64,000 nucleotides of DNA from Arenicola marina (Eukaryota > Annelida > Polychaeta > Arenicolidae): NCBI GenBank assembly GCA_964019135.1, contig OZ025255.1, positions 39,834,811 to 39,898,810 of the forward strand, in the 5' to 3' direction. Positions 1 through 64,000 of this stretch are shown here, in pieces (position 1 is the stretch's first letter; the number at the start of each line of letters is the position of its first letter). A program made the translations under genes and the position numbers. The notes beneath the pieces were generated by a model. It worked only from the letters and a program-made list of their open reading frames with translations, did not search any database and was not told where the DNA came from.

Positions 1-67
1 TGCTTTGAAGCAACCCGCGGATCTCTAGACCCAATATTAACGGAGTTACGCGGGAAAATATGTTTCG

Positions 68-100
68 TGACCTTGACCTTGCTGTGACCTTGACCTTGGA
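68..100 (+). repeat. Iterated TGACCTTGACC motif
   Basis: The word TGACCTTGACC occurs twice, four bases apart, and each copy holds two TGACCT-type half-sites. Such half-sites are bound by nuclear receptors, but no gene start is visible nearby. The cluster may simply be part of a dispersed repeat. The rest of 1-380 holds nothing else that I recognise. Confidence 0.3.
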
Positions 101-381
101 TACGTTACCTGGACCGATATAGCACAACGCGCCCAAATAATGATTTCATGTTGCACGCAAGGTGTTGTTTGTCTGACTTGTCCCCTTCATAGAGAAATTG
201 AGGACACCATGTTCCCGCCAAAATGCTCCCGTAGGGTCCCATGTTAAATTTTGAGAATTTTTTGCAGAAAAACTATTCGGGCGATTTTCACAATTTGTAG
301 ACGATATATAAGGTATCTATGGGCCCAATAATAGAAATAATTGTGAGCGTCATTAAATGACAACCGAGACAGTAGTAGTGG

Positions 382-585
382 CTACATGGCGAGATGGGGA
401 TCTGACCCAGACTCTCGAGCCTTGGTGAAGAGCTGCTTTATGGTCTGCACCATCATCTTGATGATGATGAATCTATTCGATTGAGGATACAACGATGATG
501 AGGTTATGTGGTCGAAACCCCAAGTGATGGCGAAGTTGCGGAATTCCTCCGATGAGAACTGAGGCCTGTTGTCGCTCATCAGAGC
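382..585 (-). pseudogene. Ty3/gypsy integrase core fragment
   Basis: The minus-strand translation carries the central part of a retroviral-type integrase: the second catalytic aspartate in an SDNRPQFSS context, then an alpha-helical stretch ending in a short basic tail. The same piece appears at 10,012-10,440, where it sits in a longer gypsy remnant, so this is a second copy of the same family and not part of that insertion. Only about 65 codons survive, with no first aspartate and no C-terminal domain. It joins directly to a LINE fragment on its upstream side and is a dead fragment. Confidence 0.8.
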
Positions 586-599
586 GGACAGAGCGGAGT

Positions 600-1190
600 G
601 TTTTTTTGGAAAAAAATCCATGTCATCCTTTTCGGTATTAGTTTTTTCGGTGTACAAGTCTAAATAAAAGGCTCTTAGTTCATTAAGGACATAATTCTGG
701 TCTTGAATAACCTTACAATTATAATTACGTTTTTCCAGACTTAAAAAGTAGCTTGTGCATTTTTCACCCTCTTCAAACCACGCTATGTTACTTCTTACAA
801 TAGCACCGTTCGTTCTGTTCATTAGTATTTCGTCCATATTTTCTTTAACTAGAGTAATATCCTGCAAAAGCGCCGGATTTTCTCCCCTGCTATTAGTACC
901 TGTTCTAATCGATTAAGTCTTTTTTCCAGCGCCCAGAGAATATTGTGTTCTGATTTTGTTTCTGCGAGGAGAAGATATTGAAATTAACTTTTACATTATT
1001 CTTTACTGTGTCCCAAAGCAACATGCTATCCGCCCATGATTCTCTAATCAATGTCTCCTGTATAGATTCTTTCACCATGGCAACGTATTCGTTGCTTTTC
1101 AAAAGCGAGCAATTGAATTTCCAGTAACCCTTTCCCCTCACTGATAGAGCTGTACACAGCCTCATCGTTATTGCGGAGGGATCCGATAAG
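600..1190 (-). pseudogene. L1/Tx1-type LINE ORF2 fragment (endonuclease-RT linker)
   Basis: Two minus-strand reading frames (about 600-867 and 905-1,165) together match the linker between endonuclease and reverse transcriptase of L1/Tx1-type LINEs. The upstream one reads RGKGYWKFNCSLL, typical of the segment after the endonuclease, and the downstream one reads GEKCTSYFLSLEKRN, typical of the segment just before RT. A frame change between 867 and 905 breaks the ORF. No catalytic motifs are left. A fragment of the C-terminal end of a similar LINE lies at 36,640-37,110. Family assignment rests on motif recognition only. Confidence 0.75.
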
Positions 1191-1370
1191 AATCGAGGTA
1201 AAATGTGTCATGTTTACCAAATTAGAATTGACGAGAAAAAAGTCTAGTCTGGTAAAACCAAAGTGGGATATTTTGTATAATAGGTAAATTCTGTTTTATG
1301 TATAATTATGAGCTTTGTGTATTTAATACAGCAAAATACATCTTGTACTCTTAAAACAAAGTCATAATTG

Positions 1371-1540
1371 TGACTGAACTTTTTATTCTTTTTATCACCT
1401 GATACCGTGTGTTATTAGGCTTAGGCTGGGTCCCGGCACTAATTTGTAGAAATGCGCGGCGCATTTGTCCTATCAATTTGCGCAGCGCCGCCCTGGCGAG
1501 CGAGTGTGAAAATGCATTGAGGAAGTAGGCGACAACCACG
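1371..1540 (+). repeat. Dispersed repeat R1, copy 1
   Basis: This stretch is nearly identical to 39,538-39,705 in the same orientation, including the shared words GCGCGGCGCATTTGTCC and CGCCCTGGCGAGCGAGTG. Both copies end at the same point, a GGCGACAAC word, after which they diverge. No protein is supported. It is a module of a mosaic repeat whose other parts (R2, R3) lie nearby. Confidence 0.8.
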
Positions 1541-2075
1541 GTTTTTTTGCGTCAGGCCAATAGGAGAATGAAATGAAATGTTGGTGTTTTAGGCCACTTT
1601 TGTGCACATACAGGCTAAATTGGGCCAAGGAACCTCCCGGGACGGTGAAGGATGAAGGAATGAAACATGCCCCAGAGCCAATAGGAGAAGGCTATGCTGA
1701 AGGCCTGGGATGCACCACGACGAGCTAAATAAGTCATAAGAAGAGGTTATACGACTCAACGGCTGCCACGGAGAGTCAACACCCACTTCAATGCTTTGTA
1801 TCTCTAACACTAATGGCTGAATCTCCAAATCAATCACCTACCTGGCTTCTACGAACATTTGTGAAGCATTTAGAACTACTTTCGAACCAAGACCTACCAC
1901 TGTTCAGTGTTACAAGGCAACTTTTGGCACTTGTCGCGCAAGTTTACTCGATTAGCCAGTTATCGGTGTGGGAATTTCACAACTCTGGCGCTAGGGGCGC
2001 TGTTTCGTTGCTCACTCTCCGATATAGAGGGAGTTTTTGTAGCTCACTTGCGCAATCTCGTACAGGTGGCGCTAG
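1541..2075 (+). repeat. Dispersed repeat R3, copy 1 (with SINE insertion)
   Basis: The reverse complement of this segment is found at 3,597-4,012, with only scattered differences. Copy 1 is longer because a SINE fragment interrupts it at 1,569-1,676. The two copies form a wide inverted repeat around 2.1-3.6 kb. Open frames within it (for example at 1,813-2,130) have no recognisable domain and I do not treat them as genes. Confidence 0.85.
1569..1676 (-). mobile_element. 5'-truncated tRNA-derived SINE with 13-bp target duplication
   Basis: A 108-bp segment matches the tail half of the SINE at 60,558-60,743 (shared words TTTTAGGCCAC and TGGGCCAAGGAACC). It is flanked by a perfect 13-bp direct repeat, GCCAATAGGAGAA, at 1,556-1,568 and 1,677-1,689. 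The paralogous repeat copy at 3,978-3,990 has this 13-mer once, with no insert, and is therefore an empty site. The tRNA-like head is missing, as expected for 5' truncation during target-primed reverse transcription. Confidence 0.9.
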
Positions 2076-2159
2076 TGGGCGCATACGATGCGAATACGAT
2101 CCGCGCGTTGTTATGACTTCCGGCCTTTAGAGACACGAGGCGGGATGGAATTGAAAACA

Positions 2160-2360
2160 CTGTGGGGGTGGGGGGGGGGGTATAGGATTACATCGATATA
2201 GCGCTAGTTATGTCTTAAATAACGTGAATTCGCCGGTGTGCGGGGGGGGGGGGGGCTGCCTAACACCCACCTCTGCAATACACTCCGTACCGAAAAATGT
2301 ATTTGTGTGCGACCGGGGATTTGGGGGGGGGAGTGGGGGGGGGGGGAAGGGTCGCCATCC
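2160..2360. repeat. G-homopolymer-rich stretch
   Basis: Several G runs of 8-13 bases lie close together. The open reading frames that cross them are low-complexity by-products. Nothing else is recognisable between the R3 repeat and the TIR element that begins at 2,566. Confidence 0.6.
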
Positions 2361-2565
2361 ACATACGCCATGCACCTGCCCACCCCCAAATGGAGCGCAA
2401 CTGAAAAAACAACAGAAACCACAACGTTCGTACGAGTACCGGTAGGCCTACGTATTAAAACCCAAAGTGTTCACTGTAAAGTCTTTGGCGGCATTGACCT
2501 AGCCAAGAAATTAAATAATGAATTGGAATGCGTGTCGTGGAATAGGCCTACGGCGCAAAACAGTA

Positions 2566-3490
2566 GGGGAACATGGGGCAAAATGACCACCTTAACTTTC
2601 TTTTCAAATTTTTGGAGGACAAGCAGTGCCATAAAGAGCCAAATTTTGGTAAACTGACAACAGTAGTATTTTGAATAACATAATTTTGTTACATGCGAGT
2701 GACACGAACTCAATTTTTACTATAACAAAACACACGTTTTATGTCACAGTGGGTCAAGGCACCCGCGGAACCCCCCCACCAGATTTGTATAATAGTGCCG
2801 CCCCCCCCCCCTCCCCATCTGCGTTTTATCCTGACGAGCTGCATGTATCGAATGGAGACACGATGTCGCGTGCCGCCTGGCTCTGCCTCAACCAACGCTT
2901 CTGGCTCCCAGGGGCGCACAACTCTCCCTTCTTAAAGCTCCCTGTGACGCACATCGTTTTCTTCTTCAAGCATATTCATGATCATCAAAGATGTTCCGAT
3001 TCAGTGGACATATCATCCAGTTTGATAAAGATAATCGTTTCTGTTAGAGTATACATATTAAATTGGATGTGGGTAAAACGGCCCACTGGGTCATTTTGCC
3101 CCAAGCAGCGTGGGTCATTTTGCCCCTGTTAGTAAACTTAACATTTGACCGCTGTATGAAAAATAAGGCGCAGTATATTCCGCATCTGAATTACGTTTGG
3201 GGCTTGACTTGTACTTATCTTTGATCGTGTTAATTTATCAACATTTTCCCCCAAGCTAGTATCCACTGAGCTCCACTTTCTTCCAGTGTTTACCATAAAA
3301 ACAGCCCAGAATCTTTTACTTCGGTAACGGAGGTCAGCTGTCTGCTTCAGCGCCCATGTAGATTTGTTAAGGTATCATGTAACAAACAGGAATAAATATA
3401 AAACGCTTCAATACAGGTGGCAGCACCGCAAGTGCGCGATATTGTGGTGGGCCATTTGACCCCGATGGGTCATTTTGCCCCATGTTCCCC
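2566..3490. mobile_element. Non-autonomous TIR element, family A (TA-flanked)
   Basis: The ends are inverted repeats of about 23 bp beginning GGGGAACATGGGGCAAAA, each bordered by TA, as in Tc1/mariner-type insertions. The inner word GGGTCATTTTGCCCC recurs at 3,087 and 3,108 and again at the right end. No transposase is encoded. The right three quarters is shared with 24,478-25,296. The superfamily call rests only on the TA flank. Confidence 0.75.
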
Positions 3491-3596
3491 TAGGTCTGAA
3501 AATGAGGACGGCCCTTGTTGCAAGTAACCTTAAGTTAGCTGGCGGAGTATTATAGGGAAGCACTTTGAACGCGGAACTCAACGAGCATACATCAGT

Positions 3597-4012
3597 GCGC
3601 AGCGCCACCTGTACGAGGTTGCGCAAGTGAGCTACAAAAACTCCCTCTATATCGGAGAGTGAGCAACGAAACAGCGCCCCTAGCGCCAAAGTTGTGAAAT
3701 TCCCACACCGATAACTGGCTAATCGAGTAAATTTGCGCGGCGAGTGCCAAAAGTTGCCTTGTAACACTGAATAGTGGTAGGTCTTGGTTCGAAAGTAGTT
3801 CTAAATGTTTCACAAATGTTCGTAGAAGCCAGGTAGGTGATTGATTTGGAGATTCAGCCATTAGTTTTAGAGATACAAAGCATTGAAGTGGGTGTTGACG
3901 CTCCGTGGCTGCCGTTGAGTCGTATAACCTCTTCTTATTTAGCTCGTCGTGGCGCATCCCAGGCCTTCAGCATAGCCTTCTCCTATTGGCCTGACGCAAA
4001 AAAACCGTGGCG
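3597..4012 (-). repeat. Dispersed repeat R3, copy 2 (inverted, empty of SINE)
   Basis: This is the reverse complement of 1,541-2,075 without the SINE insertion. It ends at CGTGG followed by the CGACAAC word that also ends R1. The uninterrupted sequence at 3,978-3,990 gives the pre-insertion state of copy 1. Confidence 0.85.
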
Positions 4013-4194
4013 ACAACAGAGGGTTCATGAGTTCAGTTGTTGAAAATCCTCGTGATCTTCCTCTGAGTGGGGAGTAAGGTCTGGGAGTAAAATGTACCAC
4101 CTGACCGCCCTATCGGACCACAATCTCCGCGTTCGGTTATGCACTCCGCGGAGTCCGACTACTCCGCTCGCATACCCGAACTCACCCAGAGATG

Positions 4195-4570
4195 TAATGG
4201 AGCCCTAGCGGAGTGAGTCGAAGGCAGATAGTGACAATGAGGCTCAAATCAAATGCAACAAGTCATATCTCATCTCGCCAGGCTATGCCCAAGTTTATAG
4301 AGATTAGCTGAAACTGATATAAGCTTACTTACCACTTTGTTGTGGTTTATGTATTCGGTTAGGCTGACAAAGTAATAATAAATTCCAAATTTATTTCTGT
4401 GGTTTCATTAGTCACACTTGCATCTCAGGTTGACAGATATAAACAGGAAGTTCTACCTGGTAGAGAATCATGGGATTGATATTGACTTTAAAACTTAGAT
4501 GGTTGCATTACGAATGCAGGGTACGTTATGCTACATCCCCTCAAATATTTTTTTTATTCATAAGCATTGT
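4195..4570 (+). repeat. Dispersed repeat R2, copy 1
   Basis: This matches 39,716-39,840 followed by 40,653-40,875 in the same orientation; the other copy is split by an 812-bp insertion. Shared words include GGCTCAAATC and TCACACTTGCATCTCAGG. No protein is recognisable. The following 280 bases (4,571-4,850) hold nothing I can name and may be the 5' UTR of the next LINE. Confidence 0.8.
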
Positions 4571-5015
4571 CAAGCATAGCTTGAGAAGAAAGACGAAAAT
4601 TGGAGAGGGAATAAATAATGGAAATTCAATCACTTTCTTGAAATCACTTTCCGCAACCGATCGCACGCACGCTTAGCAAACGAGCTCTCGATTTACAACC
4701 GATTTTCGCTACAAATTGAACGAATCTTCAAAAATATTTGGCTACATAAGTTATAGGAATACTCCAGGAAGATATTTCTATACTCAAAACGACGGAAATT
4801 CTGCATTTGTGGTGACTGTGAACCATATAAACTTTATACCTCAGGACTATTGAACAGGCAAGGCGACATATTTATTCTCGCACCTGCTGCCTGTTACGAG
4901 TTAAGCCTAGGTGCTAATCCCCTAACAGCAGGTATGAAGTGCGAAGGACTGCCCACCGGCTCGTGTCCTTTCAGCCGTGACGGGCTCGGCGTAGAGCTCA
5001 CACAGGGCGACTTGA

Positions 5016-6443
5016 CGCTGTGCGCCCATTGCCGCGACGTTCGCTTCTCAGCATGCGGGGGGAGCCCCACCCCCCTCTCAGCCGAACCCCGGCCTCTGTG
5101 TGGATGCCTGCCGGAAGACGGACTCCAAGTTGGACACCATACGGTGCTTTCTCTGTCGGGTGTGGTTCCACCAGCTGTGCGTCGGGGCCACGGAGGCAGA
5201 GGCGGCGGGCCTGTGGACTTGCCCCACATGTCGGACGGTACCCAGTGTTGTCATGAGCCTCCACGCCATGGTGACAACACTGACGAACACCCTGACGGCA
5301 GTCAACAAGCGACTGACCAGACTGGAGGACCGAAACAGCGGCTTGCAGAAGGACGTAAAGGACAAGACCGACCGCTGCGACAAGCTGACGAAGGAGGTTT
5401 CAGACGTGAGACGGGAAAACGCCAAGCTGACTGCCAACATCCAGAAGACGACATGGACAACACTACGGGCCGGACAGCCAGACAAGACGCTCCTCATCGG
5501 GACAAGCCTCATCAGAGACGTTGACGAGAGGAAGCTGAAGGACACGAGCGTCATCAGTGTCTCTGGAGCGACACTTCCGACCCTGACGGACCGACTGAAG
5601 GCCATCCCCACGACGTTCAAGCGCATTGTCATCGTGGGAGGGGGCAACGACTGCTCCAATCGCGGCGCTTCCCTGAACACCATCGTGGAGCGCTTCAGTA
5701 AGCTCATCCGGGCTGCCAAGGACAAAGCTGCCTCCGTGATGGTGTCTGCCATCTGTCCACGACTTGGCACGGACATGAGGGAACGCATCAACATGGTTAA
5801 CTCCGGCCTGCAAGGACTATGCGACGACATGGGATGCGACTTTACCGACAACTCCCCCCTGTTTAGGCTTAATGACGGATCCTTCAACGACGGATACATG
5901 ACGAATGACGCGACACATCTGACGTGCAAGGGCCAGAACAGACTCTGCCAACTGCTCAAGTTGACACCAACAGACGATGCGGACAAGGACAAAGACGTCT
6001 GTACCCGACCCCGTAAGACCCCCAAGGACCACGACGGACGTGGACGCAGCCGGACGGATCAGGACGGACCGGCGACGGGACCAGGACGACGACATAACGC
6101 GAGAGTAGACAGGAGACCTGCGTATCGCATCGCCGACCGCGGAGAACGGGACCGTGACGGAGACGACTGGACCCAGGTTCAGCGACGGCACCGTGACGGA
6201 GGCGAGTGGACGCGGGGACAGCGACGGCACTGTGACGGAGGCGAGAGGACGCAGGTAGAGGGACGGCACCGTGACGGAGGCGAGTGGACACATGTAGAGC
6301 GACGGCACCGAGCCCGACGAGAGACGACAGACAGATCGCGCGTGACAGAGAAGACGAACGACCAGCCTAGGTGTTACTACTGCGCGGAGGAAGGACATGT
6401 GACCGACAACTGCCGACATGGACACTACGTCACTTGTAAATAA
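5016..6443 (+). CDS. LINE ORF1 protein: PHD finger, coiled coil, SGNH esterase, CCHC knuckle
   Basis: ORF1 proteins of CR1-group LINEs bind their own RNA and help retrotransposition. The frame is open from 5,016. In order the translation shows a PHD-like finger at about 5,090-5,230 (FHQLC and WTCPTC), a heptad-rich coiled coil at about 5,250-5,450, and an SGNH/GDSL hydrolase fold at about 5,480-5,970. The hydrolase has its serine in GTS (usually GDS), an asparagine in GGGND and the Asp-His pair in DATHL. A 13-residue repeat built on RHRDGGEWT follows, four units at 6,150-6,310, then a CCHC knuckle (C-x2-C-x4-H-x4-C) near the end. There is no ATG at the front. The upstream frame from ATG 4,934 carries an extra CAHC pair and probably joined this one before a frameshift near 5,095. 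The protein is otherwise uninterrupted. Confidence 0.85.
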   Translation, partial: RCAPIAATFASQHAGGAPPPSQPNPGLCVDACRKTDSKLDTIRCFLCRVWFHQLCVGATEAEAAGLWTCPTCRTVPSVVMSLHAMVTTLTNTLTAVNKRLTRLEDRNSGLQKDVKDKTDRCDKLTKEVSDVRRENAKLTANIQKTTWTTLRAGQPDKTLLIGTSLIRDVDERKLKDTSVISVSGATLPTLTDRLKAIPTTFKRIVIVGGGNDCSNRGASLNTIVERFSKLIRAAKDKAASVMVSAICPRLGTDMRERINMVNSGLQGLCDDMGCDFTDNSPLFRLNDGSFNDGYMTNDATHLTCKGQNRLCQLLKLTPTDDADKDKDVCTRPRKTPKDHDGRGRSRTDQDGPATGPGRRHNARVDRRPAYRIADRGERDRDGDDWTQVQRRHRDGGEWTRGQRRHCDGGERTQVEGRHRDGGEWTHVERRHRARRETTDRSRVTEKTNDQPRCYYCAEEGHVTDNCRHGHYVTCK

Positions 6444-6470
6444 GTATTCGGCAATGGAGGAAGGGCCGAT

Positions 6471-9400
6471 ATGTTAAGTGATGGCTCCACTGACGATTTA
6501 ATATTATGTAGCAAGTCTGATTTACATTTTATGAATGAGGGGAGCTGTCAATGTGATTTTACTGGGCAACTAGGCAGTAAAGCCCATATTTTAAGCGATC
6601 TAACCGACACAGATGTTGTACATTGTAATGATGAGCTTTGGTTTATGGAAGATGACATGTTACGTGATGTTTTAACGATACCATGCAAGGTAAAAGAGTC
6701 AAAAGATATTTTAAGCCGTGCTGCAGATAGTGTAAGATACCGGCCTGATCAGCCTTTTATGATGAATGAGGATCATACATGTGCCCCTACCGACATAATA
6801 GCTACACCCAAGAATAATGAGGTAAGGTACGACCCCACATCTGTCCAGGACTGCCGCAATCATGAAAAGGTAAGTGAACGACAGGAGAATTTAGTGGCAG
6901 CGATCAAAGCCAACGAAGATGAAGAGTTATTTAGGCTCGCGCCATTTCATCAGAGAAATGTAAAAAATCTCAAGATAGCCCACATTAACATAAACAGCGT
7001 ACGACATAAGTTTGGACCGCTTAGCCAAGCACTGGGAAAAGGCGCTTTAGATGTCTTGTTCATTCAAGAGACTAAGTTAGACGATAGCTTTCCGGCAGGC
7101 CAATTTACTTTAAATGGGTACAAGGTCCACCGAAATGATAATACAGACAGCTCTGGAGGCATAATGGTGCAGGTAAGAGACGATATACCACACCGGCGGC
7201 GCAAGGATATAGAAATTAATGAAAACGAGAAGGGGCGTATCGAATCCCTGGCAATAGAAGTGACGCTGAATGCTGAAAAGTGGCTCTTTCTCAGTGTATA
7301 CAAGCAGCCGAAGGTAAAAAACGCATTACTTGTGACAAAGATCGATAGCCTTCTGAATGCAATCGCTGCTGAACAGGTTAACCTTGTACTGTTGGGAGAT
7401 TTAAATGTAAACATGTTAAACCATAAAAATTGTCTGAATGACGTATTAGAGGTCTATGGTACTAAAAATATCGTTAAGTCACCAACTTGTTTCAAAGGTA
7501 AAATACCGACCTTAATTGATGTTGTGATTACAAATGTGTCGAAGCGCTTACGAGATGTATAGATACGGGCCTCAGCGATTTTCACCATATGGTTTGCGTA
7601 GCAACGAAAATAGAAGTTCCCATTAGGCAGCAGAAACGTGTCTATTATCGAAGCTTTAAACATTTTGATGAGATTAAATACAAAGACGATCTAGCATCGG
7701 TACCTTTTCATGTAGGTGAAGTCTTTGAAGATGTTGATGATTCATATTGGTTTTGTAGCACATTGATCAAAGAGGTCGTTGATAGACATGCACCAACCAA
7801 GCAACGGGTAGTTAAGAATAACTGTGTGCCCTATATGAATAGCCATCTTCGCAAAGCCATAAATGTAAAAAATATGCTGAGACGGAAGTACGAGCAATTG
7901 AGTAGCCAAGAGAATTGGGAAAAATACAGAAAGCAAAGGAATCTCATAGGACGTCTTCGGAAAGTAAGCATGCAAAAGTACATAAAGGGGAAATGTAGCG
8001 AAGCTACGACTAACGGGAAGGAATTCTGGAAAGTTGTAAAACCACTTATATCAAGAAAAAACACAAGCAGCGGAAACGTGTTACTGAAAGAGCGAGACGA
8101 AATAATATCAGATCCATCAAAGGTAAGTGACATATTTAATCAATATTTCACAGACGTTGCCAAAGACATAGGCCAACAAGATGAAATACCAGATGATCAA
8201 CCAATAGACGAAACCCTTCTTTATCACAAAGACCATAAATCCGTTATGGCTATAAAGAAAGGTAACCAAGGTATAACGGAAACTTTTAACTTTCGGGCAG
8301 TAAGTAGCCACGAAATATACAATGCACTTAAAGGCATTGACGTGTCGAAAGCTAGTGGCTACGACAAGATACCTCCGAAGCTTATCAAGCTGGGAGCTGC
8401 CATCCTGTGTGAGCCATTAAGGTATATGTTAAATATGACGATTAATTGTAATACGTTTCCAAAAGAACTAAAATACGCTGAAGTCACACCAATTTTCAAG
8501 AAGAAGGACAACTTAAATAAGGAAAACTACAGGCCAGTAAGTGTTCTCCCCTGTATCTCCAAGATATATGAAAAAATATTGTGTGACCAGTTTATGTCCT
8601 TTATGGAACCCAGGTTATCACCCAGACTATCTGGGTTTAGAAAGGGACACAGTTGTCAAAGCCTACTGATGCGCTTAGTTGAAGACTCCAAAAATGCATT
8701 AGATAATAATCAAGTTATGGGAGCTATACTAATGGATCTCTGAAAAGCATTCGGTTGTCTTCCACATAGATTATTGATTACCAAGATGAACGCTTATGGC
8801 ATAAGTAAACAATCATGTACGCTAGTTGCAAGCTATCTTACGAACCGCGAACTGAGTGTAAAACTAGGACATAATCGGAGCGAGTGGCTTGCCCTCAAGA
8901 AAGGAGCACCACAGGGATCTGTTTTTGGTCCACATCTGTATAATGTATTTACGAATGACCTGCTTGTATCCACCGCACGGGGAACCGATAAGTATAATTA
9001 TGCTGATGATAATACTGTGGCGGCTCAAGGTAAGGAGTTTAACAAGGTTAAAGTAACTCTAGAGAAGGCGTTATCGGAGATAACAAAGTGGTTCGTCGAC
9101 AATTACATGAAAGCGAACCCAAGTAAGTACCAGGCAATCGTGTTTGAAAAGAGAAACGAATTAAGTCAGCACAGATCGTTTTCGATTTCTGGAACAGAAC
9201 TGGCAGCACAACAGGAAGTAACATTACTAGGTATTCAACTGGACGCTAGGTTAACTTTCGGCAACCATATATCAAGTTTATGCAAGAAGGCTGGAAAAAG
9301 TCTCAATATTTTAGCTAGAGTTTCTAAATCAATGGATGTTGATAGCAAACTTACGTTATTTCATGCTTTTATTCTTTCACATTTTAATTATTGTCCCCTT

Positions 9401-9840
9401 GTATGGCATTTTTGCGTAAGATTGAAAAGATACAGGAGCGGGCATTGAGGTATGTGTTTAATGACTTTAGATCAGAATACGCAGAGTTGAGGAAGAGAGC
9501 GGGTAGACCATTGCTATATATTGAACGATTGCGCTGCATATCATTAGAAGTTTACAAGAGTATCAACAAGATTGGGCCTAGTTATCTTCAGGACATGTAT
9601 AACGTGAAGGAAAACAATTACATTTTAAAAAATGGGCCAAATATATGTATGCCACGCGTTAAGACAACAGCTTATGGCCACAATTCATTGAAGTATCAAG
9701 GTAGCAAGCTATGGAACATGCTCAACAAGGAAACGAAGTTAGCCAAATCTGCCAAGGAATTTAAAACAACGCTGTCAACCTCGGATGTGTTCTTGTGTCA
9801 CTGTAATTCGTGCACATTATGTAACATAGCTAATGGGTAA
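6471..9840 (+). pseudogene. LINE ORF2 (endonuclease + reverse transcriptase), three breaks
   Basis: ORF2 nicks target DNA and copies the RNA into it. After about 160 unassigned residues the apurinic-type endonuclease begins near 6,970, with HININS, the catalytic glutamate in QETKLD, GDLNVNML and a late SDF motif after 7,560. Reverse transcriptase follows with the fingers at 8,450-8,700, APQGSVFGP at 8,908 and the catalytic YADD at 8,999. The C-terminal region ends at 9,840. Three lesions disable it: a frameshift near 7,560 in the endonuclease end, an in-frame TGA at 8,741 just before the conserved KAF of the first RT aspartate block, and a frameshift near 9,415. Otherwise the frame is well kept, so inactivation is fairly recent. 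Confidence 0.9.
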
Positions 9841-10011
9841 GGTTTTATGAGATGCAAAGGTTGTTATATTTTCATTGTCATATGTATATATATCTCATCC
9901 GCTCATGTCATTTTATCATTGTCGGTCAATAGCACGTGTGCTAATGTTTATTGTTGACTTTTACATACTGACGTTAAATAAAACTTTATCTTATCTTATC
10001 TATGCGATTGA

Positions 10012-10671
10012 GGATACAACAATGATGAGGTTATGTGGTCGAAACCCCAAGTGATGGCGAAGTTGCGGAATTCTTCCGATGAGAACTGAGGCCTGTTGTC
10101 GCTCATCAGTCGCTCTGGGATGCCTTGCGCCTCAAATATCCCCTTTAAGTGAGCGATGATAGTGCGGGATGTGGTGCTGTGAAGTTTCCTCACTACTGGG
10201 AACTTGCTGTAGCTGTCAGCAACAAGGAGGTAATTACTTTGTTCCCAGTAGAACAAGTCCGTAGCAAGTGTTTGCCATTGATTGGGTGGCACATCCATTG
10301 ACATCAGTGGCTTCTTTGCTGGCCGATCTCTGGTGTTTCTGGCATTTTGACTTCGCCCGTAGTCTGCGCTTCTCAAAGCCTTGGAAAGATAACATAAGAT
10401 AAGATAATAAACATTAGCACAAGTGCTACTGACCGACAATGATAAAAATCATCTGGTGAGCATAGTGCAACTGGTTGAGCACGTCCTGACAAAGCGATTT
10501 CGGGATGACAATAATCCTTGTGCCTTTCAAAATTACCCCATCTGCTATAGCAAGTTCTTCACGATAGTTCCAGTAACCATGAAGATGGGATAGATATTCT
10601 GATCGTGTGGGTGGCCAGCCGATGGGATTCATCTCTCGAATCTGTGTGATGTGAGTGGGACTGGCATTCAT
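10012..10671 (-). pseudogene. Gypsy integrase region
   Basis: The segment at 10,446-10,671 matches the region just before the integrase zinc-binding domain. From about 10,385 down, the catalytic core has its first aspartate in ATDLFYW and its second in SDNRPQF, with the usual spacing of about 60 residues. The glutamate-containing end is lost where the CR1-like LINE tail abuts at 10,005. A 59-bp LINE 3' fragment at 10,387-10,445 splits the two halves and removes the HHCC cysteines. The same region is present at 382-585. Confidence 0.85.
10387..10445 (-). mobile_element. CR1-like LINE 3' UTR fragment
   Basis: This is the reverse complement of the 3' end of the LINE at 4,850-10,005, including the TTATC-type tail (here GATAAGATAA) and the word ATTGTCGGTCA. 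It is a strongly 5'-truncated insertion into the gypsy integrase region. Confidence 0.8.
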
Positions 10672-10677
10672 ATGAGA

Positions 10678-10895
10678 TTACATCTCATGGACTGAGATGT
10701 CGAGGTCCTTAATGGCATTGGCTTCACATGGGCTGACACGAGACAGGACATCTGCTAAATGTATATCCTTTCCGGGCAGGTACACAATATCCGTGTATCC
10801 GTGGATGCGAAGCAGCATACGGGCCAGACGAGGTTGTGTACTGTGAAGGTTCTTTTTCCCAATGGACTTCAAAGGTTTGTGGTTGACATATCATC
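10678..10895 (-). pseudogene. Gypsy RNase H C-terminal fragment
   Basis: The translation shows the end of the LTR-retrotransposon RNase H domain: a basic KKNLHSTQPRLARMLLRIHGY helix region (positions about 10,800-10,860) and the signature YLPGKDIHLADVLSR. The upstream part of RNase H is missing, replaced by unrelated DNA and TIR elements up to 12,996. A shifted frame at 10,724-10,909 carries a few more related residues, which shows small indels. Confidence 0.8.
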
Positions 10896-11229
10896 ATTCG
10901 TTTCGGCAAAAAGTCATTCTGTTCGATAATTCCGTGTTATTCATTGCCATAATGCCGTTTGTCAGTGCAATTAGCAGGTGCGCTGGGCGGAATCTCATTC
11001 TGTTTGACACATGTCCATCCTACCCTGCGTATTCAACTATTTCATTCGTCAAAAAAATATTATTTCATTCGGCAGATTTACATTTATTCACCGTATGGTG
11101 TCGCTGCCGTAGAGACTTCGTGTTGCCGATAGTAAATCCGTACTAGACTACTGTCGAAGCATGTGACGTTTGTTTACATTTTTCGCGATACACGTGCTCG
11201 CGGGCTGAATGCATTATTGCCTAGTTATA

Positions 11230-12173
11230 AGGCTATACAGTTCTCGCGATCTGGCCGCGAGACTTCAGTTTTGGGGACAAACAAACACACGTGCTCTATG
11301 TTGAAGTATAGGCAGCTATAAGTCAATTTCTTTCCAGGTTTATTCTAAAGCCTATGCGTACCATTTTACTAAACATAGCTATGGAAAGTACACGTTACAA
11401 TATTTGGAGGCGATGAAGCGCAGAACTTTGGGAATATACAAGGAAAAATCCATCTTCAAAACACTCGAAAGCTAAAAATAGTGTTCTAAATTTAGCCCTG
11501 CATCCGCGCTTTCGCGAGTTTCCCAAACAGCGAGTGACGTTTCACGTGCCTCCGCGGTAACAAAACTGAAGAGAGCAAGTTATGGACTTAACCATTCCGC
11601 TGTCCAAATGTGCATTGCATGGAGTAACAACACACGTATGCGTCATTAAACCACACGGCAAAGGTAAAAAAAGACCAGTTGGATATTTTCGTATCACTTT
11701 TGAATCACGAGTTTCTTATTCTTTATTCAAAGTTTTCTGTTTGAAGCGTTGCGCCAACGTTGTCACCGGGCAGAATCCGTGTGACGTCATAATGCCTCGT
11801 TTTCATAGGAAATGCAAAAAAACGTTATTTTCTCAGCCGTGTTCTCCCGTCGTAATAAATATTCGTCATTGTCATGGCGCAAATGAATGAAAAATATGTC
11901 GTCTGTACGTTTTGTTCAGCTATATATCTTAAATATTCTTAATCATATCGATAGACCTTCCGCAATGGACCCACCCGTCGGCGCCTGGCTCTTGCGCAGG
12001 TAGTCTGGTTCCCGGTCTGTCTTTGCGTAACATATACGTGACGCTTACGTCACAGAAAGTCAGGACACCAGTTTGCGCAGATATTCTAAACTCGTTCCGA
12101 ACACGTGCTTCATTTGTTTGAAAATAACAAAATAAGTAAACCGGAAGTCTGGGCGAACGAGAATTTATAGCCC
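11230..12173. mobile_element. Non-autonomous TIR element, family B, copy 1
   Basis: A 944-bp segment is shared with 25,856-26,813. Both copies have short terminal inverted repeats (GGGCTATA at the outer end; here the left end reads AGGCTATA) and are bordered by TA on each side. No transposase is visible; the longest frames have no known domain. TA flanks suggest Tc1/mariner-type mobilisation. Confidence 0.8.
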
Positions 12174-12313
12174 TAAATCAAAAGTACTGATATGCGCAAA
12201 ATTACCGCGAAAAAAGATCAACAGACTTCGAATTGTTGATTATTAAACGTAACACTCGGTATGTTTTTAATAGATCAGCTTGTTACATAATTTTTAAACA
12301 TGGATATTGCTCT

Positions 12314-12996
12314 TAAGGTAAACTACCCATAATAAGCCTCGGCGATTTTGAGCAGACCTTGGTAAACATCGGCAAACATCGGCGGGCTGTAGCCCTGAGA
12401 TTGTACGCAGTCTTAAAGAAACAAAGCACGAATAAAACACAGCAAAAGAAGTAGCGACATAGGTAAAATGAATAGAGCATCGTATGATAAGCTTCGGCGA
12501 TTTAGAAAAGACCTCGGTAACCATCGAGAAACATCGGCGGGGTCAGTGAAAGGGGAATCCCTAACTCGTTACGTCATTCACAGGGGAATCTCCAATTCGT
12601 GACGTCATTCACAGGGTATTTCCCCGAGAATGGCTCTTCGTGTTAATTCGGAAAATTTAAGAAAAAGGCATCGAGAAAACTTGTAAATAGTTCAGAAAAC
12701 ATTTGTGTAGACGATCATTATATCGGAGACAATTATATATAACCAGATTTATTAAAATGTGAGGCGTGATAATCACTTACTGATGATTGGTGTGACATAA
12801 GCTGCGCCAAAAAGTATTTGCAAAATAACATTTTCAACGTTCAGGACGTGTTTCTTGGGAAATTTGCTTTTTTTAAAAGTGGTTTGGTGTCAAGATTTTC
12901 ATTTTTGATGAAATTATAGCCAATTTGGTGAACGTGGCGATTTCGAATTTTGGAAAAAACTGTCCTGATTTTGCATAATTGCACTTTATTATTATT
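12314..12996 (+). repeat. Repeat family C, copy 1 (probable broken TIR element)
   Basis: The left end reads TTAAGGTAAACTACCC, nearly the same as 57,672. The inner part, about 12,710-12,996, is the reverse complement of 57,960-58,305. If that end is a TIR, each copy has kept one end and lost the other. Inside, CTCGGCGAT plus AACATCGGC words recur at about 12,340 and 12,495, and a 35-bp unit with ACGTCATTCACAGGG is duplicated at 12,555 and 12,600. The right boundary abuts the gypsy RT. Confidence 0.65.
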
Positions 12997-13239
12997 ACGG
13001 GGATAATGAAACCATCCATAGGCAGGTTTGTAGCTCCGCCACAACCTGTGGCTCAACCATGCTGCTGATGGCCGCGATTTTTGCAGGGTCAGGTTTGATA
13101 CCATCTTCTCCAACGAGGTGACCAAAAAAAGGTATCTGCTTGCAGCGAACGACCATCTTCTCACTGTTGAACCGCGTGCCCGTTAGTCTGGCTCGCTCCA
13201 ATACTTTACAGAGTGTTGCATCGTGGTCACTGCCATCTT
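12997..13239 (-). pseudogene. Gypsy reverse transcriptase, C-terminal piece
   Basis: The translation includes HDATLCKVLERARLTG and FFGHLVGEDGIKPDP, the palm-thumb end of gypsy RT. It is the direct continuation of the piece ending near 16,260, because a LINE inserted between them. On its other side it stops where repeat family C begins. Confidence 0.9.
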
Positions 13240-15877
13240 CTATATATATCGACCTCCATGTGACATAAACGAAAATTATGCGACGTTTTCCCAAGAATTA
13301 TCTGAGGTTATACTTTCATTTGAAGGGAGTAAACCACATAGGGAATGTATCCTAGCAGGTGATTTTAATATAGACCTTTTAAAGATTTGCGAAAAACCAG
13401 CCATTAGCGACTACTTCGACACCATTGTAGCTTGCAGTTTTCTTCCGAAAATTACTTTGCCGACTAGACTGTCGCGTCATAGGGGTACGCTAATTGATAA
13501 TTTTCTGTGTAAGTTAACATCCAGTTCACTGAATACAACAGCTGGAATTATATTGAAGGCTATCTCAGACCATCTCCCGTATTACTTATCTCTAGACATT
13601 GATATGCGACGTACAAACAAAGCGCCCGCATATATTACCATAAATACCAATGATCCACAATTAGAAAACTTCAAAAAGCATATTGCCAACGCAGACGTAC
13701 TAGGTAAACTCGACATAGACCCATGTGCTGATCCTAACAGTAACTATAAGATACTCGAGGATATAATTACACATGCCAGGGATGTTTTTTTACCAAGCAA
13801 AACAGTAAAATTTAACAAGAGAAAGCACAAAAAGGCAAACTGGATCACCAATGGTATTATTAAGTCCATAGCATTTAAAGACAAACTTTATAAAAAGCTT
13901 AAAATGACGGTCCCAAATTCTCGTCAATACGACATCCTAAGGACCAACCTGAGAACCTATGAAAATATTTTAAAGAACAGTATTCGGGAAGCAAAAAGAT
14001 TGTATTATTCCAATGCTTTTGAGAAATGTAAAGGTGCCCTAAAGGAAACCTGGAAAGCAATAAAATCCGTTATTCATAAATCAAAGAGAAAGGACAAATT
14101 TCCTGAAGTATTTAACATTAATGGCAAAATGACTTCCGATCGACCGGCTATAGCTAATGGCTTCAATGATTTTTTCAGCACTATGGGAGCAAAACTTGCT
14201 AGCAAAATCCTCCCAGATCCCAGCCAAACTTACGCCAGCTTTCTTGGGGACCCTTGTGATACAAAGATGGAGTTTCACTTAATTAACCACACTGTCACGG
14301 AAAAAATAATCGATCAGCTTAAACCAAAAATTAGTTCTGGGCATGATAAGATGTCCATGAAAACACTGAAGCTATTGAAAGTAGAATTGAGCAAAGCAAT
14401 TACTCACATAATTAACCAATCTATTACAACGGGCACTTTTCCAGATAAATTGAAGCTTGCTAAAGTAGTACCAGTGTTCAAAAAGGGTGAAAAGTCTAAC
14501 GTCGATAACTATAGGCCAATATCAATTTTACCAGCTATATCTAAAGTTTTTGAAAGAGTAATTTATGATCAGATGTATGAACATTTTGATCACGAGAAAC
14601 TGTTTAACAGCGGTCAGTTTGGTTTTCGGAAAAAACATTCCACTCAACTTGCAACATTGGAATTAATAGATAGAACAATACAAAAACTGGACGAAGGCCA
14701 GATCCCAATAAGTATATTCCTAGATTTGTCAAAGGCCTTTGACACCATTAACCATGATATACTGTTATTTAAACTAAAACACTATGGGGTGTGTGGGGCT
14801 GCGCTTAGTTTAATAACCAATTATCTTCATAACCGAAAACAGTACGTAAGCCTAGATAATGATATATCAGAAGAAACCCCCGTCTCCCGAGGGGTTCCAC
14901 AGGGATCCATACTTGGCCCATTACTTTTTATAATCTATATAAACGACATATCTAGGGCGAGTGCGATATTTAGTGCAATTATATATGCTGATGATACAAC
15001 CCTTTCCAGCACACTTAGCGCTTGCGCCTCCAAGACTAACATACAACGTAGTGCTGATATACTGAACAATGAACTGTCTTTAGTAAATAATTGGCTTAAA
15101 CTAAACCAACTATCTCTTAACATCACAAAAACCAAGTTTATGATTTTCTATATGCCGCAAAAACGAGTAATAATGCCAGAACTCTATATTGACCATACCA
15201 AGCTAGAATGTGTTGATCAATTTGATTTCCTTGGACTGACCATACAGAAAAATCTGAAATGGTCCAGTCATAGCGATAAAATTGCTTTCAAGATATCTAA
15301 AGTGGTTGGAATCATGCAGCAACTAAAATACGTCCTTCCTCAGAACATTCTCCTGACTATATACAACTCACTCATACTATCGCATTTTCACTATTGTATA
15401 CTAGCCTGGGGGTACCAAAGTAATCGACTGAAAAACATCCAGAAGAAAGCTGTACGTATCATTACAAGGAGTAATTACATGGCCCACACCGATCGCTTAT
15501 TTAAACATCTGAATGTCCTTAAAATCGACGACATTCATAAACTTCAGGCGCTAAAGTTTTATTACAGGTTAAAGCATAATGATCTCCCCGCATACTTTTT
15601 GAATACATTCGACTTACCTCGAATACTTGACAGATATAACTACAACACTAGACAAAAATACAATACTATTATCCCTAGAACAAAACACAAGTTTGCAGAA
15701 AGTTGCATTAGATATTATCTTACGCATTTAATAAACGAATTACCTCAAGACATAATCACGAAGATTTTTACTCATAGCCAAGCCGGATATACCCGACATA
15801 TCAAACAGAGATTTATAGACTCGTATAGAATTGACTGCTTAATAGTAAATTGTTATGTGTGTCAACTCAATTACTAA
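13240..15877 (+). CDS. LINE ORF2 (endonuclease C-half + reverse transcriptase), open to the stop
   Basis: The frame is open for about 880 codons with no stop or frameshift, although the true N-terminus is missing, so it cannot start normally. The endonuclease half shows YRPP at the front, GDFNIDLL, LIDNF and SDHLPYY, the last two being late catalytic blocks. Reverse transcriptase follows: NYRPISILPAISKVFE (about 14,507), FLDLSKAFDTINHDIL with the first catalytic aspartates (about 14,717), GVPQGSILGPLLF (about 14,891) and YADD at about 14,986. The C-terminal tail contains the usual IQKKAVRII and YNTRQ motifs. The intact frame indicates that this insertion is young compared with the gypsy host. 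Confidence 0.95.
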
Positions 15878-16250
15878 TTATTTTGCCATACATACATGTA
15901 TATTGGTTCTTTCGGTATCTCATGTTCCTTAGGCCCCAAAACGTTGATGATCGTGCATATACTTAATAATTTTAATGTATTGATAACGATGATGTTTCTC
16001 GCTTTTTTATTTTTTTTATTTTTTTTATTTTGCCTGTTTCTTTAATTGTCTTTAACGACATCAAGTTAGATACATTTATTCTTGTTGATTGTCTCGCTTT
16101 GTTTTTTGTTTTTTTTGCCAAGGTGGACTCCATGCTAGCGACCACAGGTCATAATGGAGGTCTCCTGGACCAGTCACCACTTCACCATGCATATCTAGCA
16201 CATTGTTTGTATTCTTACTGTGTTCTGGTCTGAATAAACGATTATTATTC
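13240..16250 (+). mobile_element. CR1-like LINE, 5'-truncated, intact ORF
   Basis: This element is inserted into the gypsy RT coding sequence, in the opposite orientation. The left edge lies inside the endonuclease domain, so it is 5' truncated. The right edge ends in AATAAACGATTATTATT, an ATT-type tail. CTTCT occurs at both edges and may be a short target duplication. The 3' UTR (15,878-16,230) is AT-rich with long T runs. It is a different subfamily from the LINE at 4,850-10,005. Confidence 0.9.
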
Positions 16251-16259
16251 TTCTTCTTT

Positions 16260-16705
16260 CCAGCCAGCAATAACGAGGTCCTCGGCTATCCCTGTGCAAC
16301 CTTGTATGTCAACGAAAGTTTCATCGATCTTCTTTTGGAAAACATCCCGAGCGATATTAAGGCCAAATGGGAGACGATTATACTTGTACCGTCCGAACGG
16401 GATATCGAAGGTCGTTTGGTAGCGAACGCTCCTCGTCCAACGAGATGTTCCAGTATCCATTGCGTGCGTCAAGTATTGACAAGTACTTTGCACAATTGAG
16501 CTTTGGCAGTACAACTTCCAACGTTGGCGTGTAGTGTAGTGGATGTTTGATCCGCTTTGTTTAAGTCCTTAGGGTCCAAACACGGGCGGATCGCGCCGTT
16601 GGAATTTGTGACACAGACACACGAGTTTACCCATTCTGTACGTTGGTCGACCTTGCTCAGGATATCCTTTTCAGTGAGTCGCGCTAACCCTTCAGAGGTT
16701 CACGT
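16260..16705 (-). pseudogene. Gypsy reverse transcriptase, core piece
   Basis: The translation shows the RT fingers-palm: a stretch with NSNGAIRPCLDPKDLN and, further on, TTFDIPFGRYKYNRLPFGL. The catalytic pair is at IAEDL, where the expected YIDD-like box is changed to EDL, so the enzyme would be inactive even if joined. One frame change lies near 16,515. The palindromic element begins at its upstream edge. Confidence 0.9.
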
Positions 16706-16706
16706 A

Positions 16707-17814
16707 TATGGCAAGCCCTTTGTATCGTAATTCGAGAAACTTAGTTTCTCGACAAGAAACCTAGTTTCTTGCTCGAGAAACCCGGTTTCTTCGGCGAAAA
16801 TCCCGGTTTCTCGACAAGAAACTAGGATTCTTGGCGGGAAACTAAGTTGTTAGCGCTAAAATGGGGGTTATAGCTAGAATCCCGGTTTCCAGAGATATAA
16901 ACCTAGTTTTAGCGACAACCCCAGTTTTTACAGCGCCGATTGTATCTTAATGTCTATGCCTTCATTAATGGTCAGGAAACTGGCTTTCTTGCCTTCAAAT
17001 CCTACTTTCTCGCCAAGAAACCAGGATTCCGGGTTAAAACCACAGTTTTAACCTCCATAACCGCAGTTTCAGCGAGAAACCTAGTTTCCTGTCGAGAAAC
17101 CAGGTTTCCTGTCGAGAAACCAGGTTTCCTGTCGAGAATCCAGGTTTCTTCGTTGCTAAGGTCCGTATCTAGGATTCCTGAACGTCACACTTCGCACCGC
17201 ACATTCAGCCAATGAGAGCGCATGTGAGTGAGGGAATTCCCGGGCAATCCCTTACTGGGCTGGGTCCCCCACAGACCCTGCGCTCTTATTGGCTGAATGT
17301 GCGGTGCGAAGTGTGACGTTCAGGAATCCTAGATACGGACCTTAGCAACGAAGAAACCTAGTTTCTCGGCAGGAAACCTGGTTTCTCGACAGGAAACCTG
17401 GTTTCTCGCCAGGAAACCTGGTTTCTCGACAGGAAACTAGGTTTCTCGCTGAAACTGCGGTTATGGAGGTTAAAACTGTGGTTTTAACCTGGAATCCTGG
17501 TTTCTTGGCGAGAAAGTGGGATTTGAAGGCAAGAAAGCCAGTTTCCTGACCAATAATGGAGGTATAAACATTAAGATACAATCGGCGCTGTAAAAACTGG
17601 GGTTGTCGCTAAAACTAGGGTTATATCTCTGGAAACAGGGATTCTGGCTATCACCCCCATTTTAGCGCTAAAAACTTAGTTTCCCGCCAAGAATCCTAGT
17701 TTCTTGTCGAGAAACCGGGATTTTCGGCGAAGAAACCGGGTTTCTCGAGCAAGAAACTAGGTTTCTTAACGAGAAACTAAGTTTCTCGAATTACGATACA
17801 AAGGGCTTGCCATA
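16707..17814. mobile_element. Palindromic foldback element made of small palindromes
   Basis: Two arms of about 510 bp are reverse complements of each other around a centre near 17,216-17,280. The outer ends are TATGGCAAGCCCTTTG and its complement. Inside the arms the unit GAAACCTAGTTTC, itself an inverted repeat, recurs with variants roughly every 17-20 bases. The element is flanked by CACGTA (16,701-16,706) and CACCTA (17,815-17,820), probably a 6-bp target duplication with one change. It splits the gypsy RT, whose frame resumes on the other side. It has no coding capacity. Confidence 0.9.
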
Positions 17815-17820
17815 CACCTA

Positions 17821-18036
17821 ACGCAATGGTTACACATCTGGGAGGATGTATGACCGGGGGTACTGTAGGATCCACCGTGATGTGGTAATTTCCTTTGAAG
17901 CATCCAATGCCTTCAAACACATCACTGTGCTCAGTTAGAATTTGATTCCACACCTTCACATCACCATCTGGTCGTGCAATAACTGGCTTGGTGCGCGTTG
18001 GGAGACCCAATATTAGTGGCCCATTGGACTTAACAA
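17821..18036 (-). pseudogene. Gypsy reverse transcriptase, N-terminal piece
   Basis: The translation includes HSDVFEGIGCFKG and HITVDPTVPPVIHPPR, the conserved lead-in to gypsy RT. It ends at the edge of the palindromic element and continues beyond that insertion at 16,705. Confidence 0.9.
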
Positions 18037-18037
18037 C

Positions 18038-18560
18038 TTAAAACGTAGAAGTCTCTGTCACCTGGTGGTAGGTCAACGTCAACTGACACATACCGTATAC
18101 TGTCAGTGTACTGCCCCCGAATGCAGTGATCCCGGTTTCTGATGGTGTGAGGTCTGGAAGTACTTCTTTCCCCCCATTGCTCACACCAGACACAATAAAT
18201 CTCTTATGGGTGGCCAGGGGTATGACGTTACCTTCAGAACCACTGTCGAGCTTGCACGTCATCTGTAGTCGATGTTGGTTCATTCTTACAGATAGCTGAA
18301 TCAGGGCCTGTGTCGAATGCTTGTTATCATAATCTATCTCGTCGATGTTTATTCTGTCGAAATACAGGTCTTCAAAGTCAGCCTGTATCTCGTTCACTTT
18401 CTTGTAAGGTGTGTCTTGAGTTCGCGGTTTCTGTGAGCGACACACAAGTTTCCAATGATTTAGTTTGCTACATAGCAAACATATGTCACCTTTGGCAGGA
18501 CAGGCGTCTGGTGTGTTTTCATGCCTAGTGCCACACCTGCCACAAGCTTTCGCTCAGAAA
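18038..18560 (-). pseudogene. Gypsy nucleocapsid zinc knuckles and protease
   Basis: The minus-strand frame opens with two zinc knuckles, CGRCGTRHENTPDAC (C-x2-C-x4-H-x6-C) and CLLCSKLNHWKLVC (C-x2-C-x4-H-x4-C), at about 18,437-18,545. About 85 residues later comes an aspartic protease active site, LDSGSEGNVIP, where DSG takes the place of the commoner DTG. The NC-protease order in one frame fits the Mag-like branch of gypsy elements. A stop in this frame just upstream of the first knuckle, near 18,555, cuts off the rest of Gag, which I cannot recognise further upstream. Confidence 0.85.
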
Positions 18561-18719
18561 GTCCTAAAATGCGAGAGGTCAGTGGATCGTATCAGAGCCA
18601 TGGTGGGTAACAAAACCTTCTGGGTCATGTTCGTGACCCTTGATCCCTTTATACAGGGGTATGTCCTAGGAGGGGACCATGGAAGGCCGGGCCTAGTCAC
18701 ATCACAAGTATAACGGCAA

Positions 18720-19867
18720 CCTGCACAGCCACATGCACAGAACAGTCTAACCCATATCGATCTATAGGTTGATCCTTAAGATCTATTGTAATCTAGGCAA
18801 AATGAATGTTCAACTAATGTACAGTATCCAGATTTCAGTAAATTCAGAACTAATACTATTAGTCAACATTTCCTGTATCCGTAATCCAATCCTGTACTCT
18901 GACACTGGGTGCATAGGATGGAAATCCTATGATTGGGTACTTATACAGTCTCAATTTTGACAGTTTTTCAGGCAGGCGTGCACTCAGCTGCTGTTTACCT
19001 ACCCATAAAAAGGGTTGTTTGGGCATTTATATCTAGAAGAAATCATGACACTCACAATTTTCTCTGACAATGACAACTAGCGCTGCTATTTATTGAATTA
19101 TCAATTGTAAGCTCAAAATGCGACCTGTTCACTTGTTGCCATGTTACTTGTATAGACCGAACAACACTTGCAATGGTTCATGGGATGAATGCCCTGGGGC
19201 CAGTGTGTATACGCTATAGAACTTATATAACAAATTATGTAAAATAGAGTATGCACAAGCCATCTTAAGACTGTGCGTGAAGAAACTAGCATGGCAGACA
19301 GGTAGGTGTTGCACATTTGACAGTTATGAAGTCACATTATGTCTGTAAACGAGCTCAAATGTAATTGTAAAGTGTATTATTCACAATCAATAACTGATTT
19401 TGAGACAAAATGTAAACTAGAAAATCGGCGGAGTCGCTTGAACAGTTAGCTCCGGCATGCAAACCGTCACCAATTGTGGTTTTGATGTCAGAGCTTGGAA
19501 GTATGCAGATCTGCACAGTGGGGAGGGGGGGGGCATATTAAATAACATAATCCCCACCCCCTATATCCGCAGATGTCATGTACTGTTTAGTCTGTTACTA
19601 TGTTAGTGGATGTTTCCGCAGTAGTATGTGTACCTGCCCGATATCGGAACGCGGACAGTATTAACCAGTTGCATCTATGAAACTGCAGATACGTATATTT
19701 GCTATGGTTCACAATTTCAAGAGGACATGATGTATATATTTGCTTATTTACTTACTTTGAATCGGAATTGAAAGCGCTTTTGAAATATAAGATTATTGAA
19801 ATTAATTTAAATTTTGCCTTACATGGTGATATTATAAAATGTTTGAATTATATCCTTTTCCTTTCAG
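18720..19867. other. No recognisable gene
   Basis: AT-rich sequence with short, unrecognised open frames. One G run lies at about 19,520-19,533. I see no repeat shared with the rest of the window. Confidence 0.5.
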
Positions 19868-22800
19868 CAATTATAAAAAGGTGAAGTTATGCTATGAAGA
19901 TGGCTTTACTGTTGGAGCGGCTTTGCCTCCACATATTCTGAACCGTCTTGAGAAAGGAGGTAATTAAGTTATGTTACTGATCATATTTTGAGAAAATGTT
20001 AGCGGTCCTAATAAAGCCTTATTACGTCATGACAATTTTTTTTCAGGACATCCAGTGCTGGAACAAAATGCAGCAATATCTGTCCAAGAAAGTAAGTAAC
20101 TCGGTGCAAAATCTTTAGACTTTTAGATATCAAATTGTTCTTCGTTATTATTTTAAGCATTGGCATTGATATTTGGAGAGCTTATTGAGACACACAAACA
20201 GAAAATCATAATATAAATATATCCCTTTACCATATCACAGAGCGTCACGCACGCCGTGCCACAGCTAATAGTATAACATGGAAATCCTAGGAAACTGTGT
20301 GAGAGATTACCGGTTCAAATGTAGTATTAAATTACATGTGGGAAATGTGTAATTGTGCATAAGGTATGGCTTTCATCTGAGGTGAGAGTTATTAGTTTTG
20401 CCCCCAGGCTTTTGAAGGGGAGTAATTATTTCCTAGTTACTTTGACATAAATGATGATACAGTTCGACAGTTCGGCTACCTCGTTTCATTTCTTCTGCTT
20501 CAGGAACTTCAGATACACTCAAGACAGCTTCTGATGTGGAGAGCAGTGCATGTGAGTGATGTTACATTGGCCCTTGCAAAAATAAGGGAAATGAGGAGTA
20601 ATTGATAGTGCATAACCAGTTATGGTCATCTCAATGCCATTGTCATCGATATTGATAATTCAAACACATACATGTCTCGAAGCAGAAGCCCGTGTGACTC
20701 TTAGCTTGCTTGCCTTGATGACTTCAATGACGACAGTGATATTACAATATTGTTGTTGATAATGTATCGGTTTGTTTACAGCTGAAGTGGAAGCAAATGT
20801 GGACATTTGGACTGAGCCCCGAACATTGTTCTTACTGGATCTATATAAAGGGAATGAACATCGATTCATTTGATAGATGCATCAAGAAGAAACCGGTTTG
20901 GCAGGAAGTCAGCAGCCAGCTAAATAAGCAATCAAAATGCAGCTTCAGCTACGTACAATGTAGTCCTGCAAGCAAGCCTATCGCCAACAGCGTCTCGCTT
21001 CCAAGCGCACCTCGCTCATTAGCAGAGCGAAGCGACGACAACACCCGGGACGTTTTGCATCGCTTAAGTGAATCTACACATGGTACAGCGCTCCCTTACA
21101 AATATAACTTGCAGAAAAAGCTATTAGCGTTTAATTTTGCGCGGTAGAATTGTTGTCAGGCGTTATGGAGCGCGGAAAACAACAACTTTGCACCAGTAAC
21201 ACCCGAAAGGAAGAAGCAGGGCGCACTAACGTACAAATTGTGTGCACGCCGTAACTGAAACAGACTCCTCGCTGGCTTCGTGCCGCCGGGTGCCCAGGCG
21301 TGATGAATAGTATAGATGGGGGGGGGGGCGGGTTGATACGGGCGGTACTCGCCCGCAAGTAACTTACTTTTAAGTAAATTACTTTTTTTTAGGAATATTT
21401 TATTTCTGAAGTTGTATTTTGATGAAAAATATTACCCCCCCCCCCCCCCCCGCCTCTCCCAACGGAATAAAGGTAGCTGACGATCGGAGCGGGATCAATT
21501 GCTACTTTCCGGCAGTTTCCAAAGGTGGATGCTCGTCTTAACCGTTAATTCCGCATCTCTTTCCGAGGGAGGGGAACACACCTCATGTCGCGAATGCCCA
21601 CAAATTAGTGAGAGCAGGAGCTGACACAAGGGCGGGAGTCCTCCCCCGTGAATGTGGCCCCCCCCCCCCTCCCCTGTTTGAACTGGATCCCCTACTTTGT
21701 TGGTATCAAGTTCGGGAAGTGGGGAAAGGTGGTGGGGGGGGCAAGACTGACAAGCGTAACTTCGGCGTACGGCGGAAGCTGAAAATACTCATCGCGTTGA
21801 ACCAAGAATTGCACCAACAACTTGCCGGATAACGATCCATAATATGTCCATAAAGTAATAGTCCATAATAGCCCATCATAGTAACATAATTTCAAGCATG
21901 ATATTCGGGGAAATTGGAAAATTCCTCCCCCTCCCCTACACATACTGCTGGCTTGTGCATGCTCCACTGTCACCGTGACGGGCCGGGGCCGCCGCGGGGC
22001 CCTGGGAGGGCGTGGGGGTACCTAATTCATTGCTCGATGGTAACACATCGCTCGAGCGGATGGAGGCGGGGGGGGGGGCTTTACCGCGCCCCCCACCCTC
22101 CCATCCGCTCGGTCGAGGTTTTACCATCGAAATTCGCTCGGCCGGGGCGTTGTACCGCCAAATTCCGCCCAGAAGGGGAATTTTTCGCGGTGACCCCTCT
22201 ATGAACGCAGAACGCAGAGTCCCCACCCCTCCGGTCAGAAGTTTTTAAACATCCGCTCTATAGGGGTACCTTTTTCATCATAAATATCCAATCTCTCAGG
22301 CATCAAGGCACCCCACGGAACCCCCCCACCAACTTTGTATACGAGGCATTCCCATACACCCCCCCCCACCTCCCCCTCCCCCCCCCGGGCCGCCGCCGGG
22401 TCACTGACGGTTTAAAATATTCCGAGATCCACACCCCTCCTGCTGTCATTTGCTCGATGAGAAGGTCTTGAATGCAAATAAACATCAATGGAACGCTGAA
22501 AGAACTTCCACTTAGGTTGTGCTTTCAAAGATTTTAATGCGACGATGTCAATGATCTGGTAAAGTCAGACTATTTGAAACAAACAATCGTTAAACTACCA
22601 TGACATGCTGTTTGATGTGATGTAAAATCCATACTTTACATTCCCCAACCAAAAGTGTGCGCGCGCCCAACGATTATTTCTTCCGGTGCGCCTGAACCCC
22701 GATCAAAACATGGCTCCCGCGGCAGCCAGAAAAGCTCAGAATTCACACAGCAGAGGGAAAAGTTATCAAAACACAGGCATCAGGCTTCGTCATATGCCAA

Positions 22801-23231
22801 ATTGGTAACAAATAAACAGAGAATCGAATTCGAAGTTACAAAAAGTATGCAAGAAGTACTTCCGTTATGCGACACAAATGGAGGACCTTGTGGGTCATCG
22901 ACATGACCTGTTTCCGACGCATCTTGCTGGCAATAATTTGCCAGCAGTGGAGTCGACGGATCAACAGACCAAGTCCAAAGGAGGGACTGAAGAACTTCCG
23001 ACAACTTCCTCCAAAGCGACTGATGATTTACCGAATACATCAAGAAAACCGGCGGGCCATGCAGGACCCAAAAGGCGACGTATTCAGGAGAACAACGAGA
23101 CATTGACATTTCTGAAGGAGTACACAAAAGCGAAGCAGGAACAAGAAGAGAAACGACTGTCTGAAATGAAAGCCATTGAGGAGCGCAAGATAGGCTTGCT
23201 CGAAGATCTGGTCAAGAGTCTAAAGAAGTAG
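19868..23231 (+). pseudogene. Myb/SANT-like DNA-binding protein gene, spliced, damaged (Harbinger-type)
   Basis: Four exons with GT-AG borders and matching phases are visible: 19,868-19,959, 20,047-20,091, 20,504-20,551 and 20,782 to about 20,960. The fourth starts a trihelix/Myb-SANT-like domain (DIWTEPRTLFLLDLYKG, then IKKKPVWQEVSSQL). A one-base frame change near 20,870 separates these two parts. The end of the same kind of domain (FRYATQMEDLVGHRHD) and an acidic, coiled-coil C-terminus rich in Lys and Glu appear at about 22,850-23,231, ending in TAG. The middle of the domain is missing; 20,960-22,800 is repeat-rich. The first exon is not found. Such proteins are the second ORF of Harbinger transposons, and a Harbinger transposase end lies 0.9 kb downstream in opposite orientation. 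A domesticated or host gene is possible but less likely. Confidence 0.65.
21310..22480. repeat. G/C-homopolymer mosaic with short inverted repeats
   Basis: Many G or C runs of 8-16 bases lie at 21,317, 21,436, 21,660, 21,735, 22,068 and 22,362-22,386. Words such as CGCTCGAGCGG and CCATCCGCTCGGTCGAGG form short hairpins at 22,010-22,150. The stretch at 22,262-22,345 resembles 24,425-24,510. This DNA probably fills an intron of the Myb-like gene. The open frames here are low-complexity by-products. Confidence 0.55.
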
Positions 23232-23409
23232 CTCTAATTCTAAATTTTGTTAACTCCTTTCTTGCTATATTAGAGGAAAGACTTTTGTAATTTGATCTAC
23301 TTTGGTAGTCTGGAGACACGTGTTCAGTTGCAAGCATATTTTTATTTAACATATCAATAATACTTATCAAGTGTTACTTTTGGACATATCACTCTATATA
23401 CCTAGTCTT

Positions 23410-24025
23410 CCGGACGTGGAGCTTCATGACTATGTTGTATGATGCAGCGCCCTGTGGGCTAGATTTTGTTGTTGAAGTGACATTTACTGATAATGTGTCT
23501 TTCGTTCAGGCCGATGTTTTTACGGCAACTAGTCATATATTTCTATTTCACTCATCTGTAAAAGTTTTGAAACAAAGGGAGGTGAAATTTTGAGGAAGGC
23601 ATTCTACAACAGTGCGTATATGCTGGCTTTGGTGATATTGGATTTGTAAAAGTGGTCCGATGTGGACGTTTCTTTATGGATTTATGTTGTATTTCGTTTT
23701 AAGAGATATCCATCTCGAAGTCTCCCCGATATGGAGTTCCATGACTAATCGCTAAGTGGCAGCACCACGTAGGGTATATTTCGTTGTTGAAATGACATTG
23801 ACTAGCGATGTGTTCTTCGTGTAAGAATTTTAGTTGCGGTAAACTAATCATGCATTTCCGTTTTATTCATTACCAGAAGTTCTGTAAAAGTTTTGTGACA
23901 AAGTGCCTGGATATGTGGGGGGATGCATTCTACAACGGTGCATATACAAGCTTTGTTGACATTGGATGTGTGAAACTGCTTATTTGCAGACATTTCGTTT
24001 TACTTCACTTGTGTCGTAGCAGTAT
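23410..24025 (+). repeat. Diverged tandem duplication, period about 315 bp
   Basis: The segment at 23,410-23,690 is repeated with many changes at 23,725-24,025. Matched words include TCATGACTA, TTGTTGAA-TGACATT, GTAAAAGTTTTG and GCATTCTACAAC. It follows the Myb-like stop codon and precedes the transposase fragment, so it may be untranslated or spacer sequence of the same transposon. Confidence 0.75.
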
Positions 24026-24154
24026 TGATGGCCGGTCCAAATACATTATCTGTTGCAAAGCATTTATTTCTTGTTGCGTTACTATTTCGAATACAAATTC
24101 ACTGATTACAGAGGGTGTTACCAAAAGCAATTTCAGCACGGACAAATAGTTACT

Positions 24155-24340
24155 TCAAGGTGGAGTGAGCCGTCCTGTGATGCCTAGCCTTTCAGTCTGA
24201 AGCTTGGCTTCGAAGATTCCCCTGGGGAGTTCATTGAGATACACCTCCTCCATGACATCTTCCTCAAGGATGCATATATTGTGGAAGATACACGCAGCTA
24301 CGATGGTGTGGTTTGTGTCCTTAATGCTAGTGTGTTCCAT
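24155..24340 (-). pseudogene. Harbinger transposase C-terminal fragment (DDE_Tnp_4 type)
   Basis: The translation contains TIVAACIFHNICILEEDVMEE, which matches the conserved end of PIF/Harbinger nuclease-transposases (a CxxHN box in a hydrophobic helix), followed by a short tail. The catalytic aspartates and glutamate upstream are gone; at 24,345 the sequence changes to C-rich repeat DNA. It faces the Myb-like gene, the pairing seen in Harbinger elements. Confidence 0.75.
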
Positions 24341-24424
24341 GAATCTGAGCCGCTCAGCGGTAAAGCCCCCACTTTTGCACCGCCAAAATCCGCTCTATGA
24401 GCCCCCCCCCCCCCCCCCCCAATC

Positions 24425-25296
24425 GCAAGTTTTGTAGGGGTATCTTTTTCATCACAAATATCCGCTCTCTCAGGCATCAAGGCACCCGCGGAACCCCACC
24501 ACCAGATTTGTCTAATAGTGCCCCCCCCCCCCCCCATCTGCGTCTTATCCTGACGAGCTGCTGGAAGGAATGACTTCCCGAAATCAGCCGGGCCTTGCCA
24601 CACGCTTTCTGTTAGTGGTGACCGTAGCGGGGCATTGCCGGTTACTTGACTTTGTCTTTCTAACTGGAAGTCTAGTAGCTTTTGAGAGTCGGGATGTATC
24701 GAATGGAGACACGATGTCGCGTGCCGATTGGCGCTGCCTCAATCAACGCTTCCGGCTCCCTGGGGCGCACAGCTCTTCCTTCTTCAAGCTCCCTGTGACA
24801 TACATCGTTTTCTTCTTCAAGCATATTCGTGATCATCAAAGATGTTCCGATTCAGTTGGCATATCATCCAGTTTGATAAAGATAATCGTTTCTGTTAGAG
24901 TAGACATATTAAATTGGATGTGGGTAAAACAGCCCACCGGGTAATTTTGCCCCAAGCAGCGTGGGTCATTTTGCCCCTATGTATGAAACCGCTGTATGAA
25001 AAATACGGCGCAGTATATTCCGCATCTGATTTACGTCTGGACTTTTTCCTCCAAGCTAGTATCCACTGAGTTTTAATTTCTTCCAGTGTTTACCATAGAT
25101 GGCAACTGCCCAGAATTTTTTACTTCGGCAACGAAGGTCAGCTGTCTGCTTCAGCGCCTATGTAGATTTGTTAAGGTATCACGTAACAAACAGGAACAAA
25201 TATAAAACGCTTCAATACAGGTGGCAGCACCACAACTGCGCGATATTGTGGTGGGCCATATGACCCCGGTGGATAATTTTACCCCATGTTCCCCTA
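24425..25296. mobile_element. TIR element family A, copy 2 (left end replaced)
   Basis: The region from 24,478 is closely similar to 2,752-3,490, ending in the same TTCCCCTA terminus. It carries about 130 extra bases at 24,560-24,693. The left TIR is absent; instead the left edge reads into a sequence also seen at 22,262-22,345, so this copy is chimeric or was itself hit by another repeat. It also has C runs at 24,400 and 24,520. Confidence 0.75.
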
Positions 25297-25855
25297 TGTT
25301 AACAAGGGTTAAATCAGATTATCATTCAGAGTATTATTAAGCCTCTATAAAACAAGAGTTATACCTACCGAATCAGGTTAGTTAGCAGGAAGACAACGAT
25401 GTCAAAATCTTCATCTTCATGCTCAGCAACAGCCAAATTTAAACTCGCCAAGGCTAGAGCATCCATGACGACCTTGACCTTCAAACATAGTTTGTGTCGT
25501 TCGATTCGTACCGCATATTCCAGAACCAAAACCGACTGCGCAGCCTGCAATTCTGGTTCTTGAACTGAGTCAATAGAACGCGCCCATGGACTGACCAAGC
25601 GAAGAAAATGGTGTTAAGTTTGTCGCAGAAATGTAAACATCGATGATTTGCCTCAAAATACAACGCCTCCAACAGTCTCATCGAACGGACCACATGCATT
25701 ATGGAGAGATAAATGTCATATCTTTAACTATATTATAATTTTATAGTTAGCAATGCCTGGACAAAAGCAAACAAAAAATAGTTTTACACCCACTCGATTC
25801 TTCACGCACAAACCGCACGGCCGGCCGGTTTCCAACTCAAACGTTGACAACAATA

Positions 25856-26813
25856 GGGCTATACAGTTCTCGCGATCGGGCCGCGAGATTTCAATTTTGG
25901 GGACAAACAAACACACGTGCTCCATGTTGAACTATAGGCAGCTATAAGTCAATTTCTTTCCAGGTTTATTCTAAAGACTATGAGTACCATTTCACTCAAC
26001 ATGGCTTTGGGAGATAGACGTTCAAATATTTGGAGGCGATGGAGCGCAGAACTTTCGGAATATACAAGGAAAAATCCGTCTTCACAACACTCGAAAACTA
26101 AAAATAGCGTTCTAAATTTAGCCCTGCACCCGGGCTTTCGCGAGTTCTCCAAAGTGCGAGTGACGTCACAGAGTTTCACGTGCCTCCGCGGTAACAAAAA
26201 TGGCGAGAGCAAGTGATCGACTTAACCATTTCGCTGTCAAAATGTGCAGCGCATGGAGTAACAACACACGGACGCGTCATTAAACCACATGGAAAAGGTA
26301 AATTAAGACCAGTAGGATGTTTTCGTATAACTTTTGGATCACGAAAAGACAAAGTTCTTCATTCTTTGTAAGTTTTCTGTTTGAAGCGTTGCACCAACGT
26401 TGTCACTCAGGGAGAATCCGTGTGACGTCATAATGTCTCGTTTTCGTAGGAATGCAAAAAAAACGTTAGTTTCTCAGCCGTGTTGTCCCGTCGTAGCAGA
26501 TATCAGTCATTGTGGTGGCGCAAATGAATGAAAAATACGTCGTCTATCCGTTTTGGGCAGCTATATTTCTTAAATATTCTTAATTATATCGCCGGGCCTT
26601 CAGCAATGGACCCACCCCTCAGCGCCTGGATTTTGCGAAGGTAGTCTGGTTCCCAGTCTCTCTCTTTGCGTAACATACACGTCACGCCTACGTCACAGAT
26701 AGTCAGAATACCAGTGTGCGCAGAGATTCTAAACTCGTTCCGAACACGTGCTTCGTTTTTTTGTCCCCAAAATGAGTAAACCGGAAGTCTGGGCGAACGA
26801 GACTTTATAGCCC
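25856..26813. mobile_element. Non-autonomous TIR element, family B, copy 2
   Basis: This copy is 958 bp, with outer ends GGGCTATAC and TTATAGCCC, and TA on both sides (25,854-25,855 and 26,814-26,815). It matches 11,230-12,173 over its whole length. It contains a short frame at 25,980-26,216 that is not preserved in copy 1, so no protein is supported. The preceding 25,300-25,850 holds nothing I can name. Confidence 0.85.
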
Positions 26814-26957
26814 TATGAGTGCTCGTCACGCAGCTGCAGCAAGGCACCAGCGTGATGCGCACTCGTTCTAACAGCATGGTTTTTTTTCGTTGGTCCCCAA
26901 AAGACCTAACCTGGAAATAGAACCCGTGAGAACTGTACTGTATGATTAACTATGCAA

Positions 26958-27335
26958 ATCGCTTTTGGTTTCATGTAAACCGAACACGCCCTAAGTCAGT
27001 AAGACTGTTTCCTAAACCACTTTGACATTAATATATTTGTTTTGCATACATACAAAACGAATGGGTTTCGCGATTTTTAGCGCATTAACGCAGATCGAGA
27101 ATTCCATGGAGCGGCGTAAAATGACACAAATGGCTTGCCATTATAGATCGACTCGTGTAGGCCTGCAGCAGAGGGGACATGTATACATGTTCAACGGTAG
27201 TTATCATATCTTTGTCAACAAAACCTTCTGCTCCAGGTTTGGTTGACAAAGCTATCGTTATCCATGGTTTCTGATTGACAGTGCGTGGCAAGTACGACCG
27301 AGGACAATCAGCCTTGCTTCTGGATTCGCCCAATC
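26958..27335 (+). repeat. Repeat family D, copy 1
   Basis: This is strongly similar to 60,111-60,440 in the same orientation, with shared words TTTAGCGCATTAACGCAGATCG and GTAGGCCTGCAGCAGAGG. The left edge carries the terminal word ACACGCCCTAAG of the small TIR element found complete at 59,780-60,151. No protein is recognisable. Confidence 0.8.
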
Positions 27336-27379
27336 TGATAGTTGACGTAGCTAGGGGGAGGCGTGCGTGTGTGCGTGTG

Positions 27380-27898
27380 GTGGGATAGGCGGGGGGGGGG
27401 GTGCAAATGCCGTGGGATGGGCGGGGGGGGGGGCAAATGCCAGTGATTAGTGGGGGTGGAGTGGATGGTGCGTGCATGCACCGGAGCCTAGGGACCCTTG
27501 GAGCTACTCTTGAGGTAAAGGAGGGGGTATGTAACGGCTCAGGTTTAGGGTATTTATATGTGTAGTTTCTAAGACTTGCTAAAAAAAAGCATATGGCTTA
27601 GTTATTTAGCGTTAACTAAGCTTAATAGATAATTAATTAGGCCTATATAATTAATCAAATTAGAAACACGAAATTAATGATTATCTTACTAAAATAGGTA
27701 GGTTCCTGAAATATATTTTACACTAATTTAAGCTTATAAGTAAGAAAATTACTATTACTATTAGTAGAGTAGAGTAGCCTATTTATTATTTGCCTATTAG
27801 TAACTACTATTACTATTAGTAACTATTTTACACAAAAGTTACTAAATGAATTATACACAGATGTTTTCTGGGGACACAGGTATGAAACCCCCCACGAC
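27380..27898. other. G-rich then AT-rich DNA, no gene seen
   Basis: Two G-rich runs near 27,390 and 27,423 with a repeated GTGCAAATGCC-like word are followed by AT-rich DNA with many TTAGTAACTA-type words. I see no gene. Confidence 0.5.
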
Positions 27899-28023
27899 AT
27901 ATTATCTAGGGGGCCCTACGTATTATCTAAGGGGATTGACTTAATACTCGGGGGATAAACCTATTATCTAGGGGGGTCGACTTATTATCTAGGGGGCCCT
28001 ACTTATTATCCAGGGGGATCACT
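27899..28023 (+). repeat. Minisatellite, unit about 21 bp, six copies
   Basis: Six imperfect units carry the core TATTATCTAGGGGG followed by a more variable CCCTACT-like end. Units differ by up to six bases. It lies in otherwise AT-rich DNA. Confidence 0.85.
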
Positions 28024-28527
28024 ATTTCATTACAAAAAAAGCTAGGATCTTAAAAATTCAATAAATACTAAATAAAATATGTTTTCCCTAAACCTAACAA
28101 CACCAGAGTTATTATAGTTTATGATTAATTTAGTCTTTATCTATTTTAATTAATTAACTATTATTAATCAAATGCAGAATGTATATATTTTATTCATCTC
28201 ATGCCAACTTTCCAATTTTAATAGTCTCAATATAATAATTTTGCGTGTCAAAAACTTATTTCCCTGTCAGAAGAGTATAGATTACCATCAGGCATCTCAA
28301 AACAATATAGGCTAGTACAAGTACAAATATTTGTGTATGCAGTCTATTTGGCCATGGAAATATATATATCACCAAAATATATGTCAAGCTTTGAGTGTAT
28401 ATTTACAAAATGGTAGTAAGTTACTTAGTATTGCTAACAACCAATTGCTAACAGATAATTAAAATTTTGCTTAAAAAGGTAACAATATAGAAGACAGTTT
28501 TGGATCATTAAAATGGTCTAGTTTTGC
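28024..28527. other. AT-rich DNA, no gene seen
   Basis: No recognisable repeat or coding signal. Confidence 0.5.
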
Positions 28528-29005
28528 TTTCTCACGTCAGGGATTTTGAGAGTGATTGAGGCAAATTCGCGGAAAATATGGGCCGAAACGTGTGTCTACG
28601 GCACTGATGTAAAAAAAGCAACACAAGACCAAAGCAGATACTTCATCGCAAATGGACTAAATCACAGACAATGAAAGGCTCTATAGTTGCCATGGCGCGC
28701 GTGGCTGGTGCAAATATAGAGCATCTATTGTTCAGAGACGTTCGGCGCCATGGCAACTACGTCATCTTATGACGAGTGCTTTAGTAGGTTTGCGAAAGTG
28801 CCTTGCGACAAAGTGTCTGTTGCCAATGGAGTGTCAGCATGGAGAAATATTGTTTGTATCTTAGAAAAGGATAACCTCGCAGTACACACGTAAGTTTGGT
28901 ATCATTAATGGACGGTGTTGCTTTCTCACGTCAGTGAATTTCAGAGCAATCGCGGCAAATTCACGGAAAATATGGGCCGAAGCGTGAGTCTACGGCATTT
29001 ATGAC
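28528..29005 (+). repeat. Direct repeat pair (about 85 bp) around a palindrome
   Basis: A segment with TTTCTCACGTCAG and GGAAAATATGGGCCGAA is present at 28,528-28,612 and 28,917-29,003. Between them, TAGTTGCCATGGCGC (about 28,684) and its reverse complement GCGCCATGGCAACTA (about 28,746) form a 60-base spaced inverted repeat. The pair might be terminal repeats of a small element. Confidence 0.7.
28750..28889 (+). other. Candidate coding exon ending at a strong splice donor
   Basis: An ATG opens a 46-codon frame that runs without stop into GTAAGT at 28,890. The peptide (starting MATTSSYDECFSRFAKV) has no motif I recognise. Part of the start region is inside the palindrome. No partner exon was found, so it may be chance. 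Confidence 0.2.
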
Positions 29006-29113
29006 TTTGACTTTAGTTTATTTTGCCCATGAGAGGTATAATGTTGGAGATGTACTGTCCTGCCATTTGGTTTCACATTGATGCGATGCCCACTTGCCCA
29101 GATAGTAACTCTG

Positions 29114-29293
29114 CAGGGGCGGATCTAGGAATTTGCCATAGCGGGGGGGGGGGGTTGGTCTCCCAAAACTTGCGACCGGGGGGGGGGGGAGTACTCTCTG
29201 AAAAACTTGCCACAGTGGGGTACTCGGAGAAGCCGACTTTAACAGGTTCCCAAGGGGGGGGGGAGGTACCCCTCCCCCCTAGATCCGCCCCTG
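29114..29293. mobile_element. Short MITE with CAGGGGCGGATCTAGG ends (hAT-like)
   Basis: A 180-bp element has perfect 16-bp terminal inverted repeats. ACTCT lies just outside each end, compatible with a decayed 7-8 bp duplication. The interior is rich in G runs and cannot code. MITEs with this kind of CAGGGGCGG terminus are usually assigned to hAT. Confidence 0.85.
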
Positions 29294-31760
29294 GACTCTA
29301 TTAAAAATGTTAAAAGGCAGAAAACGACAGCCATATCAGAAGTTTAAAAGTCGTTGCTACACAAAAATCCATTTTCACACATAAGATGCACCACTTTGAC
29401 TAAAAGAGTGCCTCAACAGATCTTGTTATTTCTTGCATATGATAGATCGATGTTTAGTTTTACACTTTTGAATGTTCATCAACTTTTCATATCGATCACA
29501 ACAATTAAATTACGCATAAATCAGCATATTATATACAATACGTCAACGCAAACCATATAATAGGGATCCAGTCATTTAATATCGTACAGAAAATGATGAA
29601 TGAAATCCGAAAGCAAGTAATAGTGGTCACACAAAGGTTACACATAGGCCCTTGTCTCAAAAGAGACATGCAATCTCAAATGGTTACTACATCATGGAAA
29701 TTCTAATTTGACGAATTTAACAAAGACAGTCTGTCACAGGAGAAGTATCCATTTACAACAGGCGTCGAAAATGTCATCAAGCAGAGCAATACAGACAGCA
29801 TGCAAAAGGATGTGGTAGGGAAGGATTATTCGATGCCGTACGTTTTTCACCAAGGCCATTGTTTTCTAGGATACATGACAGTTATTCAAACAACACCTTT
29901 AGGTACCACTTTGTCTTCAATTTTCAAGTTCACTATTTAACCTGAAATAGTTACTTCTATAGTCTTTCTACCTTTACTTCCGCTAAACACGTCGGTGAAT
30001 TAAGCAGCGTGCGCATGAAGACCAAATTACGCCAACAAAATCCCCAGACAGGTTGTAGGAAGATTTCTACCTATGACCTGTTGGTTAGAAGATTAGCCGG
30101 CTTAACAATTCGGCTAGGAAGGCCCCACGCCATACATGGTGGGCCATTCCCTCTCGCACGAGACCCACCCATCCCCTCCTTCCGGATGATAGATCCTCCT
30201 AAGAATTCGAATCGACGCCAAAAGCCTTCATGTTATGCTTGCAAACATCCTTTAAACCTGAGCTTTGGCCGTCCAGTTGGCCTTTATCCGGCGGCAAGCT
30301 CGTCACACACATGTCCTTATAGACAGTCAATACCTGTATTTTGAGTTGGTGTGTTCGTCATCCACATATTACACTGAGAAACATCGGTAAGCACCTTGCC
30401 ATGAGGAAGGAAACGCGACAGGCTAGCTACACTGTGCAAATACATCTGGAATACTTGATAACGTAAATGTAAAACAAAATATAGAGGATAAATAGATTGA
30501 CATCAGCTGTCAACGGGATTATGGCTAAAGTCAAAACTTGGCTAAAATACCCTATGTGTTGCACTAAGACTGAGCAGTCGCGTTGGTGAAATAGGTACAT
30601 GATCTTGAACATTAAAACTGCAGTAACAATGAAGCCATGAAGTAAAAAAATATGTATCAATCGACAGGTTTGGCCAGTCCTTCTTCTATGTTAGCATGTC
30701 ATGAAACTGACAATGTAACTGGAGCAATATTCAAAGACTGCTTCCATTAACGTGGAAGACGGGTTCAACGATTCAAACGCAACTGTTATATCTGCATTAT
30801 ATCTATTTCAAAATGAGACAAACTAGAATGATGATCCAAATTCATACTGAACTATATTTTACGTCCAGTTCATAAGCACACGTGTATAATCCCATTTTAT
30901 ACTTGAAAAAAGTACAGCAATAAACAATTAAATTATCATGAATGCTAACCTGAATTTTATTCTCGGGTTAAGGTTGACGCTATTCTATATTATAGATATT
31001 CAGTAACAAAATAAGTAACACATCTCATCGTAGACACGATCGCCACGAACGATCTGCTTATATTAAGGCAAATACCGTCAGCTATCTGCATGAATAAAAT
31101 GAATCATACCCTCTACGAGCCCTTCTTTTCCCGTATCAATATGACACGGAAGTCCACACAAAAATTAACATTGATAATAAACAGCTGTAATCCAAACATT
31201 ATTGTTACTAACATTTCTGCTGATATGGGTTCACAGAGGGCGTCGACCTTTTTGCTATATATATAGCCACATATTACCCGTTTGCTCCCTTAAACCTTCG
31301 CTCTATCATAAACGGTAATGTTGTCACAACGAAGCAGTGTGCTTGTTTGCAAGTAGTAGTTGTTCTCAGAGTTAGCTACGCGAGAAAATGTTCTCGACAG
31401 AATAAAACATACAAAAGTATAGTCGACGTGCGTTCAAAGCTCATTTTGAAGGTATTGAAGAGAAGCAACTTAAACACAGAGACCTTCACCATAGTGCTGG
31501 TTCACTGGCTGATCGGCAGTAGTAGGTCCACTCCTATTAATGGATGGGCCTAAGCTATAGGGCGGATTTCATACGACAATGTACAAAATAAGACAGGGAG
31601 ACCTCATATTCACAGGGGTCAGCAAGTCTATAAATTTGCGACATTCTCACCGGGGGGCTGTAGACAACGCAGATGAGATATACTGCATGTCTTAACAACG
31701 TTGGAACAACCTTGAAACACCACAATGACACCCTGTTGGGGAATATCGAGGATGTAGTTA
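29294..31760. other. No recognisable gene
   Basis: Sequence of ordinary complexity with short unsupported frames (the longest, 111 codons at 30,009-30,344, has no known domain). GGCCCCACGCC and its spaced complement form a small hairpin near 30,120. The part adjoining 31,760 should contain the 3' UTR of the arrestin gene; I found no clear AATAAA on the minus strand. Confidence 0.5.
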
Positions 31761-34700
31761 CTAGGCATTTTCAATGTGCGCTGGCGCCGGGAGCTGCGCG
31801 GGTCCATCGGGAGGCGGTGGAGCGAAGTAAGGGTACACGGGTGCCCAGTCCATGTCGCCACACATGTGTTCGTCTTCTCCCAAGTCTCGTAGGTCCACTT
31901 TGCCCAGCACGTATGGCTCATAGGACGGGGGAGCTGGAGGCGAAAACAAATGTGAACCACTTTTAAGGTAAATCAGAGGTAAGACACTGTAAAAAAAAAT
32001 ATCTTATTTGGTATAAATTTTAACTTCAGCCTGGGCTGTGTTTCTATATATAACTTTAGAATAGTTATTATTCAACGACCTTCAGTTTGTGTGGGGGTTA
32101 GAAAGAATATATTGTATATTGTATTCTACATGCAAACTTGGATAACTTTGGTAATGAAAAATATGTTACACAAACTCACGAGGAAATGCTTCTCCACGGC
32201 AAGCCCCCACGTCTGGCCCGCCATACATGTTTCTCAGGGGTATCGTTCCAATAATAATGTTCAAGGGTAACTCGAGGTCCGACGAGGGTCCGGACGGGGT
32301 TACAATCAACTGAAACAATAGATGATAGCAGTCGTGACGCGTATATACCAGTCAACTGACTGGATGTATATTTAACTGAGAAAATCGACACATACAGATA
32401 CCGACTGTTTTTAACATACAATTGTTACGATTCCTCAGTAGCGGCGCATGCGAGCGAATACGTAGGTATATAATATCCAGATAGATATTGGTGAATGCTT
32501 AATTAAACTGGAAACTCGAACTAGAAACATATCACATACTAAAACACTATTACTTATATTTTTTTGATTTGATTGGCGTTTGAAGGCAATATCAGTTTGA
32601 GCAATTATATCGTGCCATACTAGTTCGACCGCGAGTTACGCAAGATCTACGGTCAAGTCCGTCAAGACAGGCAAAATTATGTTCAGGAGCAATAGCCAGT
32701 AGCAATAAAACCCTGAAAGTAATCAAGTGCAAGCAGGTCGATAAAACATCACAAAATATGTGCTTTTCTCATGACATAAACACTGACCATGACGCGATAC
32801 TGGATATCAATGATGCGGCAATGACTCAACACCGATGACGGCAGAGGCGGGATATGGAGTCGCTCTCCGGTCCAAATTTCGGACTCTCCCGGCGGGATCC
32901 GTCCCTTCCGGATCTGCGCCACGGTTTCAATATCGGTCCGAGTGTTTGTTGTAGCGTGATATGTCATAATCTGTCGGTAAAACATTACATACGATGGCGA
33001 CATGTATTAAAAGCGTGGTTTAGGCCATCAATTGCTGGTTTAGGCCATTGGTGGTTTAGGCCATCTGTGCACATAAGGGTTAAACTGAGCCCCGACAATG
33101 AATGATGAATGAATGAGAAATTCCCCAGATCATTTGCCCGGGCTCGAATTCAAAACCAGGATCTATTGATGAGACTACGGTCCAGCGCGTTAACCACTAC
33201 ACCAGGGAAGCCCACCCGTACTAGAAGCGCTGCAGCTGTTGTCTTGAAAACCCCAAACAGATTCTGAACCTTTGAAAAACGGCTATTGAATTTTCATGGT
33301 CAACGGATAAACTGACTGGATTAATAGAGGTAATTGGTTGTGTAACAACAGAACATATGCGAAAGATGAAGGCTTATTACATCAACGTGTATTTACAGGA
33401 AAATAACTTACCATATATAGTTTCACTTTGGAGCACACCATGGTCCTGTTGCTCTTGTTGTCCACTTCGCCATTTAATATGATGTATTCCCCGGGGACAA
33501 AACCACCCTTGTCGATTCGAAACACGGCCGATATGGGGCCGCTCTTACAACACAGACAGCACAACGTCTTGGCTTTCTGTCCCTGCCTTGGAGTCTGTAA
33601 TTCAAAAGGGTATTCGATGCGTTACAAGGCGGTTGAAAATACTAGAGGTAACAAAATATGGCACCCCCCAACTGTCGTATAACATTATCTATTTTGTACA
33701 ACGTTCTGCCAAAGGTAATTACCGGTTAAATTGATGGATGCAATTGCGTCTTAGGCTACCTTTGGGCAAAGATTGGCTATATGCTGGGCCAACAACCACG
33801 GACTCGAGGTAATGAAGAGCAACAGCTTTCTCTAGAGATCGTAACTAAGTATAAATCTCTAATTTCGGGTGCCTTAAATGACATAGGTGTTTCTTGAGCA
33901 ACAATAACACTGGCACTTTCTACTTTTACATCGAGCATTAGTTCTCATTCCACATACCAAAGCATCTGGTTCCAGGTTAAGATCCAAGATACTGTGCACA
34001 GTGAAGGCCCTCTTACAGGTGTGGTCGGCCTTTCGTGGCTTGTCAATGGTACCCTTCAGCCAGTAGCGGACTCGACCCGTGGAACCCTCGAAGGATGAGG
34101 GCAGGTTGGCGGGCAGGGTGAACTGGAAGGGGTACATATGGCGTCCCACTGGATGGTGGGGGTGGTCCCCGCCAGAAGCTGTTGACCAAAGCACACGTCA
34201 TCATAAAACGTCATTGACTATATATGTGTCAGTCACTTATTTACTGCCATCGTGTCAACTTAAATTAAATTTGAACTTAACATGATCACAAACATTTGTC
34301 ACAGTAGTAGTTTCCAGTTTTGAAGATAGCTTTAACGAATAAAACAGTTCATTTATCAATTTGCGAACATGGTATACCAACCATTTCCAAATAGTGTTAT
34401 TTCGAAGTTGAAGTAGATCTCGTCGGCATTGTAGCTATTTGTGACAGTCCGAGCGTTTTTTCCACTTCCTGTTGTTTGTGTCTGTGCCCAATGAACTTTG
34501 GCTGCCCCATGAAACAAAAGCCTTACCCCTAGGGTAAAAAAAGTGTAATGATTTCAGTACATGTTGCTTGGAGGTAGCAGTGAAATACATACTAATGAGC
34601 CACAGTAGGTCAAAGGGAAAGCCAAGAGCAGCGATGAATGATTTTTTTATTAAAACTATAAAACCAAAGGAGTTTCCCCAGTACATATCTTTATGAATGT

Positions 34701-35607
34701 GATCTCGGAGTAATCATCGATTGAACGCTCACGGTAGCGGTCCGAAATTTCCCACCTCACCTGCCTGCTGTTGCAGCGGGTCACCAGGCCCCAATTATTT
34801 GACTCGTGATTTCAAAAACAACACACCTGCCGTCAATCGTATTGGCTGCCAGAGATTTAAGATATCTGGTTCATCACGATTAAGCGTATCGTGTAACGTG
34901 AGAACAACGGTCTTCGTGGAGCTACCAATTACGAATAAGTGTGTGACCTCCCAACCGGTGACTAGCCCTGCTCGGCACCTACTCCCCCCCTCCCCCCCCC
35001 CCCCCTCCCCACATCTTCAACCCACCGCAAGCCAGTTATTAGTTCAATGACACTCCAGACGGCGTTACGGAGTGTTCATGTCCTTCATCCTGATTGGTTG
35101 ATAGAAGGCCGGCGGGGGGGGGAGGGGGGCTTATATAAATGTGCCCGCCCACCGAAAGTACACTTATTTGGTGACAAAAGGGTTTTCTAAGCCTAAACCC
35201 CCCAAAAGAAACCACGAATTTGTAACTATAATTTTTTCTTTCATGAAACGTAACTTTAGATTACCGGTATATTCTTTGCATTATATTATTTGCAGTTGAG
35301 TAAGCTATCTGTCAACCACAGTGCAGCTACCGGGCTCGCAGCTGCTACCAAATTAGTATATCTAAGGATGTTGTGGAAATCTTGTTCATAGCATAGGTCC
35401 ATAGCAACTGCATAGCAGGATTTAGAGGCATTTCAAGAATTGCTATTAATAGCATGATAATGACAACTTCTGTAAATCAAACAGCCTACCTCGAACTTTC
35501 ATAGGCTGGTTCATGTCAACAACAACATGGCCAGTCACATTCTGGCCTGCTTGGAATACTCCAACTGGATTATCCAGGTTTATGGTGAACTCCTGGAGTT
35601 TACTCAT
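31761..35607 (-). CDS. ARRDC: Arrestin domain-containing protein (alpha-arrestin)
   Basis: Alpha-arrestins are cytoplasmic adaptors that bring NEDD4-family ubiquitin ligases to membrane proteins and promote their endocytosis. Seven coding exons on the minus strand have GT-AG borders and matching phases: 35,607-35,490; 34,528-34,382; 34,178-33,958; 33,594-33,412; 32,970-32,788; 32,309-32,180; 31,933-31,761. They join to 384 codons and a TAG. The arrestin N-domain covers about residues 5-160 (FQAGQNVTGHVVV, AAKVHW, FPF-like FQFTLPANLPSSFEG, VRYWLKG). The arrestin C-domain covers about 170-310 (SGPISAVFRIDKGGFVPGE, PPGESEIWTGERLHIPPLP, INGT-like IIIGTIPL). The C-terminal tail has PPSY at 329-332, a WW-domain ligand. 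The start ATG (CTACCATGAG) precedes the usual N-terminus. A TTTCCATAG acceptor 22 bases upstream suggests a 5' UTR intron. Length and domains match ARRDC2/3/4-type proteins; the exact paralogue is not resolved. Confidence 0.95.
33017..33217 (-). mobile_element. tRNA-derived SINE in arrestin intron 4
   Basis: This matches the SINE at 60,558-60,743: the minus strand begins near 33,215 with CCTGGTGTAGTGGTTAACGC, the A-box region of a tRNA-like head. The B box (TTGAATTCGAGCC region) is decayed. At the tail side, GGTTTAGGCCAT occurs three times at about 33,017, 33,037 and 33,053. It lies wholly between exons 4 and 5. Confidence 0.9.
34980..35130. repeat. C- and G-homopolymer runs in arrestin intron 1
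   Basis: Runs of C near 34,985-35,010 and of G near 35,115-35,128 are separated by ordinary sequence. They lie between exons 1 and 2. No other signal. Confidence 0.6.
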
Positions 35608-36639
35608 GGTAGATTCTGTATGGGCTCTATGGAAACAATAATATAAGACACCATAATTATACACACTTAATTAACATTCAAGTATAATTATGCTTTAAGT
35701 AATTAAAGCAAAGTTGATCATAAAATTATTAAAATATCTGGCACAAGACACATACAAGTGACAATTCTTTTTGTTTGCTTTTTATGCAACTGACATATAG
35801 CTAAAGGATAAATATTTATCCTTTACAGTGTTACAGTGTATCAGTCAGATAATAGACTGTAAGAGTCAGATAATGTACTTTAATAGTGGGTATGGGTAAA
35901 CCCTAAAATAAACAATAATAGGCAAAAACAGAGGGATTGGTGGCGGTGTTGGCGGTGTTACTAGTGCTACGTTAGAAACTATAAAGTATTATCTGTTATT
36001 CAATATGGTATATCTATTATGTTCTTAATGAAAATCTGTGACAGAGAACATGGACTCGGCACATCATTGAAATTAAGCATCACATCAAGGAATCCAGCTT
36101 CATGATTACCGACTGTACCCATGTCACAATTGTAGCTGAACAGATGTGTAAATGCACACATCCAGGGCTATAAGCCCTGAAGCCACCCTCCACCTCCGAC
36201 ATAAATCCCCATCTCTAACCTGTCTGCACTTCAACTTCACTCTTTCCGCCCTACCCCCACTTAATCATACTCCACCCCCACACGGCTGGCAGCTGTGGCA
36301 TTAAGATTTCAGGGCGCATTCGTCATTTTAGCATCAGCACCAACAGGAGTCGACATATAACTTAATAAAATAGATACTAAAGGTGCTGGATTAAACAGTA
36401 AGTCGTTTCCTTTTTTGTTCTTTTAAATAGAACTGTTGCTCAAAAACAAAACTCAATTGATACAGCAGTGCACAGGTACATGGGGTACATATATATATAC
36501 TTACAGAAAACGGGTATGGACCATCGTGGCTGCCAACTGGTTATTCTATTCTTATGTGAAACTTTCAAAAGAAGCTTTTCCATTAGATCTAAAAATCTTT
36601 GAATTTATTCTTTTTCGCGTAATACAGTTTCTTTAGAGT
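35608..36639. other. Upstream region of the arrestin gene, no other gene seen
   Basis: AT-rich DNA that probably holds the 5' UTR exon and promoter of the arrestin gene, but neither is defined by the sequence alone. No CpG-dense stretch or strong TATA box at a fixed place was found. Confidence 0.4.
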
Positions 36640-37110
36640 TTCAATTACTTATTTTAGGAAAACGAGCGCGATACTTACATTCCTATATATAAGCATCACA
36701 TAATCTATTTCATAATTAATTTCCCCGAACAAAATGGTTTTCCCTTCGTAAGGCAGTTTCATTGCAGATCTCGTACATGTCCATTCATAGAAGTCAAACA
36801 GAATCACTTGACTACTTCACAATGTACAAAACAATGGATTAAGGTGCCAATCTCTTCGTGACAAAACTCACACAAAACTCTTTCCTTTAGTTCATGCACA
36901 TACAATTTTTCACCTGTGTAAATAATACGATGCATTAGTTTAAACTGGAACTTCTGAAGCCTTATACAGTCAATAGTAATATAGATTTTATTGAAATAAG
37001 ACAAATATATTGCTTCTCTGTTAAGACAATTTCTAAATCGCAGTTCCACTTTTCCAAGAGTAGAGTAGTTATAGTCAGGGTTTTCTGCATATATCGTACA
37101 CAAACTTACA
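36640..37110 (-). pseudogene. L1/Tx1-type LINE ORF2 C-terminal fragment
   Basis: The minus-strand translation reads LQKFQFKLMHRIIYTGEKLY, then a CEFCHEEIGTLIHCFVHC zinc-finger-like motif and a terminal ILFGEINYEIDYVMLIYR segment. This matches the carboxyl end of L1/Tx1-type ORF2 proteins. A frame change lies near 36,800. RT and endonuclease are absent. It may be from the same family as the piece at 600-1,190. Confidence 0.8.
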
Positions 37111-38460
37111 TTTGTTTTGAGAATATATATAAATCGTATAGCCTATGCACATTATCTCTTCGTTGAAGTAACTGAGATTTCTGTTTTTAAGGGATACTTT
37201 GCAATATACCATAATACTGTAAAATTAAAAAAATGAGCCTCTCGTACTTGTTACATAGTTCGTCAAAAGTTAAAAAAAAGAACCATCAACCAATTATAAG
37301 CCTTCTATATACAGTACACCCTACTTCATCCAACCAGTGTAACAAATAACCTTCTTTGTCATATCATTTCTTTAATCACAGTCGATTTGTCAAGTACCTC
37401 ATGTAATGAAGTTAGGTTATATCATTAAAAACTACAGCAATTAATCGCCATGCCAATGACTCCGTATCACTTAAATAGTATTTAGTCGGGTTTCACAAAA
37501 CAGAGTCCATTTCAGGGTACCCAAACCAGTAGGCCCAATAGTCCATTATTCCGAACTGTAACATCTGAATTTTCAGGCTAGGCCCTAATCTGCTAATTGG
37601 ATATGTCATGTGTTGACTATCCCATGAGGTATGCAATTGTGAGAAGCCATGCCCCTAACAGTTTTCTCCCAACAATGTCACATGGGGCTAAAGAATAAGG
37701 TGCTGGGAGAAAGAAAACAGTTTGTAGATTGCACAAAGGTAAATATTGTAAACATGAGTTGAGACATATTGCGCCGGGAGTTTTCAAAAAGGGATTTTAT
37801 GTCAAAACTTATTGCGCTATTCAAAACCTTCCCCTTGACCAAAGTTACATATATGTTGCTGATTTCATATGTGAGTACTTCGGGGAGGAAATATATATAC
37901 AGAGTTAGCCCCCTTGCTTCCCTTAGAAAAGTCAAAAAGCCACTGTTACGTGGTATTTAAAATATTTTACAGAAAAAAAAACTCATAAGTATAATACTCA
38001 TTGGGCTACTTAAATACATAAAATGAAAGAAAAAAATATGCAAATCTAAGCATTTTTGACAACATTACAGTCATTTTATGATCTAAAATGGATAAAATTT
38101 TGTTGTTACGAGGGTTCATTTTAAATTTCTTAACGTTCAGTCTGCATATGTTTAGTATTAATATTGCTGCAATAGTGAAATAATGATGTTTATTTATCTA
38201 TTAAGTCATTAAGTCAATTTATAATTGGCTGAAGTGAACGGGTGTGTTTTTCTAAATATATATCTATGTGTCACGAAAAACTCCATTTACCGCAATGATT
38301 TGTAAATTGGGTGATATAAATATAATAAAACAGTTTAATAAAGAAACAAATGATCAGAATCTACTATTGCAAGCAAAAGAACCATTATAAATGACTAATA
38401 TCAAGCAAAGTCTTCAGTAATATGAAAATCCACTTTGATGACAGTAGCCAAAATATGCTG
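37111..38460. other. AT-rich DNA, no gene seen
   Basis: No recognisable coding sequence or shared repeat. Confidence 0.5.
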
Positions 38461-38468
38461 AAAATTAT

Positions 38469-38815
38469 GTAGTGTACGTACCCCCTCCTGAATTCGCAAG
38501 ATAAATGAAGTACCTATTTTTTTTATGATGGCCTCTGTTTTATTCCATAATGATGTTATTATCCATGAAAAGATTGACCTTAATATTGCTATATTTCCTA
38601 GATATGCTCACATTGATTGTAGTGTGCGTACCCCTATGTAGTGTACGTACACCCAAATTCAAACAGTATTCAAGTAAGCAAATCATACCAAATAGGCTAA
38701 GGATTCCGGGTCAAACCTAACTATGATAAAGTATTCATTTAAATAATGTCTTTGAAAGACAGATCATTGTGTAATATTTAAAGGCTATGACTATAGATTG
38801 TAGTGTACGCACTCG
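38469..38815 (+). repeat. Four copies of a GTAGTGTACGTAC word
   Basis: The word (T)GTAGTGTACGTACCC or a near variant occurs at 38,469, 38,619, 38,638 and 38,799, all in the same orientation, in AT-rich DNA. No TIRs were seen around it. The rest up to 39,160 has no feature. A GA/G-rich run lies at 39,235-39,262. Confidence 0.65.
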
Positions 38816-39537
38816 TGTCTACCCTTCAAGCCATGGCAAAGTATTTATTTCATCGATAAATGCTTGTGCTATAAAAATACAGATTTTGAACTCGTGATTG
38901 ATTTGTCGTAATATAATAAAAATTTAATGGGATACAACTAGTTTCATTTTTCATCATATGTGACTGCTAATAATCACTTGATTGTGAGTCACCCGCATGA
39001 CAAACACAGGATTGAACCTAGGAAGAACCAACGAAGTTTCCAAAGACTTTCTGTGACATATAGTTACACTGAATAACATTATAAACGCACAGTCATTCAA
39101 ACATTGATCTGTTATACTTATAGGTATAAGTTGTTTGTCCAAATATATTTATCAATAAGCAATACATTTCATGCAGATACTATTAACAACATATATTGAA
39201 CTGGTGACAAAAAGTGAGGATTCAGTAATTTGACAAAGAGGAGGGGGACGGGGGGGGGGGCTGCCCACTTCGCATTTGAAACTCCCAATGCCAGAGTTAG
39301 CATTGAAAAAGAAGATCCTTGAAAAACAGATAGAGAAGGGGCCCCCTTTACAGTTATGCTTCTGTACAACTGATTACTATTTAACACAATGAGGCAAGCT
39401 CCCCGCACGGTGGCGCTACGCAAGGTTCGCTTCTGCCGCCGCTGTCGTCCTGGGCAAATTTCAAGATTCTTGAAAAACGTTCAAATCAGCTGTAATTTCT
39501 TGCAACAGTATAATTTTCCAGAATAAAACCAAACAAT

Positions 39538-39705
39538 TGTGACTGAACTCTTTCTTTTTATCCCCCAATACGGTGTGTTATTAGGCTTAGGCTGTGTCCC
39601 GACACTAATTTTTGGAAATGCGCGGCGCATTTGTCCTATCAATTTGCGCAGCGCCGCCCTGGCGAGCGAGTGTAAAAATGCATTGAGGAAGTAGGCGACA
39701 ACAGA
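39538..39705 (+). repeat. Dispersed repeat R1, copy 2
   Basis: This is close to 1,371-1,540. Here it is followed after a few bases by R2, which shows that R1 and R2 belong to one larger mosaic unit. Confidence 0.8.
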
Positions 39706-39715
39706 GATATCATGA

Positions 39716-40875
39716 AGCCCTAGCGTAGTGAGTCGAAGGCAGATAGTGACAATGAGGCTCAAATCCAATGCAACAAGTCATATCTCATCTCGCCAGGCTA
39801 TACCCAAGTTTATAGAGATTAGCTGAAACCGATATAAGCTTGTAACGGCCAGGCCCATTCTCGCGCCGACTTACAAGTTTAGTGGCGCCATCTAGCGAAT
39901 AGCGGCAGCGTAAGTAAGGATAGGTAGAAGAGCACTACCTAGGGGGAGTTAGGGTAGCAGGACAGGAAGTATGACGGTAGCTCGGTAGGGGGCGTGGGTG
40001 AGATTGCGTTTGTAAACTTCCGCCAGAAGAGGAAACAGAGAGAGAGAAAGTTCAGATAAAGAAGAATAGAGCATTAAAGGTTTTAACGTAGGTATCTTTA
40101 TGAATAGTTTAGCTATCTTTTTATGTAGGTTATCTAGCAGGTTTCTCAAATACTTTGAAGTGTAGCCAGACTTAGTTTAGTTCTATTTTTAAGCGTAGGT
40201 ATACAGTTACTTTGATTATCGCCCATTGGCTGAGAGAGCCTGATGGACGCTTGGGGCTCAGGTTTGGCATAAATAAAGGTGCATCGGGAGGCCTTGGGAC
40301 AGACAGGGAGAGCCACAGATAAAGAGGCAGAGACAGACCCACAGAGACAGAAGCTGTTGCAGACCCCAGGGGTCATACTTGCCATAAGCAACCCTATTAG
40401 TTACTGTGAGGTGCTATGAGGTTCTGTGAGGTGCTATTAGTTACTGTAAGGTTCTGTGAAGTGTTATTAGATACTGTGAGGATCTGCGAGGTGCTAGTAG
40501 ATACTATAGAGTGCTATTAATTACTGTCGGGTGATATTAGTTACCAGTTAGGAAAACTCCAACTGCTGAACCGAAGACTTTAAGCCACAACCCCTACCAA
40601 GACAAGTATATCTGCGCAGTCGCCACAACATGACATCCCCTCGGCACGCTAAAAGCTTACCACTTTGTTGTAGTTCATGCATTCGGTTGCACTGGCAAAT
40701 TATTGTTTTATCCCAAATTTATTCCAGTGGTTTTATTAGTCACACTTGCATCTCAGGTTGACAGACATAAACTGGCAGTTTTACCTGGTAGAAAATCATG
40801 GGATTGATATTGACTTCAAAACTTATGCTACATCCCCTCCCTTTAAAGAAATATGTTATTCATAAGCATACCATC
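39716..40875 (+). repeat. Dispersed repeat R2, copy 2, split by an LTR-like insertion
   Basis: 39,716-39,840 plus 40,653-40,875 together match 4,195-4,570. The 812 bases in between are absent from copy 1. Confidence 0.85.
39841..40652. mobile_element. Solo-LTR-like insertion with 5-6 bp target duplication
   Basis: The insert begins TGTAACGGCC and ends CACGCTAA, and AAGCT(T) flanks it on both sides (39,836 and 40,653). The undisturbed paralogue at 4,318-4,330 has the target once. A TATA-like GGCATAAATAAAGG lies at about 40,267, followed by a GGGAGGCC start-like region, as in LTR promoters. Inside, GTGAGGTGCTATTAGTTACT-type words recur five to six times (40,405-40,545). It has no coding capacity. 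The end is not the canonical CA, so solo LTR is the best but not the only reading. Confidence 0.7.
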
Positions 40876-41600
40876 GGTATCTACATTCTTAATTTAGATT
40901 ACAGATCAAGGCGAAGTGGTGCCCTAATGTGACGACTAGATCTCCTGAGTGGTGGTTGTAGATTTTGTATCAGTCACTGGCACAGGTCGTGTGGTTAGTA
41001 CGGCGACTGAATGTTAATCGCTCCTGTAGCGGGGGCAGGCATGTCCTCCACCAGCCAGCGGGCTGTCGTTTGTTATCACCGTTCCCATCACGCCACCTAG
41101 CGATTAGCATGTGAAACATCGTCCTTGACCTTGGCAGTTTCAAAATTTGGCGCACGTGTCTTCAGAATCATCTTATGAGTGCATGTACTTTTCTCCGTTG
41201 TCGTCTTTTCTGGTGAGTAGTTGTAATAAAATAAAGTTTACTGAGAGAAGTTGAAAACTTCTGTCAGTATACTGCTAAGTTCGGTTTGTAAATTTGTATG
41301 TTTGTTTGTCAGTTTGTTTGTCCGCTCGATACAGGTCGTAATTCGACAGCTACCGTCATCGGTCTTGACCAAAAGGTAGATTGGTGAAATGGCTCTGTCA
41401 AGTTAATTTACAGTTCATTTATATATTCATGCATCTGCTTTGGCAAGCTATAACATTTATGGCAATAAAATAGCTAAGTACCACTAACCAGTTGCCCGCC
41501 AGTGGCCCGCTGGCGCACCAGTGGCATATGTACAATCATATTGGTGCAAATTATGATACTACAGGCAAACCTGAATATGTTTTACCTATGTACCCAATAT
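40876..41600. other. No recognisable gene
   Basis: Ordinary sequence. At 41,488-41,526, CCAGTGG-type words resemble the array at 42,998-43,205. Confidence 0.5.
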
Positions 41601-41601
41601 A

Positions 41602-42431
41602 GGGTAGGGTGGGGCAAGACGCCCAGGTGGGGTAAAACGCCCATGCCCAAAATAACCCAGACGCGCATGTTCCGGAAGACTATGAGTGACGCATGCATGT
41701 CACGTGATCATATCCGAACGTCTTCTGGAAGCGTGGGGTCGAGTATGCAAAAATAAGTATATCATTGACAATTTCCCATTTTGACCTCCTTTTTTGTAAA
41801 ATTGCTCTAGAATTATTGGCTCACCATAGCTGAATTGTGAGGATTCAGGTCTGATTACCAGGTCAGTCACAATAAAAAGATTATAAACTGTAACGATGTG
41901 TCTGTGAATTTGGGCAATAATTGCATAAAGGCGGGCTAGGCTAAAATAACAATACTGTTGTCTGATGGGGTAAAACGCCCACTTCATTTTGGGGCAAAAC
42001 GCCTACCAGATTATTGGGTAGGCGTTTTACCCCATTGGTAGGCGTTTTGCCCCATTATCAATTCTCTCATTAAAAATATATTTCTTGTTTAACACATAGA
42101 TCGAAAATTCGTCTACTTTATTAATGTTCATCATATAATAGAACATAATGGAAGCGATTAAAGCTGCTCATACATGTATTATTCACCTATATCATGACTT
42201 TACAAACAGGGCGTTTTGCCCCACACCGGTACAAAACGCCCCAAAATGGAATTTTATGTTTTCGTTTTCCACGCCTTACGGCTAATATTTACAAAGAAAT
42301 CCATGTATCATTAACGTAGAGCCATGCGTGATGAAGGTCTCTGACGTTATCTAGATTTGCTCGTATCATACTGAAAATAAATATGGCGCGTCTTGCTTAA
42401 GGTAGGCGTTTTGCCCCACTCTACCCTACCC
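41602..42431. mobile_element. Non-autonomous TIR element with iterated GGGGCAAAACGCC
   Basis: The ends are inverted repeats: GGGTAGGGTGGGGCAAGACG on the left and its near-complement CGTTTTGCCCCACTCTACCC on the right. The word GGGG(C/T)AAAACGCC or its complement occurs at least eight times: about 41,612, 41,630, 41,968, 41,990, 42,020, 42,043, 42,209 and 42,404. No transposase is encoded. The clear word spacing differs from random decay. Confidence 0.8.
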
Positions 42432-42997
42432 GAACTTGTAACTGTTTTTGATGTCATACATGTATAGTAAATGTGCTGAAAAAAAACAAGAATCACACAC
42501 TACTGCAATTAGTAGTGGTCTACTAGTAGTGGTGGTCCACTATTAGCCCACAAGTGTTCTTATCTTTACCTGAACACATTAATTGAAACACTTAATTGCA
42601 TGATTTTTGATCTCCCAAGATTTTTACCTTGGTACCCGAATGAGAATTTGTATCTGGCTCCTTGTTATAAGTATCTGTTTGGTATGCATTATATATACTT
42701 CGGTATACACATATAGTTATGTCTTGTCATGTTGTAAATATATATATGAAACTAGATACAACTTCAATTATTAAATTAGCATTCAATTTTGTTTCAGCCA
42801 AACAGGGTGCATCCGGGCTAGAGATGCAGAGCAGCACGGATGATGACAATGGATGAAAATTAAATGAACGTTAACTATATGTCATTAAAAGGATGAACGT
42901 TAACTTATCTCAATGTCATTAAAAGCTTCACACGCGAATCAATGTGTTTTTGTTTGTGACATACATATCCATGCACAACCTGGCATGATAAAATTAA

Positions 42998-43205
42998 CAG
43001 AGGATGGCCCACCAGTGGCTCACCAGTGGCGCACAAGTGGCATATTGGTATCTCACTAGGTGGCCACCTGCGGCCCGCTGGTGGCTCATTAGCGGCATGC
43101 CGATGCAGCACACTTGTAGGCCATCGGACACGCCATGGATGGCCTACCGGTGGCTGCCACTGGGGGGTCACTAGATCTGCCGATGGCGGCCCACTGGCGG
43201 TCCCC
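42998..43205 (+). repeat. Degenerate GGCCCACCAGTGGC array
   Basis: Words built on GGC(C)CAC(C/T)(A/G)GTGGC recur at 12-25 base spacing, most being imperfect small palindromes (CCACTGG/CCAGTGG). It is about 200 bp long with no strict period. The open frames crossing it are not treated as genes. Confidence 0.7.
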
Positions 43206-44760
43206 CTGGGATGTCCATTATTTGTATTTTAATAAATGTTTTTTGGGTAATCTTTGGAATATTATCGTGTATTTGTCTTAAGTTTATTTTTATTATATAT
43301 GAATAAAGCTTTTTATTCATGTGATTAAACTTCAATATTATGATTCATAGGAATAAACTTGCGCCAAATCTGCCTCAGAAACTGCAAATAAACATCCTGC
43401 ATCATATTTGTCATGTAAATTAAATTTACCCTCCATTATGTAATGCCATTGCTTTTCGCCATAGATGGATGTACACAAGAGGCGGCAGCTATCTGGCCCA
43501 AACGACTTCGCACATCCTCCCAAAACAAGTTGGAGCGCAACTGTAATGAATCAAGAGTTGCAAACATCACTGTACTACCTTGAGAAGAATCTACACAGGC
43601 ATAAAGACTAACAAGTAAAGACAGTTGATGTCGTCAAGGTCTAATCTAATTGTTTAACTGGTACAGATGGTCATCACCGTGTAGAACTACAAATGTGACC
43701 CCGCTTAATGGCATCCTTTTCAGAAGAACATCAGAAAAGAAATGATGTCTAAATGAAAAAAACTATATATATATAACAAAACTGAACACTGGGCAGTGTT
43801 TTTAGACTTATGTCAAGGTGGTAGAACTATAGTATGTGGTTGGTATGCGGCTTGCACGAGTTCTCTGTGAATTTCCCCCTTTTTTCTTGTGGTAATGACT
43901 ACCAGGAATGGTTCTGCTATTATAGTACGATGATAATTTGCATTCCTGGTTCATAGTGGAGGATACTATATGCTTGCATATAGCTTACTATCCACTGTGT
44001 CGGTATGTAAATCCAAACGATATAACATCAAAAGTATATATTCACCGAGATGATACAGTTATGATAACAGCCTACATGAAATGTCAATGCCAAGCGGCCA
44101 CGCCACCACGCGGCAGTAGTTGTTTATTCTAAAGCATGCCGAGCACCCGCTTGACCCAGTTATAGTACGGTTGCTTTAACGCACGAGGTAATGTAATGAG
44201 CCAGCTAGTATCCAACGCTATGTTCAGCAGCTGGGAATTAACACGCGGTTTGGTGAAAATAATGAGGATTCTAGAAACAGGTCGCCCTATGACGCCAATT
44301 CGATCACTGTGTGATGCAAACTGCAGGTGCAATTTATTTGTATGCGGTGATAGACCGCTTAATCGTTTTGCTGTCGTCATGTGTGAGAATTTACCTGCAA
44401 TGCAGGTGATTGCTCTCGGAGGTAAATTAGTGGACTCCCAAAGTCAATGTTCAATTGCTTGTTAATTTCACTCGTTTCAGACCTGCTACTTACCTAATGT
44501 GGTATATTTCATGTTGGCAGTTTTAACGTTACGCCCCCCCTCCCCCACGTCACCAGTCCCCGGCTGGTCACTGCTCGTGCAATTGATCATTACCTTATTA
44601 GGTATGTTTCCGTCCCTCCCGTACGTAGAAGTTGCCCATATGACGTCATGTTCAGAGCACCGTAGTTTCATGAGAGCGTCTAGTGAACCAGATCTTACAT
44701 GTATATAGGTTGTTTGTGTATATAAAGTGTGTTTATGTAGTTTTGTGTATGTTGCTCCCA
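43206..44760. other. No recognisable gene
   Basis: AT-rich then mixed DNA. Short frames at 43,338-43,523 and 44,196-44,465 have no known motif. A C-rich run is at 44,533. Confidence 0.5.
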
Positions 44761-47700
44761 TTATTTGGGATGATTTTTACAGGCCCATGAGTTTTTATTG
44801 CTATAACATTGATACTACACACTGGTATGCTAAACAACTGTGATTGTGCTGTATGCAAGCGTAAGATATTACATCACTCGTATCATATAAATTGTTCTAT
44901 TTGCTACTGTTTCTATCACGTTAATTGTTTGTCTCATTTTACCAGAGAAGACCTGCAGGTTGTGAGAGAAAATAATGATCCATGGTATTGCATCAATTGT
45001 ATAACTGAAATATTTCCTTTTAATGGGATAACTGAGACACGGGCTTTTGAACTCGCTATCTCGTCTAGTAGCGTCAATATTTGAGTTAAACTCAGACTAC
45101 ATGATGCCGCTAAATGACACTGACCCTGATGTAAATTTCTATGTAGATTCGTCTGCCAGCATGTCAAATTGTAAGTACTATTTAGAAGACGCCTTCAATG
45201 AGTCATGCAAAGAACTTAGACTCGAGGAGTTGTCATTTTCCATTATGCATATGAACATAAGAAGCGCGCAGAAAAACTTCTCACAGTTTGGATCCTATAT
45301 TGAAACTTTAAATCATGATTTTACTGTGTATGCCTTTACTGAAACCTGGTTTAACGAAGGCAACGTTGATTGGCATGGTTTGGACGGTTATCTCCCCGTC
45401 AATAGTTACCGACAAGACAGAACTGGTGGAGGGGTATCAATGTTTATTAAGTTCGGAGTTAACTTCACCAAGCGATCGGACTTGGATGTATTTAATGAAC
45501 ATATGGAAGCTTTATTTGTGCAACTAGACAAGGGAGCTTATGCTAATCAGAAATCAATTTTAGTAGGTGTAGTTTACCGACCACCGGATACCAACATTGT
45601 TGTATTTAATGAGCAGTTAGACGAGTTATTGCATAAGATTAACTCTGAAAAGGTGGTTTGTTATCTCGCAGGAGATTTTAACATTAATCTGCTAAATATG
45701 GACTCTCATAGACCCACAGCTGAATTTATTGATTCAATGTTTAGCCATGCGTTTCTACCCGCGATAAGCAAACCGACCAGGGTAACAAGTACCACAGCTA
45801 CGCTGATTGATAATATCTTCACTAACGAGTGCGATATTAACTCTTCGTTGAAAGGCATTATGTACACAGATATTACAGATCATTTTCCTGTGTTCTATAT
45901 ATCACAGTATGTTCAGATTAATGTTGAAAGAGTTAACATCGTGGAAAGGAATGTGAGTAAGCCCAATATTGAGAAATTTGTTCACTGTATAACAAACTAA
46001 AACTGGAATAATATTTTAGAGACACCAAGCACGCAGGAAGCCTATACTAAACTACACCGTTCAGTTTCTCTTATACATGAGAAATGTTTTCCTCTCACTG
46101 TCTCCAGATCTAAATACCAAAACAGAAAACCATGGCTCAGTACAGGATTAAAGAACTGCATATCTAAGAAAAATCGATTGTATTGTAGATTTATGAGACA
46201 AAAAACCAAAGAATCTGAGCATGATTATAAAAAATATAAAAATAAGCTTTTATCCACTGTTAGAGCGGCAGAAAAAACGTATTATCAGTCCACCATAAAA
46301 GCAAATAAAAATAACTTGTTTAAGATGTGGAAAACAATTAAAGAGGTAGTAAACAAAAAACAAGGTCAGAAGTTCCAAACGACATTTTCGATAAGAGGAG
46401 GACTGATTACAGATAGAAGCCAAATTGCTAATGAGTTTAATAACTACTTTGTTAATGTTGGTAAATCTCTATCAAAAACAATCCCAAGTAATGGAGATTC
46501 ACCACTCACGTTTATGAAAGATACCAATACTAAGTCGCTTTTCCTTGAGCCAGTTACTAGTAGTGAAGTCCGCAACGCCCTTGCATCCCTAAAGAACAGC
46601 TCACCAGGATGGGACTCGCTAACAGCCAAAGTAATCAAAACGATTATAGATCCCCTCACCCGACCCCTAACTCATGTAATTAATCTCTTATTTAGTGCAG
46701 GGATATTTCCCGAAGAACTTAAAGGTGCAAAAGTAACACCTATCATGAAAGGGGGGGATAGTAAATTATTTACTAACTACAGACCAATTTCAATTCTTCC
46801 AACATTTTCTAAAGTGTTCGAACAGCTGATGCAGAAACGTCTAATCAACTTTATTAACAAATATGACTTACTACACAAAAACCAATTTGGTTTTAGATCA
46901 AATCACTCTACTACCTTAGCCCTTTTACTTCTGCAAGATAAACTAACAACTTCTAGGGAAATGGGACAAACTACTGTTGGTATATTTCTTGATTTCTCGA
47001 AAGCCTTCGATACGGTTGACCACGATATACTGTTTAAAAAATTAGACAGATACGGCGTAAGAGGGCTTGCTTTAACGTGGCTAAAAAGTTATCTCAATGC
47101 GAGAGAACAGTTTGTAGTTTACAATAATACATTTTCGAACAGATCTCGAATAGTATGTGGAGTCCCGCAAGGTTCTGTTCTAGGTCCACTTTTATTTCTT
47201 TTATACATTAATGACTTAATGAATGTAAGTAAGCAATTGTTTGGAATCTTATTTGCAGATGATTCTAATTTCTTTATATCGGGCAAAGATATCAATAAAA
47301 CGATTGAAACGCTGAATGGGGAATTAAAACACATACAGTATTGGCTGCAAATTAATAAGCTTGCTCTCAATCTCGATAAAACTAAATTCATGGTTTTCAA
47401 ACCCAAGCGAAAGAAAATTAGTATTCACAGCAGTGTCATCATTTCTGGCGAAACTGTTGTACAAACTACTATCACGAAATTTTTGGGAGTACAATTAGAC
47501 TGTGACCTTCTGTGGAAACAACATATAGATTATATTAAAAGTAAAATGGCAAGGGCGCTTGGAATAATCACTTGTGCAAGGAAAATGTTAACCAATGACA
47601 CCCTACGGATTTTATATAATTGTTTTGTATCTCCATATCTATCATATTGTATTGAAGTATGGGGAGCTTCGTGTAGTAGCTTTTTAACCCCTCTTATCGT

Positions 47701-48376
47701 GATCCAAAAAAAAGCAGTTCGCATATTGTCTGGAGTTAATAAATGGGCCCACTCAGCGCCGTTATTTGTAACGAATAAGATTCTCCCGCTCACATCATTA
47801 TACGAGTATAGCGTTTTATCATTTATGTTTAAGCAATACAATGGATTGCAACCTCTTTTAATAAAAGATTTGTTTATAAGAAATGCTGACATACATAAGT
47901 ATAACACTAGAAGGTCGCAGCTATTACATGTTCCTAAGCACAAGTGTCAATTGACGAAAATATCTATGAGATATAATGGGATATATATTTTTAATAAATG
48001 GTTTGGTAAGGTAAACTTTCAATCATCGCTTCACCTTTTTAAGAGAAATACTAAGGATAGTTTGTTAAATATAATTGATACGAGTAATTTAACTAATGTT
48101 AATTTGATGTGTAACTAGCCATCACAATATAATCATATATGTTACTGAGTTAATAGAAAGAAAGAACTATTATAGTGCAACGATTGGGCCAAATCGATAT
48201 TATCTATATTGCTGTACTACCGTTCCATGTTCCTGTTTTTTGTTGTTGTTTTGAGTTTTTTTTGTTTGTTTTTTTTTGTTTTTTTGAGCAAATAAGCCTC
48301 GGCTTCTTCTCCTTGCCAACCAGTTCTGTATTATCTTGATTTGTGTACTCTTCATGGCAATAAAAATTATTATTAA
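44761..48376 (+). mobile_element. CR1-like LINE, young, almost intact
   Basis: A PHD-like finger, an endonuclease and a reverse transcriptase follow each other on one strand, then a short 3' UTR that ends in AATAAAAATTATTATTAAT. A truncated copy of this 3' UTR is present inverted at 54,376-54,590. The 5' end is not defined. No separate ORF1 was found, so it may be 5' truncated or a one-ORF type. Confidence 0.85.
44809..48118 (+). pseudogene. LINE ORF2: PHD finger, endonuclease, reverse transcriptase; one frameshift, one stop
   Basis: The first frame (44,809-45,084) holds a PHD-like finger (CDCAVC, CSICYCFYHVNC, WYCINC) followed by FPFN, as found at the front of many invertebrate CR1-group proteins. 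A frame change near 45,060 leads into 45,047-48,118. There the endonuclease shows MNIRS, TETWF, YRPP, GDFNINLL, LIDNIF and TDHFP. RT shows NYRPISILPTFSKVFE (about 46,776), FLDFSKAFDTVDHDIL (about 46,984), GVPQGSVLGPLLF (about 47,158) and FADD (about 47,251). A single TAA at 45,998-46,000 interrupts the frame. With only two defects in about 1,100 codons it is recent. Confidence 0.9.
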
Positions 48377-49239
48377 TCTGTAAATCTGTGAGAACTCTTC
48401 ACAGCTGTACATAAATATATCGAAAACAGTAAACGCTTTAAATAGACATCATGTGTACCTATTGCTGCGTGGTTAAATTATCGAACTATTGGTCAACATA
48501 GTGTTAATTCTTTGAATCTGTATTTACTGGTGTGTGTGTGTTATATTATATATTATTATTATGCGCAAGAGGAATTAATATAGGCCTTGCCTGTTTTCTG
48601 ATTGTGAAATAAAAATATGTTTAAACCAAATCTGTGAGATTGATGAAATTTGTGTGCCTTTGAGGATTTATAATATGCTGGTAATTTTCCAAGACAGCTA
48701 ACTACTGCAGAACAGCATTTTGCTACGTAAACATATCCATTAGCGATTCCCGGTACGAGGATCAAAGTATAGATCCACATGTTAATGTTTTGACTGGTTT
48801 CCTTATCTGAGGTTCTTTGAAAAACGTATTTTTTCTTTTTTTAAATGAGCCTGCACTAAACTACGGTTGGTCCAATGCATCGCATCTGGGCTTGACGTCA
48901 TTTGCCTTACACCCGGTATGGCTGGGTATGCAGTCGACATCACAATTAAGTGAACAACGTTTTATCTTTCCCATATGAGACATGCCTCGAACAATGAAAG
49001 ATGTTGAATATATCGAATGTGTTTTCCTTATGTATATATATATAGGCTAGATATGTAACAATACAGAAACCTCCAAGTTAGCCAACCGAAACTTATTAAA
49101 TCAGTGACTGAAGCAACTCAGTTAGCTGCACCCCCCCTCCCCCTCCCTGCAGCCCCTCTGATACCACTACCACCTACCACCTACCATCTTCAGCGCAGAG
49201 GGTAGAGGATATGTGGCAGTTCTGTGCGATGGAGTAGAA
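48377..49239. other. No recognisable gene
   Basis: AT-rich with short TG and TA microsatellites near 48,530. C-rich DNA begins near 49,130. Confidence 0.5.
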
Positions 49240-50340
49240 CATTTGGAGGTAATTTATAACTCACAAAAATCTAGTAAAATAGTGTAAACAAAAATCTAAA
49301 TCCCTCAGCATCCCCTACGCCCCCCCGCCCCCGCCCCCTCTACCCCTCCTACCCGCCGCCCCTCTCTCACGCCCCTAAACTCGGGGTTGGTGGTATTAAA
49401 GAAGCAAACCTTTAGACTAAAATAATAATGTAAGTCAAAGAAATCTAAAAAGTATTAGTTTAAAAAAAATCGAAATAAAAAAACTGTCATCGTACCCTTA
49501 ACGCCCCCCCCCCCGCCCCCCCCCTTACTACGCCTACTCCCCTATCCCTCCCCCTTTCCCACGCTCCTCGGGGGGTTGAGGGTGGCAGGAAGCAAACCTT
49601 TAAACTAACATAACCCACAAGCCAAAAAATCCCCACAAAAATTGCATTAAAAATTGGATAAATATGTCCGTCAGCGTCCCCTACCACCCCCTCCCCCCAC
49701 GTCCCTTAACCCCCCCCCCCCCGCCCCCATTCGCCCCTACCCCCTCCTACGCCCTTAGGGGGTTATGTGGTGTCAAAGAAGCAAACATTTAGATTCTAAT
49801 AACTCATAAGCGAAAACAAAATCGTACAAAAACAGTTTTTAACAAAATCGAAAAAACAATCCCTCAGCATCTCCTACCCCCCCCCCCCCCCCTCCCATGC
49901 TCCTTGGGGGTTGAATGCTGTCCAAGAAGCAAACCTTTAGACTCAAATAACCCGCAAACCAACAAAATCTTAAAAAGAACTGTTTTATAAAAATCGACAA
50001 AAGATCCCTCAGCACCCCTACCCCCCCCCCCCCCCAGGCACCTCACCCCCCCCCCTCCACGGCATTGGTGGTGGGGTTGTCCAAGAAGCAAACATTTAGA
50101 TTCAAATGGCTAACAAGCGAAACAAAAGTAGTAAAAGACCTGTCTTGAAAAAATCGAAAAACAATCCCTTAATATCCCCTACCCCCCCCCCCCAACCCCC
50201 CTTCGACCCCTACCCTCCCGCTCCTACGCCCCTTGGGTGGAGGGGTGGCTTGTGTCAAAGATGCAAACCAGAAGAACCCACAAGCACAACAAGAATCGTT
50301 AAGAAAAAATATCCCTCAGCTTCCAGTACCTCCACCCCCC
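49240..50340 (+). repeat. Degenerate C-rich tandem array, unit 145-190 bp
   Basis: Six units can be followed by the word GAAGCAAACCTTTAGA at about 49,400, 49,589, 49,781, 49,926, 50,085 and 50,259. Each unit has, in order, this word, an A-rich segment with AAAAATCG, CCCTCAGCATCCCCTAC and a run of 10-20 C. Unit length varies mainly in the C run. ORFs across it are not genes. Confidence 0.85.
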
Positions 50341-50819
50341 CCCCCCCCGCCATACACACCCGCAACCCCAGAGCACCCTGTGGGTGCAGGGTAATACTAC
50401 GGCACAGACTAGTCAGAGTAAAATTGGATGCGCACCCTGGGTGTTCAGGCGCATGAAGTTGGAAAGACAGAAAAGACAGAAAGACAGAAAGACGAGAAAA
50501 ATAGTGAAGTTGGAAAGACAGAAAGACAGAAAGACGAAAAATAGTGAAGTTGGAAAGACAGAAAGACAGAAAGATAGAAAGACGAAAAATAGTGAAGTTG
50601 AAAAGACTAGAAAGACAGAAAGAAATATATTTCTTAAGCCAACGGCCATTGAATTTAACATTAATGCTAAGTTTTATATACACTGTAGGCATAGTGGAGC
50701 AGGTGGAAAAAATGGCGCACCATGAGATACACTCAGACCAAACACCAAAAAGACTGATAGCGCTCCAAATGGTCACCTTCCGTGATGTAAATTACCAATT
50801 TTCTAACAAATTATACAAT

Positions 50820-51430
50820 TTTATTTTTTTACGTTTTTGAATAGCCCTACTCCAGGGTAACCATTTCATTGTTTAATAAACCCTAATTAAATATATATGT
50901 TTTAAAACGTCTTTCTGGTGTACACCCTTTTTCCTACGGCACATGGCCAATCCACCTTTACGTTTTTGATTAGCCGTACTCCTGCCCCATCTACGCTATA
51001 ACTTTCATCGTGTCACAGGATCTACAAAAAGGGGAACCATTTCATTGTTTAATAGACCTTAATTAAATATATATTTTTTAAAACGTCTTTCTGGCGTACA
51101 CCCTTTTCCCTACGGCACATGGCCAATCAACCATTACGTTTTTGATTAGCCCTACTCCTCCCATCAACGCTATAACTTTCATCGTGTCACAGAATCTACA
51201 AAAAGGGTAACCATTTCATTGTTTAATAGACCTTAATTAAATATATACTTCTTAAAACGTCTTTCTGGTGTACACCCTTTTCCCTACGGCACATGGCCAA
51301 TCAACCTTTACGTTTTTGAATAGCCCTACTCCTGCCTCATCTACGCTATAACTTTCATCGTGTCACAGAATCTACAAATAGGGTAACCATTTCATTGTTT
51401 AATAAACCTTAATTATATTAAAAAAATTTA
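50820..51430 (+). repeat. About 175-bp satellite units, left arm
   Basis: Units are marked by CGTCTTTCTGG at about 50,909, 51,083, 51,258 and 51,431, a spacing of 173-175 bp. Each contains GGCACATGGCCAATC, TTTTTGATTAGCC or TTTTTGAATAGCC, CTATAACTTTCATCGTG and CATTTCATTGTTTAAT. Confidence 0.95.
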
Positions 51431-51436
51431 ACGTCT

Positions 51437-52760
51437 TTCTGTGAAAGTTATAGCGTAGATGAGGCAGGAGTAGGGCTATTCAAAAACGTAAAGGTTGATT
51501 GGCCATGTGCCGTAGGGAAAAGGGTGTACACCAGAAAGACGTTTTAAAAAGTATATATTTAATTAAGGTCTATTAAACAATAAAATGGTTACCCTATTTG
51601 TAGATTCTGTGACACGATAAAAGTTATAGCGTAGATGGGGCAGGAGTAGGGCTATTCAAAAACGTAAAGGTTGATTGGCCATGTGCCGTAGGAAAAAGGG
51701 TGTACACCAGAAAGACGTTTTAAAAAATATATATTTAATTAAGGTCTATTAAACAATGAAATGGTTACCCTATTTGTAGATTATGTGACACGATGAAAGT
51801 TATAGCGTAGATGAGGCAGGAGTAGGGCTAATCAAAACACGTAAAGGTTGATTGGCCATGTGCCGTAGGGAAAAGGGTGTACACCAGAAGAACGTTTTTA
51901 AAAGTATATATTTAATTAAGGTCTATTAAACAATGAAATGGTTACCCTATTTGTAGATTCTGTGACACGATGAAAGTTATAGCGTAGATGGAGCAGGGGT
52001 AGGGCTAATCAAAAACGAAAGGTTGATTGGCCATGTGCCGTAGGGAAAAGGGTGTACACCAGAAAGACGTTTAAAAAAAAATATATTTAATTAAGGTCCA
52101 ATAAACAATGAAATGGTTACCCTATTTGTAGATTCTGTGACACGATAAAAGTTATAGCGTAGATGGGGCAGGAGTAGGGCTATTCAAAAACGTGAAGGTT
52201 GATTGGCCATGTGCCGTAGGAAAAAGGGTGTACACCAGAAAGACGTTTTAAAAAATATATATTTAATTAAGGTCTATTAAACAATGAAATGGTTACCCTA
52301 TTTGTAGATTATGTGACACGATGAAAGTTATAGCGTAGATGAGGCAGGAGTAGGGCTAATCAAACACGTAAAGGTTGATTGGCCATGTGCCGTAGGAAAA
52401 GGGTGTACACCAGAAGGACGTTTTTAAAAGTATATATTTAATTAAGGTCTATTAAACAATGAAATGGTTACCCTATTTGTAGATTCTGTGACACGATGAA
52501 AGTTACAGCGTAGATGGAGCAGGGGTAGGGCTAATCAAAAACGAAAGGTTGATTGGCCATGTGCCGTAGGGAAAAGGGTGTACACCAGAAAGACCTTTAA
52601 ATATATATATATTTAATTAAGGTCCATTAAACAATGAAATGGTTACCCCATTTGTAGATTCTGTGACACGATCAAAGTTATAGCGTTGATGGGAGATGAG
52701 TCGGGCTATTCAAAAGTGTAACGGTTGATCGGCCATGTGTACACCAAAAAGACGTTCTTT
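51437..52760 (-). repeat. About 175-bp satellite units, right arm, with a higher-order repeat
   Basis: Eight inverted units are marked by CCAGAAAGACGTTTT or a variant at about 51,532, 51,706, 51,885, 52,057, 52,235, 52,410, 52,583 and 52,744. Units starting near 51,618 are more alike to those starting near 52,145 than to their neighbours, which gives a 3-unit (about 526 bp) higher-order period. Confidence 0.9.
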
Positions 52761-53133
52761 AAGAAAACTTTGTAATTTCGGCTGTAAAAATCTTGTAAGT
52801 GCCTAAATTATTATTGCACAATCTACAGATCTTGGTCATTTGACTTTGAAGCGTTGATTTTCAACAAATGTCTGTGTCCTTTTTTTTTGAAAAGGTATCT
52901 TCATTTGTGTACATTTGGGGTTGGCCCCCGGTGTCAGTCTTTTTCGTGTGTTTGGTCAGTTGCACATTTTTGTATTCTGAATATAACAATAAATATCTTT
53001 CTATCGTTCTGTCTTTCTGTCTTTGCAACTTCACTATTTCGTCTTTCTATCTTTCTGTCTTTCTGTCTTTCCAACTTCACTATTTCGTCTTTCTATCTTT
53101 CTGTCTTTCTGTCTTTCCAACTTCACGCCGCCG

Positions 53134-54375
53134 GGGTGTTCACCGGCGCGGCCTACTTTCAGATAGAAGGACCCAACCCTATACACCTGGGGCAAGAGCC
53201 GTGTAATAACCCTCACCGCTTGGCGGCGCCACCACGATCCTGTTACCGGGTTAAAGATACGGCTTTCGCTTCTTATTCTATAAAATCTTTGCCTTCAGCT
53301 CGGAACCTTTCACGACAGCCTTTCAGGGTGTCCCGTCGTGTAAGATGGAATTTGCTTCTAGAAATTTAGCTCCCAGAATGCAATAGTTCCATCCAGGCTG
53401 TCATTCATTCATTGACGTCACTGTAGCTTTTATCCAATCTTACTCTAATTGTGGCGACAAAAAGCCGCGTGCGCTAAGTGCGACAAACAAGTTGGGCAAA
53501 CAAAGCAGCATGCCACTTTCTTCAGATAGTGTCAGCTTCAGATATGAGTACTTCTCACTTGCTCCCCCCATCAGCTAGGAATATCTATTTCCTTCTCACG
53601 ATTAAAGAAAAACGACGCGTGGGCGGAGCTTAGCTCGGACTGGGAAACAGTTTATTGGAAGAGGGCCTCCTGCATATGCCTGGTTAGTCTGATGGCCAGC
53701 GTTCCCTGTTGATGTGGCGTTTCGCCACAATCTTTTGTTATTGCGGCCTAAATTTACTGGTTTCATGTCAACTTGCAAGCAAAAATGTGTTCATGCGGCC
53801 TTAATTTGGATATTAACACAAGGTGTCTGATTTATGTCTTGTAGGGGAACTGCATGCAGACATTAATATTTATGACAAGAAAACCGGTCTGCACTTCTGT
53901 TCTGGTATGCGTTATTGCACAGACTATGCGGGTCCGGATCTGGAAATTTAAAAATGGGGCGTACATAATTATTAATCATAAGGATTTCTTAATCATGAAC
54001 ACCACCACAACGAGCTGGTAAGGCTACGACGAAATTGCTCGTCTCGTGTTTAAGGTAAGTGTGGTTTTAAATACCGGCCCAGCTAAAATCGCTGAGTGCA
54101 TACACACTACAGCCCTATACAGGTCAACGTTGCGGTCATCTGTATATGATTGTAAATATACCATGTTTAGAAACATGTAAATTAAGGAAAGTTTCCAATA
54201 AATATTCGGGTTGTGATGATTATCAATTATGATATAATACATTAATTATATAGTATCTTCCGCGCTTGTTCGTTATTTCCAGAAATTGAACCTATTTAGC
54301 TTGGGATTGAAACAGAAACGCTACGATAGGACCTCACTGTGAATTCATATATGGGATTGTATCAGCGGCCCTAGT
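53134..54375. other. No recognisable gene
   Basis: Ordinary sequence without domains or shared repeats. Confidence 0.5.
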
Positions 54376-54590
54376 AATGGTAATAATAATCTTTATGGAC
54401 ATAAAGAGTACACAATTCAAAGGTACAAAAGAATTTGGCAAGAAGCAGAAGCCGATGCTTATTTGTAACAAAAAACAGAAACAAAAAAACAAACAAACGA
54501 AACAGGAACAGCAATACAACGATCTAGATAATATATCTATTTGGCCCAATCGTCGCGCTATAATTGTTCTTTCTTTCTATTAACAAATAT
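54376..54590 (-). mobile_element. 3' UTR fragment of the 44.8-48.4 kb LINE family
   Basis: This is the reverse complement of about 48,150-48,376, including the ATT-type tail at its left edge (AATAATAATC) and the word CGATTGGGCCAAAT near its right edge. It is a 5'-truncated insertion. Confidence 0.9.
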
Positions 54591-55497
54591 GATGACACTG
54601 AGATTGGCTATTTACACAGGAAATTACCATTAACATTGCTTAAAGCGGGTGGCCAACCTAATTTAATCGCGATCTGCACCGAAAGTTTACATCTTAAAAT
54701 TAAATTGGCGAGTGTTAACGCTTCGTTTCGGCCGGCTGGTAAGGAGAATAAAATTAAGGCAACCCGCGCCCATCAAAGTCGAGCAGCGCGCCATTTTGCC
54801 GGAGCAAGTGACGCATATTGTGACTATTCATATGGCGCCGCCTTACGTTACAGCTCGCGGAGAGAGAGATCAGGGCCGCGATTTATAGATGAACAGCGGC
54901 AGTTCCAAGCCGTGCAGTAGCGCAAGATCTTTCATGGAAAAGTACCGTTCAAACAAATTGATATACGTCTTGCGACGATTGAATCCGCAACAATGCCATG
55001 ATTGAAGTTAGAATCGCAGCTATTTATACTAGCGATTATCATGCGCTCTTGTTTTGCTCACACAATAGGCGCAATTTCCGGTTTGAATAAATTAGAGTAT
55101 CGCCTCCTGATTGGTCAATCGCGGACAGGCCTCCACGCGGTCACTTCTAAATGCTATGGTGAGCTACAGATAGAACGAAAAATTCTGTAATTTGGAGGAT
55201 AGGCAATTGAGTATTATATGAATCGGTAAAGCAGCGTTAGAGGCCAGGCTGGCGGTTCCCTTTAAATCACTAGTATCGATTATCTTTAACAAACTATCCT
55301 TAGAAAATATCTCTTAAAAAGGCGAAGCGAAGATTGAAAGCTTACCTTACCAAACCAGTTCTTGAATATACATACCCCTGGGTCATTATCTTTCATAGAT
55401 ATATGTACTGCCTGTTGCAGCGATGACGTTTGCGGTTATATACAGTGAAGTATCGCAATTTTACATTGAAAAAGTGACGCCCGCGGGCCGAACGATG
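54591..55497. other. No recognisable gene
   Basis: A 118-codon frame at 54,564-54,920 has no known domain. A CpG-bearing stretch with ATTGGTCAATCG (CCAAT-like) lies near 55,105, but no gene starts nearby. Confidence 0.4.
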
Positions 55498-57005
55498 GGT
55501 ATGTCTTTAATAGGAAATGATAGGCTCGTTTTACTTATAACTAATAGTTTTGTCGGGCATCACGTACGTTGGATGAGATATGGAGACGGTTAGCCTAAAG
55601 ATTACGATGTAGTGGCGTTTCGAAGGGATTGAGTGTTTAATTAGACTACTTTGAGGGTTTGTCGGAGATTTATATACCCGTTAGTTTATACTCGATCTTC
55701 TTTTACGAAGCACGAGGGCCGTTCTTAGACTACCATAGGGCGAGCGACGGGTTGACTGACACGTTTGCACAACACAGCTAGTGGGGATGCTGTGTGAAGT
55801 CATTTGCTGACGGAACATTTCTACCAGACAGCTGAAATGAGTGAGATCCCCACCACTGGTTTGTTTTCACCCTCGCTCCCTATATTGAGTTGGCTAGAGA
55901 AAATTAGGTTTCCATGCTCCTCTGTCCATATCGCCGTTGTTGTAATTGGCTAGGGGAACAGATGGTGAGAGACGCAGCCCCTTGGGGGAGGGTGGAGCGG
56001 TTATGCACGCATGCTCCATTTTTAGTGTTGACGCGATGAGGAGAAGACGGTTGATGGAGGGGGTTGGGGCGCATATGCATTATTTTTAGAAAAGACATAA
56101 ATATTAAGAAATGATGCCGGTGTGTCTAGCATTGAGGGCCTTCCCCTTTTGGAGGGGAGATGCTAGCATGCTCTAATTTTATAAATGATATCAGGGTAGG
56201 GAGGAATGAGGTGTTGTTAACTCTGTGAGTGGTACTGCTATGGTTGTTAAGGTTTATTGGTAACGTTTTATTTTATATGAAACATTTATGTGTAACATAC
56301 GGCAATGATAATAAAAAAAAATTATGTTTATGTTTCATTGAATTATGAATTAAATGTTGTGCAGCATTCGCATAACTAGAATAACACAATGGTGAACAAA
56401 TGTAGCCTGATTATGTCACACATAAATGTTTCATATTAAATAAAACGTTACCAATAAACCTTAACAACCATAGCATTACACAGCACAGAGATAACAACAC
56501 CTCATTCCTCCCTACCCTGATATCATTTATCAAATAGAGCATGCAAGCATCTCCACTCCGAAAGGGGAAGCCCCTCAATGCTCCACACCACCCGCCTCAT
56601 TTTCTAATATTTATGTCATTTCTAAAAATAGTGCACACGCGCCCCAACCCCCTCCATCAACCGCCTTCGAAAGAAAGAAGTAGAAATGTTCCGTCAGCAA
56701 ATGACTTCACACAGCACCCCCACTAGCTGTGTTGTGCAAAAGTGTCAGTCAACCCGTCGCTCGCACTATGGTAGTCTAAGAACGGCCCTCGTGCTTCGTA
56801 AAAGAGGATCGAGTATAAACTAACGGGTATATAAATCTCCGACAAACCCACAAATAGTCTAATTAAACACTCAATCCCTTCGAAACGCCACTACATCGTA
56901 ACCTTTAGACTAACCGTCTCCATATCTCATCCAACGTACGTGATGCCCGACAAAACTATTGGTTATAAGAAAAACGAGCCTATCACTTCCTATTAAAGAC
57001 ATACC
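55498..57005. mobile_element. Long inverted-repeat (foldback-like) element, 1.5 kb
   Basis: The arms 55,498-56,296 and 56,416-57,005 are reverse complements, beginning GGTATGTCTTTAATAGG and ending in its complement. The left arm has about 200 extra bases (about 55,830-56,040). The loop at 56,297-56,415 is AT-rich. No target duplication was clear and no protein is encoded. Its sequence is unrelated to the other two palindromes. Confidence 0.85.
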
Positions 57006-57671
57006 GGTACATATAAAAATACCAACTACACAGAGAAGAATTTATAAACGCCAAACCGTATGTTCTCAATCAAAAACGGGGATCTGAATTCAATATTGTT
57101 TTTACATTATCGTCCGCTCACCCCTATCTCAAAATCTGATAAACAGCCATCTGGGGTGAACTTCGCACACCCCCATTACATCCACCCGCCTCCCCTCACC
57201 TTCAAGCCCACAAAAAAAGATTTCAACGGGCTCAATGTTGACTAGTAGTGCAGCTGGCTTTTCTTCGCGACATACTTCGGTGACTCCGCGGGTCTGGGTA
57301 GCCTCTCAAATTAATGCATTGTGTCCTTGTGTATGGGGTGCGGGCGGAGTGGGAGGGGAGTACATCACTCACTCATAGGTGGTGGTAAAGGAGGGGCGAC
57401 ATGCTAAATAGGGGTGGGACGCGGTGAACGCGGTGAATGCGGCAGCCATGTAGGAAGAGATTTATGGATAACGGGCGGACTAGGAGGGAGGGTGAGAGAG
57501 GGGTAACGGAGCTGAGGGAGGGCAACTAATTTTACCAGCTAATTATGGAACTGCTGTCCTTGCAGTTATCCGGCGATGACACATCAATGACGTCACTCCG
57601 TAATTGTGAAATACCGTTCAGTCTGTGTTTTTGGGTGCGGGTAGGGAGGAGGTCGATATGTGGTACAATTA
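57006..57671. other. No recognisable gene
   Basis: G-rich sequence with GGGAGGG words. Nothing else is supported. Confidence 0.5.
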
Positions 57672-58305
57672 AATTAAGGTAAGCTACCCATAATAACAAA
57701 GTAAAAAAACTCTGTATTTGTGATTATTCTATGAAAGTATACCCAATTACACACCTTCTGGTGAATTTTTAGGATACTTTACGTCCCGTTAAAAAAATAT
57801 TCGCCATTTCACAAAATGACCAAAACTTGACACCTACCACGAATATGTAATTTTGCTACAATTCAGCTCAATATTAAGTCATTATCATCAGTAATAGCTC
57901 TTTTTAAACCTAGTGCAATACAGGAATGATGAAAAAAAAGGATAATAGTAGCCACAAAAAATTACAGAATGATAATAATAAAGTGGAATTATGCAAAATC
58001 AGGACAGTTTTTGCCAAAGTTAGAAATCACCACCTTCACAAATTCGACTATAATTTCACCAAAAATGAAAATCTTGCCACCAAACCACTTTTAAAAACTT
58101 CTAAAAACATCGTTCTTGTAATAAAAATAAAGAACCATATAGGTAGCCGTGCAAATTTCCCGAGAAACACGTCCTGAAGCTTGAAAATTTTATTTCACAA
58201 ATATATTTTGGCGCAGCTTATGTCAAACAAAATATCAGTAATTTACGCCTTGTGTTCACATTTTCTTAAGTCCGGTTATATATAATGGTCTCCGATATAA
58301 TTGTG
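57672..58305 (-). repeat. Repeat family C, copy 2
   Basis: The left edge is TTAAGGTAAGCTACCC. The part 57,960-58,305 is the reverse complement of 12,710-12,996 (shared words CATAAGCTGCGCCAAAA and GGACGTGTTTCT). See copy 1 at 12,314. Confidence 0.7.
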
Positions 58306-59682
58306 GGGCTTTCTTAGCACCCTGACATGATTCCGTGATTGTGCAACACACCGTTAAAATAAAAATATTAGATAGGGACTAAGTATGGTGGAGGGGGTGG
58401 GGCGAAGGAAAGTGTGTGGCGAAGGATGTAGAGTGTGAAGACTCAGAGGGGGGTGGAGGAGGGGATTCAAAGGAGGGGATGATGTGTAGGACTGGTAGTG
58501 GAGAAGGGGGCGGCGGGTGAAAATAGGCAGGGGGGGGGTAAATGGGGGGTGCGACGCTGGTAGGGGGATGCGAGAAGGGGGTGACTAAGAAGAGGAGGGT
58601 AATCATTACGGGTTGGGGTGAGGGGTGAGAGGAAAAGCGGAGGAGCCGGGGATGCTCTGTCGAGCTGGTATCACCTTATAAGGCGATGCTGCATGCGTCA
58701 GCAGAACATCGTTACCTCCAAGAACGTTAGTCCCATGAATTTCGTGAATCTAACCGTGCCCCTTCTTACTACTTAGGCTCCTGCCTTCGTCAGTCGTATT
58801 TATATTGAATTTCGTAGCATAGAATAAAGTAATGAATTGACTGATCACTATCCATCTTGTTCGGCGGTCCCGCATGGGGGAGGGGGGGGTGGGGCAAGGG
58901 GGGTAGGGGTCATGTTCCCAGATCACGAAGAATAAATGTCGTTGAATTAAAAGCAGAACTCTCCGCATGCAATGGAAGGGCGGATACACGATACTAAATT
59001 GAATATTTCCCGATTCACGGTTATTTAATATTAAAATTTCCAGTTCACAAATAATGAAAATCTTTGATCACGGCGGTCGGCTAATACCCCTTCCAAGTTC
59101 ACGAAGAATTATTGTCCTCATTCCCAGTTCACTGTGAAATGAAAAGCCTAATCCCGACCAACGCAAATACCCCTTGCCCCCTCCCCCCATCCCGTATGTA
59201 TTTTTCCTTGTTTCCTTGACGTACAGTAGTGTAACCGTCTTACGCGGATTGAGTTCTCAAGTTGTTAGTTCTAGTTACGGACATTTAGGTATTCATATTT
59301 GCAGTAATGTTAGTTAATAGTAAGCCCAGGTCAGTTTAAGGAAGGAACCAGAGGTTGTCTCCTGATAGGTTTTTTCAAAGTTTTAAAAGTACACAACGAG
59401 AAGTCGAGATTGAAGGATAGGCGAAGGTACGGTGCATAGTTATTTACGTCCATCGCACCGGTTATACACCACCCCCTATATATAAAAAGAGGGTACACAT
59501 GCGTGGGTCTTCAACCCGGAACCAAAGAATGTCAAATAAAAAGAGAGGACATTCCGGTCACGTACAAACATTGTCACGTTCATCATTGCGCGGGCATTAA
59601 CTACGTCAATGTTACCGTAGACATAAATGAAAGGAGCTTTTTTATTTATGGACTGTATCCTCGACGCTACAGCGCAGGGGAT
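58306..59682. other. No recognisable gene
   Basis: Purine-rich G/GA tracts at 58,385-58,620 and 58,875-58,905, followed by ordinary sequence. A 19-bp word CTCGACGCTRCAGCGCAGG occurs twice, at about 59,661 and 59,713. Frames here have no known domain. Confidence 0.45.
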
Positions 59683-59772
59683 GTCATACAATGAATATTC
59701 ATGTCCATATACTCTCGACGCTGCAGCGCAGGCGTGCTGAAAACACATGCACATGAATATTCATTGTATGAT
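59683..59772. repeat. Hairpin: spaced inverted repeat of TCATACAATGAATATTCATG
   Basis: The left arm at about 59,684-59,704 and right arm at about 59,750-59,771 are near-perfect complements around a 45-base spacer that contains one CTCGACGCTGCAGCGC copy. Confidence 0.8.
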
Positions 59773-59779
59773 ACGAAAT

Positions 59780-60151
59780 TTAGGGCGTGTTTGAGTTAAC
59801 TGAAACCGACGGGAGACCAAAACTGGTTCTGAAGCCTGTTTCAATGGTTTGCCTACGTAGATGCAAACGCATCGTTTAATTTCTTTACAGTTTCAGCGTG
59901 TATATAATTAGTGCCTAACTATGCCGTCTGTTTCATTTTCTACCCTCATACCTTTGTCCAGAATAAGTCTATTCATTACATTTATGATTAACTATGTTGC
60001 ATGTGTTGTTCGAACTGATAGTTTCGCGGAGCCGAAACCGTCAAACCAGCTCTCTCGATAGTTTCCCGGTTTCGAGCAAACCGGTTTCGGTTGGACAGTC
60101 ACCCTTCAGCATATCGCTTTCGGTTTCATGTAAACCAAACACGCCCTAAGT
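59780..60151. mobile_element. Small TIR element with TTAGGGCGTGTTTG ends
   Basis: The left end TTAGGGCGTGTTTGAGTTAA and the right end complement (TTAGGGCGTGTTTGGTTTAC) are inverted repeats. The interior carries several GGTTTCG/CGAAACC words. It is 0.37 kb with no protein. The right end only is also present at 26,983-26,996. Confidence 0.7.
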
Positions 60152-60440
60152 CACTAAGACTTTTTTCCTATACCGCTTGACGTTATCACATTTGTTTGGC
60201 ATACATACAAAACGAATGAGTTCGCCATTTTTAGCGCATTAACGCAGATCGAGAATTGCATGGAGCGGCGTAAAATGATACAAATGGCTTTCCATTATAG
60301 ATCCACTCGTGTAGGCCTGCAGCAGAGGGGACATGTATACATGTTCAACAATAGTTATCATAGCTTTGTCCACGGTTTCTGATTGGCACTGCGTGGCAAG
60401 TACGACCGAGGACAATCGGCCTTGCTTCTGGATGTAGGCC
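60111..60440 (+). repeat. Repeat family D, copy 2
   Basis: Similar to 26,958-27,335. It overlaps the right end of the small TIR element, so the TIR end and the following 290 bases travelled together at both places. Confidence 0.8.
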
Positions 60441-60557
60441 TAACAATATTATATGTCCCATAAGTTCATAACCGGAAGAGAGGTGTGGCATGAGAGAGCA
60501 TACGTACCCACTTGAACAACCCCGACATTAGCCGACTGTCAAACTGAAACGTCTGAA

Positions 60558-60743
60558 TGGAATGTTGGTGTTTTAGGCCACTTTTGTGCACATACAGGCT
60601 AAATTGGGCCAAGGAACCTCCCGAGACGATGAAGGATGAAGGAATGAAACATGCCCAAGATTAGGTGCCCGAGCCCGGATTCGAACCCAGGACCTATTGA
60701 TCTGCGGTCTAGTGCGCTAACCACTACACCAGGGAGGCCCCCT
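60558..60743 (-). mobile_element. Complete tRNA-derived SINE with 15-bp target duplication
   Basis: The minus strand begins GGGGCCTCCCTGGTGTAGTG: a tRNA-like head with A box (TGGTGTAGTGGTTAGCGC) and a perfect B box GGTTCGAATCC 35 bases later. A tRNA-unrelated body follows. The perfect 15-bp direct repeat ACTGAAACGTCTGAA flanks it at 60,543-60,557 and 60,744-60,758. Other copies are at 33,017-33,217 and 1,569-1,676. Confidence 0.95.
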
Positions 60744-60758
60744 ACTGAAACGTCTGAA

Positions 60759-61625
60759 GATGGAGTTATAGCCTACGGAGGAAGGAAGGGGGGGGACCTA
60801 AATGTCTATAAAGACCACAAGCGCCCCCCCGCCCTTCCCTATCCCCCCTTATATATATTGCTGTTGCCTGTTGTCTAGACTGCTATAGACTGCTATAGAC
60901 TGCTACTCAAATTCAATAATGCCGTTCACACTGTTTTTGGCCGATATTTTCGTTAAAATTGGAGTAAGCGCTCAAAAATTTACAGACAGGCTGCAGGACC
61001 TAGAGACCCAGGCAATTTAATCATACTTGCCTTTCTGAGGCAATGTGTTTTTCCTATATTATCCTAAATAATCTTGCGCATGATGCAAGATACACACTGT
61101 CACTGCAACCGAGTGACAGGTCAAGATGTGCACATGTCTCAAGTAAAAACCATGGACTGCCAAGTTCCAAATACCAAGCCAAGTAACAGTTTACTTACTG
61201 GTAGTCTGTAGATTCAAAGCAGGTCTTCTCCTTTCAGCAGTTGAAGCAGCACTGATCCGGTATCGGCGCGCCGTTCTCAAAAATTTCCACTTGCATTCGA
61301 ACCACTGTTTTGCCCCTCACATGCAGATATCGGTTTGAATATTCATAAGACCAAAATATATGCACGAAAAGAGTACCCGGAAGCGCCTATTGCAAAAACG
61401 CAGCCTCGGGAGACTCACTGTGTTCCGTCGTTGACAATTCCCAGCAAACACGTCACGTTCCTGCCACGTTGAAAAAGGTGGTATTTTGGTCGCGCGCAAT
61501 CGCCACGTTTTTGCCACTTTTGTAAACTTTTTGTAAAAGTTACGTGTTTGTAAATTCAACCTTTAATCGACGTGATTGCTAGCTAGTTGGGTTTTTAACA
61601 TTGTGCCACTCGCTATCTCACCTAG
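60759..61625. other. No recognisable gene
   Basis: The triplet ATAGACTGCT repeat lies at 60,876-60,905. The rest is ordinary sequence. Confidence 0.5.
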
Positions 61626-61639
61626 CACAATGACGGACG

Positions 61640-61830
61640 AGAACTCGAAGGGCGAGAATGCGAGATCGCGAGAACGCGATGGCGAAAACACGAGATTGAT
61701 CTTACCCCCGCATGCTCGCTCTCGGCCTCTCGGTCTCGCGTTCACTCGATCTTGCATCGTCGCGATCTTGCAATCTCGCCCTCGTGATTTCGCCCTCGTG
61801 CTCTCGCCCTCGCGTTCTCGATTTTAGCGC
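61640..61830. repeat. CTCG-rich degenerate inverted array
   Basis: The left half is made of GAGAACGCGA- and GGCGAGAA-type words and the right half of TCTCGCCCTCG- and TTCTCG-type words, so the two halves pair imperfectly. It is followed by a GCGCAGCTTTAGCGCAGC doublet. Confidence 0.7.
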
Positions 61831-61849
61831 AGCTTTAGCGCAGCGCACG

Positions 61850-62575
61850 GAACCGTAGTCCAGGGCACGGAGCCATAGCCCGCCACCGAGAGCCATAGGC
61901 AAACGCCCCGGGCCACAACCCCGGAGCCATAGCCCGGCGACTGGAGCCCCAGCCAACCACTTAAAGTCATAGTCCGAAACCCGAGCCATAGCCCGGCACC
62001 GACACCCAAAGCCCAACGCCCAGAGCCACAGCCAGGAGCCATGGCCTGGCGACTGGAGCCACAGCCCGGCACAGAGAGCCATACCCCGGAACCCGGCAAC
62101 CATACCCTGGAGCCTGAGGAAATAGCAGGCGATGTGAGCTATAGCCCGGAACCCAGGGGCGTAGCCCGAAAGGCAGGAGCCATGGCCAGGCACCGTCACC
62201 CATAGCCCAACGCCCAGAGCCTTAGCCCGTAGACCAGAGCCATAGCCCGGAGCCCCGCACCATAGCCTGGAGCCCGGAGCCGTAGTCCTGCACCGAGAGC
62301 TATACCCCCGAGCCCGGAACCATAGCCCGGCGCCCGCAGAAATAGCCAGTGACCGGAGCCATAGCCCGGAGCCCAGAGGCCTAGTCTCGAGCCCAGAGCC
62401 CTAGCTGAGGCATAGCCCAGAGCCCTAGCTGAGGCACAGCGCGGAGCCCTAGCTGAGGCATAGCGCGGAGCCCTAGCTGAAGCATAGCGCGGAGCCCTAG
62501 CTGAGGCATAGAGCGGAGCCCTAGCTGAGGCATAGCCCAGAGCCCTAGCTGAGGCATAGCGCGGAGCCATATTAG
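61850..62575 (-). repeat. Degenerate minisatellites: GGAGCCATAGCCC and GAGCCCTAGCTGAGGCATAG
   Basis: From 61,850 to about 62,390, words such as GGAGCCATAGCCCGG recur irregularly at 12-35 base steps. From 62,394 to 62,575 there are seven regular units of 24-25 bp with core GAGCCCTAGCTGAGGCATAG. The two parts share the GAGCC-TAG core, so the second probably grew out of the first. The frames through it (for example 62,196-62,606) are repeats, not genes. Confidence 0.9.
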
Positions 62576-63858
62576 CCCGGAGACTTTCGGATCTCTTGTT
62601 TGTCATTATTTCCGACAGATTATTTCCCCCCAGATAATTCGCCCCCCTCCCCCCCCCCCCCTAGACAATTCCCCACCGAACAATACCCCCGCCCCACCCC
62701 GGCAACTACCCCTCCCCCCATACAACCTCCCAAACTGTGATCGGACCGGGCTTTTTGGTTCATTCTTAGCCTCGAGGTAGCGCCTTACGGCCATATGAGT
62801 ACTTCGCTGGCAACCAGTCAATCAAGTAAACAGGTGCGCGATCTCCCGGCAGAGGGCGTTACGCGTGTGCCATAGTCCCTCTGTTGCCCCACGTCAAATT
62901 TAACCATCAGAATGATCCTTCATACGCGCAAATTGAAATTAATCTAATCGAAAATAAATTCGCAGTTTGGCATCAAATACACCACAGTTTAGCATTTACT
63001 GTGCCACTGGTATCATACCTGACGAATGCATTTGAGTTTGATTATTTTGAAGCCATTTTACTTTCGAACCGAGCTATATTTTCGAGTGCGGTCCAGGTCA
63101 AAAGCTTGAAGCGTTTTGAACTTTGACCCCGTGTTATTTTGAAATAATTTTTCGCTTAACTCTTCTATTGTGAACATTTAACAACGGAATGTCTATATTT
63201 TTCCAATTCTGCGTCAAAAATGCAATATTCAATCCAAAACACCCTCTGAAACCATTTGTGACCCCAGGAGCGTTGGGGTCAACCGTGAGGTGGGCGGTGA
63301 CGTGGGGCAGAGGTGATGTGAGGAACGAGCTCCCTCTGCCGGCAGAGTGATAGGTGTGTTGGCTGGTTCCCGCCCTACTCAACTTGACTTCCGAAGTAAA
63401 TTAGTGCTGGGCAGTGGGGGAGGGGGGAGGGGGGGAGGGGTAGGTCTATACTTGTTTCGGCTCTTATATTAAAATTGTGTTGTCTTTTTTTTCAACCAGT
63501 TCTTAATAAAAGAGAAAGATACTGTTATTGCTTTAAAAACATAGCTTTTATATATCACATCAATTTTGTGACTTTGCGACTTCAAGCTTTCATGTCGCAA
63601 ATTTGAAGCCCCGCTTCACGCATTTTAGGCGCGCTCCGATTTTACGTGGACGTTGAGCCCTGACGTTGGGAGTAGGCTTTCGATCCTCGGCGACAATACT
63701 TCGATTGACATAAGTATCAGATTATTTGCAACCAAATGTGATCCTCTTTTAGTGCATAGATAAAAGTGAATTGTGTAGTTACAGTAGATCACAGTGCCTT
63801 TGATCTTGTTCGATGAACATGTAGAAACAGATATGACCAGGCCAGCAGCCGGTTAAAA
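62576..63858. other. No recognisable gene
   Basis: C run at 62,645-62,662 and G run at 63,416-63,440. Frames at 62,884-63,126 and 63,134-63,382 have no known motif. Confidence 0.5.
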
Positions 63859-63965
63859 GAGCAGGCGCTCAGATCCGTTGATACGAAGCCTGCCTCCCGC
63901 ACGTGAATAAAGAGTTTATTTACGTGTGGCAGGCAGGCTTCGTATCAACTGATCTGAGCGCCTAT
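63859..63965. mobile_element. Palindromic MITE with 8-bp duplication
   Basis: A 101-bp near-perfect palindrome, from AGGCGCTCAGATC to GATCTGAGCGCCT, centred on AATAAAGAGTTTATT, is flanked by GGTTAAAA at 63,851-63,858 and 63,966-63,973. An 8-bp duplication points to hAT-type mobilisation. Confidence 0.85.
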
Positions 63966-64000
63966 GGTTAAAATTATCCTTTGGGTCGGCAGTCTTTACT

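Follow-up and report, generated by a model that had tools for sequence, protein, structure and literature searches.

Satellite-DNA arrays form the arms of a dispersed foldback transposon family, probably Rehavkus-like, in Arenicola marina

How satellite arrays originate and spread is an open question, and a locus of Arenicola marina raises it in the form of whether satellite DNA can travel as part of a transposon. Long inverted ends built of repeats are known from the Foldback (FB) element of Drosophila and from TU of sea urchin. We analysed a stretch of 64,000 nucleotides (the window; positions 39,834,811 to 39,898,810 of the forward strand of contig OZ025255.1, assembly GCA_964019135.1), for which the original prediction had proposed a foldback element with satellite arms.

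Alignment of family ends placed a foldback of 2,686 bp at 50447-53132 rather than at the proposed 50448..53133. As evident from Table 1, it consists of minisatellite ends, spacers, and inverted satellite arrays. Analysis of tandem arrays and inverted pairs (85 pairs, the longest 309 nt at 95%) bore out the proposed nesting of an outer 8-bp based minisatellite and an inner satellite in inverted arms. The flip of orientation without a loop was likewise found (Table 1). Other details were changed. The inner unit of 175 bp is the period of the right arm, but the family consensus, derived from 365 monomers, is 176 bp; the arms, counted as three and eight units, measured about 3.3 and 7.4. Minisatellite is present at both termini, but the outermost hexamers, expected to match, are different (AGGCGC versus GGCGGC). 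Satellite and minisatellite are inverted, but they do not form one continuous inverted repeat, as the spacers between them differ. The left and right spacers gave no mutual blastn match at an E-value of 1e-3, a stretch of about 22 bases being similar by eye; thus, the arms of the window copy are not one folded piece. Searches of the window against Rfam and against a plasmid collection gave no match. A motif shared by minisatellite and satellite was rejected: 9 bp are common to both, and the shuffle control covered 10 bp or more (reached in 89 of 5000 shuffles), so that 9 bp are not demonstrated as unusual.

Table 1. Features of the foldback element in the window and lengths of the other two-ended copies
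Feature	Position	Strand	Description
Left 9-bp target duplication	50438..50446	+	TGGGTGTTC, by family-fixed ends
Left terminal inverted repeat	50447..50625	+	hexamer AGGCGC, then 8-bp based minisatellite beginning ATGAAGTTGGAAAGAC
Left minisatellite tandem array	50454-50624		8-bp based, higher-order period 40
Left spacer	50625..50853	+	sequence common to the spacer by the AGCTCC end of E4, E5, E6
Left satellite arm	50854..51440	-	~3.3 units of 176-bp satellite
Left satellite tandem call	50854-51415		period 176, 3.2 units
Inversion centre	51435..51447	.	CTTTC-TGT-GAAAG, 5-bp inverted microhomology, no loop
Right satellite arm	51442..52739	+	~7.4 units, tandem call period 175
Right spacer	52740..52995	+	5 other partial genome matches, 82-91% identity
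Right terminal inverted repeat	52996..53132	-	minisatellite, GGCGGC hexamer outermost, read inwards
Right minisatellite tandem array	52996-53126		8-bp based, higher-order period 46
Right 9-bp target duplication	53133..53141	+	GGGGTGTTC
Two-ended copies, lengths			E1 19,729 bp; E2 17,652; E3 13,703; E4 12,307
Two-ended copies, lengths			E5 15,285 bp; E6 8,846; E8 28,620; E9 53,641

The window holds other mobile elements as well. A LINE with broken frames, which we take to be CR1-like, lies at 5100-9840; its first frame encodes a PHD finger and a GDSL esterase-like domain, and further on there are an endonuclease match below the cut-off and a weak match to reverse transcriptase. Two more stretches, at 13223-15877 (884 aa) and 45047-48118 (317 and 646 aa), are of non-LTR retrotransposon type and match reverse transcriptase strongly; an endonuclease domain lies in the 317-aa frame. 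An integrase core domain fragment (PF00665) is encoded on the minus strand at 9996-10439; a second frame, at 382-867 on the same strand and without a Pfam match, includes a peptide stretch that is nearly identical.

The genome (867 Mb) was searched with the satellite. At least 252 matches were obtained (38 of 46 first-look candidates scored), and many of those listed form paired arrays, one minus and one plus. Ten such loci were fetched and numbered E1-E10; both arm arrays were read in E1-E6 and E8, and one arm in E7, E9, and E10. The 18 ends compared have TGAAGTTGG after one of two caps, AGCTCC(A) or, at the opposite end, GGCGGC(G), with the variants AGGCGC in the window and GGTGGC in E6. With up to one mismatch allowed, the AGCTCC-type end was found 10 times in the genome (all exact) and the GGCGGC-type end 21 times (19 exact); reversed control patterns for both gave 0 matches. 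Eight two-ended copies were defined by paired matches, and the window copy, with a left end too divergent for the search pattern, is the ninth; they range from 2.7 to 53.6 kb. Partners were lacking for 12 of the 21 right ends and 2 of the 10 left ends, and for E7 no right end was present among the 21 genome-wide right-end matches. Three right ends on C10 (39517937, 39571239, and 39624603) share one orientation at spacings of 53,302 and 53,364 bp, near the 53,641-bp length of E9; an element or segment may have been duplicated in tandem here.

Target duplications were read at the fixed ends. The 9-bp flanks agree at 9/9 positions in E1, E2, E3, and E9, at 8/9 in the window, at 7/9 in E4 and E6, and at 5/9 in E5. 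The nine two-ended copies thus comprise four perfect duplications, three near-perfect ones (7-8 of 9), one weak, and one without. In a control at shifted positions, which for the window copy are those of the right flank, an equal match was attained at 0 of 578 for E1, E2, E3, E4, E6, and the window, and at 42 of 578 for the 5/9 flank of E5. The right flank of E9 was predicted from its left flank as a 29-base pattern, which had one exact genome match (C8:14968194-14968222). For E8, which has both ends, the predicted duplication was sought with up to 2 mismatches allowed and was not found. The duplication originally proposed for the window, GGGTGTTCA at 50439-50447 and 53134-53142, exists in these letters, but its 9/9 match requires a 1-bp shift of both element ends, and at the family-fixed ends it is reduced to the 8/9 given above. 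The copies constitute a dispersed family with fixed ends, 9-bp duplications, satellite arms, and an open gene in the long copies. The search proposed for further copies with the same ends was successful: terminal sequences recovered them genome-wide, their 9-bp flanks differ from those of the window copy, and unit number varies as well, each arm of a fetched copy holding 5 to 43 full monomers and the window copy 2 + 7.

Monomers within an arm are 95.1% identical when more than two units apart and 94.6% when neighbours. Identity is 94.1% between the arms of one element and 94.3% between elements. Because the latter value is close to that within an arm, the arrays appear to have been carried with the element and not to have arisen afresh at each site, as judged from monomer comparison. 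Monomers of the window copy are 93.0% identical to those of other copies, so this copy has diverged a little further than the rest, which agrees with its changed left hexamer and 8/9 flank. As the family is dispersed and reaches about 54,000 bases, arrays of satellite DNA are moved from place to place in this genome in the form of transposon arms. In E10 (L050:1-2555), a degenerate 30-bp based tandem array directly adjoins the satellite arm.

A centre of 4.7-7.6 kb lies between the arms of E1-E6 and is missing from the window copy. In six of the ten copies (E1-E5 and E8), a centre of about 7.1-7.6 kb is common at 97-99% identity, and E6 keeps parts of it at 95-99%. The centres of E1-E6 have no frame of more than 144 codons. 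Reverse-transcriptase remains in the centre were considered and dismissed (one match in one copy, E-value 7e-4, below the family cut-off). E8 contains a nested element with frames of 328 and 809 codons, LINE-like by eye.

E7 (on C3) and E9 (on C8) are longer versions and are 98% identical over 16.1 kb, E9 having been read over the first 16.4 kb of its 53.6 kb and its gene being known from a frame search. The open frame of E7 starts at L052:7326 and encodes a PHD finger (PF00628, E-value 4.7e-8), followed by a 48-bp in-frame minisatellite with 44 units in the 891 codons read. The frame comprises 4203 codons in E7 and 950 in E9, and both are identical to the 176-aa query. A 21-bp tandem repeat was observed in the centre of E7 (L045:3076-3237), and the same repeat peptide is encoded by E9. 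The centre of E1 aligns with E7 in blocks, the larger ones at 85-95%, and the alignment ends about 170 bp before the PHD gene; E1 thus looks like a deletion derivative that lost this gene. A search for an autonomous MULE with the same ends had been proposed; two long copies that share the left end carry an open gene, which is a candidate transposase gene. C182 encodes a relative (38% identity, 1031-codon frame). Four weak relatives of the PHD protein (31% identity, frames of 343-1091 codons) at C3:58.10-58.78 Mb possibly represent another transposon family. None of 72 candidate homologues of the PHD part reached an E-value of 0.001 or better. A structure prediction for residues 1-176 alone gave a mean pLDDT of 41.6 and was not used.

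The search for the MULE domain (PF10551) at E-values up to 10 scored 150 of 197 candidates and listed 150 matches; none of them lies within E9 or within 0.5 Mb of E7, where the reach of PF10551 for a Rehavkus catalytic domain may be limited and the E7 gene was read for 891 codons. The match nearest to a two-ended copy lies about 2.9 kb outside E6 at a sub-cut-off E-value of 0.049. A KDZ transposase (Zisupton etc.) was also considered and rejected: 39 PF18758 matches were obtained at E-values up to 1 among 49 scored candidates, and none is in E7 or E9 or closer than 0.4 Mb to E7.

The inverted arms are long and internally repetitive and come with target duplications, which places the family in the foldback structural class, as the likeness to Drosophila FB had suggested, but its closest match is Rehavkus. 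The likeness to FB and TU lies in the long repeat-built inverted ends and was compared by description only; a Drosophila-type FB name for the family was dropped because no sequence comparison stood behind it. The accessible text of PMC6446971 describes Rehavkus by 9-bp duplications, a PHD finger, and a minisatellite, and from arthropods and annelids. For Rehavkus-1_TC of Tribolium, the available part of PMC10218199 reports a 164-bp satellite in the inverted termini, mostly with five and eight monomers. The present family has the 9-bp duplications, PF00628 in the E7 gene with the identical 176 residues in E9, an outer minisatellite repeat of about 84 to 321 bp in the copies read (26-400 bp for the termini of Rehavkus), and satellite in its inverted termini. 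Because the 9-bp duplication, PHD finger, minisatellite, and inverted satellite termini coincide, membership in Rehavkus, a Mutator-related group, is probable from sequence features; the catalytic domain was not seen in the PF10551 search. Rehavkus has its minisatellite either within the coding part or ahead of the terminal repeat on the 3' side; the 48-bp minisatellite of E7 is in frame and follows the PHD finger in the part read. Rehavkus-1_TC is given as 9.5 kb in the same source part, whereas the present copies span 2.7-53.6 kb with arms of up to about 40 units.

Tetris of Drosophila virilis with its TIR-220 is also a foldback, and satellite arrays have arisen from its tandem repeats (PMC4079207, which cites a foldback of sea urchin as well). 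Its layout resembles that of the present family, with an external domain, an array of tandem repeats (about 220 bp in Tetris), an inner domain, duplications of 8-10 bp, a variable number of units, and no conserved gene. No autonomous copy of Tetris is reported there, whereas in the present family an open gene is found in long copies that share the left end. Tm1 of Meloidogyne (Mutator/foldback), according to the available text of PMC3169594, resembles the family in its repeat-built ends and in asymmetric 7-bp motifs that lie beyond the inverted repeat, as a rule with one kind to each end; it differs in a ~14-bp repeat motif and a 496-aa putative transposase, and no satellite arms are described in that text. 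Satellite-carrying transposons are thus already known from Tetris and Rehavkus-1_TC, and a foldback carrying or seeding satellite DNA is not new. For the scale, with arms of several kb and an element of 53.6 kb, and for the graded series of copies we found no published precedent in the open-access literature, where Rehavkus, foldback, and satellite occur together in one paper.

We consider it highly likely that the window copy is a non-autonomous, centre-deleted member of a cut-and-paste family that is probably Rehavkus-like. The family might instead belong to another Mutator clade (FB4-like or another MULE), with the PHD gene as a passenger and an unrelated MULE transposase doing the mobilizing. 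The genome contains at least 103 MULE-domain matches at an E-value of 0.001 or better, most foldbacks seem to be Mutator members (available text of PMC4079207), and nematode Tm1 combines asymmetric end motifs with repeat-built ends as here (same part of PMC3169594). Since none of the listed MULE matches (150 of 197 candidates scored) lies inside E1-E6, E8, E9, or the window, and since two separate long copies agree in all of the first 176 residues that the PHD gene encodes, we regard this alternative as unlikely.

A real transposon or satellite locus may also have been misassembled in the window, through a fold-back read or a collapsed copy, so that the inversion is an artefact. Against this, the two arms differ in spacers and end hexamers, as those of a folded read would not, the 8/9 flanks lie outside the element, and in other copies arms of several kb are resolved on both sides of a centre. 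Fold-back artefacts do occur in long reads (accessible text of PMC12870357) and the 5-bp microhomology sits at the turn; even so, an artefact is very improbable. Hardly credible at all is a plain satellite locus inverted by recombination, without transposition and with a chance 9-mer beside it. The arms of the window are ordinary tandem arrays, as this reading expects, but conserved ends extend beyond the satellite, dispersed copies have 9-bp duplications, and the right flank predicted for E9 was confirmed.

For the Rehavkus-like family preferred here, the following course may be envisaged. A minisatellite forms the terminal inverted repeat, each end having a different hexamer as its cap, and the inverted 176-bp satellite arrays lie inside. 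The minisatellite ends would be recognised by a transposase, most likely the product of the PHD gene, which would integrate the element through a 9-bp staggered cut and would act in trans on copies without the gene. Arm length would drift as units are gained or lost through unequal exchange or slippage. The centre of the window copy was most likely lost by a template switch or by fold-back repair at the 5-bp inverted microhomology, and the remaining element would have been mobilised in trans.

One tentative reading, to which we give somewhat less than even weight, goes further: the family would represent a Rehavkus-like transposon of giant size (54 kb) that has perhaps been active recently, and since its arms consist of a satellite of nucleosome length, it would itself be a mobile satellite array; the coding minisatellite may expand likewise (950 versus 4203 open codons). 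If so, each insertion site would receive about 2-12 kb of inverted satellite, judging by the copies read across. Long inverted arrays are expected substrates of rearrangement and of small-RNA silencing. Within one genome and for one satellite, the copies form a graded series: at its lower end stands the 2.7-kb foldback that lacks a centre, at its upper end the copy of 53.6 kb, which has an open gene and whose 9-bp duplication is perfect. Owing to this series and to the likeness of monomers between elements, the route from transposon to satellite that has been argued from Tetris and Rehavkus-1_TC becomes testable within one species.
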